Positions 1 through 64,000 of a stretch of DNA of 64,000 nucleotides are shown here, one piece after another (the stretch's first letter is position 1; the number at the start of each line of letters is the position of its first letter). Below the pieces are notes generated by a model. That model worked only from the letters and a program-made list of their open reading frames with translations. It ran no database searches and was not told the origin of the DNA. The DNA comes from Armatimonadota bacterium (GTDB taxonomy: Bacteria > Sysuimicrobiota > Sysuimicrobiia > Sysuimicrobiales > Humicultoraceae). The position numbers and the translations under genes were made by a program. The stretch spans positions 2,749,906-2,813,905 of the forward strand of contig JAVKHP010000001.1 in assembly GCA_031459855.1 (NCBI GenBank). The letters run 5' to 3'.

Positions 1-568
1 CCCGTGTCGGGAGGGCGTCGTCGGCCAGCTGCACCGGCAGGTCGCGCACCACGCCGGCCGTGGGCGCGGGCGCGGGCGCATCCAGGGCCCGAGGCTTCAC
101 GGTGACCACCGCGGGCGTGCGCCGCACGGCCAGGGTGGCCACCGCCCGCCCGCCGTAGACCTGGCGGTGCACGACCACGGTGCCGTCGGCCACCTCGAGC
201 CCCGTCGCCTCCGTGGCGAGCGCGGCACCCAGACGGTACGCGAGCCGGGGCCCGATCTCGCGGCCGACGGTGTCGGCGGCCACCAGCACGACCGCGGGCG
301 ACGCCGCGCGAACGCACGCCTCGGCGGCAGCCAGGTAGGCGTCGGACTGGCCCGTCGCCAGCAGCGGATGCACCACGCGGTGCACCACGCCCACGCCGTG
401 CTGGTGGAGGGCCTCCACCGCGCCATCGGCGGCCTCGGCCGCCAGCAACGCCGCGTCGATGCCGCCGCCGACGGCAGGCGCGATGGTCCGTGCACCGGCC
501 ACCAGCTCCAGGCTCGACCGGCTCAGCGCGCCGTCGGCAACGGTGGCGATCACCAGGACGTTGGCCAT
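1..568 (-). CDS. etfA: Electron transfer flavoprotein alpha subunit, N-terminal part (runs off the window)
   Basis: The frame starts at ATG 568 (MANVLVIATVADGAL) and stays open to base 1, giving about 189 residues. The visible part matches EtfA domain I: a Rossmann-like fold with alternating strands such as AVVLVAADTVGREIGPRLA near residue 95. The C-terminal FAD-binding domain lies outside the window. It sits 23 nt after etfB on the same strand, the usual etfBA order. EtfAB takes electrons from acyl-CoA dehydrogenases and passes them to the respiratory chain, which fits the acyl-CoA dehydrogenase just upstream. A GGAGGG ribosome site lies a few bases before the ATG. Caveat: only the N-terminal half is seen, so the FAD site cannot be checked. 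Confidence 0.85.
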   Translation of the reverse strand, partial: MANVLVIATVADGALSRSSLELVAGARTIAPAVGGGIDAALLAAEAADGAVEALHQHGVGVVHRVVHPLLATGQSDAYLAAAEACVRAASPAVVLVAADTVGREIGPRLAYRLGAALATEATGLEVADGTVVVHRQVYGGRAVATLAVRRTPAVVTVKPRALDAPAPAPTAGVVRDLPVQLADDALPTR

Positions 569-576
569 GCGTCCCT

Positions 577-600
577 CCCTCAGAGCAACCCTCAGAGCAA
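577..600 (-). repeat. 12-nt tandem duplication across the etfB stop codon
   Basis: CCCTCAGAGCAA on the plus strand occurs twice in direct tandem (577-588 and 589-600). In gene sense each copy carries TGA in the same frame, so etfB ends with two in-frame stops 12 nt apart. The etfA ribosome site follows directly. A similar arrangement is present at the end of the second pilB (63377-63398). Confidence 0.8.
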
Positions 601-1377
601 CTTGAGGTCGCGCAGGCGCAGCGCCAGGGCCTCGGCCTGCTGCGCGGGCTCCCCCTCGAGGAACTCGCAGCGGGTCGTCCGCTCCGGCACCCGCACGTCG
701 AGCACGTCGACGCCGGCGTCGCCCACCGCGACGCCCAGGGCATCCACCGGCCAGGTCTGCACGGGCTTGCGCTTGGCCCCCACGATGTCCTTCACCTTGG
801 GCAGGCGCGGTCGGTTCGCTTCGTCGCTCGTGACCGAGAGCACGGCGGGCAGGCGGGCCTCGACCACGTGATATCCCTCGTCGGCCTGTCGGTGCGCCAC
901 GACGCGCCCGTCCTCGACCGTCACGCGGGCGACGAAGGTCACGCAGGCGGCGCCGAGCTCCTCGGCCAGGAGCGGTGGCACCGCGCGCTCCACCCAGTCC
1001 GCCGACTCGCAGCCGGTGAGCACGAGGTCGACGGCACCGAGCCGCCGGATCGCTGCGGCGAGCACTGGTGTCTTGGCAGCGCCCAGCAGGTCGGGCCCGC
1101 GCGGGTCGTCCACCACCACGGCGTCGTCGGCACCCATGGCCAGCGCCAGGCGGATCTGGTCGCCCACGGTCGCCTGGGGCGCGAGCGCCAGCGCCGTCAC
1201 CCGGGCGCCCGTGCGGTCCTTGACCTGCAGGGCGACCTCCAGGGCGTTCTCGTCGTAGGTCGACAGGACCAGGGGCCGCCCCTCGCGGACCTGGCGCCGG
1301 GTCTGGGGATCGATGGCGAAGTCCCGGAGCGGGAGCTCCGGGTCGACGACCTGTTTGAGGCACACCACGATGTGCAT
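592..1377 (-). CDS. etfB: Electron transfer flavoprotein beta subunit
   Basis: A 261-residue protein, the usual EtfB length. It begins MHIVVCLKQVVDPE and carries the family signature near residues 165-210 (DEGYHVVEARLPAVLSVT, then RPRLPKVKDIVGAKRKPV), which in EtfB binds AMP and docks the dehydrogenase. It forms a heterodimer with the downstream EtfA and carries electrons from the acyl-CoA dehydrogenase encoded upstream. The three genes acd-etfB-etfA read as one operon with 18-23 nt gaps. The stop codon region is odd: a 12-nt unit (TTGCTCTGAGGG in gene sense) is present twice in tandem, giving two in-frame TGA codons 12 nt apart. Confidence 0.93.
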   Translation of the reverse strand: MHIVVCLKQVVDPELPLRDFAIDPQTRRQVREGRPLVLSTYDENALEVALQVKDRTGARVTALALAPQATVGDQIRLALAMGADDAVVVDDPRGPDLLGAAKTPVLAAAIRRLGAVDLVLTGCESADWVERAVPPLLAEELGAACVTFVARVTVEDGRVVAHRQADEGYHVVEARLPAVLSVTSDEANRPRLPKVKDIVGAKRKPVQTWPVDALGVAVGDAGVDVLDVRVPERTTRCEFLEGEPAQQAEALALRLRDLKLL

Positions 1378-1395
1378 AGGTCCTCCGCCAGGACG

Positions 1396-2535
<1,140 letters not shown>

Positions 2536-2622
2536 GCGCTGGCTCCCGCGGGTAGTTCTCCGGGCGCCCTGGTGCCCTCCTGCAGGCAGGAGCCAGCGCG
2601 CCCGACCGCGGAAGCACCCGGT

Positions 2623-3483
2623 GTGGTGCCCATCCTCTTGCTAGCTGCCACGACCGCCGCGGCGCTGGCTGCCGTGGCGTATCGCCGGGTCACGCGCACC
2701 AGAGCGCGCCTGCTGGCCTATCTGCGGGAGACCGCGCCCGAGGTGGTCGTGACCCGCCTCACCCCGCTGGGGTTCGTCGCCGAGATCTTGGGCGTGCCCA
2801 TGGAGGTTGACCTGGCCAGCCTGCTGCGACGTCGCCCGCGCGTGCCGGAGGCCGCGTGGTTCGCTCAGATCCTGGCCGGGATGCGCAGCCGGCTCCCGGT
2901 CCCCGCGCCTCCCCCACTCCCGCTCGTCCAGGACCGCATCATGCCCCTGCTGCGCTCCCAGGCGGACGTGAACGTGTTCGCCCACTACCCGCCCCCGCTG
3001 CGCCTGGTTGTCCGGCCGCTGGTGGACGGCGTGGTGATCACCTACGTCATCGGGAGCACCGACAGGTACACCGCGATCACCCGCGGCGCGCTGGAGGCCT
3101 GGGGGCTGTCCGTCGAGGCCCTCCACGCGCTCGCGATCGAGAACCTCCGCCGCCACACGCACCACGTCCTGGCCGAGATCGGCGGGCCCCGGACGCGCTA
3201 CGAGCACCTGGATCGGTACGATGCCACCCGGGTGCTGGCGCCCGACCTGGTGGTGCCAGCCGACGTGCACGACCCTGTGGTGGCTTTCCCGGAGGAAACC
3301 GTGCTGCTGGTCACCCCCGCCGCCCAGGCATCCGCGCTGGCGGCGGAGGCGGCGGCACGCTACGCCAGCGCGGCGCGGCCGCTCTCGCCCCGCCCCTATC
3401 GGCTCACCGCCGCCGGCCTCGTTCCCGTCGGCGCGGTCTGCGACGATCCTTCCCGGGCCATGCCCGACGGCGCGCCGCCCTGA
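2623..3483 (+). CDS. DUF1444 (YtpQ-like) protein
   Basis: About 286 residues from GTG 2623 (a second GTG is at 2626). The first 20 residues are hydrophobic (VVPILLLAATTAAALAAVAY), so it may be membrane anchored. The C-terminal two thirds matches the DUF1444 pattern of Bacillus YtpQ: a segment like VVITYVIGSTDRYTAITRG, then LEAWGLSVEALHALAIENL, then DRYDATRVLAPDL and a late VAFPEETVLLV strand. Function of this family is unknown. It is the only plus-strand gene in the first 22 kb and stands alone between acd (divergent) and hbd (convergent). The long open frame that continues upstream to 490 is only the antisense of etfB and acd. Confidence 0.75.
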   Translation: MVPILLLAATTAAALAAVAYRRVTRTRARLLAYLRETAPEVVVTRLTPLGFVAEILGVPMEVDLASLLRRRPRVPEAAWFAQILAGMRSRLPVPAPPPLPLVQDRIMPLLRSQADVNVFAHYPPPLRLVVRPLVDGVVITYVIGSTDRYTAITRGALEAWGLSVEALHALAIENLRRHTHHVLAEIGGPRTRYEHLDRYDATRVLAPDLVVPADVHDPVVAFPEETVLLVTPAAQASALAAEAAARYASAARPLSPRPYRLTAAGLVPVGAVCDDPSRAMPDGAPP

Positions 3484-3488
3484 GTCGC

Positions 3489-3504
3489 GCGCGGCGCGCC
3501 GCGC
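3489..3504. terminator. GC palindrome between convergent genes
   Basis: GCGCGGCGCGCCGCGC is a perfect 16-bp palindrome 6 nt after the DUF1444 stop and about 50 nt before the hbd stop. It could help end transcription from both sides, but there is no T tract, so this is only a suggestion. Confidence 0.3.
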
Positions 3505-3555
3505 ACCGGTCGTTCCACCGTCCCGGGGCGGGCGCCGCCTCCAGGCCCCGCTCGC

Positions 3556-4410
3556 TCACCGCGTGTCGTACTCGTAGAATCCCCGCCCTGTCTTCCGCCC
3601 CCACCACCCGGCGGTGACCATCTGCTTGAGCAGCACCGGCGGCGCCCAGCGCGGGTCCTTGGTTTCCTGGTACATGGCCTCGGCGATGTAGTACGTGGTG
3701 TCGAGGCCGACGAAGTCCAGCAGCGTGAGCGGGCCCATGGGATGGTTGAGGCCGAGCGTCACCGCGGCGTCGATGTCCTCGCGGGTGGCGATCCCTGCCT
3801 CGTAGACCCGCACGGCGTCCAGCAGGAAGGGCACCAGCAGCCGGTTGACGATGAAGCCGGGCGCGTCCTTGGCGTGCACGACCCGCTTGCCCAGCGCCGC
3901 CGCCATGGCCTCGACCGCCGCGATCGTCGCATCGGACGTGCGCAGGCCCCGCACGATCTCCACCAGCGGCATCACCGGGACCGGGTTGAAGAAGTGCATG
4001 CCGGCCACACGGTCGGGGCGGTCCGTCGCCGCCGCCAGCTCGGTGATCGACAGCGACGAGGTGTTGCTGGTCAGGATGACCTCGGGACGCGTCAACCGGT
4101 CGAGGGCCCGCAGCACCGCCTTTTTCTCGTCCATCTTCTCGACGACGGCCTCCACCACGAAATCGACGTCGGCGAGGTCCTCCAGGGCCGTGGTGCCGCT
4201 GATGCGGCGCCGGGCGGCCTGGCGGTCGGCCTCGGACAGCTTCCCGCGCTCGACGGCACGTCGCATCGAGGCGTCGATCCGCTCCAGCCCACGCGCCAGC
4301 AGCTCCTCGGAGACCTCGCGCACCACCACCTCGTAGCCGGCCCGGGCCGCCACCTCGGCGATCCCCGACCCCATGAGCCCGCATCCCACCACGCCCACAC
4401 GCCGGATCAT
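3556..4410 (-). CDS. hbd: 3-hydroxybutyryl-CoA dehydrogenase
   Basis: 284 residues, the usual length of single-domain bacterial 3-hydroxyacyl-CoA dehydrogenases. It converts 3-hydroxyacyl-CoA to 3-ketoacyl-CoA with NAD. The N-terminus has the Rossmann motif GVVGCGLMGSGIAEVAA (residues 6-22). The catalytic His lies in GMHFFNPVPVMPLVEIV near residue 138, followed by the family motif DAPGFIVNRLLVPF near 183. The C-terminal domain has LNHPMGPLTLLDFVGLD. It is oriented with the nucleoside-salvage genes upstream (154-nt gap, nothing recognisable in it) but functionally belongs with acd-etfBA. Chain-length preference is inferred, not shown. Confidence 0.92.
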   Translation of the reverse strand: MIRRVGVVGCGLMGSGIAEVAARAGYEVVVREVSEELLARGLERIDASMRRAVERGKLSEADRQAARRRISGTTALEDLADVDFVVEAVVEKMDEKKAVLRALDRLTRPEVILTSNTSSLSITELAAATDRPDRVAGMHFFNPVPVMPLVEIVRGLRTSDATIAAVEAMAAALGKRVVHAKDAPGFIVNRLLVPFLLDAVRVYEAGIATREDIDAAVTLGLNHPMGPLTLLDFVGLDTTYYIAEAMYQETKDPRWAPPVLLKQMVTAGWWGRKTGRGFYEYDTR

Positions 4411-4564
4411 CCCGTCCCTCCTGTGCTCTTCTGTTCTCTTGGGCGGTCAGCAGCCGTCGCGCCGTTCCGCGGGCCGCCCGCGGCCCCGGCGGAGCCACGG
4501 CATCGCCGCTAGGCCCGGTCGCGCCGACTCTCGTGCCCTTCCTGGGCGCCAGACGATGGCCGCG

Positions 4565-5881
4565 TCAGACACCAGGTGCGCCGACGACGCCCAGCACCAG
4601 CGGCTGCGGTGCGGGCGGGGCGTCGGCCAGCGTGTACGCAGCCGCCACCTCGCGCACGGCGCGCGCTGCCGCCTCGTCGGTGCGGGCGTGCACGACCGCC
4701 AGGGACGCGCCAGCCGTTGCGGGCTCGCCCACGACGCGCGTCAGCACCACGCCCACCGCCGGGTCGACCGCATCTTCCTTGCGCGCGCGGCCCGCGCCCA
4801 GGCGCATCGCTGCCAGCCCCACGGCCTCGGCGTCGATGGCCGCCACCCAGCCCGCGCGCGGCGCCGGGACAGGCACCTGCACCGGCGCCTGCGGCAGCCG
4901 GTCCGGATCGTGCACGGCGGCCGCATCGCCGCCCTGCGCGGCGACCATGGCGGCGAACCGCTCCAGCCCCGCGCCGCCGGCCAGGTGCTCCTGCAGCACG
5001 CGCCGGCCCTCCTCCGGCGTCGCCACCGCACCGCCCAGCACCAGCATCCAGCCGCCCAGCACGAGGCAGAGCTCGAGCAGGTCGGCGGGGCCGCGGCCGG
5101 CCAGCGTGGCGATCGCCTCCCGCACCTCGGGCGCGTTTCCCACCGCGCGGCCCAGCGGTGCGTCCATGGCGCTCAGCACCGCCACCGTGCGCCGCTGCAT
5201 CCGCGCGCCGATCTCCACCATCGCCTCGGCCAGCGCCCGCGCCTGCGCCTCGGTCTTCATGAACGCGCCGCGCCCGCACTTGACGTCCAGCACGATCGCC
5301 CGCGCCCCGCCGGCGATCTTCTTGGACATGATGCTGGCGGCGATCAGCGGCAGGCTGTCGACCGTGGCCGTGACGTCGCGCAGCGCGTAGAGCTTCTGGT
5401 CAGCCGGGGTGAGCTGGGGGCTCTGCCCGGCGATCACACACCCCACGCGCTCGGTCTGGGCCACGATCTCGGCGTCCGAGAGCGTGGTGCGCAGCCCGGG
5501 GATCGCCTCCAGCTTGTCGAGCGTGCCGCCGGTGTGCCCGAGCCCGCGCCCCGACAGCTTGGCGACCGGCACACCCGCGGACGCCACCAGGGGCACCAGT
5601 ACCAGCGACGTCTTGTCCCCGACCCCGCCGCTGCTGTGTTTGTCCACGGCGCGCGCGGCCAGAGGGCCCAGGTCCAGGACGGTCCCCGAGCGCACCATCG
5701 CCAGGGTGAGCGCCGCCGTCTCCTCGGCCGTCATGCCGCGGAAGTAGACCGCCATGAGGAAGGCGGCCATCTGGTAGTCGGGGATCTCGCCCCGGGTGAA
5801 CCCGTCCACCAGGAACGCGATCTCCTCCGGCCCGAGCGCCCCACCGTCGCGCTTGCGGCGGATCAGGTCGTAGGCGCGCAT
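4565..5881 (-). CDS. pdp: Pyrimidine-nucleoside (thymidine) phosphorylase
   Basis: 438 residues. Splits pyrimidine nucleosides with phosphate to free base and (deoxy)ribose 1-phosphate. The N-terminus [20 protein letters not shown] and the next segment ([17 protein letters not shown]) are typical. The phosphate-binding signature [15 protein letters not shown] is near residue 82. The C-terminal domain has the late [15 protein letters not shown] motif. It follows punA and deoB on the same strand, so the three encode a nucleoside-to-ribose 5-phosphate salvage path. The symbol deoA would be equally possible; substrate range (uridine plus thymidine versus thymidine only) cannot be decided here. 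Confidence 0.92.
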
Positions 5882-5959
5882 CGCGCACGTCCTCCGGATC
5901 GTCTACCCAGGGCAGCAGCGTCCCGTGCAGCTGTCGTCCGCACCGTTCCGGCCATCGGC

Positions 5960-6784
5960 TCAGCCCGGCAGCCGCCGCAGGAACCCACGCACGAGCGCCG
6001 CGCACCGGGGCACGGCCCGCGCCACCACCGCCAGCACGTCCTCGTGCGCGGGTCCTGTCGGCGCCGTCCCGGCGGCCACGTTGGCGATGACGCTGAGCCC
6101 GACCACGCGCATGCCGGCGTGGCGTGCTGCGATCACCTCGGGCACGGTGGACATGCCGACGGCGTCGGCGCCCCAGCCGCGCATCATCCGCACCTCGGCC
6201 GGGGTCTCGTAGGATGGCCCGAGCACGGCCAGGTAGATACCGTCGCGAAGCGCGATGCCGGCTTCGGCGGCGGCGGCGCGCATGGCGGCGAGCAGCGCCG
6301 GGTCGTAGGCCGCCGCCATGTCGGGGAAGCGCGGACCGAACGCGTCCTCGTTGGGGCCCACCAGCGGGTTCGTGCCCATGGCGTTGATGTGGTCGGTGAT
6401 CAGCAACAGGTCGCCGGGGGCCAGAGCCGGGTGCAGGCCGCCCGCGGCGTTGGTCACCAGCAGCGTGTGCGCCCCAAGCGCGCGCAGCGCCCGCACCGGG
6501 AAGACGACCTCGGCCATCGCCACGCCCTCGTAGGCGTGGACGCGCCCCTGCAACACCGCCACGGTCCGGCCCTCAAGCCTTCCCACCACCAGTCGGCCGG
6601 CGTGCCCCGGCGCGCGCGGGGGCACGAAGTGCGGGATCTGGTCGTAGGGCAGGACCGCCTCGGCCTCCACCAGGTCGGCGAGTGCGCCCAGCCCCGAGCC
6701 CAGCACGATGGCCACCTCCGGCCGCTGGCGGATGCGCTGGCCGATGACTGCGGCCGCCTCCCGCGCCCTTGCAGCCCAGCTCAC
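5960..6784 (-). CDS. punA: Purine-nucleoside phosphorylase
   Basis: 274 residues from GTG 6784, chosen because GGAGG lies about 8 nt upstream; the frame continues further upstream but has no family similarity there. Family-2 (trimeric) PNP motifs: VLGSGLGALADLVE near residue 24, the phosphate loop HAYEGVAMAEVVFPVRAL near 87, VTNAAGGLHPALAPGDLL near 112, GPSYETPAEVRMMR near 188 and VGMSTVPEVIAARH. An Asn in SVIANVAAG matches the residue that selects guanine and hypoxanthine over adenine. It acts in the cytosol, releasing ribose 1-phosphate for phosphopentomutase, its immediate upstream neighbour (61-nt gap). Confidence 0.93.
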   Translation of the reverse strand: MSWAARAREAAAVIGQRIRQRPEVAIVLGSGLGALADLVEAEAVLPYDQIPHFVPPRAPGHAGRLVVGRLEGRTVAVLQGRVHAYEGVAMAEVVFPVRALRALGAHTLLVTNAAGGLHPALAPGDLLLITDHINAMGTNPLVGPNEDAFGPRFPDMAAAYDPALLAAMRAAAAEAGIALRDGIYLAVLGPSYETPAEVRMMRGWGADAVGMSTVPEVIAARHAGMRVVGLSVIANVAAGTAPTGPAHEDVLAVVARAVPRCAALVRGFLRRLPG

Positions 6785-6845
6785 CTCCCCACCTCCGCGA
6801 CACCCTGCGCGGACGCCGCGGCGCACCCGGGTAGGGCCCGCGGGA

Positions 6846-8027
6846 TCACGCCCGCGCCTCCTGCGCGACCAGCAGCGGCCAGAAGGACGTCCCTGCTCCG
6901 GTCCACGTGACGCCCAGTGCCGCGGCCACGGTGGCCGCCACGTCGGCGAACGTCGCACGCACGCCCAGACGCCGCCCGGGCGGCAGCCCTGCCCGCCAGA
7001 CCAGGACCGGCACGCGCTCGCGCGAGTGGTCGGTGCTGGGCGTCGTGGGGTCGTTGCCGTGGTCGCCGGTAATGATGACGAGCCCGTCGTCCGCGCACGC
7101 CTGCAGCACCTCCAGCAGCCGGCCGTCCAGGCGCTGCAGGTGGCGCGCCCAGCCCGCGGGGTCGTTGCGGTGGCCGTAGACCTGGTCGAGCTCGATCAGG
7201 TTGGTGAACACCAGCCCGTGCCCAAGCGCCCGGACGGCCTCCACCGTCTGCGTCACGCCTTCGTCGTCGTCGCGGGTGTGGACGGCACGCGCCAGACCCC
7301 GCCCCGCGAACAGGTCGTCGATCTTGCCCACGCCCACCACGGGCACGCCTGCGGCGGCGAGCGCGTCCAGCACCGTGGGACCCACCGGCGCCAGCGAGAA
7401 GTCGCGTCGCCGCGGGGTGCGCACGAAGGCACCCGGTGACCCGACGAACGGCCGTGCGATCACCCGGCTCACGGCGTGCGCGCCCACCAGCACCGCGCGC
7501 ACCGCGGCGCACCACGCGTAGAGCTGCTCTACGGGCACGACCGCCTCGTGCGCGGCGATCTGGAAGACGCTGTCGGCGGACGTGTACACGATGGGATATC
7601 CCGTGCGCAGGTGCTCGGGCCCAAGGCGTGCGATGATCTCGGTGCCCGAGGCGACCTCGTTGCCCAGCACCGGCCGCCCGATGGCCGCTTCCACCGCGGC
7701 GATGACCTCCGGGGGAAAACCCTGCGGGTAGGTGGGGAACGGGCGGTCGACGATCAGCCCGGCCAGCTCCCAGTGGCCGGAGGTCGAGTCCTTCCCCGCG
7801 GCCTGCTCCACCATGAGCCCCACGGCGGCCTGGTGCGCCTCCACCGGCCGTACGCCGGGAATGGCGTCGACCACGCCCAACCCCAGCCGCTCCAGCACCG
7901 GTAGGCGCAACCCGCCCACCGCGCGGGCCGTGTTGGCCAGCGTGTGGCTCCCCTCGTCGCCGTAGGCTGCGGCGTCGGGGGCGCCGCCGCAGCCGAGCCC
8001 ATCGAGCACCAGCAGGACCACGCGCAT
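6846..8027 (-). CDS. deoB: Phosphopentomutase
   Basis: 393 residues from ATG 8027, the usual length. Interconverts ribose 1-phosphate and ribose 5-phosphate with two Mn ions. It belongs to the alkaline-phosphatase fold: the N-terminal metal site is VLLVLDGLGCGGAPD, and later metal ligands are in FTNLIELDQVYGH and TGDHGNDPTTPSTDHSRE. The cap domain spans roughly residues 95-225. It lies 19 nt after xerD and 61 nt before punA. The order xerD-deoB-punA-pdp is known from many Gram-positive genomes, and the enzymes feed nucleoside sugars into central metabolism. Confidence 0.94.
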   Translation of the reverse strand: MRVVLLVLDGLGCGGAPDAAAYGDEGSHTLANTARAVGGLRLPVLERLGLGVVDAIPGVRPVEAHQAAVGLMVEQAAGKDSTSGHWELAGLIVDRPFPTYPQGFPPEVIAAVEAAIGRPVLGNEVASGTEIIARLGPEHLRTGYPIVYTSADSVFQIAAHEAVVPVEQLYAWCAAVRAVLVGAHAVSRVIARPFVGSPGAFVRTPRRRDFSLAPVGPTVLDALAAAGVPVVGVGKIDDLFAGRGLARAVHTRDDDEGVTQTVEAVRALGHGLVFTNLIELDQVYGHRNDPAGWARHLQRLDGRLLEVLQACADDGLVIITGDHGNDPTTPSTDHSRERVPVLVWRAGLPPGRRLGVRATFADVAATVAAALGVTWTGAGTSFWPLLVAQEARA

Positions 8028-8046
8028 GCCCGCGTCCCTGCCCGGA

Positions 8047-9129
8047 TCAGCCAGCCCGCGGCGCCGGCAGGCGCATCCGATCCCGCGGGTGCGCACGCCG
8101 GTAGACCTCGCGCAGGTGCCCGCGCGCCAGGTGCGTGTACATCTGCGTGGTGGCCACGCTGGCGTGCCCCAGCAGTTCCTGCACCGCGCGGAGGTCCGCG
8201 CCGCCTTCGAGCAGGTGCGTCGCGAACGAGTGGCGCAGCGTGTGCGGGCCCAGCCGCCGGCGCAGCCCGGCCGCCGCCGCGTAGGCCCGCAGCAGCATCC
8301 ACACGCGCTGTCGCGAGAGGCGGCCCCCGCGGGCATTGAGGAAGAGCGCCGCCGGGGCGCGGCCGCGCGCCAGGCGCGGCCGCGCCCCGCGCAGGTACTG
8401 CCGCAGCGCGCGCACCGCCGCGCTGCCGATGGGCACCACGCGCTCCCGCCCGCCCTTGCCCAGGCACCGCACGTACTCCTGGTCGAGGTGCACGTCGGCC
8501 ACGTCCAGCCCCACGAGCTCGCTCACCCGCAGCCCGGCCGCATACAGCAGCTCGAGCATCGCCCGGTCGCGCACGGCCAGCGGATCCTCGCCCCGCGGCT
8601 GGGCCAGCAGGCGTTCGACCTCGTCGACCGTCAGCACGTCGGGCAGCCGCCGCGGTCGGCGCGCCGGTGTCACGTCGAGGGCGGGGTCGTCGGCGATGAT
8701 GCCCTCACGGAGCAGGAACGCCGTCCACCCCCGCACGGCCGCCAGCCGCCGCGCGACCGTGCTCGGCGCGAGCCCGCGCCGGCGCGCCGCCAGCAGGTAC
8801 GTGGTCAGCGTGGCCCGCCGCAGGTCCTGCGGACTCCGGGCGCCCTGCTGGGCCGCAAACGCCATGAAGTCGTCCAGGTCGCGCGCGTAGGCCTCGATCG
8901 TGCGCCGGCTCAGGCCCCGTTCGGTGAGCCCGTACGCCAGGTAGGCGTCACGCGCCGCGTCCAGCGCTGGAGGGAACGCGGGCCCCCTGCGCGTGGCGCC
9001 GGCACGCGACCCGGCGGCTTGCGGCCGTCCCTCCACACCACGGCCCGGCTCGGTCCCTCCGCGCCACGCCGACCCCTCCGATGCGCTGCTGCGCGCTGCC
9101 CCCGGTGTCCGGCGTTCCCGTGCGCTCAC
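8047..9129 (-). CDS. xerD: Tyrosine recombinase, XerD type
   Basis: 360 residues from GTG 9129, which overlaps the TGA of the nudix gene (GTGA). Resolves chromosome dimers at dif. The SAM-like core-binding domain (YLAYGLTERGLSRRTIEAYA) is near residues 60-80 and the catalytic domain follows. All catalytic residues are visible: Arg in GLRVSELVG, Lys in CLGKGGRERVVP, His-x-x-Arg in HTLRHSFATHLL, His in LLGHASVATTQ and the nucleophile Tyr in TQMYTHLA. The first 45 or so residues are Gly/Ala/Arg-rich and longer than in typical XerD (about 300 residues), so an internal start is possible. XerC versus XerD cannot be separated with certainty; the deoB neighbourhood favours XerD. Confidence 0.88.
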   Translation of the reverse strand: MSARERRTPGAARSSASEGSAWRGGTEPGRGVEGRPQAAGSRAGATRRGPAFPPALDAARDAYLAYGLTERGLSRRTIEAYARDLDDFMAFAAQQGARSPQDLRRATLTTYLLAARRRGLAPSTVARRLAAVRGWTAFLLREGIIADDPALDVTPARRPRRLPDVLTVDEVERLLAQPRGEDPLAVRDRAMLELLYAAGLRVSELVGLDVADVHLDQEYVRCLGKGGRERVVPIGSAAVRALRQYLRGARPRLARGRAPAALFLNARGGRLSRQRVWMLLRAYAAAAGLRRRLGPHTLRHSFATHLLEGGADLRAVQELLGHASVATTQMYTHLARGHLREVYRRAHPRDRMRLPAPRAG

Positions 9130-9815
9130 GGGCCCTCCGTCCTGGCAGCGCCCAGCGCGCGCAGGGCCAGCAGCAGCCCCACCAGCGACTTCCCGTCGCG
9201 GATCCCTCCCGACGCGATCAGGGCTGGCACGCGGTCCAGGGGGACCCGTTCGACCTCCAGCCCTTCCTCGCCCGGGTCGGCCGCCAGCACGTGGGGATGG
9301 AGGTCTTCTGCCAGGTACACCGTGATGGCTTCGGTCAACACCCCTGGCGACGGGAAGTACGTGGCCAGCGGCGTCAGACGGCCAGCCCGCATGCCGACCT
9401 CCTCGGCCAGCTCGCGCTGGGCGCACTGGTCCGGTGATTCGCCGGGCTCGAGCGTGCCCGCGGGGATCTCTAGCAGGAAGGCCTCCACCGCTTTGCGGTA
9501 CTGGCGCACCATGAGCACATGGCCATCACCCGTCACGGGCACGACGGCCGTGGCGCCAGGGTGCTCCACCACCTCGCGCACGACAACGCGGCCGCTCCCC
9601 AGGCGCACGTCGTCGACGCGCACCGCGACCACCCGTCCCCGGAACACCAGACGCGAGGCGACCGTGGGCTCGGCGCTGTCTCCAGCGCCGAGGTCGCTCC
9701 TGGCCGCGGGATCGCGGTGCCCTCCGGTGTGGCCGCCGGCCTCGCTGCGCTCCACCTCCTGCCCCCTGCTGCCAGGACCTGCGGGTCCAGACGGCCGCGC
9801 TGCGCCCCCGGTCAC
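9126..9815 (-). CDS. Nudix hydrolase, ADP-ribose pyrophosphatase type
   Basis: 229 residues from GTG 9815, overlapping the ilvE stop by GTGA. The Nudix box is complete: GTLEPGESPDQCAQRELAEE followed by VGM (Gly-x5-Glu-x7-Arg-Glu-x2-Glu-Glu). Upstream features VLMVRQYRKAVEAFLLEIPAG are typical of NudF-type ADP-ribose pyrophosphatases. The order NudF-like next to xerD matches Gram-positive genomes. The first 50 residues are low-complexity and not part of the fold; the domain proper starts near SRLVFRGRVVAVRVDDV, so the true start may be internal. Both ends are translationally coupled (ilvE upstream, xerD downstream). Confidence 0.88.
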   Translation of the reverse strand: MTGGAARPSGPAGPGSRGQEVERSEAGGHTGGHRDPAARSDLGAGDSAEPTVASRLVFRGRVVAVRVDDVRLGSGRVVVREVVEHPGATAVVPVTGDGHVLMVRQYRKAVEAFLLEIPAGTLEPGESPDQCAQRELAEEVGMRAGRLTPLATYFPSPGVLTEAITVYLAEDLHPHVLAADPGEEGLEVERVPLDRVPALIASGGIRDGKSLVGLLLALRALGAARTEGP

Positions 9816-10711
9816 CGTCGCCCCGGCGCCTCCTCGGCGTAGACCGGCGTGCCGCTGCGGCGCACCAGCTCACGGAACGCCTGCGTGAGGCGACGGGTGA
9901 TGGGACCCGGGCGGCCGTCGCCGATCGGCCGCCCGTCCACCTCCACGACCGGCGCGATCTCCGCCCCCGTCCCGGTGAGGAAACACTCGTCGGCGGTGTA
10001 GACGTCGTGCAGGGTGAAGACGCCCTCGGCCGCGGGCAGGCCGGCCTCCCGGGCCAGGTCCAGCACCGCGTCGCGCGTGATGCCCGCCAGCAGCCCCAGG
10101 TGCGCCGCCGGGGTCTGCACCTGCCCGCCGGTGACGATGAACACGTTGTCGGCGCTGCACTCACAGACGTAGCCGTCGGCGGTCAGCATGAGCGCTTCGT
10201 CGACCCCCGCGCGGTTCGCCTCCAGGCGCGCCAGGATGTTGTTCAGGTAGTTGAGCGACTTGATCCGGCCGTTGAGCGCATCGGGCGCGGGCCGGCGGAC
10301 GCTGGCGGTGACCATGCGCAGGCCGCGGGCGTACGCCTCGGCCGGGTACAGGCGGATCGCATCCACGATGATGACCACCGTGGGCTGCGGGCACTTGCGC
10401 GGGTCGATCCCCAGGTCGCCCACCCCGCGGCTGACCACCGGGCGGATGTAGGCGTCCCGCAACCCGCTGGCCCGGACCGTCTCGAGCACCGCGGCCCGCA
10501 ACGCGTCCCGGTCCAGGGGGATCTCCAGCATGATCGCTTTGGCCGAGGCGTACAGGCGGTCGAGGTGCTCTTCCAGACGGAAGATCCGGCCGTCGTAGAC
10601 GCGGATCCCTTCGAACACGCCGTCGCCGTACAGGAAGCCGTGGTCGAAGACCGACACCACGGCTTGGTCCTTGGACACGATCCGACCGTTGACGTACACC
10701 GCTGTGCTCAT
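9812..10711 (-). CDS. ilvE: Branched-chain amino acid aminotransferase
   Basis: 299 residues, fold-type IV PLP enzyme. Transfers the amino group to the 2-keto acids of leucine, isoleucine and valine. Start motif VYVNGRIVSKDQAVVSVFDH and GDGVFEGIRVYDGRIF are family typical. The PLP lysine is in NGRIKSLNYLNNILAR near residue 150. The C-terminal half has DEALMLTADGYVCECSADNV and LTGTGAEIAPVVEVDGRPIG, the phosphate-binding region. It begins at ATG 10711 with a GGAGGGAGC ribosome site. A 182-nt gap separates it from pyrG, and its own stop overlaps the nudix start. D-amino acid transaminase is a related alternative but the length and motifs fit IlvE better. Confidence 0.9.
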   Translation of the reverse strand: MSTAVYVNGRIVSKDQAVVSVFDHGFLYGDGVFEGIRVYDGRIFRLEEHLDRLYASAKAIMLEIPLDRDALRAAVLETVRASGLRDAYIRPVVSRGVGDLGIDPRKCPQPTVVIIVDAIRLYPAEAYARGLRMVTASVRRPAPDALNGRIKSLNYLNNILARLEANRAGVDEALMLTADGYVCECSADNVFIVTGGQVQTPAAHLGLLAGITRDAVLDLAREAGLPAAEGVFTLHDVYTADECFLTGTGAEIAPVVEVDGRPIGDGRPGPITRRLTQAFRELVRRSGTPVYAEEAPGRR

Positions 10712-10893
10712 CTGCTCCCTCCTCAGCCCGTCCGCTCACTCCCGGTCGAAGGCCACGCAAGGACACGGGCCCGCGCGTGGACAGCGACGAGCGATAGCGT
10801 CGGCGGCTACACGGCCACCGCGGGCGCGGGTACGCCGTCGCCGCCTCGTGCGGCCCCGTCGGCAGCATCCAGCGCCGCCGTGCGGCCCCGCCG

Positions 10894-13518
<2,625 letters not shown>

Positions 13519-13522
<4 letters not shown>

Positions 13523-14535
13523 CGCCCGGCCTCCCCCGCAGCCGGCGGCGCCACCACCCGCGCGATCTCCTCGTCCAGATCCTCGGCGGCCTGACCCGGG
13601 GCGTTGTGCACCAGCAGAAAGAACTCGCGGTTGCCCTTCGGACCCACGAGCGGGGAGGCTACGACCCTCACGGGCGACAGCCCCAGTGCCCGGATGCCAG
13701 CCGCCGTGGCGCGCAGCACCTGGGCGTGCACCGTGGGACTGCGCACGACGCCCTTGCGCGCGGCGCGCGGCCCGGCTTCGAACTGCGGCTTCACCAGTAC
13801 CACCAGCAGGCCACCGGGCCGCACGAGCCGGCTGACCGCCGGCAGCACCTTGAGCACCGAGATGAACGAGACGTCCACGGTGGCCAGGTCGGCCGCCTCG
13901 GGGATGTCGTCGGGGCGCAGGCGCGCGGCGTGCCGCCCCTCCAGCACCACGACCCGCGGGTCCTGGCGCAGGCGCCAGTGCAACACCCCACGGCCCACGT
14001 CGACGGCGTACACGCGCCGGGCGCCGCGCTGCAGCAGGCAGTCGGTGAACCCGCCCGTAGACGCGCCCACGTCGATCGCCACACGGCCGGCCACGTCGAT
14101 CCCGAACGCGTCCAGCGCGGCGGCCAGCTTGACCCCGCCGCGGCTCACGAACTGCGCCCCGGCGCGGCGCTCGAGCACCGCCGTGGGCGCGACCAGCGCC
14201 CCCGGCTTGTCGATCCGCCGGCCGTCCACGTAGACCTCGCCGGCGCGGATCGCTGCCTCGGCCTGGTGGCGGCTGGCGGCGAGCCCGCGGGCCACCACGA
14301 GGACGTCCAGCCGCACCCGCTCGCGTCGCCGCGGGCTGCCCGCCGCAGCGGGCTGCCCGGTCGCCGCCGCAGCCTCGTCCGCTGCGCGTCGGACTGCGGC
14401 CACCGCAGCCGGCCCGGTGCCCCTCGCGGTCTGCGCGCATGCCATCACGCCACGGGCTCCAACAAGTCCAACGGGATGCGGGCGAGCCCCTCCACAGTGC
14501 GCGGTCGCCGCGGCGGATCGCCCGTCACGCCTCAC
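13519..14535 (-). CDS. tlyA: TlyA family rRNA (cytidine-2'-O)-methyltransferase / hemolysin-like
   Basis: 338 residues from GTG 14535, or about 308 from ATG 14445. The S4 RNA-binding domain reads RLDVLVVARGLAASRHQAEA with VYVDGRRIDKPG near residues 74-110, so the 70 residues before it are an Ala/Arg-rich extension not usual for TlyA (about 250-270 residues). The FtsJ-like methyltransferase domain has the SAM motif AIDVGASTGGFTDCLLQRGA and later VDVSFISVLKVLPAVSRLV. TlyA methylates ribosomal RNA in some bacteria. The gene overlaps ispA upstream by 11 nt with the longer start and nadK downstream by 4 nt. Function is family-based; the exact start is uncertain. Confidence 0.85.
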
Positions 14536-15472
14536 GCTCCAACAGGACGAGGGCGAGGTCGGTCAGCAGACGCGCCGCCGGCCCCCACCCGGCCAGGGCC
14601 GCCACCGCCCGGGCGGTTTCCTCGCGCGCGATCGCACGCGAGCGCTCCACGCCGAACGCCGCCGGGAAGGTGAGCTTCGCCCTCGCCGCATCGGTCCGGG
14701 TGTCCTTGCCCAGCCGGGAGGCCTCACCGGCCTCGTCGAGGATGTCGTCGACCACCTGGAACGCCAGCCCCAGGTGCTCGCCGTAGGCGGTCAGGTCCTC
14801 CAGCTGGCGCGCGCTGGCGGCAGCCAGCAGCCCCCCGGCGCGTACACATGCCCGGATGAGGGCGGCGGTCTTCCAGCGGTGGATCTCGTAGACCCCACGC
14901 TGGCGATCCCCGGGCCAGTCGGCCCACCGGGCCAGCTCGGGACGTCCCTCGCCAAGGAGGTCGAGCACCTGCCCGCCGACCATGCCCTGGGTGCCGATCG
15001 CCTCGGCGATCTCCTCGATGACGCGCAGCGCCCGCACCGGCCCCACGCGCTCGGCGTTGCGCGCCAGCAGCTGGAACGCCAGGGCGTGCAGGGCGTCGCC
15101 GGCAAGCACCGCCAGCGCTTCCCCGAACGCCACGTGGCAGGTGGGCCGGCCGCGCCGCCAGAGCGAGTCGTCCATGGAGGGCAGGTCGTCGTGGATGAGC
15201 GAGTAGGTGTGGATCAACTCGACCGCGCACGCGGTCGGCAGGGCGTCGTCGACGCGTCCCCCCGTCGCTTCACACGCGGCCAGGACCAGCAACGGCCGCA
15301 GCCGCTTCCCGCCCGCGAAGACGCTGTAGCGCATGGCGGCGTGCAACGGGGTCGGGAGTGCCGTCTCGGGCGGGAGGGCGGCCGCCAGAGCATCCTCCAC
15401 CAGACGGCCGCGACTGGCCATGTAGGCCTGCAGGTCGAGCGTCACCCCAGAAGGCGAGGGCTGGTCACCCAT
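14525..15472 (-). CDS. ispA: Farnesyl/geranylgeranyl diphosphate synthase
   Basis: 315 residues from ATG 15472. Condenses isopentenyl diphosphate with allylic diphosphates. Both aspartate-rich motifs are present: LIHDDLPSMDDSLWRRGRPT (first) and QVVDDILDEAGEAS (second), plus the substrate lysine/arginine region FAGGKRLRPLLVLAACEATG. The start overlaps the acylphosphatase stop by 8 nt. Product chain length (C15 versus C20) is set by residues before the first DDxxD; here SLIHDD with Tyr and Ser close by does not decide it for me. In Gram-positive genomes xseA and xseB usually precede ispA; here acyP takes that place. Confidence 0.9.
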   Translation of the reverse strand: MGDQPSPSGVTLDLQAYMASRGRLVEDALAAALPPETALPTPLHAAMRYSVFAGGKRLRPLLVLAACEATGGRVDDALPTACAVELIHTYSLIHDDLPSMDDSLWRRGRPTCHVAFGEALAVLAGDALHALAFQLLARNAERVGPVRALRVIEEIAEAIGTQGMVGGQVLDLLGEGRPELARWADWPGDRQRGVYEIHRWKTAALIRACVRAGGLLAAASARQLEDLTAYGEHLGLAFQVVDDILDEAGEASRLGKDTRTDAARAKLTFPAAFGVERSRAIAREETARAVAALAGWGPAARLLTDLALVLLEREA

Positions 15473-15764
15473 CGGCGCCAATGCCAAAGCCGCGCGCGCC
15501 CGTCGGCGGCTCCCACCGTGTCTCCACGCCGGTGACGACTGCGCCGGCCGGTCCCCGCTCGACGAGGCGCAGCAACGTCTCGACCGCGGCCTGTGGCCCC
15601 TCGGCGACCAGCTCGACCCGCCCATCGGGGAGGTTGCGGACCCACCCCGCGAGGCCCAGCTCGCGGGCGTGACGGACCACGAAGAAGCGGAACCCGACGC
15701 CCTGCACCCGGCCGCGCACCCAGACGTGCGCTCGCACCGGCCGGCCCGCAGGCGCCGCGTCCAT
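15465..15764 (-). CDS. acyP: Acylphosphatase
   Basis: 99 residues. Hydrolyses acyl phosphates such as carbamoyl phosphate or 1,3-bisphosphoglycerate. The catalytic pair is visible: Arg in RGRVQGVGFRFFVVRHA and Asn in GLAGWVRNLPDGRVELVAEG. Length and the two alpha/beta repeats fit the small acylphosphatase fold. The ATG overlaps the nusB stop (TGATG) and the stop overlaps the ispA start, so it is translated as part of nusB-acyP-ispA. Its physiological role in this operon is not clear. Confidence 0.9.
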   Translation of the reverse strand: MDAAPAGRPVRAHVWVRGRVQGVGFRFFVVRHARELGLAGWVRNLPDGRVELVAEGPQAAVETLLRLVERGPAGAVVTGVETRWEPPTGARGFGIGADG

Positions 15765-16204
15765 CACCGCTCTGGCGGCGTGCCCGCGGCCGCCACGCCC
15801 GCCCGCACCAGGGCGCCCAGCACGCCGTTGACGAACGGCGCCGAGGCCTCGGTCCCGTAGCGCTTGGCGAGCTCCACGGCCTCGCTGATCGCCACGCCCG
15901 GCGGCGTCGCCAGGCTGCGCAGCTCGTACAGCGCCATGCGCAAGATGGTGCGGTCGACGCTGGCCAGCCGATCGATGGTCCAGCCCTCGAGGTAGGGTGC
16001 CAGGAGCGCGTCCAGGTCGGCGGTGTGCGCCGCCACCCCGCGGGCCAGCTGCTCGATGAACGGCCAGTCGGCTCCCGGATGCTGGTCGCGGGCGTTGCGC
16101 AACGCCTCGTCGATGGGTAGCCGCCCCACGTCGTGCTGGAAGAGCACCTGCAGCGCGACGTCCCGTGCCCTTCGCCGGCGCGCGCGCAGCGGGGGCCGCC
16201 TCAT
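15764..16204 (-). CDS. nusB: Transcription antitermination factor NusB
   Basis: 146 residues from ATG 16204. Binds boxA RNA with S10 during rRNA transcription. The N-terminus RRRRARDVALQVLFQHDVG and the C-terminal RTILRMALYELRSLATPPGV plus AISEAVELAKRYGTEASAPFVNGVLG are the classic NusB segments. The frame continues upstream but loses similarity. A 256-nt stretch to efp (16205-16460) has no gene that I can recognise and probably contains a promoter for nusB-acyP-ispA-tlyA-nadK. Confidence 0.92.
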   Translation of the reverse strand: MRRPPLRARRRRARDVALQVLFQHDVGRLPIDEALRNARDQHPGADWPFIEQLARGVAAHTADLDALLAPYLEGWTIDRLASVDRTILRMALYELRSLATPPGVAISEAVELAKRYGTEASAPFVNGVLGALVRAGVAAAGTPPER

Positions 16205-16460
16205 GCGCGCCCCACGCGGCCGCCCGCCTGGCCCAGCCGCGCGCCCGCCGTCCGCACGCCGTCCAAGCCCCCGGCGGCGGGCTCGGGACGAGGACCGCGC
16301 CGTCGGCCGGCGACCCGGCACGCGATCGGCGACGCGGCAACCCGTCGTCGGTGGCCCTGCACGCCGCTATTGTACCAACGCCCTGCGGCGGCGGGAACCG
16401 ATGGCGCCACCACCCCCGGTGCGCCGTCGGCGACCTCGCCGCGGCGCGTGCGCGGGGGCA

Positions 16461-17021
16461 TCATCCCACGCGCTCGACGTACTCGCCCGACCGCGTGTCC
16501 ACCCGGACGACGTCGCCGACCTCGACGAAGAGCGGTACCTGCACCACCGCCCCGGTCTCGAGGGTAGCCGGCTTCGCGCCACCCGTGGCCGTGTCCCCGC
16601 GGAACGCCGGCGCGGTCTCGACGACCCGCAGGTCCACGGTGTTGGGCAGCTCCACGGCGATGGGGCGCTGCTCGTAGTAGACGACCGTGACCACCGTGTT
16701 GTCCTTGAGGAACTTGATGGCCTCGCCCAGCAGCGCAGCGTCCAGCGTCAGCTGCTCGTACGTCTCGCGATCCATGAAGACGTACTGCTCGTCGTGGTGG
16801 TACAGGTACTCGGCGTCGCGCCGCTCCAGGTACGCCTGGGGGACGCGCTCGCCGGCGTTGAACGTGCGCTCGATGATCGCCCCGCTCTTCAGGTTGCGGA
16901 TCTTGGCCCGCACGTAGGCGCTCCCCCGGCCACGCTTCACGTGCTGCGAGGCGAGCACGGCGTACAGTTCGCCTTCCAGGGCGATCACCACCCCGGGACG
17001 GAAGTCGTTGGTCGAAATCAC
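16461..17021 (-). CDS. efp: Elongation factor P
   Basis: 186 residues from GTG 17021, which overlaps the pepP stop (GTGA). Relieves ribosome stalling at proline runs. Three beta-barrel domains are visible: domain I (VIALEGELYAVLASQHVKRG), domain II (from ERRDAEYLYHHDEQYVFMD) and the C-terminal OB domain ending SGEYVERVG. At the loop that enters the peptidyl-transferase centre the sequence is HVKRGRGSAYVR: the tip residue is Arg32 where Escherichia coli has the modified Lys34, and the usual Pro before Gly is Arg. Position and neighbours (pepP-efp) are typical of Gram-positive genomes. No modification enzyme for it is seen in the window. Confidence 0.95.
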   Translation of the reverse strand: MISTNDFRPGVVIALEGELYAVLASQHVKRGRGSAYVRAKIRNLKSGAIIERTFNAGERVPQAYLERRDAEYLYHHDEQYVFMDRETYEQLTLDAALLGEAIKFLKDNTVVTVVYYEQRPIAVELPNTVDLRVVETAPAFRGDTATGGAKPATLETGAVVQVPLFVEVGDVVRVDTRSGEYVERVG

Positions 17022-18109
17022 GCTCCCACCTCAACCAGCGCCTTCGGGATTCGCGTCAGCACCTCGACGGCGCCGTCGGCCAGCACCACGAGGTCTTCGA
17101 TCCGGCAGCCGCCCCATCCCGCCAGGTAGATCCCGGGCTCCACGGTCACCACCGCCCCGGGCGGCAGCACGGCGTCCTCGCGCGGCGACAGCCGCGGCCC
17201 CTCGTGCACCGCCAGCCCCACGCCGTGGCCGAGCCCGTGCCCGAACGCCTCGCCGTAGCCGGCCCGTGTGATCCGCTCGCGCGCCACCGCGTCCGCGTCG
17301 CGGCCGGTCATCCCGGGGCGCAGGGCCGCCAGCGCCGCCTCCAGGGCGTCGAGCACCAGCGCGTACAGCTCGCGGTGCCGGGCAGTAGCCGGGGCGGTGA
17401 CCACGGTGCGCGTGCAGTCCGAGTGGTAGCCATCGACCACCGCGCCGAAGTCGACGATCACGAACTCCCCGCGTCCGATGGGCCGGTCGCTGGCCCGCGC
17501 GTGCGGCAGCGCGGCGCGCGGACCTGAGGCCACGATGGTCTCGAACGCCACGCCGTCGGCGCCGCCCCGGCGCATGGCGTACTCGAGAGCGGCCGCCACC
17601 TCCCGTTCCGTCGTCCCCGCGCGCAGCAACGGCAACGTCTCGAGGAACGCGGCGTCCGCGATGGCGGCGGCCCGCCGGATCGCGGCCACCTCGTCCGCAT
17701 CCTTCTGCCACCGCAGCCGGTCCAGGCCCTCCAGCGGCACCAGCGCGACGGGGTCCACCAGGGCCGCCAGCCGCCGGAACGCTGCCACGGGCAGGTGCTC
17801 ACCCTCCACGCCGACGCGCCGCGCTCCCCAGGCGCGCACGAGGGCCGCCGCACCCTCCAGCAGCGTCTGCGGTGCCCGCACGACCTCCCATCCCGGGGCC
17901 TGCGCTGCGGCCTGCTCCACGTACCGGAAGTCGACGACCAGACACACCCGGTCCCGGGAGACGAGCCCGAGCCCAGCAGACCCCCGGAACCCGGAGACGT
18001 AGGCCAGGGTCTCCCAGCTGGAGACGAGGACCACATCGACGTCGGCGGCATCCAGCCAGGTGCGCAGACGGGTCAGACGATCGGCGACGACCACAGGCAC
18101 TGCGGACAT
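17018..18109 (-). CDS. pepP: Xaa-Pro aminopeptidase (M24B)
   Basis: 363 residues from ATG 18109. Removes N-terminal residues preceding proline. The creatinase-like N-terminal domain includes VVLVSSWETLAYVSGFRGSA. The catalytic pita-bread domain has the metal ligands in order: VDFGAVVDGYHSDCTRTV (two Asp), FGHGLGHGVGLAVHEGP (His), VTVEPGIYLAGWGG (Glu) and RIEDLVVL (Glu). It is first in the unit pepP-efp. Upstream, 18110-18413 carries no gene. The frame stays open to 18208, but that extension lacks similarity. Confidence 0.93.
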   Translation of the reverse strand: MSAVPVVVADRLTRLRTWLDAADVDVVLVSSWETLAYVSGFRGSAGLGLVSRDRVCLVVDFRYVEQAAAQAPGWEVVRAPQTLLEGAAALVRAWGARRVGVEGEHLPVAAFRRLAALVDPVALVPLEGLDRLRWQKDADEVAAIRRAAAIADAAFLETLPLLRAGTTEREVAAALEYAMRRGGADGVAFETIVASGPRAALPHARASDRPIGRGEFVIVDFGAVVDGYHSDCTRTVVTAPATARHRELYALVLDALEAALAALRPGMTGRDADAVARERITRAGYGEAFGHGLGHGVGLAVHEGPRLSPREDAVLPPGAVVTVEPGIYLAGWGGCRIEDLVVLADGAVEVLTRIPKALVEVGA

Positions 18110-18350
18110 ACAGCCCGTAGGATACTGGAGGCCGTCGCCGCTTTCAACCGCCCGCAGGCCGTCAGCGTGGTACGCGCCTCGAAGGCCAAAGACGCCTGGG
18201 GTCCTCAACGACCGCCCGCAGCGCGTTTCCCCAGGTTCGATGTGCGAACCTGCTGCCCGCCGCGCTGGTCAGGTGCCGCGGTCGTGCGCCGACTTACGGG
18301 ATAGTGGGGGGCATCCTGCGGGACATGCCGGACGAGGTCATGACGGTATG

Positions 18351-18364
18351 TCTGTACGTACAGA
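18351..18364. promoter_or_regulatory. 14-bp perfect palindrome in the gap before pepP
   Basis: TCTGTACGTACAGA is a perfect palindrome lying between the 3' end of the TPR gene (18414) and the pepP start (18109). It directly abuts the hairpin at 18362-18387. It could be an operator for pepP-efp, about 240 nt upstream of the ATG, or part of the terminator structure. The remaining gap (18110-18350) shows no gene. Confidence 0.4.
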
Positions 18365-18387
18365 GGGGCGGGTGGTCCCGCCCCTCT
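18362..18387 (-). terminator. Strong hairpin after the pilQ-TPR unit
   Basis: AGAGGGGCGGG (18362-18372) pairs perfectly with CCCGCCCCTCT (18377-18387) around a 4-nt loop (TGGT), an 11-bp stem. It lies 27 nt after the stop of the TPR gene on the minus strand. No run of T follows, as is common in high-GC genomes, so termination is inferred from the stem and position. Confidence 0.6.
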
Positions 18388-18413
18388 CCCCTGACGTCCG
18401 GCCGCTGCCGCGC

Positions 18414-18941
18414 CTACCAGACGGGCATGCGCGGCGCCCAGCCCGGGCGGGCCTTGGCCATCATCTGGGTCAGCACCTCATTGGCCTTGTCGAACTGGCC
18501 CATCAGGCGGTAGGCGTCGTGCAGCGCCAGGTAGGCCGGAGCGAACGTCTCGTCGAGCCGGATCGCCTCCTGCAGCGACGCCACGGCCCGTTCGCCGTAG
18601 CCCGCCGCATACGAGGCCGCGCCGAGTTGCCACTGGCGGAACGCGTAGACGTAGGCGTAGCCCAACCAGTAGTGCGCCCGCGCGTGCTGTCGGTTGGCGG
18701 CGATGGCCTGCTGGTAGGGCTGGATCGCCCGGGCGAACTCGGCCTCCGTGAGGTACAGCCGCGCCGCGTTGAACGGCGGCAGCGCCTGGGCGGCGGCGGT
18801 CCCCACCATCACGAGCACCAGCACCCCCGGTAGCAGGCCCCACAGCATGCGCCGCCGCGTGCCGCCACCGGGCGATCGCACCACCTCCGGTGCAGGCCGG
18901 TCGCCTCGCGCCATCCGTCGCCTCGTGCGCACCTGCCCCAC
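18414..18941 (-). CDS. Exported TPR-repeat protein downstream of pilQ
   Basis: 175 residues from GTG 18941, one base after the pilQ TGA (TGAGGTG), so it is probably coupled to pilQ. A hydrophobic segment MLWGLLPGVLVLVMVGTAAA at residues 32-51, followed by QA, looks like a signal peptide; an internal start at that Met is possible. The rest is helical with TPR features: ARAIQPYQQAIAANRQHARA, YWLGYAYVYAF, GERAVASLQEAIRLDETFAP, AYLALHDAYRLMGQFDKANE. TPR lipoproteins such as PilF/Tgl act as pilotins that help PilQ assemble. Here there is no lipobox, so a pilotin-like role is only inferred from position. Confidence 0.7.
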   Translation of the reverse strand: MGQVRTRRRMARGDRPAPEVVRSPGGGTRRRMLWGLLPGVLVLVMVGTAAAQALPPFNAARLYLTEAEFARAIQPYQQAIAANRQHARAHYWLGYAYVYAFRQWQLGAASYAAGYGERAVASLQEAIRLDETFAPAYLALHDAYRLMGQFDKANEVLTQMMAKARPGWAPRMPVW

Positions 18942-18942
18942 C

Positions 18943-20634
18943 TCAGGGCCGCGGCGAGGGCGCCGGCGTGGGTGCCCCGGGCCCGGGCAGGATCTGCGGC
19001 GTCACGACGAAGATCACCTCGTTGTCGGTTCGGCTGGTCGTGGACACCCGGAACAACGCGCCCAGGATCGGGATGTCTCCCAGGATCGGCACCTTGACGG
19101 TGGTGCGCCGTTCCTCGGAACTGATCAGGCCCGCCAGCACGATGGACTCGCCGCTGCGGACCGTCACCGTGGTCGAGGCCTTGCGGCTGGTCAGGCGCGG
19201 GACCTGGTTCTGCAGGATCTCGCGCACCGCCGAGATCTCGGGCTCGACCTTGGTGGTCACCAGCCCGTCACGGTTCACCTTGGGCGTGATGCGCAGGATC
19301 ACGCCCACCGGCTTGAAGGTGAACGTCACGCGCCCCGTGGCGTCCACCGAGGGGATGGGCAGCTCCTCGCCGAGGTTGACCGACGCCTCGTTGCCGTCCA
19401 CCACCGCCACCCGCGGCGCCGTCAGCACCCGGGCCTTGCCGTCCCGGACCAGGGCTTCCAGGGCGGCGTTGATGGTGAAGTCGCCGTAGCCGACCCGCAC
19501 CAGCCCCGGGAACGTGCCCCGCACCTGGATCACGTTGACCGGCGGGTCGCCCGTCAGGCCCCAGCGCAGGCCGAGCTGGTTCAGCGTCTCCATGCTGATG
19601 TCGACGACCCGGGTCTCGATCATCACCTGCGGCAGCTGCACGTCGAGCCCGGCCAGGATCTTCCGGACCTCCTCGTGCTGGGCCTGGGTGCCCACCACGA
19701 CCACAGCGTTGGACCGCGCATCGGAGGTCACGCGGATGCCCGGCACCGCCGCGCGGATCGCGTCGGCCACGTCCTTGGCCACGCCGAAGCCGATGGGGTA
19801 GGTGATCGTCTCGGGCGCCTCGGGCGGTGGCGCCAGCCTGTCGGCCGCCATGATGATCAGGTTGCGGCCGATGCGCCGGAAGCCGAGGTTGTTCGCCTCG
19901 AGAATGAACCGCAGGGCCTCCTCGCACGACAGGTCGATCAGGCGAACCGTGACCGCGCCGCGCACCGACGCGTCGGTGACGATGTTCACGTTGCAGACCC
20001 GCGCGAGCGCGCTGAGCACGTCGGCCAGCTCGGTGTTGCGGAACTCGAGGGTGATGCGGCCCGGCGCGAGTGCTGGCGGGGCCGGCGTCACCTGGGCCAC
20101 GGGCACCGGGCCGGACGTCGAGGGGCTGCCGGGAGCCTGCGCGATGGGCGCCGGGGCCGCCGGAGCCGCCGCGGGCACGGCGGGCGCGGCGGGCACGCGC
20201 ACCGCCACGCTCTGGGAGAACTGCGCCACCAGCACGTTGGGCGAGGCGGTCGCCAGCCGGAACGAGAGCGGGGCGGCCAGGTCCACGGCGATACGGGCGA
20301 CCGGCGGCCGATCCTGGAACTGCCCGACCCGCACCCGCTCGACCGCGCCCCTGTCCACGTCGAGCACCGGAGGGACCGCCGCGTCGACGACCGCGCCCGG
20401 CAGGTCGATGACCAGCCGCGGCGGGGACGCCAGCTGCAGGGTCCGGTAGGTGAGCGGGCCGGTGCCGATGACGGCGACCTGCACCATCTCCCCGAAGACC
20501 TTCACGGTGACCTGCGTGATGCGCACGGCAGCGGCCTCGGGCCGCGCAGGGCCCGCGGGCACCAGCGCAAGCACCAGCACGAAGGCTACTGCGGCGAAGC
20601 TAGTTGTGGCCCAGCGCGGTCGTCGCGGCAACAT
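18943..20634 (-). CDS. pilQ: Type IV pilus secretin PilQ
   Basis: 563 residues. Forms the outer-membrane channel through which the pilus exits. A signal peptide (TTSFAAVAFVLVLALVPAGP) is followed by an AMIN domain (VVDAAVPPVLDVDRGAVERV region, residues 35-140) that binds peptidoglycan, a Pro/Ala linker (about 150-190), an STN/N0 domain (ITLEFRNTELADVLSALARV), an N1 domain with SNAVVVVGTQAQHEEVRKIL, and the secretin domain. Secretin landmarks are VMIETRVVDISMETLNQLGL, GKARVLTAPRVAVVDGNEAS and VRSGESIVLAGLISSEERRT. The start (ATG 20634) overlaps the pilP-like stop by 35 nt. Presence of a secretin implies an outer membrane. Confidence 0.95.
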   Translation of the reverse strand: MLPRRPRWATTSFAAVAFVLVLALVPAGPARPEAAAVRITQVTVKVFGEMVQVAVIGTGPLTYRTLQLASPPRLVIDLPGAVVDAAVPPVLDVDRGAVERVRVGQFQDRPPVARIAVDLAAPLSFRLATASPNVLVAQFSQSVAVRVPAAPAVPAAAPAAPAPIAQAPGSPSTSGPVPVAQVTPAPPALAPGRITLEFRNTELADVLSALARVCNVNIVTDASVRGAVTVRLIDLSCEEALRFILEANNLGFRRIGRNLIIMAADRLAPPPEAPETITYPIGFGVAKDVADAIRAAVPGIRVTSDARSNAVVVVGTQAQHEEVRKILAGLDVQLPQVMIETRVVDISMETLNQLGLRWGLTGDPPVNVIQVRGTFPGLVRVGYGDFTINAALEALVRDGKARVLTAPRVAVVDGNEASVNLGEELPIPSVDATGRVTFTFKPVGVILRITPKVNRDGLVTTKVEPEISAVREILQNQVPRLTSRKASTTVTVRSGESIVLAGLISSEERRTTVKVPILGDIPILGALFRVSTTSRTDNEVIFVVTPQILPGPGAPTPAPSPRP

Positions 20635-21241
20635 GCCGTGCCCTCACCTCACCCATCCTCAGCTCGAACCGTTGTCCGTCTTCCTCCAACACCACCAGGC
20701 GTTGTTCCGGATCGATCGCGGTGACGCGGATCTTGTCCTTGATGACGTCCCCGGGCGAGACGATGTACGTCTGGCCGCCCACCCGCACGATGGCCACGGA
20801 CACCGAGTCGTTCACGAGCCCCACGAGTTCCGCGGTGCTGGCCTCCTTGGGTGGCGGCGTGGGCGTCGGCGTCGGCGCTGGCTGGCCCGGGATCTGCTGT
20901 CCGGGAAACAGCGGCGGCGGCAGCGGTGCCGGCGGCGGCACCGGCCCAGGAGCCGGCCGCGGCGCTTCCGCCACGACGAGGGGCGCGAACGGATCTGGCC
21001 GTCCGGCGCCTGGCAACGCCGCAGGGGTCGGGCTGGGCGTTGGGCTTGGCGCGGGCTGCGGGCTTGCTTCCGGCGCCGGCGCAGCGACCTGTGGAGCTGG
21101 GGTGGGGCTGACCGCCGGCGTAACCGCTGAGGGTGGCGGTCCTTGCCGCGGCCACACCACTAGTGCCACGACGACCAGCGCAATTGCCAGCGCGCCGGCC
21201 ACCAGTGGATGCGTCCGAAGGTATGCGACAGCCTTGCGCAT
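20600..21241 (-). CDS. pilP: PilP-like inner-membrane pilus assembly protein
   Basis: 213 residues. One transmembrane helix (PLVAGALAIALVVVALVVW, about residues 12-30) is followed by a long Pro/Ala/Thr-rich linker (31-140) containing RPDPFAPL, similar to the DPF segment seen before PilP/GspC homology regions. The C-terminal 70 residues form a small beta domain: ELVGLVNDSVSVAIVRVGGQ, TYIVSPGDVIKDKIRVTAID and LVVLEEDGQRFELRMG. PilP links the PilNO ring to PilQ in the periplasm. It precedes pilQ and overlaps it. Unlike classical PilP it has a TM anchor rather than a lipobox, closer to a GspC or PilP variant. Confidence 0.78.
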   Translation of the reverse strand: MRKAVAYLRTHPLVAGALAIALVVVALVVWPRQGPPPSAVTPAVSPTPAPQVAAPAPEASPQPAPSPTPSPTPAALPGAGRPDPFAPLVVAEAPRPAPGPVPPPAPLPPPLFPGQQIPGQPAPTPTPTPPPKEASTAELVGLVNDSVSVAIVRVGGQTYIVSPGDVIKDKIRVTAIDPEQRLVVLEEDGQRFELRMGEVRARHVAATTALGHN

Positions 21242-21435
21242 ACGGCCCCCTCACGGTTTCGTCCAGTTCCCCGACCCCGCTGGAGCCCCGGCAAGGCCCC
21301 GCGATCGCTGACTGTTCAACAGATTGCCCTGAACTCCTGCCGGCTAGACCTGCAGTGGCGCCTCCCATACGGTGCCCGGGAGGGGCCGGTCGCTGTGGTC
21401 GCCGCCACAGGAAACAGGGCTCACTCCCGGGGGGA

Positions 21436-21603
21436 CGCACCACCACACGACCGCTCCCCTCGCGCCGGGGCAGGGCGAGGCCGGAAAGGGCAAGGCGAGC
21501 GGAGGGCCGCACTACCACGCGACCACTCCCCTGGCAGCACGCGCACCGCCTGTTGTTGCTGCACCCGGTCGTTACGGCCAGTACCACCGCACGACCGCCT
21601 CAC
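21436..21603 (-). repeat. Three imperfect repeats spaced exactly 72 bp apart, overlapping the pilD 3' end
   Basis: A core close to ACCACCRCRCGACCRCTCC starts at 21439, 21511 and 21583, each 72 bp after the last. The first two copies agree at about 20 of 24 positions (21436-21459 and 21508-21531). The third lies inside the last codons of pilD (VVRWYWP) and is weaker. The sequence between copies is not repeated, so this is not a simple tandem repeat. The rest of the gap 21242-21571 between pilD and the pilP-like gene shows no coding or RNA feature I can name; it should hold the pilP-pilQ promoter. Confidence 0.5.
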
Positions 21604-22333
21604 CCCAGAACAACGCACCCAGCGCCCCCAGCGCCAGGAACGGCCCGAATGGAATGGGGTCTTTGCGCCCGCGGATGCGCAGGGCCAGGAGCGCAATCCC
21701 TACGAGGCCCCCGGCCACGAACGCAAGGAACAGCGCCACGGCAGTGGTCGCGGGTGATGCCAGGAACACGCCGATGAGCACCGCCAGCTTGGCGTCCCCC
21801 AGGCCCATCCCGCCCCGGCTCGCCGCCACGATGAGGAGGATCAGGGCACCCGCCCCTCCGCCCGCCACCAGCGCCGGCACCAGCCGGTCCAGCGCGACGG
21901 CCAGGAGCAGCCCGGCGGCTACGCCGGGATAGGTCAGCCAGTTGAGGATCAGCTGGTGGTCGAGGTCGATGAAGGTGATCACCACCAGGAGGAACACGAA
22001 CAGCACCCCGCCGGCGACCTCGAGGGCCTCGCGCCATGCAAACGGCGGCGCGCCGCGCGAGCCCGCCGCCACGGTCAGGATCGCCATCACCACTTCGACC
22101 ACGAGGTAGCGGAGGCTGATCGGCCGGCCGCATGCGCGACACCGTCCGCGCAGCACCACGTAGCTGAGGATGGGGATGTTGTCCCACGGGCGAATCGGCG
22201 TACCGCATGTCGGGCAACGCGACCCCGGCGTCACGATCGACTCATCGCGCGGCAGACGATAGATCAGGACGTTGGCAAAACTGCCCAGCACCGCCCCGAG
22301 CACCGCGAGCAACGCCACGTAGCCCCCCGACAT
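21572..22333 (-). CDS. pilD: Prepilin leader peptidase / N-methyltransferase
   Basis: 253 residues from ATG 22333, chosen because GGAGG lies 8 nt upstream; ATG 22348 and 22357 are alternatives. Polytopic membrane enzyme that cuts the prepilin leader and methylates the new N-terminus. The N-terminal segment GAVLGSFANVLIYRLPR is typical. A zinc-type cytosolic loop has CPTCGTPIRPWDN and CRACGRPIS. Both catalytic aspartates are present: FIDLDHQLILNWLTYPG and GGMGLGDAKLAVLIG. The late GRKDPIPFGPFLALGA segment is also conserved. It must process the pilins at 26901-29943 and 53991-54401. Confidence 0.95.
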   Translation of the reverse strand: MSGGYVALLAVLGAVLGSFANVLIYRLPRDESIVTPGSRCPTCGTPIRPWDNIPILSYVVLRGRCRACGRPISLRYLVVEVVMAILTVAAGSRGAPPFAWREALEVAGGVLFVFLLVVITFIDLDHQLILNWLTYPGVAAGLLLAVALDRLVPALVAGGGAGALILLIVAASRGGMGLGDAKLAVLIGVFLASPATTAVALFLAFVAGGLVGIALLALRIRGRKDPIPFGPFLALGALGALFWGEAVVRWYWP

Positions 22334-22554
22334 CACGCAGCCCTCCATCGCGCCCATGTTCGTCCCGCGGCCACGGACGAGCGACGGGCTCGCAGCCCCC
22401 GAGGCCTGCGCAGGATGCCCGGCAGCGGCCAGGGGGCGCGACCGGCTGCCCGCAGGGGGCCTTGGACAGAGGAGATTGGGGCACTGGTCAGAATAGCACC
22501 GACACGTGACCTCGCGGCAGCCGGAGTGCCGTCGAGATGCGGGAGGCGACGGGC

Positions 22555-23394
22555 ATGAGACAGGGATCCTGGCTGCTCCTCCTGGCCTTCATCCTGGGGA
22601 TGGCGTGGCCGGTCGTGGCCCAACAGGGTGCCAGCCCGACGGTCCTGATCGTTCCCGGACAGAGTATCGCCGGCGTCGCCCTGGGACGCTCGATCTCCGC
22701 GGTCGTGGCGCGGCTCGGGCAACCCGGGGAGGCGCGACCGCTGCGTGAGGGCACCCTCTACGCGTTCCCCCGGTATGGGCTCAACGTCTATGCCACCGAT
22801 GGCGTCGTCCGTGCGGTGTCGACCACCAACAGCCTGCTGCGCACGGCCGAGGGCATCGCTCCGGGCTCCACGGTCGCTGATGTGCGGCGCGCCTTCGGCG
22901 ACCAGTTCGCCGACGCCGTGGTGGAGGGCCTGATGGGCATGGCGTTCGATCAGCATGGGATCGCCTTCGGTCTCGACGGCGCGGTCGTCTCGATCATCAT
23001 CGTCTACCCTCCACGCACCCAGGCGGCGCCGCCGACCGCGGTACCCGCCCAGGCGTCCACGCCCGGCCCGGCACCGGCGCCGGTGCCGGCAGCGTCCGCC
23101 CCGGCGGCCACTTCACCCGGGCGGCCCGGCCCGGGGGCGAGTCCCCCGCAGCCGACCACCACCGCGCTCCAGCCAGGATCGCCCCGGCCGGCCGCGGCGC
23201 CCACGGCCACGCACATCGACCTGGGCCTGGTGGTCATGCCGCGGGTGGAGAACCTGCGACCGTTCTCCCCGGAGACCCAGTACATGTCGGTGGTCGGGTT
23301 CCTGCGGTACGTCGTCTACCAGCAGACCGGAACGTGGCTAACCCACACCGAGGCCACACGCATGCTCCTGGAGCAGCAGCGCATTCGCCTCTGA
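22555..23394 (+). CDS. Secreted protein with two small repeat motifs, unknown function
   Basis: 279 residues from ATG 22555, chosen over ATG 22537 because GGGAGG ends 8 nt upstream. Signal peptide RQGSWLLLLAFILGMAWPVV with cleavage likely after VVAQ. Two similar segments follow: GQSIAGVALGRSISAVVARL with GQPGE, and GIAPGSTVADVRRAFGDQF, each with a BamE/SmpA-like rhythm of a glycine turn before an amphipathic helix. A Pro/Ala/Thr linker spans about 165-225 and a conserved-looking tail (LGLVVMPRVENLRPFSPETQ, then YMSVVGFLRYVVY) closes it. I do not recognise the family. It is a lone plus-strand gene between pilD (divergent) and the GGDEF gene (convergent), inside the pilus cluster. Confidence 0.72.
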   Translation: MRQGSWLLLLAFILGMAWPVVAQQGASPTVLIVPGQSIAGVALGRSISAVVARLGQPGEARPLREGTLYAFPRYGLNVYATDGVVRAVSTTNSLLRTAEGIAPGSTVADVRRAFGDQFADAVVEGLMGMAFDQHGIAFGLDGAVVSIIIVYPPRTQAAPPTAVPAQASTPGPAPAPVPAASAPAATSPGRPGPGASPPQPTTTALQPGSPRPAAAPTATHIDLGLVVMPRVENLRPFSPETQYMSVVGFLRYVVYQQTGTWLTHTEATRMLLEQQRIRL

Positions 23395-23440
23395 CGCCGC
23401 CCCGGCGGCATCGCCAGGGCGCCCATCGCGCATCGACGTC

Positions 23441-24451
23441 TCACGCGGGGGCCGCCGGCGCATCGCCGGCGGCCCCCGCTGTCGCCTGCACCACCACGTT
23501 GCCTCCCAGCAGCCGCGCCTCGTCCCGGGCGCGCCGCGCTGCCCGGTGCAGGTCCCGCCCGGTCCCGCCGTGCGTCGGGTACACGGCCAGCCCGACGGAC
23601 ACGGTCAGCTCCTCTCCCGGCGCATCGGCAGCGGCCTCTCGTCCCGGCGGGGGCAGATCCGCGATACGGCTGCGTACCCGCTCCGCGACGACGAAGGCCG
23701 CCTCGGCACCGGTCTCCGGTAACGCCAGGCTGAACTCCGTCTCGTCGGTGCGCGCCTTCACGTCCAGCTCCCGCGTCAGGTCGCGCAAGACCTCGGCGAC
23801 CGCGCGCAGCACGGCCTGCGCCACATGCGGGCCGTACCGCGCGTGCCGCGCCTCGAACTCGTCCACGTCGAGCACGAGCAGCGCGAAAGGCCGCTGGTAG
23901 CGGGCGGCGCGCTTCACTTCCAGGGCCAGGTGCTCTTCGAAGAACCGCGCGGTGAACAGGTCCGTGGCCTCGTCCTGGATCGCCTGATCGATCAGCGCCC
24001 GCTGCAGCTCCTCCATCTCCTTCAGGTGCGCCGCCTCGCGCTGATCGGCCAGGTGCTGGTAGTGCGTCACGAACTCCACGATGGTGAAGTCCGTGGCCTG
24101 CGTGAGCCGCTCCACCAGTGCGTGCCGATCGGCCTCGTGCTCGGCCAGCTGGCCGCACAGGTCCTGGGCCAGGTCACGAAAGACCACGAACCCTTGGACG
24201 ATCTCAGAGGCGCCGAACCCCATCGACAGTCGAACCGCGGCCTCCCGGCGGATGAAGTCGCGCAGACCGGCAGGGTCGTCCGAATCGAGGTAGAGCACCA
24301 GCTCGGCGAGGTACGCACGGCCCAGCCGCCGCAGTTCCTCCAGCGGACGGTAGACGAACGCCGACGGCCGCAGCCGTGAAAGCGCCGTTGCCCACGCGGC
24401 GGCCACCCGTTCCTGCTCGCGCTCGAGCAGACTGGCTAGCCGACGCGGCAC
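23441..24451 (-). CDS. RsbRD-N/GGDEF-type protein with a degenerate active site
   Basis: 336 residues from GTG 24451, 19 nt after pilO, so likely in the pilMNO operon. The N-terminal half (about 1-140) is helical with ERVAAAWATALSRLRP and GFGASEIVQGFVVFRDLAQD, resembling the RsbRD N-terminal sensor domain. A coiled segment leads to a GGDEF-like domain: DEATDLFTARFFEEHLALEV, FALLVLDVDEFEARHARYG and the late VSVGLAVYPTHGGT. The signature loop reads ARTDETEFSLALPE instead of a Gly-Gly-Asp/Glu-Glu-Phe loop, so c-di-GMP synthesis is unlikely. It may bind c-di-GMP or GTP, or act as a scaffold controlling the pilus. Confidence 0.78.
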   Translation of the reverse strand: MPRRLASLLEREQERVAAAWATALSRLRPSAFVYRPLEELRRLGRAYLAELVLYLDSDDPAGLRDFIRREAAVRLSMGFGASEIVQGFVVFRDLAQDLCGQLAEHEADRHALVERLTQATDFTIVEFVTHYQHLADQREAAHLKEMEELQRALIDQAIQDEATDLFTARFFEEHLALEVKRAARYQRPFALLVLDVDEFEARHARYGPHVAQAVLRAVAEVLRDLTRELDVKARTDETEFSLALPETGAEAAFVVAERVRSRIADLPPPGREAAADAPGEELTVSVGLAVYPTHGGTGRDLHRAARRARDEARLLGGNVVVQATAGAAGDAPAAPA

Positions 24452-24470
24452 CGGGGCGACGCCCCCGGGT

Positions 24471-25097
24471 TCAGGGTTGAACTGGCGGCTGCTCTCGCGG
24501 CAGCACGAACGTGTTGGCCTGGAGCGTCACCCGCAGGCGCGGCAGCTCGGGCGTCGGTGCCAGCGAGATCTGCCGCAGTACGATGAACCGCGGGAAGTTC
24601 TCCAGCCGGCCCATGTAGGCGATCAGGTCGCCGTAGGTCCCCTCGAAGCCCAGGTCCAGGCGGAAGAGCTGGTACGGCGGTTGCGCCTGTGGCGGCCGCT
24701 GCCCCGCCGGCGCCGCCTGGGTGCCCGCCGGCGGCTGCACGGAATTGGTCGGGGCCTGGGTGGGCCCGGGCCGCAACAGGGTCAGCTTGATCCCGATCTC
24801 GCGGGCCACGTCCTGCAGCGCCCGGATCAGGTTGGGGATCTCTCGCTCGGGCGGCAGCCGCATCTCGACGAGGCGGATCTCGTTCACCAGTGCCGCGTAC
24901 TCGCGCTCCTTGGCCTCGCGCGTGGCGGCCAGGGTCTGCAGCCTCGCGAGCTCCTGCGTCTTGGACGCGAGCTCGCGGTCCAGGCGGGCCAGCTCGTCGG
25001 TCTGCGGCACGTAGACCAGCAGGTAGAACCCCGCCGCAATAACGGCGGCGATGACAAGAGCCACGAGCATGCGCTCGCGCGCGCTCAGGCCTCTCAC
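24471..25097 (-). CDS. pilO: Type IV pilus inner-membrane protein PilO
   Basis: 208 residues from GTG 25097, overlapping the pilN stop by GTGA. One transmembrane helix near the N-terminus (MLVALVIAAVIAAGFYLLVY), a coiled coil (DELARLDRELASKTQELARL and onward to about residue 75), a Pro/Gln-rich insert (about 110-145) and a C-terminal ferredoxin-like domain (LFRLDLGFEGTYGDLIAYMG, RFIVLRQISL). PilO pairs with PilN to form the periplasmic alignment ring. The insert in the middle is longer than I expect. Confidence 0.9.
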   Translation of the reverse strand: MRGLSARERMLVALVIAAVIAAGFYLLVYVPQTDELARLDRELASKTQELARLQTLAATREAKEREYAALVNEIRLVEMRLPPEREIPNLIRALQDVAREIGIKLTLLRPGPTQAPTNSVQPPAGTQAAPAGQRPPQAQPPYQLFRLDLGFEGTYGDLIAYMGRLENFPRFIVLRQISLAPTPELPRLRVTLQANTFVLPREQPPVQP

Positions 25098-25657
25098 TGG
25101 CGCACCCCCTGGGCCGACGCCTGCGGCTTCAGCACGCGGGCGCTCACCTGGAACCGCACGACCTCCCGCGTCCCTACCCTCTCGAGCTGGACCACGGTCA
25201 GGTCGACCGCGCGAAACAGCGGCCCCATCCCCAGGTTGTCCATGAGCTGGGCCACCGCGTAGTACGACAGCCCCATGCCCTCGATGGTCAGCGTGCCCTC
25301 CTCCGGCACCGACAACGACGTCAGCCAGACGTCCCTCGGGATCAGGAGGCGGACGTCGTTCAGCACCGAGGCCGCGGGGAGCTGCTGCTTGAGCAGGTCC
25401 TGCAGCAGCCCTTGCTTCACCTTCAGCGCCGCGATCTGTCGGTCGAGGGCCTCGACCCGCTGGATCGTCGGCCGCAGCGTGGCGATCTCCTCTTCGGTGG
25501 CGGCGATGCGCGCACGACGGTCGCGGACCTGTCCGCCGAGCGCCAGTGCCCATATGACGACCACGACCAGCGTGGCCAGCGGCACCACCAGCTCGACCAG
25601 CTGGCGAAACGGAAACCGTCGCCGGGGCGCGCGGGGAAGGAGGTTGATGCGGATCAC
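25094..25657 (-). CDS. pilN: Type IV pilus inner-membrane protein PilN
   Basis: 187 residues from GTG 25657, overlapping the pilM stop by GTGA; the GGAGGTGAC ribosome site lies inside the end of pilM. Starts with the conserved cytoplasmic motif IRINLLPRAP, which in PilN binds PilM. One TM helix (VELVVPLATLVVVVIWALAL) is followed by a coiled coil (DRRARIAATEEEIATLRPTI) and a ferredoxin-like periplasmic domain (RDVWLTSLSVPEEGTLTIEG). Order pilM-pilN-pilO is the canonical one. Confidence 0.94.
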   Translation of the reverse strand: MIRINLLPRAPRRRFPFRQLVELVVPLATLVVVVIWALALGGQVRDRRARIAATEEEIATLRPTIQRVEALDRQIAALKVKQGLLQDLLKQQLPAASVLNDVRLLIPRDVWLTSLSVPEEGTLTIEGMGLSYYAVAQLMDNLGMGPLFRAVDLTVVQLERVGTREVVRFQVSARVLKPQASAQGVRQ

Positions 25658-26742
25658 GCGACGTCACCTCCGCGCATCGCCAGGCCCACGGCCACCGCCA
25701 TCGTGGGGCCCACGGCCTGCAGCCGCTCGGGCGGGAACGCGGCGGGGTTGACCTTCACGTTGACGAACGGCGAGGCGACCGTCGTGGCGATGCCAAGCTC
25801 GCTGGCGATGGCCCTGTCCAGGTGCCGCAGGCGTGCCAGCCCGCCCGCCAGCAGGATCTGGTTGATGACGGCGGTACGCGACCGGGTCTGGTAGTAGTCC
25901 AGCGACCGGCGGATCTCGGTGATGAGGTCGCCGATGTGGGGCGCGATCACGTCGTGGAGGCGCTCGGCGGTGTGATCGGCCGTGGCGCCCTCCTCGAGCA
26001 CCTCGCCCTTCTCCTCCAGCAGGGTCCGGGCAGTACTCACGTCCACGTCCATGGCCTCGCGGATGGCTGTCACCAGTGCCATGCCCCCGATGGGGATGTT
26101 GCGGGTGAACCGCAGGCGCGCCCCCTCGGTGATGAGGATGTCGGAGGCCTCTGCCCCGAGATCCACCACGGCCACGGTCTGCCCGTCCTGGCCGCCGCCA
26201 GGCACCACCGACCGCAGCAGGGCGAACGACTCGACGTCGAGCACCTTGAGCTGTACCCGTGCGGCATCGGCGGTGGCCACGATGTGGTCGACCACCTCTT
26301 GGCGTGCGGCGACCACCAGGACGTCGAGCATCTTCCGTCCATCCTCGGTGGCCTCACCCAGCACCTGGTAGTCCATGTAGACTTCGCGGATGTTGTACGG
26401 GAGGTACCGCTCGGCCTCGTACCGCACCGCGGCGGTCAGCTCCTGCCGGGTCATCGGCGGGACGCGCACCTCGCGCACCGTCACGGCCTGTCCTCCGACG
26501 CCCATCACAGCACGGTCGGTCCTGATGCCGGCGCGGTCCAGGAGCGCGCGGACGTGGCTTCCCAGTTCCTCGGGGGCGATGGGGACACCGTCGCGGATCA
26601 CACCGGGCGGGCACGGCGCGGTGTCCATCCGGAGCACGCGAAAGCCTGATCGGTAGGTACCCTGCAGTTCCACCACCTTCAGGGTATCGCTCCCCACGTC
26701 GATACCCACGTGCCCCTGGGCGCCGGACGAGAAGAGGCCCAT
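25654..26742 (-). CDS. pilM: Type IV pilus actin-like ATPase PilM
   Basis: 362 residues. Actin-like cytosolic protein that binds the PilN tail. Motifs of the actin/FtsA fold: GIDVGSDTLKVVELQG (phosphate 1), MGVGGQAVTVREVRVPPM, RYEAERYLPYNIREVYMDYQ, VAVVDLGAEASDILITEGAR (phosphate 2) and ILLAGGLARLRHLDRAIASE (adenosine motif). The late NVKVNPAAFPPERLQAVGPT segment is typical for PilM. A 158-nt gap separates it from the upstream pilin gene; in that gap the motif AGTTGGGCAT occurs on the minus strand. Confidence 0.95.
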   Translation of the reverse strand: MGLFSSGAQGHVGIDVGSDTLKVVELQGTYRSGFRVLRMDTAPCPPGVIRDGVPIAPEELGSHVRALLDRAGIRTDRAVMGVGGQAVTVREVRVPPMTRQELTAAVRYEAERYLPYNIREVYMDYQVLGEATEDGRKMLDVLVVAARQEVVDHIVATADAARVQLKVLDVESFALLRSVVPGGGQDGQTVAVVDLGAEASDILITEGARLRFTRNIPIGGMALVTAIREAMDVDVSTARTLLEEKGEVLEEGATADHTAERLHDVIAPHIGDLITEIRRSLDYYQTRSRTAVINQILLAGGLARLRHLDRAIASELGIATTVASPFVNVKVNPAAFPPERLQAVGPTMAVAVGLAMRGGDVA

Positions 26743-26892
26743 CGGCGTCTACCTCACCCCCTCGGGTGGAGTCGTCCGGCAGGAGACCCCGGCAAGCCCG
26801 CCTGCCCGTCTTGTATCCCTTCGCAACCCGGAGCACGAACCCCTGCCACCCAGCAGCCCGAGCCGGGGCACCGCACCCCACTGCCAGTCAAA

Positions 26893-26902
26893 ATGCCCAA
26901 CT
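26893..26902 (-). promoter_or_regulatory. AGTTGGGCAT motif upstream of pilM
   Basis: AGTTGGGCAT on the minus strand, overlapping the stop codon of the GspH-like gene and about 150 nt before the pilM ATG. The same 10-mer lies upstream of pilT (39627-39636) and of the second pilB (61121-61130). It may be a shared promoter or operator element; no standard sigma factor consensus is obvious. Confidence 0.4.
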
Positions 26903-27431
26903 AGGGGCCGGATAGACGCACGTAGCCCAGCACCTCGACCGTCACGCGGCGGCGGACGCCCAGGGCCCCGCCGAGCACCACGGTCCCGGCACCCGGATTG
27001 CCAAGCGGGCTGAACGTCACGGTGTGCGCCGGAAAGGTCGTGTCCCGGAGGTCTACGCCCGCTGGCAGCCGCCGGCTGGCGCCGGCAGCCCCGGGCTCTG
27101 TGAACACCGGCCCTTCCCAGGGGCCAGCACCACAGTGGGGCGACCCACCAGCCACCGTGCCGGCGAACCGCGTGATGGTATAGGCGTCACGCGGGGGGTC
27201 GAAGACGATCCGGTAGCACGTCCGCTCGGCGCTGGCGCGGTGGGCCAGCATGCGCAGGTCGGCGGCCAGCACGCGCGTGGCTCCCGCAAGACGGCGCCCC
27301 GTGATCACGGCCGTGCCTCCAAGGGCGACCCCGCCCAGCGTCGCGCCAAGGGCCAGGACCACGAGCACCTCGGCGAGCCCGAATCCCCGGAGGCCAGATG
27401 CCAAGACGGCCGGCGAGCCCGTCGCGATCAC
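26901..27431 (-). CDS. Pilin-like protein, GspH/FimT type
   Basis: 176 residues from GTG 27431, overlapping the upstream gene by GTGA. The type IV prepilin N-terminus reads RGFGLAEVLVVLALGATLGG: a Gly-Phe cleavage site and Glu at mature position 5, with Gly-Leu-Ala instead of Thr-Leu-Ile. The region after it (RRLAGATRVLAADLRMLAHR) and the beta-rich C-terminal domain (CYRIVFDPPRDAYTITRF and VTFSPLGNPGAGTVVLGG) resemble the GspH domain of minor pseudopilins. Minor pilins prime pilus assembly at the tip. The leader is 17 residues or so with few charges. Confidence 0.82.
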   Translation of the reverse strand: MIATGSPAVLASGLRGFGLAEVLVVLALGATLGGVALGGTAVITGRRLAGATRVLAADLRMLAHRASAERTCYRIVFDPPRDAYTITRFAGTVAGGSPHCGAGPWEGPVFTEPGAAGASRRLPAGVDLRDTTFPAHTVTFSPLGNPGAGTVVLGGALGVRRRVTVEVLGYVRLSGP

Positions 27432-29458
27432 CGTCCCATCAACTCCTCCCAGTGCGGCCTACGGTACAGCGGATCGCCCCCGGCAAACGCGGGATCGCCG
27501 TCGGAACTTCCTGTCACGCCGACGGTCCGGCTTCGCGGGAAGTACGGCGGCGCTACCATCCGCAGCCGACGGTCGTACGTGACAGCCCGACCGTAGCCTG
27601 TGAGCGGGTCGAACCCGCCAAGGGGCCCCAGGGTCCGCTGCACGACCGCCCCAAAGACCGCGGCAGTCCCCTTGTCGGGGAGGCGATCCCAGCCCTCCAC
27701 CCGGACCTGTCCCTGGGGGGCCAGGATGACCGCGTCGACGAAGAGATCACGAGGGGTCAGGGGGCCTGCGATGACGACGTCGCCCCGCCGTGTCCACAGC
27801 CCCAGCAGGCCTCCCGACGCTTGGCCGCCTGAGACTGCCTGGTAGACGAGGTGGTCGGCGATGGCAATGTCGCCCGACGCAGCAAGGGTCAGGCGGAGCG
27901 CAGGATGCACGACCCCGCGGAGCCCGACGTCAGGGTCGTCGAGCAGGCCGTCGCCTCCGGCGTCGTAGGGCGCCGCCAGGGCATCCGACACGTAGACGAG
28001 GCCGTTGAACGTACCCGCCGGATAGGCGCGGGGCGGCCGGCCCGGCTCGGTCACCGTGACCGCGCGCGTACGGGGGTCCACGACCACCCTGACCTCGCCG
28101 GGCGCGCGACCGTCTGCGACGTCGAGCACGAGGGAGATCACCTGCATGTCGTCTTCGACGGCCAGCTGCATTCGGCGCACGCTGCCTGCCACGTACACGC
28201 CGCCGCATCCTGCGCCTGTTGCGCACTGGTCGGCGACGTAGACGCCCGGAGGTACCGGCGTACCGTCGTCGGGCAGGTCGGTGGTGGACGCCCTGATCTC
28301 CTGATCGGTGGGGTCGGGACCGTCGGCTGGCGACAACCCCAGCACCGCCCGCGCAGGGTTGGTGGCTCCTGGGAGCGTAGCCGGGTCGGGGACGGCTGTC
28401 ACGCCCTGGCGGCTGCCACGGACAGTGGCGCCGAACCGGGGTGCGTCGCATCCCGGAACCGTCAGGGTCTCCGCAGCGGTGTCATCGGGAATCTCCAGCG
28501 TGCGCGGCCACCCGCAGGCGTAGAAGCGCATGGCCGGCGCCGCCTGCGTCACGGGACCCGAGAACTGCGGCGTTCCGGCGACTCCAAGCGCGCTGTTGGC
28601 GTGGACGCGGCCGTCGATGCGGGCCCCGGTGTGCAACCAGGCCGGGCTCTCGCCGAGCACCAGCAGCGCTGCCGATGCCACCGGCACCTCGGCCACCACC
28701 ACCGGCCAGCCGCCCAGCGCACCGCCCGTGCGCGTGTAGCTTCCCTGCCAGGTGGGCGCGACGTGGGGAAACCACTGCGGGCACCCGTCGGCGCCTTCGC
28801 CGCGCAGGCAGACGATACGCCGCGCCCGGCCGGCGCGTCCCACGGCGACGACGGCGTAGTCGAACCACATGACGTACCGCTCCAACGCGCCCTCGGGCAC
28901 CGCCGCCTGGCACGTCGACGGACGTCCCGACCACCGAACCGCCACGGTCGCGTAGACCTCAGCTGTAGTGGCGCCCGAGACCGCCTCGAGTAGGTGAATC
29001 GGCCGGTCGGCGGTGCCGAGGGACAGGTAGGCCGTGCCGCCCACACGTGTCCAGTCGGTGGCCTGCCGGTCAGCGGGCACAGCGAACCGCACGAGGAGAT
29101 CGACCGGCGTGGGCCCCGACGCACTGCCCGCCCCGCGGCAGATCGCCTCCACCACCGGCAGATCCTCCGCACGCACGCGGTCTGGCAGGTCGACCCGCAC
29201 CCGGCGGCGCAGTTCGGCCAGGGCCCGGTAGGCGCCGGCCTCCGCCGCCGCGAGCGCCTGCTGCGCGCGCAGGTAGTCGTTGGCCATGGTGGTGTCCGCC
29301 ATGGTGGCAACGACGAGCGCGGCGAGGACCACCGACACCACAACTGTGGTCACGAGGATCCCGACGAGCGCAGCGCCCCGCGCACCAGACCCCGGCGCGG
29401 CAGCATGCCAACTCGTGTCCTCCACGGCGCCACCGTCCTCTGCCCGCCCGCCCCTCAC
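27428..29458 (-). CDS. PilX-like large pilus assembly protein
   Basis: 676 residues from GTG 29458, overlapping the PilV-like stop by GTGA. After a short leader, GARGAALVGILVTTVVVSVV begins a hydrophobic helix, and LRAQQALAAAEAGAYRALAE follows, the arrangement seen in PilX N-terminal domains. The large C-terminal part is beta-rich with Gly/Asp turns and stretches such as LHTGARIDGRVHANSALGV and GVYVAGSVRRMQLAVEDD, resembling pilus proteins with DUF4900-type domains that hold long exported regions. Six or more Cys residues suggest disulfides. Role is likely a tip or minor pilin; the exact family is uncertain. Confidence 0.75.
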   Translation of the reverse strand: MRGGRAEDGGAVEDTSWHAAAPGSGARGAALVGILVTTVVVSVVLAALVVATMADTTMANDYLRAQQALAAAEAGAYRALAELRRRVRVDLPDRVRAEDLPVVEAICRGAGSASGPTPVDLLVRFAVPADRQATDWTRVGGTAYLSLGTADRPIHLLEAVSGATTAEVYATVAVRWSGRPSTCQAAVPEGALERYVMWFDYAVVAVGRAGRARRIVCLRGEGADGCPQWFPHVAPTWQGSYTRTGGALGGWPVVVAEVPVASAALLVLGESPAWLHTGARIDGRVHANSALGVAGTPQFSGPVTQAAPAMRFYACGWPRTLEIPDDTAAETLTVPGCDAPRFGATVRGSRQGVTAVPDPATLPGATNPARAVLGLSPADGPDPTDQEIRASTTDLPDDGTPVPPGVYVADQCATGAGCGGVYVAGSVRRMQLAVEDDMQVISLVLDVADGRAPGEVRVVVDPRTRAVTVTEPGRPPRAYPAGTFNGLVYVSDALAAPYDAGGDGLLDDPDVGLRGVVHPALRLTLAASGDIAIADHLVYQAVSGGQASGGLLGLWTRRGDVVIAGPLTPRDLFVDAVILAPQGQVRVEGWDRLPDKGTAAVFGAVVQRTLGPLGGFDPLTGYGRAVTYDRRLRMVAPPYFPRSRTVGVTGSSDGDPAFAGGDPLYRRPHWEELMGR

Positions 29459-29943
29459 CGCATCCCTCGCAGCGTTGCCGACGTCACCTGCGCCAGCGGC
29501 CTTCCGCGGAACGTGACCGCAACGCTGATCCACTGGAGGAGATCACCGTGGGCTCCGGGCGGTGGCCGACAGGCCACGGAGGCGGCCGGGACGATCCATG
29601 CCGGCTGAGCATCTGGCGGGTCGAGCCGCACGGCGGCGATCGTCACCGTATAGCCGTAGGCGGCGTACGGGTCGACCACCACGCTGGGGCCCTCGGCCTG
29701 CAAACAGTCGAACCCGCGGTGCCTCGCGATCTCCGTCAGCTGCGCCTCTGGACGGGCCCGCACCTCCTCGAGCTTCTGCGTGGCGAGTGCGGTCGCGGTG
29801 GTCCGACGTCCCTGGTCAGCCGCCACACGGAGCAGCAGGCCCATCGTGCGAGCGGCTGCCACCGACATCCCGGCGAACACTACCAGGGCTACGAGCACCT
29901 CGAGCAGCGTCAGCCCCACCTGCGACCTGCGGTTGGCGGTCAT
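29455..29943 (-). CDS. pilV: Pilin-like protein, PilV/GspI type
   Basis: 162 residues from ATG 29943, chosen for the GGAGGGAGG ribosome site just upstream. Prepilin N-terminus QVGLTLLEVLVALVVFAGMS: Gly-Leu cleavage site, Glu at position 5 and a hydrophobic helix, as in PilV and GspI. The following ATALATQKLEEVRARPEAQL helix is typical of GspI/PilV. It is first of three overlapping pilin-like genes (pilV-, pilX-, gspH-like). The region upstream (29944-30500) contains the repeat array at 29971-30371 and must also hold this operon's promoter. Confidence 0.85.
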   Translation of the reverse strand: MTANRRSQVGLTLLEVLVALVVFAGMSVAAARTMGLLLRVAADQGRRTTATALATQKLEEVRARPEAQLTEIARHRGFDCLQAEGPSVVVDPYAAYGYTVTIAAVRLDPPDAQPAWIVPAASVACRPPPGAHGDLLQWISVAVTFRGRPLAQVTSATLRGMR

Positions 29944-29970
29944 CTGCCTCCCTCCACCAGGGAACATCGA

Positions 29971-30371
29971 TGGCTGATCCCCCAGCGTACAGGGGTGCCG
30001 CCAGCAGGGCCACGATCAGCGGCCGGGAGGGTGGCTGGTGATCCAGCGTACAGGGGTGCCTTCAACGCCGCCGACCCGACCGCGAGGGTGGGCGGTTGGT
30101 CCCCCAGCGTACCGGGGGGTGGACGCGGCGCAGCCAGGGTCGGGGTGCCGGACACCGACGGTATCCTCACGGCGCGCGGGGGGACAGGGCGTCGAGGCGC
30201 AACGGCAGGAGGCCGACTGCCGTCTCCCCACCGCGTGTGGGTGCAGGGTGGTCGTCCCGATGCCGAAGCGCGTCCCGCTCGTCGTCTCCCCACCGCGCGT
30301 GGGTGCAGGGCATTGCCGTGAGCGCTGCGGCCGTGCAGCTGCTCCTCTCCCCACCGCGCGCGGGTGCAGGG
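29971..30371. CRISPR. Small, diverged CRISPR-like array without cas genes
   Basis: Seven positions at about 61-bp spacing. Family A: copies at 29971-29999, 30032-30060 and 30093-30121 (both steps exactly 61); core CCCCAGCGTACAGGGGTGCC, third copy diverged. Family B: copies at 30221-30248, 30283-30310 and 30344-30371 (steps 62 and 61); core CTCCCCACCGCGCGTGGGTG. A weak intermediate copy lies near 30161-30189. Repeats are 28-29 bp with an internal inverted repeat (CCCC/GGGG; CCCAC/GTGGG); spacers are 32-34 bp and unrelated to each other. This is the geometry of type I-E arrays, whose repeats also have a CCCC...GGGG stem. No cas gene is in the window. Reading frames through it are not protein-like. 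Alternative: spaced regulatory repeats for the divergent genes at 29943 and 30501. The rest of 29944-30500 shows nothing else. Confidence 0.55.
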
Positions 30372-30500
30372 GCTGGCCCCACGGCACCGCGAAGCACCCA
30401 ACGCTGTGGTCTGTGCCGTCACCGTGGGGAGCGGCCGGAACCGCAGCCGAGCAAGGGAGCCCGGAGGTCGGCGCCGGCGACGGCCCGGCCCCGCAACAAA

Positions 30501-31778
30501 ATGGCGCACACACGCTATACCTCCCTGCAGTGGTGGAATCTCGCGGCGGCCGGCCTCGCGCTGCGCGCGGTGCTGCTGCCCTCCGGCGGCTATCCGACCG
30601 ACATCGCGTCGTTCAAAGCGTGGGCGGTCGCCCTGGCCGCAAGCGGGCCAGCGGCCTTCTACGGCTCGGGGTTCGCGGACTACCTCCCTGGGTATCTCTA
30701 CGTGCTGTGGCTGGTTGGGGAGCTCAATGCGCTCCTGCAGTTCAACGACGTCGCGTGGCTGGTGGCGTTGAAACTGCCTGCTGTGCTGGCCGACCTGGCC
30801 ACGGCGTGGCTCCTGCTGCACATCGGCGCGCGCGCCAGCCACCCAGCCGGCCTGGGCCTGGCCGCGACCTACCTCTTCAACCCCGGAGTCCTCTTCACGA
30901 GCGCAGTGTGGGGGCAGGTCGACAGCGTGGGCGCGTTGCTCATGCTCGCGGGGCTGTGGGCCCTGGCCCGACCCGCACCGGCCCTCGTCGCCAGCACCGC
31001 GCTCCTGGGCGTGGCCGCCCTGACCAAACCCCAGGTGGCCCCCGCGTTGCTGCCGGCCACCCTGGCCGTGCTACCGCTGAGCGCGGCCCGTGCGCCGGTG
31101 GTGCGCGGGCGCCGGCTGGCCCTGGCCGCCGTCGTGCCGCTGGCGATCGTGGCAGTGCTGGCCTGGCCGTTCGGCCTGACGCTGGCGGACCTGGGAGCGC
31201 TGCTCCGGGACGCGGCCCGGGTGTACCCGTACGGCAGCGTCATGGCGTTCAACCTGTGGGGTGCGGTGCAGGGGTTCTGGATCCCCGACACAGCACGCTG
31301 GGCCGGGGTGCCGGTCGTCGTGTGGGGGCTCGTGCTCGGTGGCGGGACCGCCGCGGTGGTCGCGGCGCTGGCCTGGCGCGCTGACCCGCAGCGAGCGTTG
31401 CTGCCCGCGGCCGCCGTGACCCTGCTGGCGGCGTTTGCGCTGCCCACGCGCGTCCACGAGCGTTACCTGCTGCCGGCCCTGCCGGTGCTCGCCGCCGCAG
31501 GGTACAGCGACCGGCGCTTCTGGGCGCTGTACGGTGGCGCCTCGGGCCTGTTCGCGCTCAACGTGCTGTACGCCTACACACGACCCCATCTACAGACACT
31601 GCGCCTGCCGGTGTGGCTCGAGCAGACGCTGTTCGCCGCACCGGTGACCCGGGCGCTGGGCGTCGCGGCCGTGCTCGCGCTGTCCTGGGGACTCGCTATC
31701 CTCTGGGATCTCTGCCGGCGCTCGCGGGAAACCGCCGCACTCGCCACCACAGACGCCCCAGCTCGTAGAACGCCCTGA
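30501..31778 (+). CDS. GT-C membrane mannosyltransferase-like protein
   Basis: 425 residues from ATG 30501 (MAHTRYTSLQWWNL). About ten transmembrane helices. The motif SAVWGQVDSVGALLMLAGL near residue 135 and FNPGVLFTSAVWGQVD are typical of Gpi18/PIG-M-like mannosyltransferases (COG5542 type), as are KAWAVALAASGPAAFYGSGF with DYLPGYLYVLWLV near residue 40, and LPTRVHERYLLPALPVLAAA near 315. Such enzymes use a polyprenyl-phosphate sugar on the outer face of the inner membrane. Its 3' end overlaps the convergent GT2 gene by 83 nt. The frame is open further upstream through the repeat array but without similarity. Confidence 0.82.
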   Translation: MAHTRYTSLQWWNLAAAGLALRAVLLPSGGYPTDIASFKAWAVALAASGPAAFYGSGFADYLPGYLYVLWLVGELNALLQFNDVAWLVALKLPAVLADLATAWLLLHIGARASHPAGLGLAATYLFNPGVLFTSAVWGQVDSVGALLMLAGLWALARPAPALVASTALLGVAALTKPQVAPALLPATLAVLPLSAARAPVVRGRRLALAAVVPLAIVAVLAWPFGLTLADLGALLRDAARVYPYGSVMAFNLWGAVQGFWIPDTARWAGVPVVVWGLVLGGGTAAVVAALAWRADPQRALLPAAAVTLLAAFALPTRVHERYLLPALPVLAAAGYSDRRFWALYGGASGLFALNVLYAYTRPHLQTLRLPVWLEQTLFAAPVTRALGVAAVLALSWGLAILWDLCRRSRETAALATTDAPARRTP

Positions 31779-32421
31779 GGAGCACACGCGGGCTGCCGCC
31801 CGTTTGCCGGCCGTGCCGGCGGGGCCGATGTGAGACCGGCACCTCCACGATCCGCGCGCCGCGCCGGCGCGCCTTCCCCAGCAGCTCAGCGCTGATGAAG
31901 GCACCCATCGACTCCAGCGCCAGCGACTGCACCAGGGCCGTACGCATGAGCTTGAAAGCGCAGTCCACGTCCCGGACCTGCACGCCCAGCAGAACGCGCA
32001 TTAGCCACGTCCACGCCGAGGCAAAGGCACCCCGGTGCCGCGGGTCAGCCCGCCGCACGCGGTATCCCACCACCAGATCGGCGTCGCGCGCCAGGGCGAC
32101 GAACCGGTCGAGCTCCGCCGGCGCGAACTGCCCGTCGGCGTCCAGCAAGAGGATCCACGGCTTGCGCGCCGCCTCGAAGCCCGTGCGCAGCGCCGCGCCG
32201 TACCCGCGGTTGCGGTCGTGGCGCAGCACCCGTACCGGCAGCTCGGCGGCCAGCCGCGCAGCTACGCTTGCGGTGGCGTCGGTGCTACCGTCGTCGACGA
32301 CGAGGACCTCGAAGTCGGCGGCGGCAGCCGCCACCACCGGCACGAGCTCGCGCACGGTCGCCTCCAGGTTGCCGGCCTCGTTGAACGCCGGCAGGACGAC
32401 GCTCACGCCCTCTAGATCCAC
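31696..32421 (-). CDS. GT2 glycosyltransferase, dolichyl/polyprenyl-phosphate mannose synthase-like
   Basis: 241 residues from GTG 32421, overlapping the PMT stop by 10 nt. GT-A fold: SVVLPAFNEAGNLEATVREL, EVLVVDDGSTDATASVAARL (metal/nucleotide Asp), VLRHDRNRGYGAALRTGFEA and WILLLDADGQFAPAELDRF (DxD). The later DVDCAFKLMRTALVQSL is like DPM1/Ppm1 proteins, which make polyprenyl-phosphate mannose. Directly after a PMT gene this would supply its sugar donor. No C-terminal membrane helices are present. The last 83 nt overlap the plus-strand GT-C gene tail to tail. Confidence 0.85.
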   Translation of the reverse strand: MDLEGVSVVLPAFNEAGNLEATVRELVPVVAAAAADFEVLVVDDGSTDATASVAARLAAELPVRVLRHDRNRGYGAALRTGFEAARKPWILLLDADGQFAPAELDRFVALARDADLVVGYRVRRADPRHRGAFASAWTWLMRVLLGVQVRDVDCAFKLMRTALVQSLALESMGAFISAELLGKARRRGARIVEVPVSHRPRRHGRQTGGSPRVLLRAFYELGRLWWRVRRFPASAGRDPRG

Positions 32422-33779
32422 GTGCCGAACCACATGAGGCGCCGGAAGTGCGGCACCGTGATCGGCTGGCCGGTGAGCAGGGGGACGAACGCCGCCAGCC
32501 ATCCTGCGGCCAGCGCCAGGTACACCAGCACCGGGCCGTCGCCCGCAGCCGCGCGCACACGGCGCAACCCCCGTGCGACCGCGACGACCAGGAACGGCAC
32601 CGCCAGGAGGAAGTGGTAGAGGAACAGCACGCGCGGGATGAACGCGTACTGCCCCCAGGCGCAGGCGAAGCCCACCAGGACAGCAGCGTCGGGAACGCTC
32701 CGCCGAGCGGCCGCGACCGCCGCCGCGAGGAGGGCCGGGAGCCCCGCCCACCACACCACCGGATTCCCGATGGCGAGGACGCCGCGCGCCAGCTCGGGCG
32801 CCACCTCGCGGTAGTCGTACCAGATGGGTCGCAGGAGCAACGGCCACGACCACCAGGCCGACTGGTAGGGATGTCCCTGCGTCAGGCCCACATGGAACGC
32901 CAGCATCCAGCGCTGCACTGCCAGCACGTCGCCGAGCGTGTGCCCGACCCGCAGGTACGGTACGTAGGTCAGCAGGTAGATGCCGGCCGGCACGAGGCCC
33001 AACGCGACGACGAGCGCCCACGCATCGGCGCGGACGGCGGCCAGCACCGCGCGGCCTCGGACGAGGGCGACCAGCACGGCAAGCCCCAGCAGGGGCGGCA
33101 CGGCGGTCCACTTGGTGGCCATCGCACAGCCTGCGGCGATGCCCGCAGCGTACAACCAGACGCGGCCGCCCGCTCGCGGTGCACGGGCACATGCGCCTGC
33201 CCCCCGCGGGGTTGCCGACGCCGCGGCGACCGCGGCGTCGGTGTCGCCCGGGACCATGCCCTCCCGGCCCACCTTTCGTACGCCAGCCTGCAGGTACCGC
33301 CAGAACGCCCAGTACGCGGTCACCACGAACAGCGCCAGGAACACGTCGGGCTTGGCGATGCGGCTCTCCACGAACACCAGCCCGTCCAGCGCGGTCAGGA
33401 GGGCGCTTGCGGCGGCCACGAACGGATCGGCGTCGACGGCGCGGGCGAACGCGTACACCACCGCCACCAGCAGCACGCCTGCCACCGCGCTCGCCAGCCG
33501 CCACCCTGCTGGCCGGTCGCCGGCCAGGCGAATCGACGCGGCGATGATCAACTTCGACAGCGGCGGGTGCGTGCGCTCCTCGGTGACCTCCTGGCCCGCC
33601 AGCACCTGCCTGGCTGCCGGCACGTAGTAGACCTCGTCGAAGATCATGCCAGCAGGCTCGCCCAGGCCCCACAGCCTGGCGGCAGCCGCGACGACAGCCG
33701 CCGCCACCATCGCCCACACGAGCAGATCCCGGCGCCCCGCGACCGCACGCGGCGGTCCTAACGCCATCGCCTCCACCAC
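32412..33779 (-). CDS. PMT-family (GT39) protein O-mannosyltransferase
   Basis: 455 residues from GTG 33779 (ATG 33767 is an alternative), overlapping the transglutaminase gene by about 20 nt. Multi-pass membrane protein. The PMT signature is clear: PAGMIFDEVYYVPAARQVLA with the catalytic Asp-Glu, then THPPLSKLIIAASIRLAGDR. ESRIAKPDVFLALFVVTAYW and MATKWTAVPPLLGLAVLVA are also as in PMT. A long Ala/Gly-rich loop near residues 170-200 is unusual. PMTs add mannose to Ser/Thr of proteins during Sec export, as in actinobacteria. Pairing with the GT2 next door forms a complete donor-plus-transferase module. Confidence 0.85.
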   Translation of the reverse strand: MVEAMALGPPRAVAGRRDLLVWAMVAAAVVAAAARLWGLGEPAGMIFDEVYYVPAARQVLAGQEVTEERTHPPLSKLIIAASIRLAGDRPAGWRLASAVAGVLLVAVVYAFARAVDADPFVAAASALLTALDGLVFVESRIAKPDVFLALFVVTAYWAFWRYLQAGVRKVGREGMVPGDTDAAVAAASATPRGAGACARAPRAGGRVWLYAAGIAAGCAMATKWTAVPPLLGLAVLVALVRGRAVLAAVRADAWALVVALGLVPAGIYLLTYVPYLRVGHTLGDVLAVQRWMLAFHVGLTQGHPYQSAWWSWPLLLRPIWYDYREVAPELARGVLAIGNPVVWWAGLPALLAAAVAAARRSVPDAAVLVGFACAWGQYAFIPRVLFLYHFLLAVPFLVVAVARGLRRVRAAAGDGPVLVYLALAAGWLAAFVPLLTGQPITVPHFRRLMWFGTWI

Positions 33780-35905
33780 GGCAGCCTCCGGCGCAGCCGC
33801 TCCAGGTCGCGCCGCGCGGCGGCCAGCGCGGCACCGTCCAACGACGCGCCGCCGTATGCCACCGCCTCCACCATCGCCAGCAGTCGGTCGACCTCCGGCG
33901 CCCCGGTCGCCGCAACGGCCCGCGCACGGTACTCGGCCAGCGTCTCGCTCTGCCCGCGCGCCACCCCGTAACGGGCCAGCAGGCTACAGCAGGTCTCGTA
34001 GAGCGCCCGCAGCTCGCCCCGGGTCGGCCGTCGCCGTGGACGCAGCGCGGTCTTCCAGACGAGCACGCTGCCCAGCCCTGCGACCGCCGCCACCACCACC
34101 CACAGGAGCCCCGGCCCCCCCAGCGCGCCCCACGGGGCCCAGCCCGCGCGCCACGGCCACCGCAGGCCAAGCGCGGCCAGGCGCGCGCCCATCCGGGCGC
34201 TCAGGCCCTGCCAGAGCCACCGCGGCACCGCCGCGTCCCCGAGCGCCGCAGTGTCGGGAAAGCCCGGCGTCGGCTCGAACTCCACCCAGCCGATCCTGGG
34301 GAAGTACACCTCCACCCACGCGTGTGCGTCGCTGTTGCGCACTTCCAGGAGCCCCGTCACGGGATTGAGCGCCCCCGGCGTGTAGCCCGTCACCAGCCGC
34401 GCCGGGATGCCCGCAGCCCGCAGCAACACCACCATGGCGCTGGCAAACTGCTCGCAGTACCCGCGCCGTTCCTCGAACAGGAAGTAGTCTACCGCATCGC
34501 CGGGCCGGCGCTGCGGGGGGATCGTCAGATCGTAGACGTAGTGGTGCCAGAGGTACCGGTTGACGGCCATCACACGGTCGTAGCGCGTGGGCGCGCCGTC
34601 GGTGAGCCGGCGGGCCAGGGCGTGCACGCGGTCGGGCAGGGGCGGCAGTTGCAGGTAGCGCGCCGTGATGAACGCCGGGACCGTGCCCTCGGCGGCCCGC
34701 AGCCGCCCGGGATCGGGGACCATCGCCCGCGACACCACCGAATACACCGCGCCGGGCCGCAGCGGGCCGGGCAGCCGGATGGCGCCGTAGCGATCCAGGT
34801 AGACGTGCCCGGCGGGCGTCCACAGGCGCTCGGCCAGGGCGGCCGCGAAGAGCACGTTCGGCTGCTCGGCCTCCAGGAAGAAGGTCTGGATGACCTCCAC
34901 GGGTCGCGCGCCGTAGCTCAGCACCTCGTCCCCACGGTAGACCAAGCGGGCCGGCGGGAAGCCAATCCGCACTTCGGTCACCTGCGGGTCGCTGGCGCGC
35001 CAGCCCCACCCCGTGTAGGTGTCGAAGACCAGGCCGCGCCAGTTGAACGCGTGCGTCGCCCGCACGCGCATGACGAGACGGTCGTCCAGCCGGCCGCGCA
35101 CCCGCAGGTCGACCGCCGGGCTGAACCCGAAGTAGCCGCGGGCGTTCCACCGCGGCACCTCGGCGCCGTCGTCGCGCGCGTCGGGGTACGCAGGGTTGAC
35201 GATCCGTCCGCCGTGCGAGGTCAGCCACTGCATGCGGGGCGAGAACGGGAGCGCGGTGAGGTGCATCCCCTCGAACCGGGGCATGACCACGAAGAGCACC
35301 CCGGTGGCCGCCACGACCGTCAGCAGCGTCCCCGCGGCCATGGGCCACACCTCGCGCGGCCGTCCCGCCGGCGCATGCACGCCCGCCGCCCCCTCTGTGC
35401 CCGTGCGCGTCGTGTCCCACGCGTGCTGCACGAGGGCAGGCACGGCGGCGGCCAGGTAGGCCGCCAGGTAGCCCAGGTAGCGCACGTCCAGCGCGAATAC
35501 GGCCGCCACCGCCATGAGGATGACCGACGAGAGCAGGCTGAAGAGCAGGTCGCGCCGCGCGGGCACGTCGAACGAGTGCAGCACCTGCAGCCACAGCAGG
35601 AAGACCGTGAGCGGGACGGTGGTCTGCAGCGGGTCGACCAGCACGTCCCGCACGAACTCCCGCGCGACCTCCAGGCACAGGAGGGCCAGCCCAACCTTGA
35701 CCCACCAATTGCGCCGGCCGCGTCGCCAGTACGAGAACAGGTAGCCTGTCGCGATCAACGCCGGGGTCAGCACCCGGAGGTCCGCGAACTCCTCGTGCGC
35801 GGTGAGGGCCAGCACGCTGACCAGCACCGCGGCCAGCGTCCACAGGCGCAGCGGCACGGCCGCCTCGGGCGGCGCGTTGCCGACCGTCGCACGCCAGCGA
35901 CTCAT
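33758..35905 (-). CDS. Transglutaminase-like membrane protein (TgpA type)
   Basis: 715 residues from ATG 35905, overlapping the DUF58 stop by ATGA. N-terminal domain of about six TM helices (LWTLAAVLVSVLALTAHEEF onward to residue 215), a periplasmic beta region, then a transglutaminase core: GYCEQFASAMVVLLRAAGIP (Cys), NSDAHAWVEVYFPRIGWVEF (His) and EPTPGFPD (Asp). One more TM (GLLWVVVAAVAGLGSVLVW) and a DUF4129-like cytosolic tail rich in Arg follow. The order moxR-DUF58-transglutaminase is widespread; the complex is thought to act on the envelope, but its chemistry is not established. Confidence 0.9.
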   Translation of the reverse strand: MSRWRATVGNAPPEAAVPLRLWTLAAVLVSVLALTAHEEFADLRVLTPALIATGYLFSYWRRGRRNWWVKVGLALLCLEVAREFVRDVLVDPLQTTVPLTVFLLWLQVLHSFDVPARRDLLFSLLSSVILMAVAAVFALDVRYLGYLAAYLAAAVPALVQHAWDTTRTGTEGAAGVHAPAGRPREVWPMAAGTLLTVVAATGVLFVVMPRFEGMHLTALPFSPRMQWLTSHGGRIVNPAYPDARDDGAEVPRWNARGYFGFSPAVDLRVRGRLDDRLVMRVRATHAFNWRGLVFDTYTGWGWRASDPQVTEVRIGFPPARLVYRGDEVLSYGARPVEVIQTFFLEAEQPNVLFAAALAERLWTPAGHVYLDRYGAIRLPGPLRPGAVYSVVSRAMVPDPGRLRAAEGTVPAFITARYLQLPPLPDRVHALARRLTDGAPTRYDRVMAVNRYLWHHYVYDLTIPPQRRPGDAVDYFLFEERRGYCEQFASAMVVLLRAAGIPARLVTGYTPGALNPVTGLLEVRNSDAHAWVEVYFPRIGWVEFEPTPGFPDTAALGDAAVPRWLWQGLSARMGARLAALGLRWPWRAGWAPWGALGGPGLLWVVVAAVAGLGSVLVWKTALRPRRRPTRGELRALYETCCSLLARYGVARGQSETLAEYRARAVAATGAPEVDRLLAMVEAVAYGGASLDGAALAAARRDLERLRRRLPWWRRWR

Positions 35906-36999
35906 CCGAGCACCGCGCCATCGGCGGCGTAGGTCAGCCGGCCCGTCAGGGGCCATCCCGTGAGCGCGCCGTGCGCGGGCCCGGCCCGGATCGCCGCGTG
36001 CGCCGCGTTGGCTGGTGCCACCAGCGTGCACCCCTCAGGCCACCCGGCCACCTCGTCGGTCAGCGCCACCACCACCAGGTGCCGGTCCGTCGCCGCGCGC
36101 AGCCGCGCCAGCGCCTGCGCGAGCGGCGGCCCGCTGGGCGCGGTACAGGCGAGCCAGTCCATGGCATCCTCCCACTGCCGCAGCACTACGGGGCCGGTGG
36201 TCCACGCCATCAGGACTACGTCCACACGGCGGTCCCGCGCCAGGCGGTACAGCGACGCCGCGGCGCGCACCGCCGGGTCGAGGGCCACCGCCGGCTGGCG
36301 AGCGTCGAGGTCGAGCACGATGGCCAGTCCGGGTGCCTCGGGCTGCTCGAACTCGCGGACCACCAGCGCGCCACGCCGCGCCGATGAGGGCCAGTGCACG
36401 CGGGTGAGGGCGTCGCCCGGCCGGTAGTCGCGCACACCGTAGAGGTCCTCGGGATGACGTGTGCGGCGCGTCGCAACCGCCGCCTCGAAGACCGGGGCGA
36501 GTCGCCGGACCGCGGCGGGGGCGACCGGGCGCAGCGCCGGCCACACGAGCACGTCGGCCGCCTCGCCGAGCCGCCGCCGCGCCAGGAACACGCCCAACGC
36601 GCCCCGCGAGCGGACCTCGACAGGCCCAACCCGGTGCCAGCCACGGCGGGTCGGCACTGGAGCCAGCACCACCGTCTCCGGGCGCCCTGGAAGCACGGCG
36701 GGCACAACCGCGGCCACCCGGCCGCCGGGCCAGCCGTCCTCCACGACGAGCAGCCGCGCCAGCCGGCGGGCCTCCACCGAGAGGGTCACCGACAGCGGCG
36801 TACCCTCCACACCCCGGGCCGGCACCTGCCGGCGCACCCGCACGCGACGCGGGGTGGCGAGCGCGCTCGCCGTGCCCACCACGATCACGCCGAGCACGGC
36901 CGCGTCCAGCACGAACAGCAGCCCCGACATGACGTTGGTGGCCAGCAGGAAGATCGCGGCGGCGATCGCCAGCAGCACGAGCCCCTCCCGCGTTGGCAT
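35902..36999 (-). CDS. DUF58 protein with N-terminal membrane hairpin
   Basis: About 365 residues from ATG 36999; GTG 37050 overlapping the moxR stop (GTGA) would add 17 residues. Two TM helices at the start (EGLVLLAIAAAIFLLATNV and GLLFVLDAAVLGVIVVGTA), a beta-rich segment (SVTLSVEARRLARLLVVEDG) and the DUF58 signature DLYGVRDYRPGDALTRVHW followed by SSARRGALVVREFEQPEAPG. The C-terminal part is a von Willebrand A-like fold (LAIVLDLDARQP). It acts with the MoxR ATPase next to it. The ATG start agrees with the usual position right before the TM hairpin, so I prefer it. Confidence 0.9.
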   Translation of the reverse strand: MPTREGLVLLAIAAAIFLLATNVMSGLLFVLDAAVLGVIVVGTASALATPRRVRVRRQVPARGVEGTPLSVTLSVEARRLARLLVVEDGWPGGRVAAVVPAVLPGRPETVVLAPVPTRRGWHRVGPVEVRSRGALGVFLARRRLGEAADVLVWPALRPVAPAAVRRLAPVFEAAVATRRTRHPEDLYGVRDYRPGDALTRVHWPSSARRGALVVREFEQPEAPGLAIVLDLDARQPAVALDPAVRAAASLYRLARDRRVDVVLMAWTTGPVVLRQWEDAMDWLACTAPSGPPLAQALARLRAATDRHLVVVALTDEVAGWPEGCTLVAPANAAHAAIRAGPAHGALTGWPLTGRLTYAADGAVLG

Positions 37000-37046
37000 G
37001 CGATCGCCCTCACTGCCAGTCGGTGCGCAGGGCGCGCACGCCCCGC

Positions 37047-38027
37047 TCACGCGTCGACACGGGGGGCCTCGAAGACCGGCACCGGCGTGTCGCGGAGGAT
37101 CCGCGCCACCACCTCGTCGGCGGTGGTGCCTGCCCCGTCGACGCCGTCCGGCAGGCCTTGCGACCGCACCAGCAGGCGGTGCGCCAGGACCGGCAGCGCC
37201 AGGGCCTTGACGTCGTCGGGCGTCACGTACGTGGCGCCGCGCAACAGCGCGCGCGCCTGGGCCGCCCGCAGCAGGGCCAGGCTCGCGCGGGGACTGGCGC
37301 CCAGGGCGACCGCTGCGTGCTCACGGGTGGCGGTGGCCAGCCGCAGGACGTACTCGTGGATCGCCGGGCTCACGTAGACGGCCGCCGCCGCCTCGCGCAG
37401 GCGCACCACGTCGGCCGGCGTCAGCACCGGCGCGACGTCCTCGATCGGATGGCGCGCAGCGTGCCCGGCCAGCATGGCCCGCTCGGCCTCCCGTGGCGGG
37501 TAGCCCAACGACGTGGCGAGCATGAAGCGGTCGAGCTGCCCCTCCGGCAGCGGGTAGGTCCCGTGGTGCTCGGCGGGGTTCAGGGTGGCGATCAGGAAGA
37601 ACGGGTCGGGCAGCCGGCGCGCCTGCCCGTCGACCGTCACCTGCCCTTCGTCCATGGGCTCGAGGAACGCCGCCTGGGTGCGCGGGCTCGTGCGGTTCAG
37701 CTCGTCGACGAGCACGACGTGGGCGAAGATGGGCCCGGGGACGAAGCGCAGCTCGTACGTGCGCGGATCGATGACGGTCGTGCCGAGGATATCGGACGGC
37801 AGCAGGTCCGGCGTGCACTGAATGCGCGCGAAGTCACCGCCGATCGACCGGGCCAGGGCGCGCGCCAGCATCGTCTTGCCAACGCCGGGCACGTCGCGCA
37901 GCAGCACGTGGCCACGGGCCAGCACCCCCACCAGGACCAGGTCGACGACCTCGTCCTTGCCCAGGATGACACGGCCGATGCTGGCGCGCAGACGGTCGAG
38001 GTCGGCGCGGATGCGGGCGTCGGTCAT
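37047..38027 (-). CDS. MoxR family AAA+ ATPase
   Basis: 326 residues from ATG 38027 (AAGGGA ribosome site a few bases upstream). Chaperone-like AAA+ ATPase. Walker A: LLRDVPGVGKTMLARALARS near residue 45; Walker B: HVVLVDELNRTSPRTQAAFL with EPMDEGQVTVDG after it; sensor 1: FFLIATLNPAEHHGTYPLPE; arginine region EGQLDRFMLATSLGYPP. MoxR proteins help mature or activate partner proteins with VWA domains such as the DUF58 protein that follows. The 265-nt stretch upstream (38028-38292) has no visible gene and should hold the promoter for moxR-DUF58-tgpA-pmt-GT2. Confidence 0.93.
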   Translation of the reverse strand: MTDARIRADLDRLRASIGRVILGKDEVVDLVLVGVLARGHVLLRDVPGVGKTMLARALARSIGGDFARIQCTPDLLPSDILGTTVIDPRTYELRFVPGPIFAHVVLVDELNRTSPRTQAAFLEPMDEGQVTVDGQARRLPDPFFLIATLNPAEHHGTYPLPEGQLDRFMLATSLGYPPREAERAMLAGHAARHPIEDVAPVLTPADVVRLREAAAAVYVSPAIHEYVLRLATATREHAAVALGASPRASLALLRAAQARALLRGATYVTPDDVKALALPVLAHRLLVRSQGLPDGVDGAGTTADEVVARILRDTPVPVFEAPRVDA

Positions 38028-38292
38028 AAGTTCCCTTGGGGTATCTGCCCATCGGGGCGCCGGCTCGGACACGGGGGTATCGTACCACAGCTCTTGGCCG
38101 GCTCTTCGCAGCCTTCCGCTCGGCTGTTCGTTCTCCGCCGTGCTCCGCGCGCGGCCTTCTGGCGGATCCCCCGTCTGACCCTAGCCTGGCTCGCCCGCCG
38201 TCCGCCGCGGCGCCGGCGGTTGCGACATCTGTGCCTGCCGCCCCGACCCGCGACCGGTACCCTACCCGCCGGTTGTGGTGACCCGGCACTTG

Positions 38293-39381
38293 CTACGTCC
38301 GCGCCTGCCGCCAGGTCCACACGTTGTGCATCAAGTAGTTGAGCCCGCCGCCGACACCCACGGCGATCAGGTTGGCGACCATGGGCACCAGTCCCAGGTG
38401 GGTCAGCGCCGCCAGCAGGCCCAGGTAGACCGCGTTCCCGGCCCACGTCGCCACGTAGTACTTGCCCAGGCGCTGCAGGAAGATGCTCCACGCCCCGGCG
38501 GGCCGGTCAGCCCAGGTGAACGTGCTGTTCAGCAGGTAGTTGGTGCCCGTCGACACCGCGCCTGCCACCAGCCCAGCGGCGAAGTAGTGCACCCCCAGGG
38601 GATGGGTGAGCAGCCAGAACACGGCGACGTTGACGCCCACCCCGCTCGCGCCCACCAGCAGGAACTTCCACAGGCGCCCCTCGCCGGGGCTCGTGGCCAG
38701 CAGCAGGGCCACGTGTCGCAAGTAGTCGGCCCCCTGGCGCAAAGTCGCCTTCGTCCGCCCGGCCGTGCGCGGCCCAAACGTGTAGGGCACCTCGACCACC
38801 CGGCGGTAGCGCCCGCGCACTAGGATCTCCAACAGAATCTTGAAGCCCACGGGCCGGAGGGCCACGCCGTCCACCACCGTCCGGCGCACCAGGAAGAACC
38901 CCGACAGCGGGTCGGTGCTCCGGCGCGCGGCGTGGAGCAGCACCCGCGCCAGCAAGCGCGTCAGCAGCGACACGATCCGGCGCGGCCTGCTCAACCCCGG
39001 CATGCCCGCGCCCGGCAGGTAACGGGAGGCCACCACCAGGTCGGCGTGCTCGGCGTGCAGGCGCCGCAGCATCACGGGCAGGAGGTCGGGCGGGTGCTGC
39101 AGGTCGGCATCGAGCACGGCGATGGTCTCGCCGCGACTGCGCGCGATCCCCTCGACGACCGCGCTGGCCAGGCCCGAGGCCCCGTGCCGATGGTAGACCT
39201 TCACGCGCTCGTCGTCCTGGGCCGCATCGGCCAGGACGGCATCGGTGCCGTCGATGCTGTCATCGACGAAGACCAACTCGTAGTCGAGACCGTCCAGCGC
39301 GGCCCGGACGGCGCCCAGCAGGCGTGGAATTGCGTCGCGCTCGTTGCGCGTGGGGATGACGACGGAGAGCGTCGGCAGCAT
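38293..39381 (-). CDS. GT2 glycosyltransferase fused to a GtrA membrane domain
   Basis: 362 residues from ATG 39381 (GTG 39399 possible). N-terminal GT2 domain of dolichol-phosphate mannosyltransferase type: LSVVIPTRNERDAIPRLLGA, ELVFVDDSIDGTDAVLADAA, AVLDADLQHPPDLLPVMLRR and STDPLSGFFLVRR. The C-terminal 125 residues form a GtrA domain with four TM helices: FLLVGASGVGVNVAVFWLLT, AGAVSTGTNYLLNSTFTW, YVATWAGNAVYLGLLAALTH and NLIAVGVGGGLNYLMHNVW. GtrA domains are linked to movement of polyprenyl-linked sugars across the membrane. It probably supplies a lipid-linked hexose for the nearby GT-C enzymes. Confidence 0.9.
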   Translation of the reverse strand: MLPTLSVVIPTRNERDAIPRLLGAVRAALDGLDYELVFVDDSIDGTDAVLADAAQDDERVKVYHRHGASGLASAVVEGIARSRGETIAVLDADLQHPPDLLPVMLRRLHAEHADLVVASRYLPGAGMPGLSRPRRIVSLLTRLLARVLLHAARRSTDPLSGFFLVRRTVVDGVALRPVGFKILLEILVRGRYRRVVEVPYTFGPRTAGRTKATLRQGADYLRHVALLLATSPGEGRLWKFLLVGASGVGVNVAVFWLLTHPLGVHYFAAGLVAGAVSTGTNYLLNSTFTWADRPAGAWSIFLQRLGKYYVATWAGNAVYLGLLAALTHLGLVPMVANLIAVGVGGGLNYLMHNVWTWRQART

Positions 39382-39756
39382 GGGTCTGCGGGCACCCACC
39401 TCCGGCGACAGGCTAACACCTCACCGCCCAGGCGACAATCCCGCGCAGACCCGCCGCGTGGGCCCACCAGGGCGCAGGCAACACCCGGCGGGCACCATGC
39501 CAGCCTCACCTCCGCGCTGCCCACCTCCCGACGCGGCGCCCCGCTGCCCACGCGCTACGCACCCTCTCCGGTCGGCTGCACGAGGGGCCCCTTGGTCGCG
39601 GGCCCCCAGGACTGACAACCACGTCGAGTTGGGCATAACCCGTGCGGGCAATGCTCGTCGACCCGGGGTCCCCCAGACAACCACAGGGCGCATGGGCCGC
39701 GTACCGCGGCTACCCGGGCTCGCAACCTGAACACCGACGCGCGTGGAGGGCAGCGC
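39382..39756 (+). promoter_or_regulatory. Divergent intergenic region upstream of pilT with AGTTGGGCAT motif
   Basis: 375 nt between GT2-GtrA (minus) and pilT (plus) with no coding features. AGTTGGGCAT occurs at 39627-39636 in the sense of pilT, followed by AACCC, about 120 nt before the pilT ATG. The same motif precedes pilM and the second pilB. The pilT ribosome site is weak (GTGGAGGGCAGCGC before ATG 39757). Confidence 0.4.
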
Positions 39757-40833
39757 ATGGACATCACCGATCTGTTGATCCTCACCAAGCAGGCCGGGGC
39801 CTCCGACCTCCACCTGACGGTGGGCATCCCACCCAAGATGCGGCTCAACGGCGAGCTGGTGACGGTGCCGGACGCACCGGTGCTGACCAAGGAGGACCTC
39901 CACGAGATGGTCTACGAGGTGCTCACCGACAGTCAGAAGAGCCGCCTGGAGGAGCACTGGGACCTCGACTTCTCGGTCGAACTGCAGAACCTCGGTCGGT
40001 TCCGGGTCAACGCCTTCCGGCACCGGCTGGGCGAGGGGATCGTCTTCCGGGTTATCCCCTCCAAGATCAAGTCGCTCGACGAGCTCGGGCTGCCTCCCAT
40101 CCTGGGTGAGCTCGCTCTGCAGGACCGTGGCCTGATCCTGGTCACCGGGCCTACGGGCTCGGGGAAGTCCACCACGCTGGCGTCGATGGTGGACCTCATC
40201 AACGACCGGCGCACGTGCCACGTCATCACCATCGAAGATCCCATCGAGTTCGTCCACCAGCACCGCAAGAGCATCGTGAACCAGCGTGAGGTGGGCATGA
40301 ACGCCAAGTCCTTCGCCCAGGCGCTGCGCGCCGCGTTGCGTGAAGACCCTGACGTGATCCTGGTGGGCGAGCTGCGCGACCTCGAGACGATCTCCATGGC
40401 GCTCACCGCTGCGGAGACCGGCCACCTGGTCATGGCCACGCTGCACACCTCCAGCGCCAGCAAGACCATCAACCGCGTGATCGATGTCTTCCCGAGCACA
40501 CAGCAGGAGCAGATCCGCGTGCAGCTCGCAGAAAGCCTGCTGGCCGTCGTGGCCCAGACCCTGTTGCCCACCGCCGACGGCAAGGGCCGCGTGGCGGCCG
40601 TCGAGGTGCTCGTCGCCACGCCCGCCGTGCGCAACATGATCCGCGAGAACAAGGTGCACCAGATCCCCTCGGCCATTCAGACCGGGAGCAAGGACGGCAT
40701 GCAGAGCCTCGACCAGTCCCTGCGGAACCTCCTCAAGGCCCGCAAGATCACGCTCGACGTGGCCCAACGCTGGGCCGTGGACAAGTCCGCGTTCGCCGAG
40801 GGCCTGGCCGCCGCTGGAGCAGGGAGGCTGTGA
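39757..40833 (+). CDS. pilT: Twitching motility ATPase PilT (first copy)
   Basis: 358 residues. Hexameric ATPase that powers pilus retraction. N-terminal PAS-like domain with GASDLHLTVGIPPKMRLNG. Walker A GPTGSGKST at residues 131-139, Asp box EDPIEFVHQHRKSIVNQREV, Walker B VILVGELRDLETISMALTAA, His box HLVMATLHTSSASKTINRVI, and the PilT-type motif TPAVRNMIRENKVHQ near the end (usual form AIRNLIRE). Translated with the next gene through a GTGA overlap. Two further PilT-type genes are present at 40830 and 55800. Confidence 0.95.
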   Translation: MDITDLLILTKQAGASDLHLTVGIPPKMRLNGELVTVPDAPVLTKEDLHEMVYEVLTDSQKSRLEEHWDLDFSVELQNLGRFRVNAFRHRLGEGIVFRVIPSKIKSLDELGLPPILGELALQDRGLILVTGPTGSGKSTTLASMVDLINDRRTCHVITIEDPIEFVHQHRKSIVNQREVGMNAKSFAQALRAALREDPDVILVGELRDLETISMALTAAETGHLVMATLHTSSASKTINRVIDVFPSTQQEQIRVQLAESLLAVVAQTLLPTADGKGRVAAVEVLVATPAVRNMIRENKVHQIPSAIQTGSKDGMQSLDQSLRNLLKARKITLDVAQRWAVDKSAFAEGLAAAGAGRL

Positions 40834-41933
40834 TCACCATGAGTCCGGTGACCGACGAGCGGACCGCTGCCATGCGGATCGTCGACCTGCTGCAGCCCAT
40901 GGAGGCTCTGGACGCCACCGACCTGTACGTGAAGGCCGGAACGCCGCCCATGTACCGCATCGACGGCCGGGTCACGTCCAACGGCCTGCCGGTCCTGAGC
41001 CGCGACGACACCGAGCGCCTCGCCCTCGAGATGCTCGATGCGACGCAGCAGGCCCAGTTCCGCGCCGAGAACGCCGTCGACCTGGCCTACAGCCTGCCGG
41101 GCGTCGGCCGGTTTCGGGTGAACGTCTACCGACAGCGCGGCTCGGTCGCGTTCGTGGCGCGCCGCGTGCGCCTCACGATTCCGTCGTTCGAGGAGCTCCG
41201 GCTGCCCGATGTCCTGAAGGACCTCAGCTTGCGCACCCGCGGCCTCGTGCTGGTGACCGGACACGCCGGCACCGGCAAGTCGACCACGCTGGCCGCGATG
41301 GTCGACTACCGGAACGCCCACAAGGACGGGCACATCGTCACCGTCGAGGATCCCATCGAGTTCCTCCACCCCGACAAGAAGAGCATCGTCAGCCAGCGCG
41401 AGGTCGGCACCGACACCCCCAGCTTCCCCCAGGCCCTGCGCGCGGCGCTGCGGCAGACCCCCGACGTCTTGCTGATCGGGGAGATGCGCGACCAGGAGTC
41501 GGCCGAGGCGGCTCTGTACTTCGCTGAGACCGGCCACCTCGTGCTCAGCACCCTGCACTCGGTGAACGCCCCGCAGGCCATCGAGCGCATGCTGGCGTTC
41601 TTCCCGACCGACCACAGCCAGGAAGTGCTGCACCGCCTCTCGCTCACCCTCGAGGCCATCATCTCCCAGCGCCTGGTCCCGCGGGCCGACGGCCGCGGGC
41701 GGGTCGTGGCCATCGAGGTCATGCTGGCCACACCCCGGATCCGCGACCTCGTCAAGAAGGGCGAGATCGGCTCGATCAAGCAGGCCATCCAGATGGGCAC
41801 CCAGGAGGGCATGCAGACCTTCGACCAGGCCCTCTACCGCCTGCACAAAGACGGGCTGATCAGCTACGAGGACGCCCTGCGGGCGGCGGACTCGCCCAAC
41901 GACCTCAAGTTGAAGATCAAGGGGCTGGCCTGA
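40830..41933 (+). CDS. PilT/PilU-like retraction ATPase (second copy)
   Basis: 367 residues from GTG 40830, overlapping the pilT stop by GTGA; ATG 40839 is possible. Same domain order as PilT: ATDLYVKAGTPPMYRIDGRV, Asp box EDPIEFLHPDKKSIVSQREV, Walker B VLLIGEMRDQESAEAALYFA, His box HLVLSTLHSVNAPQAIERML. The Walker A is GHAGTGKST at residues 144-152, unlike the GPTGSGKST of PilT, and the AIRNLIRE motif is replaced by TPRIRDLVKKGEI. This is the pattern of PilU-type accessory retraction ATPases, which often follow pilT. About 214 nt separate it from the coiled-coil gene. Confidence 0.88.
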   Translation: MITMSPVTDERTAAMRIVDLLQPMEALDATDLYVKAGTPPMYRIDGRVTSNGLPVLSRDDTERLALEMLDATQQAQFRAENAVDLAYSLPGVGRFRVNVYRQRGSVAFVARRVRLTIPSFEELRLPDVLKDLSLRTRGLVLVTGHAGTGKSTTLAAMVDYRNAHKDGHIVTVEDPIEFLHPDKKSIVSQREVGTDTPSFPQALRAALRQTPDVLLIGEMRDQESAEAALYFAETGHLVLSTLHSVNAPQAIERMLAFFPTDHSQEVLHRLSLTLEAIISQRLVPRADGRGRVVAIEVMLATPRIRDLVKKGEIGSIKQAIQMGTQEGMQTFDQALYRLHKDGLISYEDALRAADSPNDLKLKIKGLA

Positions 41934-42007
41934 CCAGGGGGCGGCGGAGAACGGCTCCACTGCCAGCGGCCGCACGCTGAGGTTCACCGGGCCAGCCTCC
42001 CAGCCGG

Positions 42008-42084
42008 CAGATGCCCGGCGCCCGGCTGATATACCCCCAGAGGCCAGCAGTTGCCTGGCGCCCGCGTGGCATGCCCCCACAGGC
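42008..42084 (+). repeat. Two imperfect 37-bp direct repeats, 40 bp apart
   Basis: Copies at about 42008-42044 and 42048-42084 share CAGnTGCCnGGCGCCCG and TGCCCCCAnAGGC-like ends with several mismatches. They lie in the gap between the pilU-like gene (stop 41933) and the coiled-coil gene (start 42148). Each contains a GGCGCC palindrome. Function not known. Confidence 0.45.
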
Positions 42085-42147
42085 TCACCGAGCGCCAACG
42101 CGGCGCCGGCTGTGGTAGAATCAGGCGGTGTCCGCGGAGGCGACCAG

Positions 42148-43023
42148 GTGTCCGACGCGCGTGTGGACAGGCTGGAAGAAGCGTTGCGGCTGTTGGCCGC
42201 GGCCCAGGCGCAGACCCAGGAGGAGTTGCGCGCGCTGGCCAGCGCCCAGCGGCGGACCGAAGAGCACCTCACCGCCCTCACCGAGCGGGTAAACCGCCTT
42301 GCGTTCCACGCCGACCAGCTGGCCGCAAGGGTCGACCAGCTTGCGGAGCAAGTTCAGCACCTGACCGCCAGGCTCCACCAGCTCACCGCGGGGATCGACC
42401 AGCTGGCCGCAAGGGTCGACCAGCTCGCCGAGCAGGTCCAGCACCTCACCGCCCGCCTCGACCAACTGATCGCCCGCGTCGACCAGCTCGCCGTTCGCTT
42501 CGACGAACTCACCGCCCGCGTCGATCAACTCACCGCCCGGGTCGACCAGCTGACCGAGCAGGTGCGCCGCCTCACCGTCGTCGTCGGCACCCTGCGCGGC
42601 GAGAGCCTCGAACGCCGCTACCGCGAGCGGGCACCCGCGTACTTCGACGACCTGCTCCGCGGCCTCCACACCCTCACCTGGGAGGAGCTGGCCGCCCTGC
42701 TGGACGAGGCGCAGACCCGTGGCCTCATCAGCCGCGACCAGCGCCGCTACCTGCTCGACGCCGACCTGGTGGCGCGCGGACGCCGGTGGGACGACGACAG
42801 TGCCGCCTACCTCGTCGCCGAGGTCTCTGCGGTCATCGACTCCGAGGACGTCCGCCGGGCGGTGGACCGCGCGGGGCTGCTGGCCCGTGCGACCAACACC
42901 CCCACGCTGGCGGCCGTTGCCGGGGAGACTATCACCGCGAGCGCCGAGGAGGCCGCCAGGGCGCTACGCGTCTGGCAGGTCCTTGACGGCCGCGCGACGC
43001 CGCCAGAGTCGCCGCCCGCGTAG
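42148..43023 (+). CDS. Coiled-coil protein with heptad repeats and a C-terminal nuclease-like domain of unknown function
   Basis: 291 residues from GTG 42148, chosen because GGAGG lies 7 nt upstream. The first 150 residues are a run of 7-residue units close to RVDQLTA, also seen in DNA as 21-bp near repeats between about 42320 and 42560, a long parallel coiled coil. The C-terminal 130 residues (SLERRYRERAPAYFDDLLRG, LLDEAQTRGLISRDQRRYLL, AAYLVAEVSAVIDSEDVRRA, AVAGETITASAEEAARAL) look like DUF3782-type proteins, whose C-terminal domain has a PD-(D/E)xK-like fold; the possible site here is EVS rather than ExK. Family membership is an inference. It stands alone between pilU and the polysaccharide genes. 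Confidence 0.7.
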   Translation: MSDARVDRLEEALRLLAAAQAQTQEELRALASAQRRTEEHLTALTERVNRLAFHADQLAARVDQLAEQVQHLTARLHQLTAGIDQLAARVDQLAEQVQHLTARLDQLIARVDQLAVRFDELTARVDQLTARVDQLTEQVRRLTVVVGTLRGESLERRYRERAPAYFDDLLRGLHTLTWEELAALLDEAQTRGLISRDQRRYLLDADLVARGRRWDDDSAAYLVAEVSAVIDSEDVRRAVDRAGLLARATNTPTLAAVAGETITASAEEAARALRVWQVLDGRATPPESPPA

Positions 43024-43037
43024 CTAACTCACGCGGG
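43015..43037. terminator. Hairpin between convergent coiled-coil and wbaP-like genes
   Basis: CCCGCGT (43015-43021) pairs with ACGCGGG (43031-43037), a 7-bp stem around a 9-nt loop that includes the stop of the coiled-coil gene. Only 19 nt separate the two stop codons, so a bidirectional terminator here is plausible. No T tract. Confidence 0.4.
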
Positions 43038-43042
43038 GGTCG

Positions 43043-44536
43043 CTACCCTGCCCTGGCCGCGACCTGCGCCTCGCCCCGTAGCACCGCCGGCACCGTCTTC
43101 GCCAGGATGATCACGTCCAACCACAGCGACCAGTTGTTCACGTACCACCGGTCGAGGTGCACGCGCTGCCGGTAGTCCAGCGCGTTCTTGCCGCTCACCT
43201 GCCACAGGCCCGTCAGCCCCGGGGGCACGTCGAGCATGCCGTCGCCGGGCAGCAGCGGGAGTTCCCGCGGCAGGTAGGGACGCGGGCCCACCAGGCTCAT
43301 CTCGCCGCGCAGCACGTTGAGCACCTGGGGCAGCTCGTCCAGTCCCCAGCGGCGCAGCCACCGGCCCACCGGCGTCACGCGCGGGTCGTGCCCGCGCAGC
43401 TTCCAGTAGCGCTCCCACTCCTCGGCCGCCCCTGGATTGTCGCGCAGGAAGGCGGCCAGGCGCGCGTCGGCGTCGACGTACATCGTCCGCAGCTTGTAGC
43501 AGGGGAACAGGCGCCGTCCCCGGCCGACCCGCGGCTCCACGTGGAAGGCCGGCCCCGGCGAGGTCAGCCGCACCGCGACGGCTGCCGCCGCGAGCACCGG
43601 GAGCGCCACGGCCGCCAGCGCCGCACCCGCCAGTAGGTCGAAGGCGCGCTTGGTGACCACGTTCCACGGCCGCAGCAGGTTGTTGGGCACGCGCAGCAAG
43701 AGGGCGCGGTCCTCGAACAGGCCCACGACCTCCACGCCCAGCACCGGCATCTCGCTCACATCGGGGGCCACCAGCACGTTCTCGGCCACTGGGCGCAACC
43801 GCTCCACGAGGGCCAGGAACTCCGCGCGGCCCAGGTGGGCGGCACCGACGATCACGTCGCGGGCACCCAGCGCCCGCGCCCGCTCGGGCGCCAGGGCCGG
43901 GTCGTCGACCACGCCTGCCACGTCGTAGCCCAGCGTCGGTGCCCGTGCCAGCGCCTCGGCCAGCCGCGCGGCCTGCGGGCCGTCGCCGACCACCAGCACC
44001 CGCTGCCGCCAGGGACCCAGGCGCACCAGCGCGGCCTTGACGACCCGCCGCGCGGCCGGCAGCGCCACCAGCAGCACCGCCCAGGCCATCACCACCACCG
44101 GCCGCGAGACGTCGTCGCCCACCTTCGCCAGCGCCAGCAGGGCGAAGGTCGCCACCGCCGCCACCGTGACCCCGGAGACGCAGCGGCGCGCCTCTTCCCA
44201 GAACGGGTCGCGGCGCGTGTACAGTCCGGCGTACCACAGCGCGCCCAGGTAGACGGCTGGCAGCCACCACAGGCTCAGGTAGTGCGCCAGCGGGTAGGTC
44301 GGACGGGCGAACGCCGGCGACAGCCACGGCAGGACGGCTCCGCGCACCCCGACCGCCACCGCCAGCGCGGCCACCAGGGTCAGCAGGTCGCCCGCGACGA
44401 GCGCCGCCCGCGCCAGCACGCCCGCGGTCACCGTCGGCAGACGGGGCACCGCGCCCGCTGGCAGAGGGCGCACCGCGTCAGCCGGCAGCCGGTGCTGCCC
44501 TACCCCTTCGACGTCCGCACGCGCAGGCGCCACCAT
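43043..44536 (-). CDS. Polyprenyl-phosphate hexose-1-phosphate transferase (WbaP/ExoY type)
   Basis: 497 residues from ATG 44536, overlapping the tagA-like stop by 37 nt. Four or five TM helices at the N-terminus, a Rossmann-like middle domain (RVLVVGDGPQAARLAEALAR, ARDVIVGAAHLGRAEFLALV), a membrane hairpin (KRAFDLLAGAALAAVALPVL) and the catalytic C-terminal domain: HVEPRVGRGRRLFPCYKLRT, VTPVGRWLRRWGLDELPQVL (the Asp-Glu pair), VLRGEMSLVGPRPYLPRELP and PPGLTGLWQVSGKNALDYRQ. It starts repeat-unit synthesis by loading a sugar phosphate on undecaprenyl phosphate. Which sugar is not readable. Confidence 0.92.
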   Translation of the reverse strand: MVAPARADVEGVGQHRLPADAVRPLPAGAVPRLPTVTAGVLARAALVAGDLLTLVAALAVAVGVRGAVLPWLSPAFARPTYPLAHYLSLWWLPAVYLGALWYAGLYTRRDPFWEEARRCVSGVTVAAVATFALLALAKVGDDVSRPVVVMAWAVLLVALPAARRVVKAALVRLGPWRQRVLVVGDGPQAARLAEALARAPTLGYDVAGVVDDPALAPERARALGARDVIVGAAHLGRAEFLALVERLRPVAENVLVAPDVSEMPVLGVEVVGLFEDRALLLRVPNNLLRPWNVVTKRAFDLLAGAALAAVALPVLAAAAVAVRLTSPGPAFHVEPRVGRGRRLFPCYKLRTMYVDADARLAAFLRDNPGAAEEWERYWKLRGHDPRVTPVGRWLRRWGLDELPQVLNVLRGEMSLVGPRPYLPRELPLLPGDGMLDVPPGLTGLWQVSGKNALDYRQRVHLDRWYVNNWSLWLDVIILAKTVPAVLRGEAQVAARAG

Positions 44537-45291
44537 TCTCTAAGAACTATGCCCAGGAAGGCCACGTCGTCGACCAGGTAGCGCCGCCACAGGCGCCGGG
44601 GCTCGTGAATCAGACGCCAGAACCACTCCAGGCCCGCGCGCTGCATCCAGACCGGGGCGCGGGGTTTGACCCCGGCGGCGTAGTCGATGGCCGCCCCGCA
44701 GCAGACGGCGACGGTACAGGCCAGGCGGTCCCAGTGGCGGTAGACCCAGAGTTCTTGCTTGGGGGAACCGAGGCCGACGAACAACACGTCTGGTCTGGCC
44801 TGCGCCACCGCTGCGACAGCCGTCTCCGCCGCGTCGCCTTCGGGTGTAAACTCCGGTGGCGGGCTATGCGTACCGACAATACGCAAGCCCGGAAATCGGA
44901 TTCCAAGATTGACCGCTGCACGTTCTACTGTATGCCTACCGCCGCCGAGCAGGAAGACTGAATGCCCTCGCTCAGCAGCCAGAGCACACAGCGCGGGTAG
45001 CAGATCAGAGCCGGCGAGGCGTTCCGGCAGCGAACGTCCCATCAGTCGAGAGGCCCAAACGAGAGGCATCCCGTCAGCGAGACTCAGCAACGCGCTCTCA
45101 TAAACGGCCCGGAGGTGGGACGTCCGCCGCGCCCGAACCACGTGATCGATGTTCGGCGTTACAACATACCCGCGACTGCCATGTTGCAGGGCGGTGGCAA
45201 CGACAGCCACGGCGGCTGACATAGTAAGCCGGTCGAAAGGAACCTCCGCAAGGCGGACGCGGCTAGACGTCACCACACAGCGCCCTTTCAT
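44500..45291 (-). CDS. WecG/TagA/CpsF family glycosyltransferase
   Basis: 263 residues from ATG 45291; GTG 45276 (with AAAGGG 6 nt upstream) and ATG 45309 are alternatives, the first fitting the family N-terminus VRLAEVPFDRLTMSAAV. Motifs: YVVTPNIDHVVRARR (donor region), SLADGMPLVWASRLMGRSLP with ERLAGSDLLPALC, VFLLGGGRHTVERAAVNLG and VGLGSPKQELWVYRH. This family (GT26) adds the second sugar, often ManNAc or ManNAcA, to the lipid-linked sugar made by enzymes like WbaP or TagO. Overlap with the wbaP-like gene supports a joint role. Confidence 0.88.
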   Translation of the reverse strand: MKGRCVVTSSRVRLAEVPFDRLTMSAAVAVVATALQHGSRGYVVTPNIDHVVRARRTSHLRAVYESALLSLADGMPLVWASRLMGRSLPERLAGSDLLPALCALAAERGHSVFLLGGGRHTVERAAVNLGIRFPGLRIVGTHSPPPEFTPEGDAAETAVAAVAQARPDVLFVGLGSPKQELWVYRHWDRLACTVAVCCGAAIDYAAGVKPRAPVWMQRAGLEWFWRLIHEPRRLWRRYLVDDVAFLGIVLREWWRLRVRTSKG

Positions 45292-45345
45292 TGAAGCTCT
45301 GATACACATTGAACCACAAGCCGATCGGTGACCGCAGCAGCAAAG

Positions 45346-46155
45346 CTACCGGTGGTTTTCCTGTCCCATGGCATGTCGGCCGGTCCGGCTTCCAAAGCGA
45401 AGCGCCAGTCGTTTCATGAAGGCAGGTTTCGCTGCAAACACGTATGTGAAGCCTCTTGCCTCCGCTACGGCGTGAATCTCCCGCGGCGGCCCCGCGGCAA
45501 GCCATCCGCCAACCTCTATGGTCGAAAGCCGAAATCCCGAAGCAACAAGGTCTTCTAGAAGCACGGTGCCACCAGCAAGCCACCGCGGCACATCCTCCAT
45601 GACCAGACATTGGGCTTGAGACAGAGTAGCGCGGCCCCCTCTCCAGATATCGTGCTCGCTTCCTTCCGCATCGATCTTCGCAAAGTCGATCCGGCCAAGA
45701 CTGAGGTCATCCAAACGCGCCACCCTCACGGTTTCTTGTACAAGCACGGCCTCGCCCGCGCTCGGAACCAGCTCGCCTGCCGTCATCTCGTCGAGGGAAC
45801 CGCTGCCTCCGTAAGTCCCCAAGCCGCTCTCGACGCGAGCTAACTGCCTCATACCACTATCCGCACCAAGCGCCACGCGGTACGCTCGCGCGATGCCACC
45901 ATAGCCATTGCACTGAATGTTGTATTCAAGAAACGAGTGTAGGTGCGTCTGTGGTTCGAAAGCATACACCTTTCCTTCTGCGCCGACCAGGCGACACAAC
46001 AGCAGTGTGAAGTACCCGAAGTTCGCTCCAATGTCGACGACTCGCATTCCACGGCGAACGCATCGCAGCACAACCTTCGTAACGTCGGGCTCCCACAGCC
46101 CGTCGGCTACAAGCACCGGCGCAGTCGCCCGGTCGCGACCGTCAAGGAGCATCAA
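45346..46155 (-). CDS. FkbM-family methyltransferase (5' end frame-broken)
   Basis: 269 residues from TTG 46155 (or Met one codon later). SAM-binding motif MRVVDIGANFGYFTLLLCRL, then GKVYAFEPQTHLHSFLEYNI, ARLDDLSLGRIDFAKIDAEG and SEHDIWRGGRATLSQAQCLV with MEDVP: the FkbM pattern for O-methylation of sugars. The same frame continues upstream without a start codon as HTWAKGRYSPDWRSGEL, family-like sequence, to an in-frame stop at 46216-46218. Removing one T from the run TTTT (46210-46213) joins it to an ATG at 46300 that overlaps the GT4 stop (ATGA). So the intact gene was probably 45346-46300. GC content here looks clearly lower than in the flanking regions. Confidence 0.8.
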   Translation of the reverse strand: MMLLDGRDRATAPVLVADGLWEPDVTKVVLRCVRRGMRVVDIGANFGYFTLLLCRLVGAEGKVYAFEPQTHLHSFLEYNIQCNGYGGIARAYRVALGADSGMRQLARVESGLGTYGGSGSLDEMTAGELVPSAGEAVLVQETVRVARLDDLSLGRIDFAKIDAEGSEHDIWRGGRATLSQAQCLVMEDVPRWLAGGTVLLEDLVASGFRLSTIEVGGWLAAGPPREIHAVAEARGFTYVFAAKPAFMKRLALRFGSRTGRHAMGQENHR

Positions 46156-46300
46156 CTCCCCCGAACGCCAATCTGGTGAGTACCGCCCCTTCGCCCAAGT
46201 ATGCGCTCGAAAACATCATGCGCCTGCTCACGGCTCGTGCCCACGAGCCGACGCGTTGTCGAAGGTTGCTTGGCCCGTGTCTGATGATCCAGAATTTCAT
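46156..46300 (-). other. Separated 5' part of the FkbM gene (frameshift)
   Basis: From ATG 46300 the frame reads MKFWIIRHGPSNLRQRVGSW, then ARAVSRRMMF, and after a one-base skip in the T run at 46210-46213 continues RAHTWAKGRYSPDWRSGEL into the FkbM protein. Without the skip the frame ends at a TGA near 46145. The ATG overlaps the stop of the upstream GT4 gene, the same ATGA style seen elsewhere in the window. Sequencing error, real mutation and programmed shift are all possible. Confidence 0.55.
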
Positions 46301-47487
46301 CCGGCCACCACCCGGGTCGTAAAGAACTCGGATACGCAGGAACGGTACACGTCAAGGACCTCCCGGGCGGCCGTCTCCCAGCTAAACCTCGTAGCACGTT
46401 GAAATCCACGTTGCACGAGCTCTGCCGCCAGCTTGGAATTCGCTACAATGCGCTCAATGCCCCATGCAATAGACTCGACATCCAGAGGGTCGACAAGTAA
46501 CGCGGCGTCCCCGGCAACCTCGGGCAGGGAGGACCGGTTACTAGTGACCACCGGCGTTCCGCACGCCATCGCTTCAAGAACAGGCAGACCGAACCCCTCG
46601 TGCAGCGAGGGAAACACCAAGGCCTTAGCGCCTGTAAGCAGAGCCGGAAGGTGCTCGTCGGGAACAAAGCCCAGATACCGAATTCGGTTCTCCAGCCGGT
46701 TATCGCGTATCGCCTGCACGAACGACCGGTACAACCAACCCAAGCGCCCAGCAACCGCCAAAAGGGGGAACGAGGGATCACGTCTCGCCAGCATCGCGTA
46801 GGCATCGAGCAACCGACTGAGGTTCTTCCGCGGCTGCACAGTTGCCAGACACAGCACGTAATCGCGCGGCAGACGGTACTGCTTGCGCAGCTCGTCCACG
46901 ATGCCGGGCTCGGCCGGACGAAACTCTGTCCCCACGCCAGGATACACCACACTGAGTTTCTCTCGAAGGGTTTTGTCCCACTCGGCGATTTCGCTCGCCG
47001 CCGACCTGGAAACCGTGACAAGGCGCTCCGCTTTGTGCAGCAACGGACGCGCCAAAGCCCGAAAAAAGATCGCATGCCGTCTAGTAAATGTGTCCGGGTA
47101 GAGAATGGGTGAGATATCGTGGACGGTTGCGACTATCCGAACCTTGCCGAGCGGAGCCAAGGGCACGTCGAGAAAGTCCATGCAATGCAACACGTTGAGC
47201 TCCAATCCCCTAGATCTCCGCGCCACACACAGGGTCGATCGCACAACTCGCGCTGGGATGCCCGCCCTCGGGAGTTTCCAGTAGGCGGTTCCCAGGCTAA
47301 CGACCGGCGAGTGTTCTGCCAGCATTCGCGTGATCCACTCTGCCGGCCCCCTGCCGGGAAACAGAACGTACCTGACTCCCGGCTGCTCGCTGTTGAGGGC
47401 AACGAGCGACTTTGTCAACTCGACGGCGTATCGCCCGATGCCGCCACTGGCCAACGTCGCGTGCCAGAGATCCAACCCGACGCGCAT
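46297..47487 (-). CDS. GT4 family glycosyltransferase
   Basis: 396 residues from ATG 47487, overlapping the flippase stop (TGATG). GT-B fold: N-terminal RVGLDLWHATLASGGIGRYA (Gly-Gly-Ile-Gly acceptor loop) and ATVHDISPILYPDTFTRRHA; C-terminal VLCLATVQPRKNLSRLLDAY, RIRYLGFVPDEHLPALLTGA and the donor motif PSLHEGFGLPVLEAMACGTP (Glu-x7-Glu). Retaining GT4 enzymes of this type are often mannosyl- or rhamnosyltransferases in O-antigen or capsule clusters. Longer upstream frame to 47865 is the shadow of the flippase gene. Confidence 0.9.
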   Translation of the reverse strand: MRVGLDLWHATLASGGIGRYAVELTKSLVALNSEQPGVRYVLFPGRGPAEWITRMLAEHSPVVSLGTAYWKLPRAGIPARVVRSTLCVARRSRGLELNVLHCMDFLDVPLAPLGKVRIVATVHDISPILYPDTFTRRHAIFFRALARPLLHKAERLVTVSRSAASEIAEWDKTLREKLSVVYPGVGTEFRPAEPGIVDELRKQYRLPRDYVLCLATVQPRKNLSRLLDAYAMLARRDPSFPLLAVAGRLGWLYRSFVQAIRDNRLENRIRYLGFVPDEHLPALLTGAKALVFPSLHEGFGLPVLEAMACGTPVVTSNRSSLPEVAGDAALLVDPLDVESIAWGIERIVANSKLAAELVQRGFQRATRFSWETAAREVLDVYRSCVSEFFTTRVVAG

Positions 47488-48824
47488 CACTGCACCCGGC
47501 CGCTGGACCACACTGACTTGAAGACCCAGGGCACTACCGCCTGCGAGGGTTTCCAAACAACTGCCAAGTACGCTAGCGCCGCAAGTACCCTGGCCACACC
47601 CGCCCCCGCAATCCCAAACCGCGGTACGAAAACGATGCAGCCGAGTGCAATTGCGGATAGAGCCGCGCCCATAGCCCACAGCATGTTTCCAATCTTCTCT
47701 CCGAGTTCCAAGCCCTTGTGGGCGTACATCGCAAAGTGCCACAGCACGAAGGCCACCAAAAGCCACGGGACGACGCTCAGGCCGGTCAGGTAATCGTGGG
47801 GAATAACCGCACGAATGATTTTCTCGGCAAACCCCAATCCCAAAATCAAGTATGCTGCAGCCCACGCGCCAAAGACTGTCATGATGCGGCCAAGCGCGAC
47901 TCCCGCTTCAGTCCTGCCGCAAGTTGCGAAAATGCGCACCAGGTACGGGAAGGACAACATCAGAAAAGGACCGAAGGCAAGCGTGCTTGTCCTCTCGATC
48001 AGCGCGAAAATCGCCCCGTACGAACCAACCGCGTCGTCCCCCGCGAGCAGTCGCAGAATGCCTCGCTCAATCGCTCCCATGAGACCCAGTCCCGTAAACC
48101 ACCCCGCGAGCGGCAGTCCAACCCTGACTGCCCGGCGCGCCGTCGCAGGATCTGTTGGCTTACCCGCCGTCATGACGACGTGTTCGGGTCCTAGCAGGGA
48201 TCTGTTTGCCACCCAGATGAGAGCAGCGAGTACCGTAGTTTCCGCCCACAGTCGGCCAAACATCCCAAATCGCAACAACCATACCATGAAGACACTCAGC
48301 ACCATCCCCAACGCGGCTTGAACGAGCTCGTACACTGCATACCGACCCGCTTCACCTCTTGCCTGGTACATCGTTCTCAGCGTTTGGTAAGTGGGGCGAA
48401 CCAGCACCACGCATGCGGCAGGCAACAGGTACGGCATGAATGCGGACGGTAACCATCCGACACGCACGACGAGAAAGCCAGTAATGACGAGAATCGCGGC
48501 GGCAAACGCGCTGCTCCGCATCACCAACCGCCGAAGGGTTGACACAGCAACGAGGAAATCGGTGGGACGTTCGATTTCAGGCACCACGCGCAACACCGCG
48601 TATTCGCCCCAGCCGGCCAACGCGGTGATAATCGTTCCGATAACGGCGGTCACAAACACAAACCGGCCGTAATCGTCAACGCCTACAAGCCTCGTGAAGA
48701 CCGCGACGGCTATCAGTGAGATGGCCATCGGCGCCGCTGAGGCCAAAGAATAACTTGCCACCTGAGCACCATACTTCTGCAGAGGGACGAGGAGCCTAAT
48801 TCTATCCCATGGATGATAACCCAT
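47487..48824 (-). CDS. Polysaccharide flippase (Wzx/MATE-like)
   Basis: 445 residues from ATG 48824. About 12-14 TM helices: SYSLASAAPMAISLIAVAVF, FVTAVIGTIITALAGWGEYA, SAFAAAILVITGFLVVRVGW and so on, the pattern of oligosaccharide flippases. It moves lipid-linked repeat units across the inner membrane. No clear ribosome site precedes the ATG, so the start could differ. The codons visibly use more A/T than in the left part of the window, as do the GT4 and FkbM genes, suggesting recent acquisition of this stretch. Confidence 0.87.
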   Translation of the reverse strand: MGYHPWDRIRLLVPLQKYGAQVASYSLASAAPMAISLIAVAVFTRLVGVDDYGRFVFVTAVIGTIITALAGWGEYAVLRVVPEIERPTDFLVAVSTLRRLVMRSSAFAAAILVITGFLVVRVGWLPSAFMPYLLPAACVVLVRPTYQTLRTMYQARGEAGRYAVYELVQAALGMVLSVFMVWLLRFGMFGRLWAETTVLAALIWVANRSLLGPEHVVMTAGKPTDPATARRAVRVGLPLAGWFTGLGLMGAIERGILRLLAGDDAVGSYGAIFALIERTSTLAFGPFLMLSFPYLVRIFATCGRTEAGVALGRIMTVFGAWAAAYLILGLGFAEKIIRAVIPHDYLTGLSVVPWLLVAFVLWHFAMYAHKGLELGEKIGNMLWAMGAALSAIALGCIVFVPRFGIAGAGVARVLAALAYLAVVWKPSQAVVPWVFKSVWSSGRVQ

Positions 48825-48835
48825 CACGTGACGGC

Positions 48836-49090
48836 CTAGTTCTCGCAAGCCCGCGGCCCCGAAGGCCACAGTCTGCAGAGTCGATAGCCTTGTGGGACTG
48901 CCTGCTGGGTACCCATCCACGCCAGGCGATCGCGACCTTCTACATGGTAATGAATTCGCCGCTGAACCCCGACGAGGTTGTCGGAGGGGAAGAGCACCTC
49001 CGCGGCCAGGTCCGGCGCACCCCACAGCAAGCGGGACGCTAGCCGTCCGTCACGCAACCGGTCGGTCGCAACGAACGTGGGACCTAGCAC
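48836..49090 (-). pseudogene. Uma2 family endonuclease remnant
   Basis: An 84-codon open stretch that aligns with the middle and end of the intact Uma2 gene at 49317-49871: DRLRDGRLASRLLWGAPDLA against [20 protein letters not shown], then EVLFPSDNLVGVQRRIHYHV against EVLSPSDSPIDVQQRVRDWL. The N-terminal 70 residues of the family are missing and the C-terminus decays (QQAVPQGYRLCRLWPSGPRA). It is part of a decayed tandem duplication that also includes the relic at 49156-49270. Confidence 0.7.
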
Positions 49091-49155
49091 GACGCGCTTG
49101 GGGACAATCCCGGGTGCCCCACTCAGGGCTCACTCTCCTAAGTCACCAACCGCTC

Positions 49156-49270
49156 CTAAGTCACCGACCGCATCCCACACACCAGCCTGTCGTCCGCCAC
49201 GCGGAACCGCCACGAGCCCCGGCAGTCCACCTCGCGACTCGCTGGGCATCGTAGGCATTCCCTGACCAGA
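49156..49270 (-). pseudogene. Relic of the 3' end of the GT-C membrane gene
   Basis: In minus-strand sense this reads WSGNAYDAQRVARWTAGA, then after a one-base shift SWRFRVADDRLVCGMRSVT and a stop at 49156-49158. The intact gene ending at 50029 reads WSGSAYDAEQVARWTAGASW with RFHVADDRLVHGIRLVT. DNA identity is high over about 110 nt. It lies just upstream of the Uma2 remnant, in the same order as the intact pair (GT-C then Uma2). Confidence 0.75.
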
Positions 49271-49316
49271 AGAATGTCCCGCTCGCTGCAGCGGGCTGGC
49301 GCAGGCACCCGGAATC

Positions 49317-49871
49317 TCACCCGAAAACCCAACCCAACGGAATCCGCAGTCCGGGAAGCACGTCTTCCCCTTCCAGCGTGTCGCCTTCCCGCAGCAACCG
49401 GGCGGACCCGTCCGCGCGATAGACTGTTGCAGTAGCAGCCTGCGGGGTGACCACCCACACCAGGCGGGCACCGCCCTCTAGCCAGTCGCGCACTCGCTGC
49501 TGCACATCGATGGGGCTGTCGGAGGGGGAGAGCACCTCGACGGCGAGGTCCGGCGCACCCTGCACGAAGCCGGCTGGTAGCCGTCCGTCAGGCAACCTCT
49601 CGGCGGCAATGAAGGCGATGTCCGGAGCGCGGACCCGTTCGGGATCATAGGGCAAGGCGAGGATGAAGCCCACCTCGCCGACAACGACCTCGCCGCTGCC
49701 GCGCTCCTCCATGTACTCCGCGAGGCGGCGATGCAGGCGGCCGACGACCTTGCCGTGCACCCCGCCGACCGGAGGCATTTCGACCACCTCACCGTCAACG
49801 AGTTCCAGGCGACCATCGGTCTCACCGCGTCGCCACAGGTCTTCGGCCGTGCTCCGGGGCTTGATGCTCAT
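49317..49871 (-). CDS. Uma2 family restriction-endonuclease-like protein
   Basis: 184 residues from ATG 49871 (GGAG 7 nt upstream). Uma2 (DUF820) family: [60 protein letters not shown] and the PD-(D/E)xK-like core GAPDLAVEVLSPSDSPIDVQ. The acidic residues of the fold (Asp in APDIAF, Asp and Glu in PDLAVEV) are kept. Biological role of the family is unclear; it is very numerous in cyanobacteria, Chloroflexota and Deinococcota. A second, decayed copy lies 0.5 kb downstream. Confidence 0.87.
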   Translation of the reverse strand: MSIKPRSTAEDLWRRGETDGRLELVDGEVVEMPPVGGVHGKVVGRLHRRLAEYMEERGSGEVVVGEVGFILALPYDPERVRAPDIAFIAAERLPDGRLPAGFVQGAPDLAVEVLSPSDSPIDVQQRVRDWLEGGARLVWVVTPQAATATVYRADGSARLLREGDTLEGEDVLPGLRIPLGWVFG

Positions 49872-50028
49872 CTCCCTGCTCCGCGTCGCCAGGCTATCAC
49901 CTGCAATGGCAACCCACAAGGTTCAGGGTCGCCAGTTTCCGCCCCCCAATCCCGGGTGGCCGGCCCCGGCCCGCGTGGTCGGCCCACGACCCGGCGAGGG
50001 GCAGGCTCCCAATTCCGGGCAACCCGCC

Positions 50029-51777
50029 TCACGGCCGCCCCTCGTATGTCACCAACCGAATCCCATGCACCAGCCGGTCGTCCGCCACGTGGAACCGCCA
50101 CGACGCCCCGGCAGTCCACCTCGCGACTTGCTCGGCATCATAGGCACTCCCCGACCAGGGGACGTAGGTCCACCGCTCCACCTGCCGCTCGCTCAACCGC
50201 GTCGCCAGGACCCGCAGGTCCTCGGCATTGCGCACCAGCATCAGCTGCTTCTCGAAGTACACCGGCCCCGCCCCCAGCACCAGCCACTCGAGTCCAGTCA
50301 CCACCACCTCCGCTGGCGCGGTCCGCAGGGCCTCGTTGACGCGGGCGTTGCGCGCCAGCGAGGCGTCGACGTGCTCGACCCCGGCCGCCTGCACCAGCAC
50401 GCTGGCCCCGAGCACCAGCCCGGCTGCCAGGCGCAGGGACGGCCAGAGGGCCGGCGCAGCCTGCCGCGCGCGGTCCACCGCCGCCACAGCCAGCCAGACC
50501 AGGGCGGGTACCACCGGCAACAGGTAGCGCGGCCCCCACTGCAACCCCCCGTGGGTCCCGGTGACGATCACGGCACCGGTGAACAGCACGACCACCGTCC
50601 ATAGATACCATTCCCACGTCTGCCTCCGGCCACCCACCAGCCCGAGCACCACCACGGGCGCGGTAACCAGCAGGCCCGAGAGCGCGGTGCGGCCCGAGGC
50701 CACGAGGATCGCCGTGATGGCCACGACCGCCCCGCCGACAAGCACCGGCAGGTGCACCCGCTGACGCACGCCCAGGACCAGGAGTACCGTCCCGACCAGC
50801 AGCACCGCGGCGATCCCCAGCCCCACCGCGACGGCCCGCGGGTTGAACGCATAGAAGTCGGGCGAGATCAGCTGGTAGTACGCGTTGCCCAGCTTGTTGG
50901 CCAGCCAGCCGGCGGCTTGCCCTCCGCCGGCGGCCTCGGCAAAGCCCTGCAGGCGTCCGGTTACGAGGTCCTGCCCTTTCCAGCCAAGCGGGCTGCCAAA
51001 CAGCCGTGTGTTCACCACGGCGGCCGGGAGGGCGCCGACCATCACTCCTGCGCCCAGCGCGGCCGCTCCCCCAATTCTCTCCTTGCCGCCCCAGGCGAGC
51101 CAGGCCGCGAGCAGCGCAGCCACCAGCAGGTACATCTCGTTGCGAAACCACAGCCCGATGCCAAGGAGAACTCCCGCCAGACCCAGGCGCGCGGGGGCGC
51201 GCGCGGAGGGCCGCCAGAGCACCGTCGCCGTCAGCGCCAGCGCGCCCGTGGCCAGCGCCGCGACGAGGCTGTGGTCCCAGAAGACCACACTGTAGATGAA
51301 CAGCGGCGTGCCCAGGCCGACTGCGACCACGCCGGGGGCGCTCAGCGCGGGCGCCACACGGTCGAGGAACCGTGCTGTGACCAGCAGAGCTGCGATGCCC
51401 GCCGCCACCGGAACCACCAGCAACCCGGCATAGCCTCCTACGTTGTAGAGCACACCCGCAAGCGCGGGGAAGTACGGAGAGTACGACAGGTAGTGCTGTC
51501 CGGCCCGCATGAAGTGAAACCACGGGCCTGCGGGGAAGAACCGCCCCTCGGGATCGAAGGCGGCGGCCGGATAGGGCACCGCCACGTCGTTGAACGCCGC
51601 GCGCCGCATGGCCTCCGCTTGCACAAAGCGCACCGCCGCATCGGGTGACCAGAACTCCCGATGGCGCAGCAACACAACCGCCGTCGCGATGCACGCGATG
51701 GCGCACACGGCGACAGCGCGCCCTGTCGGGTAGCCATGGCGTGTGGGCTTCTTGGGATGCCACGCGCCTCGCGTCAC
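50029..51777 (-). CDS. GT-C-like multi-pass membrane protein
   Basis: 582 residues from GTG 51777, overlapping the next gene upstream by GTGA. About 11-12 TM helices. After the first TM (VAVCAIACIATAVVLLRHRE) comes WSPDAAVRFVQAEAMRR and FDPEGRFFPAGPWFHFMRAG, a periplasmic loop with acidic residues at the GT-C catalytic position. A C-terminal soluble domain begins near residue 470 and ends RWTAGASWRFHVADDRLVHG. Likely a lipid-linked sugar transferase; substrate unknown. Its N- and C-terminal ends recur in the short paralogue at 51774-52274, and its tail recurs as a relic at 49156-49270. Confidence 0.78.
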   Translation of the reverse strand: MTRGAWHPKKPTRHGYPTGRAVAVCAIACIATAVVLLRHREFWSPDAAVRFVQAEAMRRAAFNDVAVPYPAAAFDPEGRFFPAGPWFHFMRAGQHYLSYSPYFPALAGVLYNVGGYAGLLVVPVAAGIAALLVTARFLDRVAPALSAPGVVAVGLGTPLFIYSVVFWDHSLVAALATGALALTATVLWRPSARAPARLGLAGVLLGIGLWFRNEMYLLVAALLAAWLAWGGKERIGGAAALGAGVMVGALPAAVVNTRLFGSPLGWKGQDLVTGRLQGFAEAAGGGQAAGWLANKLGNAYYQLISPDFYAFNPRAVAVGLGIAAVLLVGTVLLVLGVRQRVHLPVLVGGAVVAITAILVASGRTALSGLLVTAPVVVLGLVGGRRQTWEWYLWTVVVLFTGAVIVTGTHGGLQWGPRYLLPVVPALVWLAVAAVDRARQAAPALWPSLRLAAGLVLGASVLVQAAGVEHVDASLARNARVNEALRTAPAEVVVTGLEWLVLGAGPVYFEKQLMLVRNAEDLRVLATRLSERQVERWTYVPWSGSAYDAEQVARWTAGASWRFHVADDRLVHGIRLVTYEGRP

Positions 51778-52274
51778 GGCGAACGGTCCTGGGGCCCTGC
51801 AGGATATCCGACGTACACAATCGTACGTGCAATGTCGACCGTGCCGTCATGGGCCACGCGAAACCGCCACGGGTGCGTCGCTGTCCAGCGCTCCACCACT
51901 GCGGCATCAAATCGTCGGCCCGCGTGCAGGACGTGGACCCGGCGAACGTGGAACCAGGGGCCGGCAGGGAAGAACCGTCCTTCCGGGTCGATGTCCCTCG
52001 CAGGGTACAACACGCTGGCAGTTTGAAATCCTTGTCGGAGCAGGTTCTGGAGTTGCACGAACCGCATCACAGAATCGTCAGACCACCAGCCGGTCGTCTG
52101 GTGGAACACGAGTGCCAGGCACGCGAACACGACCGCGGCCCCCGCGATCACACGGCGGAGGGCGTGCGCAACCCGGACAGTGCTTCGCGCCACATCGCTG
52201 TGCGCTGTGTCTCCAAGGGCCGCTTTGGTGCACAGTCGGGCAAGCGGCGCTCCGTAGTCGCTCAAGTCGCTCAC
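51774..52274 (-). CDS. Short paralogue of the GT-C protein lacking its membrane core
   Basis: 166 residues from GTG 52274, overlapping the upstream gene by GTGA, and overlapping the full-length paralogue downstream by GTGA. The N-terminal 110 residues match the full-length protein (VVFACLALVFHQTTGWWSDD, SVMRFVQLQNLLRQ, DIDPEGRFFPAGPWFHVRR), then the sequence jumps to the C-terminal region (AAVVERWTATHPWRFRVAHD, GTVDIARTIVYVGYPAG). About 430 residues of membrane core are absent, yet the frame is intact. Either a translated deletion derivative or a regulator made from the two ends. One TM helix is predicted. Confidence 0.72.
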   Translation of the reverse strand: MSDLSDYGAPLARLCTKAALGDTAHSDVARSTVRVAHALRRVIAGAAVVFACLALVFHQTTGWWSDDSVMRFVQLQNLLRQGFQTASVLYPARDIDPEGRFFPAGPWFHVRRVHVLHAGRRFDAAVVERWTATHPWRFRVAHDGTVDIARTIVYVGYPAGPQDRSP

Positions 52275-53827
52275 GGCCGTCCGGCCCTGGGCCGATAGAC
52301 CTTCGACTCCCACAGGAACACGTACACCCACCGGAAATCCCTGCCCTCGCGTTCGACGAAGTACGGGCGGACGAGTTCCTGGAATCGCAGCCGTGCCTCC
52401 ACGCCCAACGGAATCGTCGCCACGATCCACATGCGCGGGTGTTGCGCTGCCAACGCGTGCAGTTCCTGCTGTTTGGCGAGCCACTCCGCGCGAGGCGTCG
52501 TGCCTTTGGGCAGCAACTCCCGGGGGTTCAACTGCGCTCTGACCTGCGGACCGGAAAAGTAGTAATCGAACGGTAGATAGGCAAATGCCGGAATGTACAT
52601 GATGAGGTCGTCTGGCCGAGCGCGTTCCGCCACGTATGCGGCCGCCCCGCGCCAGTCGTAGGGCGACGGCCCGTAGTAGATGGTACCGAGGGCAGGCAGG
52701 CTGTAGACGACGACCACGAGTCCCGCACCTGCGGCCAACGCGGTCCGCCGCAGCTCGGGCGCACCGCGGCCAATGCCCCATATTCCGCCGGCGAGCAAGA
52801 TCGCGTACGGTGGGATCACAAAGGAGAAATACCGATCGTAGAAGACGTTCATCTTGATCGAGACGAGCCCTGCAACGGCCACCGGCAGCGCCAGGTAGGA
52901 GACGAGGAACGCCCTGGCCCGCGGCGGAACGCTGAAGATCCCCAGCACCAGCAGCAGCAGGAAAGGCAGCACGACGGCGAGTTTCCCCAGGAGGGGCAGG
53001 AGGCTCCGCTGGTGATAGCTGCCCATCCCCAACAACTCGCCCCCAAAAGACAGCAGCCCCACGAGGTCGGCGAGTGCGGAGAGGCCAAACGGCGGCCTGA
53101 CGATCGGCCAGGCGCGCTGGTGGTGCAGCTGCACCCAGAGCACGGGTACGAAGGGCAGGTAGGCGACGGCGACGGCCGCTCCAGCCGCTAGCCACGGCCG
53201 CAGGGCATGTCGAGCGTAGGCTGCCACGTACACTGCATGGGCCAGCAGCACGAGGAACGCGAAATGGTGGGTGTAGACGGCCGCGGCGACCGCGCCAGCG
53301 TAGCCGACCCAGTATCTGCGCTGGCCGCTATCCAGCGCCAGCCACAACGCGTACGTGGCGCCCAGGGCGAAGACCGCCAGGAACGGATACATCCGGGCGT
53401 CGCGCGAGGCCATCAGCTGGAAGGGCGAGATGGCCACCAGCGCGGCGGCGGTGAGCGCGCACCGTTCGTCGACGAGGCGACGCGCGAGCAGATACGTGAG
53501 TCCGACGAGCACCACCCCCATGAGCGCTGAGGGCAGGCGAAGGGCCAGTTCCGACGTGCCGAAGAGCTTGATCCACAGTCCCAGCACGGCGTAGTAGAGC
53601 GGGGGATGCATGTCCTCCGTGCGCAGGCGGCGCAGTAGTTCGGGCAAGTGCTGCTGGGCCAGAAAGAGACTGTACGCTTCGTCGAACCAAATGCTGGTGC
53701 GCCAGAGGTCCCACACGCGCAAGGCTACCGCCCCCAGCAGCACCAGCGAGACCGCGAGCCGGCCAGACACCACCCGGCGCTCTTGCGTGGCACCGCTGGA
53801 CGGCGACTCAGACCAAGGAAGTCTCAT
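52271..53827 (-). CDS. GT39/ArnT-like membrane glycosyltransferase
   Basis: 518 residues from ATG 53827 (GTG 53839 possible). Multi-pass protein of the PMT_2 type: first TM VSGRLAVSLVLLGAVALRVW, catalytic loop RTSIWFDEAYSLFLAQQHLP (Asp-Glu), and MHPPLYYAVLGLWIKLFGTS. ARRLVDERCALTAAALVAIS and QLMASRDARMYPFLAVFALG are also family typical. A C-terminal soluble part follows residue 400 (SPYDWRGAAAYVAERARPDD). It uses a polyprenyl-phosphate sugar donor. It is first in an overlapping three-gene unit with the short and long GT-C paralogues, directly downstream of pilA. Confidence 0.88.
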   Translation of the reverse strand: MRLPWSESPSSGATQERRVVSGRLAVSLVLLGAVALRVWDLWRTSIWFDEAYSLFLAQQHLPELLRRLRTEDMHPPLYYAVLGLWIKLFGTSELALRLPSALMGVVLVGLTYLLARRLVDERCALTAAALVAISPFQLMASRDARMYPFLAVFALGATYALWLALDSGQRRYWVGYAGAVAAAVYTHHFAFLVLLAHAVYVAAYARHALRPWLAAGAAVAVAYLPFVPVLWVQLHHQRAWPIVRPPFGLSALADLVGLLSFGGELLGMGSYHQRSLLPLLGKLAVVLPFLLLLVLGIFSVPPRARAFLVSYLALPVAVAGLVSIKMNVFYDRYFSFVIPPYAILLAGGIWGIGRGAPELRRTALAAGAGLVVVVYSLPALGTIYYGPSPYDWRGAAAYVAERARPDDLIMYIPAFAYLPFDYYFSGPQVRAQLNPRELLPKGTTPRAEWLAKQQELHALAAQHPRMWIVATIPLGVEARLRFQELVRPYFVEREGRDFRWVYVFLWESKVYRPRAGRP

Positions 53828-53880
53828 CCCACCCAACACTCGCAGTCAGGTAGACCGTATCCACCACGGCGTCCAGCGTT

Positions 53881-53896
53881 GCGCAGCGCGCTGCGC
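53881..53896. repeat. 16-bp perfect palindrome between the GT39-like gene and pilA
   Basis: GCGCAGCGCGCTGCGC is fully self-complementary and lies 36 nt downstream of the pilA terminator hairpin in minus sense. Possible extra termination structure or protein site. No other feature is seen in 53828-53931. Confidence 0.35.
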
Positions 53897-53931
53897 GGGC
53901 CGCGGGGCCCGGTGAGATCGCTGAAAGAGCT

Positions 53932-53959
53932 GGGGAGCGGCCCCGCAGGGCCGCTCCCC
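53932..53959 (-). terminator. Terminator hairpin after pilA
   Basis: GGGGAGCGGCCC (53932-53943) pairs perfectly with GGGCCGCTCCCC (53948-53959) around CGCA: a 12-bp GC stem about 30 nt after the pilA stop on the minus strand. In gene sense it is followed by AGCTCTTTC, a short pyrimidine stretch rather than a true T tract. It would isolate the abundant pilA message from the glycosyltransferase genes. Confidence 0.7.
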
Positions 53960-53990
53960 CTGTACCCTCGAGCCAGCAGATGCCCTCCGC

Positions 53991-54401
53991 CTAGAAGTTG
54001 CAGCCTTGCTGGGAATCTCCGTTCCCGAACAAGATGAGGGAGCAAGTATTATTCTCGACAGGCGTGCCGGTGGATCCAGTAAGAGTCCACGTAACCGTCT
54101 GAGTACCGTCACCGGCCCCCGTCGGCGTATTCCAACTGGCCCCCGACGGCATGACGAAGCCGAGCGACGTCAGGGACGTGTTGAAACGATCGTACTCCTG
54201 ATAGTACGCCCACGACAGCGTCTTCAGCTCCTGCAGCAGGTTCTGCGCCTCCGCCTTGTACGCCCGCTTCCGGGCGCCCAGGTACCGGGGCACCGCCAGC
54301 GCCAGCAGAATCCCCAGAATGGCCAGCACGACGACCAGCTCGATAAGGGTGAACCCTCCCTGGCCGGCGCGCCGCTTGCGCTTCAGGAAGAAGTTATACA
54401 A
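53991..54401 (-). CDS. pilA: Type IV major pilin
   Basis: 136 residues from TTG 54401; an AGGAGG site lies 9 nt upstream, and no ATG or GTG gives better spacing. Prepilin leader of 18 residues with four basic residues (YNFFLKRKRRAGQGG) and cleavage before FTLIELVVVLAILGILLALA, with Glu at mature position 5. The mature pilin is about 118 residues with a short C-terminal domain. Two Cys (NNTCSLILFGNGDSQQGCNF) could form the usual C-terminal disulfide loop. Thr/Ser-rich stretches (TQTVTWTLTGSTGTP) could be O-glycosylation targets. The gene is downstream of pilC with a 170-nt gap that should hold its own promoter. Confidence 0.92.
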   Translation of the reverse strand: MYNFFLKRKRRAGQGGFTLIELVVVLAILGILLALAVPRYLGARKRAYKAEAQNLLQELKTLSWAYYQEYDRFNTSLTSLGFVMPSGASWNTPTGAGDGTQTVTWTLTGSTGTPVENNTCSLILFGNGDSQQGCNF

Positions 54402-54571
54402 GATACCCAACCTCCTTCGTACGATAATTACGACTCCAGCAGTCACACGTGCCTGCGTACCGTCCCGGCCTCATCACCTCCCTGCGCCCGCGAATCGCAC
54501 CACCCGGTTCACTGCCCAACTGCCGCACGCCCTAGACCTGACGCCCGAGGCCGGCGCGCCAGGTCCCGACC

Positions 54572-55795
54572 CTACCGGACCCCTCCGCCCGTCGCCAGGT
54601 TGAAGATCGGTAGGTACAGCGAGATCACCATCGCCCCGACCACCACGCCCATGAAGATGATCAAGATGGGCTCCAGCAGCGAGGTCAGGCTCTGGACGGT
54701 GGCCTCGACCTCGACGTCGTAGAAGTCGGCCACTTTCTGCAGCATCTGCTCCAGGGCGCCGGTCTCCTCGCCCACCCGGGTCATCTGCACGACCATGGGC
54801 GGGAAGATCCCCGAGAACTGCAGGGGGATGGCGATGGACTGGCCCTCCCGGATGCTGGACCGCACGGCGTCGACGGCCTCGCCGATCACCACGTTGTCGA
54901 TGGCCTTGGCCACGACCTCCAGCGACTGCATGATGGGCACGCCGCTGGCGATGAGCGTACCCAGGGTGCGGGTGAACCGGGCGATGACGATCTTGCGGTT
55001 CAGCTCGCCCAGCACCGGGGCCCGCAGCTTCAGGCGGTCGTAGCGGGCGCGGCCCGCGGGGGTCTTCAGGTAGCGGCGCAGCACCCAGACGACCGCCCCC
55101 AGCCCGCCGAGGAACACGTACCAGAACCGCCGGAGCACGTAGCTGACGCCCATGGCGATCTGGGTGGGCAGGGGCAGGTCGCCCGAGCCGCCCAGCTCGC
55201 GGAAGAGCGTCTCGAACTGGGGGAGGATCACAATGGTCATGAAGAAGAGGCCGCCCAGGGCGGCCACGGTCAGCAACGCGGGGTAGACCATGGCCGAGCG
55301 GATCTTGCTGCGCAGGGCCTGCTCCTTCTCGAGGTAGGCGGCCAAGCGTTCGAGGACCTCGTCGAGCACGCCGCCGGTCTCCCCGGCCTTCACCATGTTG
55401 ACGTAGAGCGAGCTGAACGCCTGGGGGTGGCGGCCCAGGGCGTCCGACAGCGGGCGCCCGGCCTCCACGTCCTGGCGCACCTGGGTGATGATCTGCCGCA
55501 GGCGTTTGTTGGAAGTCTGCTGCTCGAGGATGGACAGGGTGCGGACCAGCGAGAGGCCCGCGTTCACCATGGTGGCGAACTGACGCGAGAAGACGGCCAG
55601 ATCCTTGAGCCCGATGCCGAACAGGCTCTGCAGCGACTCCAGCAGGTCGCGCCGCTCGACGGTGCGCTCGAGGCTCGTGATGAAGAAGCCCATGTCGCGC
55701 AGGCGGTCGATGACCACCGCGTCGTTGTCGGCCTCGATGACCCCGGTGATCAGGCGCCCGGTACTGTCCTTGGCGCTGTAGCGGAAGACCGCCAT
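54572..55795 (-). CDS. pilC: Type IV pilus platform protein PilC
   Basis: 407 residues, the standard length. Inner-membrane platform that PilB and PilT turn. Two GspF domains: FSRQFATMVNAGLSLVRTLS with MVKAGETGGVLDEVLERLAA, and ARFTRTLGTLIASGVPIMQS with MTRVGEETGALEQMLQKVAD. TM helices at about residues 170-190, 215-245 and 380-400 (ILIIFMGVVVGAMVISLYLP). The N-terminus FRYSAKDSTGRLITGVIEAD is typical. It starts 4 nt after the stop of pilT3. Confidence 0.95.
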   Translation of the reverse strand: MAVFRYSAKDSTGRLITGVIEADNDAVVIDRLRDMGFFITSLERTVERRDLLESLQSLFGIGLKDLAVFSRQFATMVNAGLSLVRTLSILEQQTSNKRLRQIITQVRQDVEAGRPLSDALGRHPQAFSSLYVNMVKAGETGGVLDEVLERLAAYLEKEQALRSKIRSAMVYPALLTVAALGGLFFMTIVILPQFETLFRELGGSGDLPLPTQIAMGVSYVLRRFWYVFLGGLGAVVWVLRRYLKTPAGRARYDRLKLRAPVLGELNRKIVIARFTRTLGTLIASGVPIMQSLEVVAKAIDNVVIGEAVDAVRSSIREGQSIAIPLQFSGIFPPMVVQMTRVGEETGALEQMLQKVADFYDVEVEATVQSLTSLLEPILIIFMGVVVGAMVISLYLPIFNLATGGGVR

Positions 55796-55799
55796 GCCC

Positions 55800-56993
55800 C
55801 TACCTCCGCGTGGGCCGGGCGATGGGCTCGACCTCGCCGCCGGCCTCGCGAATCATCTTGCGCAGCTCCTCGGGGTGGATCGCCCGGGCCAGCGCGTCCT
55901 CGAGCGAGATCATCTTGTTCAGGTACAGGTCGCGCAGCGACTGGTCCATGGTCTGCATGCCGTACTGCGAGCCGGTCTGGATCGCCGTCTCGATCTGGTG
56001 GGTCTTGGCCTCCCGGATGAGGTTGCGGATCGCCGGCGTGGCGATCATGACCTCGACGGCGGGCACGCGCCCGATCTCCTCGAGGCTGGGCCAGGTCTGG
56101 GCGACGGCGCTGCCCAGTCGGGAGCGCAGCGTCGGCCGCCCCTCGCCGTCGCCGTCGGCGCGGCCACGGTAGCGCAGGTTGGGCAGCAGCTGCTGGCTGA
56201 TGACGGCCTCGAGGACCATCGAGAGCTGGATGCGGATCTGCTGCTGCTGGTAGGGCGGGAAGACGTCGATGATGCGGTCGATGGACTGCGCCGCGTTGGC
56301 GGTGTGCAGGGTGGCGAACACCAGGTGCCCGGTCTCGGCGATGGTGAGGGCGGCGCTGATGGTCTCCAGGTCGCGCATCTCGCCGATCAACACCACGTTG
56401 GGGTCTTCCCGCAGGACCGCCCGCAGGGCATTGGGGAACGACTGGGTGTCGAAGCCCAGCTCGCGCTGGTTGACGATGCTCTTCTTGTGCTGGTGGAGGT
56501 ACTCGATGGGGTCCTCGACGGTGACGATGTGCGCCGAGCGCTCGTTGTTGATGAAGTTGATCATGGAGGCCAGGGTCGTGGACTTCCCGTGCCCAGTGGG
56601 CCCGGTCACCAGCACGAGCCCGCGGGGCTTGCGGCACAGCTCCTTGAGGATCGGCGGCAGGTTCAGGGCCTCGATGGTGGGGATGACCATGGGGATGACC
56701 CGGATGGCGATGCCCACGGCTCCCCGCTGCCGGTAGATGTTCACGCGGAACCGGCCCAGTCCCGGCACGCCGTAGGACAGGTCCAGCTCCCAGAACTTCT
56801 CGAACTTCTGCTTCTGGAAGGTGTTGAGCATGCTGTAGCCGAGCTGGAACGTGTCCTCGGGCGTGAGGACCTCGTACTGCTCCATGGGCACCAGGCGCCC
56901 CCAGACCCGCATCGTGGGCTTGATGCCCGAGGTGAGGTGCAGGTCGGAGGCCTGGGCCGCCACGACCTCGCGCAGCAGATCGTCGATGTGCAT
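55800..56993 (-). CDS. pilT: PilT retraction ATPase (third copy) with an insertion
   Basis: 397 residues from ATG 56993 (GGGAGGCGAG upstream). Walker A GPTGHGKST at 131-139, Asp box EDPIEYLHQHKKSIVNQREL, Walker B VVLIGEMRDLETISAALTIA, His box HLVFATLHTANAAQSIDRII and a perfect ATPAIRNLIREAKTHQIETA. A segment of about 30 residues (RYRGRADGDGEGRPTLRSRL and on) sits between QQLLPNL and RVPAVEVM, where other PilT proteins have only a few residues. It lies between pilB and pilC in the main pilus operon, so this is probably the core retraction motor. Confidence 0.94.
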   Translation of the reverse strand: MHIDDLLREVVAAQASDLHLTSGIKPTMRVWGRLVPMEQYEVLTPEDTFQLGYSMLNTFQKQKFEKFWELDLSYGVPGLGRFRVNIYRQRGAVGIAIRVIPMVIPTIEALNLPPILKELCRKPRGLVLVTGPTGHGKSTTLASMINFINNERSAHIVTVEDPIEYLHQHKKSIVNQRELGFDTQSFPNALRAVLREDPNVVLIGEMRDLETISAALTIAETGHLVFATLHTANAAQSIDRIIDVFPPYQQQQIRIQLSMVLEAVISQQLLPNLRYRGRADGDGEGRPTLRSRLGSAVAQTWPSLEEIGRVPAVEVMIATPAIRNLIREAKTHQIETAIQTGSQYGMQTMDQSLRDLYLNKMISLEDALARAIHPEELRKMIREAGGEVEPIARPTRR

Positions 56994-57022
56994 ACTCGCC
57001 TCCCTCGACCGTCCCGGGGTCG

Positions 57023-58732
57023 CTACTCGACGAACACGACCCGGAGCATCTCTTCCAGGGACGTGGCGCCCGCCAGGACTTTGGCCACCCCGTCCTGCTG
57101 GAGCGTGCGCATGCCGTTGGCCACCGCCTGCCGCTTGAGGACGTCGGCCGGGGCCTGCTTGACCACCAGCGCCCGCAGCGCGTCGTCCATCACCATGATC
57201 TCGAACAGCCCCACCCGGCCCCGGTAGCCCAGGTGGTTGCACAGCTCGCAGCCGCGGGCGGTGTAGATCACAGGCGGCGGGGCTCCCGGGGCGGCCAGCC
57301 CGTAGCGCGCCACGACTTCCGGTGGTGGGGTCCGGGGCTCGCGGCAGTGCGGACACAGCACGCGCACCAGGCGCTGCGCCACTACCCCGATCACCGACGA
57401 CGCCGCCAGGAAGGGCTCGATGCCCATGTCCACCAGCCGCACGACGGCCCCGGGCGCGTCGTTGGTGTGCAGCGTCGAGAGCACCAGGTGGCCGGTGAGC
57501 GCGGCGTGGATGGCGATGCGCGCGGTCTCCTCGTCGCGGATCTCGCCCACCATGATGATGTCGGGGTCCTGCCGCAGGAACGCCCGCAGGCCCGTGGCAA
57601 AGGTGAGGCCGGCCTTGGGGTTGATCTGCACCTGGCTGATGCCGCTGAGCTGGTACTCTACCGGGTCCTCGATGGTGATGATGTTGACCTCGGGCCTGTT
57701 CAGGCGGTTCAGCGCCGCGTAGAGGGTCGTGGTCTTGCCGCTGCCGGTCGGCCCCGTGACGAGGATGATGCCGTAGGGCTTGGCGATCAGGTTCTCGAAG
57801 CGCGGCAGGTCCTCGGGCAGCAGCCCGAGCTTGTCGATGCTCACCAGGGCCGCCCGCTTGTCGAGGATGCGCATGACCACCTTCTCGCCGAACACCGTGG
57901 GGATCGTCGAGACGCGCAGGTCGATCTCGCGGTTGTCGACGCGCAGCTCGATGCGCCCGTCCTGGGGGACCCGGCGCTCGGCGATGTTCATCGCCGCCAT
58001 GATCTTGATCCGGCTCACCGTGGCCGCCTGCACGTGCTTGGGTGCGGTCATGACGTTGTAGAGCGTGCCATCGATGCGGTAGCGGATGCGCAGGTGGTTC
58101 TCCTGGGGCTCGACGTGGATGTCGCTGGCACCCTGCCGTACCGCCTGTACGAGCATCAGGTTCACCAGGCGCACGATGGGCGCGTCGTCGACGATCTCCC
58201 GCAGCCGGTCGACCCCGGGCTCCTCCTCGCCCACGTCGGCCGGACGGATCTCCTGGATCACCTGGTCGATCGAGGTGCCCAGCGCCGGGTACTGGTTGAC
58301 GGCGTAGTCGAAGCCCTCCTGGGTGACGACCGCCGGGATGACCTCGCGGTTCACCCGCCGCCGGATGTCGTCGAGGGCCAGGACGTCCAGGGGATCGACC
58401 ATACCCAGAACCAGCGTGTCGCCCTGCAGGCGCACGGGCACCACCTGGTAGAGCCGAATGAGCTCCTCCGGCAGCAGCGTGAGCACGTCCTCGGGAATCG
58501 CGGTGGCCTTGAGGTTCACGTACTCGAGCCCGAGCTGGCTCGCCATGGCCCGGGCGATGGCTTCCGGGGTGGCCATCCCCTGGGCGACCAGCACCCGCCC
58601 CAGGCGCTCGCCGGTGCGCTGCTGGATCTGCAGTGCCTGCTCCAGCTGCGCCGGGGTGAGCAAGCCGGCTTCGACCAGCAGCTCGCCGAGCTTGACGCGG
58701 CGGCGCGCGGTGATGCTCCTAGAGGGTTTCAT
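57023..58732 (-). CDS. pilB: Pilus extension ATPase PilB (first copy)
   Basis: 569 residues. N-terminal MshEN domains (KLGELLVEAGLLTPAQLEQA, QIQQRTGERLGRVLVAQGMA), which in some homologues bind c-di-GMP, then the GspE-like N2 region (VVPVRLQGDTLVLGMVDPLD). ATPase: GASDIHVEPQENHLRIRYRI, Walker A GPTGSGKTT at 327-335, Asp box EDPVEYQLSGISQVQINPKA, Walker B IIMVGEIRDEETARIAIHAA and His box HLVLSTLHTNDAPGAVVRLV. A zinc site has CPHC and CELC about 40 residues apart. The start overlaps the DUF6812 gene by 14 nt. Confidence 0.95.
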   Translation of the reverse strand: MKPSRSITARRRVKLGELLVEAGLLTPAQLEQALQIQQRTGERLGRVLVAQGMATPEAIARAMASQLGLEYVNLKATAIPEDVLTLLPEELIRLYQVVPVRLQGDTLVLGMVDPLDVLALDDIRRRVNREVIPAVVTQEGFDYAVNQYPALGTSIDQVIQEIRPADVGEEEPGVDRLREIVDDAPIVRLVNLMLVQAVRQGASDIHVEPQENHLRIRYRIDGTLYNVMTAPKHVQAATVSRIKIMAAMNIAERRVPQDGRIELRVDNREIDLRVSTIPTVFGEKVVMRILDKRAALVSIDKLGLLPEDLPRFENLIAKPYGIILVTGPTGSGKTTTLYAALNRLNRPEVNIITIEDPVEYQLSGISQVQINPKAGLTFATGLRAFLRQDPDIIMVGEIRDEETARIAIHAALTGHLVLSTLHTNDAPGAVVRLVDMGIEPFLAASSVIGVVAQRLVRVLCPHCREPRTPPPEVVARYGLAAPGAPPPVIYTARGCELCNHLGYRGRVGLFEIMVMDDALRALVVKQAPADVLKRQAVANGMRTLQQDGVAKVLAGATSLEEMLRVVFVE

Positions 58733-58961
58733 GGCGCTCCATCATCATCACGACGTGGGCCTTGTTGACCAGCACGACCTCGGTCTCGTAGAGCAACCGG
58801 CCGTCCAGCGAGAAGAGCCGGGCGGACGTGATGGGCAGGAAGTCCTTGGCCGCATTGAGCCGGTCGGACAGGCGCGCCGTCGAGGGGAGGTGCAGGTCGC
58901 CCTCGATGCGGTGGAAGGGGGTGAACACCACCACCTGCTCGCGATCGAGCTGCACCTTCAT
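58719..58961 (-). CDS. DUF6812-like small protein
   Basis: 80 residues, starting in an ATGA overlap with the merR stop and ending 14 nt inside pilB. A small beta protein: VVVFTPFHRIEGDLHLPSTA, RLSDRLNAAKDFLPITSARL, FSLDGRLLYETEVVLVNKAH. This matches my memory of DUF6812, short proteins with no known function. Tight overlap on both sides points to a role in the pilus operon, perhaps as an assembly or regulatory partner of PilB. Confidence 0.72.
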   Translation of the reverse strand: MKVQLDREQVVVFTPFHRIEGDLHLPSTARLSDRLNAAKDFLPITSARLFSLDGRLLYETEVVLVNKAHVVMMMERHETL

Positions 58962-59275
58962 CGGCTGCTCCCCCGACGTTCGGCGCCCGCCTCGACGGGC
59001 CCGACGGGCGCCACCGCCCTACCGGCCGCGGGTCCCCCGCCCTGCTCGACCAGCCGCTGGATCCCCTTCAGACTAATGCCCCGATCCACCAGAGCCTTGA
59101 CCCAGCGGATGCGCTCCACGTCCTCCTCGCTGTAGAGCCGGTGGCCCCCGGGGGTGCGCGCCGGGGAGAGCAGGTTGTACTGGTCCTCCCACGCGCGGAT
59201 CCGGCGCGGGTTGACACCCGTCAGGTGCGCCACCGTGCGGATCGGGTAGATGGGGACGTGCCTGTCGACGATCAT
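58958..59275 (-). CDS. MerR-family transcriptional regulator
   Basis: 105 residues from ATG 59275, overlapping the dnaB-like stop by ATGA. Winged HTH of MerR type: YPIRTVAHLTGVNPRRIRAW, EDQYNLLSPARTPGGHRLYS, EEDVERIRWVKALVDRGISL with KGIQRLVEQ. After the DNA-binding domain only a Pro/Ala/Arg tail of about 25 residues follows, with no ligand domain or Cys cluster. A likely target is its own operon; two GGGAACTTCCC-like palindromes lie upstream of the first gene (60939-60990). Confidence 0.88.
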   Translation of the reverse strand: MIVDRHVPIYPIRTVAHLTGVNPRRIRAWEDQYNLLSPARTPGGHRLYSEEDVERIRWVKALVDRGISLKGIQRLVEQGGGPAAGRAVAPVGPVEAGAERRGSSR

Positions 59276-60846
59276 CGGGGCCTCCCTCCACTGCCGCCCG
59301 TGCGCTGCGCGGCGGCGGGTTCGCGGGGCGGGCCGTAGCCCAGGTCGCGCAGGTACGTGTAGATCTCCTGCAGCTTCGCGAACCCGTGGTAGTCGGGACG
59401 GTACTCGTCCTCGAGCTTGTAGTCCAGCTCGATGAACTTGTTGAGCGTCACGAAGAACGCGAACTGCACCGTGTTCGACTCGGCCTCGGGGGCGTCGCGG
59501 TTCTTGTCGACGAACAGGTTCACGATGTCGACCCGCGGCATCAACCCCGGGTCGAACCCCTCGGCTTTGGCCCGGGCCTCGATGAGCTGGTGCAGGTCGG
59601 CCGTGGCCTTCCAGTCCTTGGCCAGCACCATGGCCACGTCGAGGTCGTACTCCAGGTCGCCGCTGCCCATGGCATGGTGCATCGTCGGCCGGTTGAACGG
59701 GTTGAAGACGTCGGTGTCCTCGGCGGGGCGTTCGTCTAACTTGCACCCGTCCTTGTCCAGCGGCGAGATGGCGAACACCGGGCAGTTCAGCTCCAGGCTG
59801 AGCTCGGCCAGCTCGGTGGAGATGCGGTCGGTGCGGGCCTTCCAGTCCTCCAGGTGCTCGGTGAGGGGGATCTTCTGCAGGTAGTCGAAGAACAGCACCA
59901 CCTCGTTGGTCTGGAACTCCTGCATCAGGTTGTGGGCGTGAGCGCGGATGCGGTCGAGGGTGTCCTTCCGCCCCGCCTCGACCAGGTGCAGGTAGGGCGC
60001 GTACCGCGCCACGGCGGCTTTGGCCAGCTGCACCCGCGGGCCCACCGGCCCCAGGGCGTCGGCGCCCGCCAGGATCGAGGCAGGGTTGATGCCGACCTCC
60101 TTGGCGATGAGCCGCGCGGCCAGCACGCGCCGCGTCTGCTCCCACGAGTAGTAGAGGACCGGGATCTTGTGGTTGGCCGCCACGTGGCAGGCGAGCTCCA
60201 GGGCCAGGTTGGTCTTGCCCCGTCGGGGCGCGCCGGCCAGCCCGTAGTAGAAGCCACGCCGCAGCCCCGAGAGCAGGGCGTTCAACCGGTCGAACGGGCT
60301 CACCGAGTAGCCCAGCTGCCCGTTGTGCTCCGGGCGGGGCCCGGTCTCGTGCAACAGCGGCGCAAACGCCTCGGCGATCGGCTGCACCTGCCGCCGGACG
60401 CGGCGGCGCTGGATCTCCAGCAGCCGGTGGATCGCCTCGGCGGTCACCTGCATGATGTCGGCCTGCTGGCCGTCAGGACGAAAGAGGTGGGCGCCCAGCA
60501 GCTCGTGGACCTGCACCAGCAGGTGGCGGCTCTCACGGGCCTTGAGCACCTCGATCTGCGCCACAACCTCGCCGGCCGTGGCGGGCGCCGCCTGGAGCAC
60601 CGTGGCCACGTAGCGCTCCATCTCGGCGGTCAGCAGCCCGCGGTCGACCAGGCGGGCCCGCAGCCCGGACTCGTCCACCACCGCCGAGGGCACCGCGTGC
60701 AGCTCCAGCAATGCCTTCGCTACGCGCCGCGCCAGCGGCGAGGTCAGCAGGTCGGGGTGGAACCCCTCGGTGACCGCCAGGGCGATCACGTGCCGGTCGC
60801 GCAAGAAAGCGCTCAGCAGGCGCACCTCGGACTCATAGAGGTCCAC
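59272..60846 (-). CDS. DnaB-family RecA-like ATPase in the pilus operon
   Basis: 524 residues from GTG 60846 (GGAGGT about 10 nt upstream). N-terminal domain like DnaB-N: SEVRLLSAFLRDRHVIALAV, TEGFHPDLLTSPLARRVAKA. The C-terminal domain follows the DnaB helicase plan: Walker A GAPRRGKTNLALELACHVAA near residue 230, PVLYYSWEQTRRVLAARLIA, Walker B VVLFFDYLQKIPLTEHLEDW, LELNCPVFAISPLDKDG (sensor), SGDLEYDLDVAMVLAKDW and DIVNLFVDKNRDAPEAESNT. The P-loop has Arg-Arg where replicative DnaB usually has Ser-Met. It is the first gene of a run merR-DUF6812-pilB-pilT-pilC with ATGA overlaps, so it is probably pilus- or DNA-uptake-linked rather than the main replicative helicase. Confidence 0.82.
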   Translation of the reverse strand: MDLYESEVRLLSAFLRDRHVIALAVTEGFHPDLLTSPLARRVAKALLELHAVPSAVVDESGLRARLVDRGLLTAEMERYVATVLQAAPATAGEVVAQIEVLKARESRHLLVQVHELLGAHLFRPDGQQADIMQVTAEAIHRLLEIQRRRVRRQVQPIAEAFAPLLHETGPRPEHNGQLGYSVSPFDRLNALLSGLRRGFYYGLAGAPRRGKTNLALELACHVAANHKIPVLYYSWEQTRRVLAARLIAKEVGINPASILAGADALGPVGPRVQLAKAAVARYAPYLHLVEAGRKDTLDRIRAHAHNLMQEFQTNEVVLFFDYLQKIPLTEHLEDWKARTDRISTELAELSLELNCPVFAISPLDKDGCKLDERPAEDTDVFNPFNRPTMHHAMGSGDLEYDLDVAMVLAKDWKATADLHQLIEARAKAEGFDPGLMPRVDIVNLFVDKNRDAPEAESNTVQFAFFVTLNKFIELDYKLEDEYRPDYHGFAKLQEIYTYLRDLGYGPPREPAAAQRTGGSGGRPR

Positions 60847-60938
60847 GTGTCGGTCTACCTCCCGTTCACCCGGCCGGCCCGGCCACTTCGCGTACCCGGG
60901 TCGCGGCCACACATGGCCGCTCTCCTTCGCCACGCGAC

Positions 60939-60990
60939 GCGGAACTTCCCGCAATCCTCCATGCACGTGCGGCTACCGTGGGAACTTCCC
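60939..60990. promoter_or_regulatory. Two palindromic sites 40 bp apart upstream of the dnaB-like/merR operon
   Basis: GGAACTTCCC occurs at 60941-60950 and again at 60981-60990. The second is part of GGGAACTTCCC (60980-60990), a perfect 5+1+5 palindrome; the first is GCGGAACTTCCCGC (60939-60952), nearly so. The 40-bp spacing is close to four helix turns. They lie 95-145 nt upstream of GTG 60846. Likely operators, possibly for the MerR protein of the operon. Confidence 0.5.
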
Positions 60991-61028
60991 TGCCAGATTG
61001 CGCCCCCAAACTTCGGGCCGGCCAGACG

Positions 61029-61135
61029 AGGATATGCCCAGAAGGACAGGGTGCTAGTCGCCGCGCATCTGGCCGGCAACGAGGGCTTTGGTAGGACGCG
61101 CACGTCTTCGAAGCGGCCGCAGTTGGGCATATCCT
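61029..61135. promoter_or_regulatory. 12-bp inverted repeat flanking the divergent pilus promoters
   Basis: AGGATATGCCCA (61029-61040) is the exact reverse complement of TGGGCATATCCT (61124-61135). The right arm is part of AGTTGGGCAT (61121-61130), the motif found upstream of pilM and pilT, and ends 6 nt before the second pilB ATG. The left arm faces the dnaB-like operon. Long spacing (83 nt) argues for two protein or promoter sites in opposite directions rather than a hairpin. Confidence 0.5.
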
Positions 61136-61141
61136 TTCGAG

Positions 61142-63376
<2,235 letters not shown>

Positions 63377-63382
<6 letters not shown>

Positions 63383-63398
63383 TCGCAAGACTGATCGC
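63377..63398 (+). repeat. 12-nt tandem duplication across the pilB2 stop codon
   Basis: GACTGATCGC at 63377-63386 recurs at 63389-63398, 12 nt later, so TGA appears twice in the same frame. The arrangement repeats what is seen at the etfB stop (577-600). Confidence 0.75.
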
Positions 63399-63538
63399 CC
63401 TGCGGCACGCCCGGTGCGCTGACGGCATCGAGGTTCCCGGCGGCGGGAGCGTGCGGGACCGGGCGCCCCGCGGCATGCCCGACGCCTGCGCGGGCGTCCG
63501 CCCGGTCGACGGCGCGCGCAGGACGACGGGCGGTGCGG

Positions 63539-63895
63539 CTAGACCAGCGCGGCGGCCAGCTGGCTGTTGCGCCGCATCTCGAGCCGGATGCGTCCCAGGT
63601 TCGCCTGCTTGCCGCCCACGACGACCAGCATCGCGTCGGGGCCAGCCGGCCCGATGGCCACGGGGCCCTCGTCGAACTCCAGGAGCAGGTTCCGGATGGT
63701 GCCGCGGACCATCTCACGGCCCATGGAGTCGGCGGCGGCGATGTTGCTGGCCACGATGGCACCCACAGCCTCCAGGTCCACGCTCTCCTCGCTGGTCACG
63801 CCTTCGACCACGAACCCGTCCCGGCTGACCACGAGCGCCGCCAGCACCCCGTCGACCTTGGCCAGGTCGGCCAGCACGTCCTTGAGCTGCGACAT
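63539..63895 (-). CDS. Roadblock/LC7 domain protein (MglB-like)
   Basis: 118 residues from ATG 63895, chosen because GGAGG lies 8 nt upstream; ATG 63901 is too close to it. The protein is a single Roadblock/LC7 domain: VLADLAKVDGVLAALVVSRD, GFVVEGVTSEESVDLEAVGA, ADSMGREMVRGTIRNLLLEF and AMLVVVGGKQANLGRIRLEM. Such proteins act with small Ras-like GTPases of the MglA type, where MglB sets cell polarity and pilus placement. No MglA gene is in the window, but it may lie beyond the edge. The 156-nt gap to pilB2 (convergent) holds no gene. Confidence 0.88.
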   Translation of the reverse strand: MSQLKDVLADLAKVDGVLAALVVSRDGFVVEGVTSEESVDLEAVGAIVASNIAAADSMGREMVRGTIRNLLLEFDEGPVAIGPAGPDAMLVVVGGKQANLGRIRLEMRRNSQLAAALV

Positions 63896-63960
63896 TCCCA
63901 TACCCTCCTTCGCAAACCTCCGGCAGACTGCGCTCCGGGGCGAGGTCAGTGCGTCGTGCG

Positions 63961-64000
63961 CTAGATCACCTCCGACGAGGCCATGCCCATCACACCCCGC
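63961..64000 (-). CDS. C-terminal end of an unidentified protein (runs off the window)
   Basis: The last 12 or so codons of a minus-strand frame read GVMGMASSEVI and end at TAG (63961-63963). It precedes the Roadblock gene by about 65 nt in the same direction and is probably its operon partner. Too short to identify. Confidence 0.4.
   Translation of the reverse strand, partial: RGVMGMASSEVI

Follow-up and report, generated by a model that had tools for sequence, protein, structure and literature searches.

A DnaB-like gene heads a type IV pilus operon

Why does a gene for a DnaB-like (SF4) ATPase stand first in an operon of type IV pilus (T4P) genes, and what could its product do there? In the window (the whole stretch of DNA analysed, 64,000 nucleotides), this gene, which we call DnaBL, is followed on the minus strand by genes in the order MerR, DUF6812, PilB, PilT, PilC and pilin, with a second PilB-type ATPase gene diverging from it. 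The genes of the neighbourhood are listed below.

59272..60846, minus strand: DnaB-like (SF4) ATPase DnaBL, 524 aa, opening the operon
58958..59275, minus strand: MerR-family HTH protein, sharing an ATGA with the DnaBL stop
58719..58961, minus strand: DUF6812 protein, 80 aa, sharing an ATGA with MerR
57023..58732, minus strand: PilB-type extension ATPase with MshEN, in 14-nt overlap with DUF6812
55800..57026, minus strand: PilT-family ATPase (PilT-op), separate from the tandem pilT genes
54572..55795, minus strand: PilC platform protein, by profile match
53991..54446, minus strand: type IV pilin-like protein (N_methyl), by profile match
61088..63382, plus strand: PilB2, second PilB-type ATPase with TPR and MshEN domains, divergent from the DnaBL operon
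63539..63901, minus strand: Roadblock/LC7 protein, part of the conserved DnaBL neighbourhood

DnaBL starts with a GTG codon behind a ribosome-binding-like site, GGGAGGT. The ATGA at 59275-59272 joins its stop codon to the MerR start, another at 58961-58958 forms the MerR/DUF6812 overlap, and PilT and PilC each start a few nucleotides from the preceding gene. The two ATGA junctions and the 14-nt overlap point to translational coupling and imply co-expression. MerR_1, DUF6812, T2SSE with MshEN (PilB), PilT, T2SSF (PilC) and N_methyl all scored above Pfam or NCBIfam cut-offs; against the equivalog TIGR02538, the operon PilB scored slightly below the cut-off. Gene coordinates and profile matches thus bear out the original prediction of a DnaB-like gene heading a pilus operon with ATGA overlaps. 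The DnaBL frame is kept across the host's order at 47-75% identity, with dN below dS in six DnaBL pairs, indicating that its conservation is more than chance. Literature searches returned no paper on DUF6812, no paper on a DnaB-like gene inside a pilus operon and nothing relevant joining DnaB_C with pilus ATPases, and PADLOC gave no defence-system match for DnaBL.

DnaBL is a DnaB paralogue distinct from the replicative helicase

Membership in the SF4/DnaB superfamily was established by a Pfam DnaB_C match (4.4e-25), and full-length DnaB models covered DnaBL residues 5-474. The N-terminal domain received no separate Pfam score. Both domains of an AlphaFold2 model of fair quality (mean pLDDT 79.7, pTM 0.63) could be aligned to full-length DnaB chains (VIA-align, Z up to 28.9), which argues that the N-terminal domain is also of DnaB type. 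Both DnaB-type domains claimed from the sequence, as well as the P-loop GAPRRGKT at residues 205-212, were therefore recovered.

DnaBL shares with replicative DnaB (TIGR00665, SF4) the two-domain architecture, the Walker A and B motifs, the catalytic Glu, and the lysine and arginine fingers. It is, however, only ~20-25% identical to it, has Gln362 and Arg381 replaced, and carries motifs of its own (WEQT, GSGD.EYD.D and DKNRDAP). It scored 115.7 bits against TIGR00665, far short of the equivalog cut-off of 385.25, and a tree of 24 DnaBL and 19 replicative DnaB sequences separated the two groups fully, with support of 100/100. By these results and its residue changes, DnaBL is not an orthologue of replicative DnaB. 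Elsewhere in the host genome, rplI is followed by an ordinary dnaB with an intein at its P-loop, so the second DnaB that had been anticipated does exist; DnaBL is neither linked to rplI nor the sole DnaB of the genome. That DnaBL is a non-replicative paralogue of DnaB, forming a separate clade, is well supported.

RadA/Sms is likewise a DnaB-type SF4 ATPase with K-N-R in its finger motif, and some DnaBL of other phyla resemble it in carrying an N-terminal zinc ribbon. DnaBL differs from RadA/Sms in having a DnaB N-terminal domain and in reading KNRDAP where RadA reads KNRFG. In the window's DnaBL, both KNRFG and the N-terminal Cys motif are absent, and Pfam found no Lon-like C-terminal domain, unlike in RadA/Sms. 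A RadA with KNRFG is also encoded in the host genome. The Pfam matches listed for DnaBL were DnaB_C and AAA_25, with no KaiC-family model among them. PilB and PilT (T2SSE) are hexameric ATPases encoded in the same operon but belong to another ATPase family, and DnaBL gave no T2SSE match.

The ATP site is kept and the DNA-binding loop is altered

We aligned the 24 DnaBL with the 19 replicative DnaBs, numbering residues by Geobacillus DnaB (GkDnaB). The motifs below are located in the window, with residue numbers of DnaBL in brackets.

60211..60234, minus strand: P-loop GAPRRGKT (205-212), present at all 79 loci, with Ser allowed for Thr
60133..60144, minus strand: WEQT motif (235-238), whose Glu is the catalytic one and matches GkDnaB E241
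59872..59892, minus strand: Walker B FFDYLQK (319-325), with the Asp equivalent to GkDnaB D320
59638..59670, minus strand: MGSGDLEYDLD (393-403), site of the DnaB ssDNA-binding loop
59488..59508, minus strand: DKNRDAP (447-453), with lysine and arginine fingers equivalent to GkDnaB K418/R420

K216, T217, E241, D320, K418 and R420 were identical in 24/24 DnaBL and 19/19 replicative DnaBs. The last two of these residues complete the ATP site of the neighbouring subunit in DnaB (PMC6391071). The sensor Q362 is kept in 19/19 replicative DnaBs; in DnaBL it has given way to Pro, Ser or Ala (24/24), and it was replaced at all 79 DnaBL loci checked.

The DNA-binding loop changed as well. In DnaB, R381, E382 and G384 touch ssDNA phosphates (PMC6391071), the contacts being made by the R381 side chain and the backbone amides of 382 and 384 (PMC8421360). 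Arg was found at position 381 in 19/19 replicative DnaBs vs 0/24 DnaBL, and position 382 was Gly in all 24 aligned DnaBL; in the counts over 79 loci, the search pattern fixes GxGD.EYD, so that position 382 is not independent there. In the window's DnaBL, Met and Gly replace R381 and E382. What stands at position 381 depends on the branch: Met or Val in 34/34 DnaBL sequences of the host's order, Thr (one Val) in 22 DnaBL of f20, f26, f27, f118 and f261, and Lys in 23/23 DnaBL of families mostly with an N-terminal zinc ribbon. The basic residue is thus absent in the window's branch and present in another DnaBL branch.

DnaB-type proteins with these ATP-site residues form a hexameric ring and hydrolyse ATP across subunit interfaces. 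The N-terminal DnaB-type domain and the SF4 RecA-fold ring domain of DnaBL are accordingly predicted to form a hexamer and turn over ATP. Since the DNA-gripping side chains are gone in the host lineage, DnaBL there is probably not a classic helicase. Lacking the loop Arg or Lys would make a grip on ssDNA less likely; backbone contacts could remain. We infer a hexamer that hydrolyses ATP, would have lost DNA translocation and may contact the pilus motor.

Linkage to pilus genes is kept in three families of the host's order

Linkage to T4P genes was kept in three (f1, f4, f7) of the four DnaBL-bearing families of the order, with differing local arrangements. At the 11 f1 loci, a divergent PilB2 is followed by DnaBL, MerR, DUF6812, PilB, PilT and PilC where the contig permits (DUF6812 was undetected at one locus). 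The f4 arrangement is a divergent PilB2 and then DnaBL, PilT and PilC, and in f7 PilB2, DnaBL, PilB, PilT and PilC all run in the same direction. Also in f7, G038 has DnaBL at another T4P site, with pilD, minor pilins and pilMNO, and G040 has it split across two contig ends, with T4P genes on each. Within ~8 kb, what f1, f4 and f7 have in common is mainly pilus genes; DnaBL itself, Roadblock, MerR and a few families of no assignment complete the shared set. The f2 family has a T4P operon that is otherwise intact but lacks DnaBL, which is located elsewhere, and in G014 and G026 PilB2-PilB is present with DnaBL undetected.

The presence of DnaBL and that of operon-type PilT (at least 72% identical where present, partial copies counted) agreed in 33 of 35 genomes of the order, both being present in 28 and both absent in five; G017 and G026 were discordant. 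These are raw counts over genomes at least 85% complete, ignoring kinship, and linked genes would be expected to disappear together.

DnaBL outside the order lies mostly among unrelated genes

The DnaBL family recurs in several other families and phyla, mostly amid unrelated genes. A Germane-domain gene lies near DnaBL in f20 and f26, and in f26 DnaBL also adjoins dnaA-dnaN-recF-dciA. Biotin-carboxylase genes adjoin it in f118 and f261; the opposite flank in f118 holds accB and efp, so that DnaBL there lies between accB and accC. In f96 it sits between gltX and nusB, with pilB behind. The phylum whose DnaBL mostly carry the zinc ribbon often has it beside lpx/bam-like genes and a TPR protein (names read from sequence). 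For f27, an initial naming of the neighbours as rpoB/rpoC proved wrong: Cu_amine_oxidN1 and glucodextranase domains occur in the first of them, and the second gave a weak match only. These varied neighbours indicate that the DnaBL family is not pilus-specific.

In G178, pilB lies downstream of DnaBL on the same strand, separated from it by three genes, an arrangement that is suggestive only. PilB genes near DnaBL in L214 and L216 were discounted, as they are not operonic. Nearly all tested DnaBL-bearing genomes outside the order had PilT or other T4P ATPases, but we rejected this co-occurrence as evidence for a pilus role in distant phyla because 310 of the 386 sampled genomes (80%) carry PilT anyway. 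DnaBL was found in 39 of the 386. A core T4P component is present and linked across T4P-bearing bacteria, and on that measure DnaBL is not one. The expectation that the linkage would be kept in relatives therefore held for f1, f4 and f7 and failed for f2, where it is lost, and for other phyla, where it is not general; DnaBL is not a universal pilus part.

Possible roles of DnaBL

We tentatively favour the reading that DnaBL, an SF4 ring ATPase with no part in replication, was taken on in this phylum to assist or regulate the pilus motor. The regular presence of PilB, PilT and PilC alongside it in three families points that way. Conversion to a pilus ATPase or regulator had been one option of the original prediction, which is thus partly borne out. 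In the host's phylum, DnaBL would have entered the T4P cluster and mostly stayed there. That a RecA-fold ring can assist a motor of PilB type is known from ArlH of the archaeal archaellum, which is KaiC-like, binds ATP and stimulates the motor ATPase ArlI (PMC8978795). Like ArlH (FlaH), DnaBL is an ATPase with a RecA-fold ring whose gene accompanies those for a PilB-type motor ATPase and a platform protein, the likeness being one of analogy only: it lies beside a PilB-type ATPase and a platform gene in f1 and f7, and beside pilT, pilC and the divergent PilB2 in f4. ArlH, in contrast, is KaiC-like and does not hydrolyse ATP, whereas DnaBL is of the DnaB family, has its N-terminal domain and keeps the hydrolysis residues. 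DnaBL may serve the PilB/PilT motor as an accessory or regulatory ATPase in the way that ArlH serves ArlI. A bolder version is somewhat less likely: a ring ATPase of the DnaB family would have given up its hold on DNA and turned, in one bacterial phylum, into a dedicated T4P accessory motor or switch, making it a bacterial counterpart of ArlH with its roots among the RecA-fold helicases. Counting against a pilus role are the unlinked DnaBL of f2, the PilB2-PilB of G014 and G026 without a detected DnaBL, and the unrelated neighbours outside the order.

A nucleic-acid role unlinked to the pilus is nearly as likely as a pilus-motor role. DnaBL could well be a general housekeeping nucleic-acid ATPase, acting in repair, recombination or on RNA, with its place in the pilus operon incidental or a matter of co-expression only. 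Its spread over several phyla beside unrelated genes (accB/accC, dnaA-dnaN-recF-dciA, gltX/nusB) fits this account, as does the mostly zinc-ribbon subfamily, whose Lys at the R381 position (23/23) is also the residue of H. pylori DnaB at position 381 (PMC8421360). Yet the basic residue is gone in 34/34 sequences of the host's order, and in three families T4P linkage outlasts rearrangements that replace most of the other neighbours.

A role in regulating or remodelling the replicative helicase or the replication origin, for example in mixed rings with DnaB or by acting with DciA, is improbable. The DnaB architecture, including the N-terminal domain, and the f26 gene beside dnaA-dnaN-recF-dciA would suit such a function, but the location beside dnaA occurs only in f26, where a Germane gene lies between; the Germane-DnaBL neighbourhood is found elsewhere too, in f20, and many near-complete genomes are without DnaBL.

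The proposal that DnaBL processes DNA imported by the pilus had been part of the original prediction and is now disfavoured. RadA, a DnaB-type helicase, acts in transformation (PMC5512693) and offers a precedent; the T4P operon context and the ComEC of the host, found also in most f1, f2 and f4 genomes, are compatible with uptake. In f7, however, no ComEC was detected in any of the seven DnaBL-bearing genomes searched (92-97% complete), and DnaBL there lies beside T4P genes. Taken with the loss of the ssDNA-contact Arg, this makes a transformation role improbable; a normal KNRFG-bearing RadA in the host also speaks against it. Least credible of all is a phage or mobile-element DnaB stranded in the operon: phage DnaB models score much like bacterial ones, but the top phage matches are ~25% identical, IMG/VR contigs gave no relative at the DnaBL motifs, and DnaBL sequences cluster according to bacterial family, the gene being conserved throughout the order, so that tree and viral searches contradict a phage origin.

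Implications

New here are DnaBL as a defined clade, the residues that changed in it, and the finding that it is linked to pilus genes unevenly. The clade comprises DnaB paralogues that are widely spread and apparently undescribed, in which the ATP site is intact and the DNA-binding loop has changed, and standard annotation likely labels them replicative helicases. If the pilus role is true, a ring motor of the replication type would have proved able to become a component of a surface machine; if not, a DnaB paralogue that is still uncharacterised is nonetheless present in several phyla.

Replicative DnaB and DnaB-like proteins

Replicative dnaB with an intein: L005:5865-8354 (host genome G000, contig C1, near 950 kb)
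DnaBL (DnaB-like ATPase) and Germane-domain genes adjoining dnaA-dnaN-recF-dciA: L129-L132, L134, L135 (family f26)
DnaBL subfamily, most members with an N-terminal zinc ribbon: L164, L167, L168, L209-L227

The intein of the host's replicative dnaB interrupts the P-loop. DnaB matches were split in most genomes of the order Sysuimicrobiales, which suggests that these genomes likewise carry the P-loop intein. In f26, outside the order, the dnaA-dnaN-recF-dciA region beside DnaBL is probably the replication origin. Lysine occupies the DNA-contact position (GkDnaB R381) throughout the zinc-ribbon subfamily; one of the two DnaBL copies in family f265 lacks the ribbon.

Type IV pilus and competence genes

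Second pilT locus, two tandem genes: window 39763-41903
Large membrane protein, 3' of the pilin: window 52271-53839
Sigma factor/MerR/Roadblock/PilB2 module: L171:3674-8091; L063:2211-6837

The tandem pilT pair is of the canonical type and separate from the operon-type PilT of the same window. Recurrently, sigma factor, MerR and Roadblock proteins and a TPR/MshEN PilB2 are encoded 5' of the pilus genes; family f1 differs, its MerR gene being placed behind DnaBL. ComEC was found in nearly all genomes of the order outside family f7 and gave no matches in any f7 genome (G016, G019, G022, G025, G028, G031, G034, G036, G038 and G040), where type IV pilus genes are present. The window's membrane protein resembles PMT-type glycosyltransferases, the PMT_2 match itself belonging to an L063 gene near pilins. 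Pilin glycosylation by this PMT-like protein, encoded downstream of the pilin, is possible.
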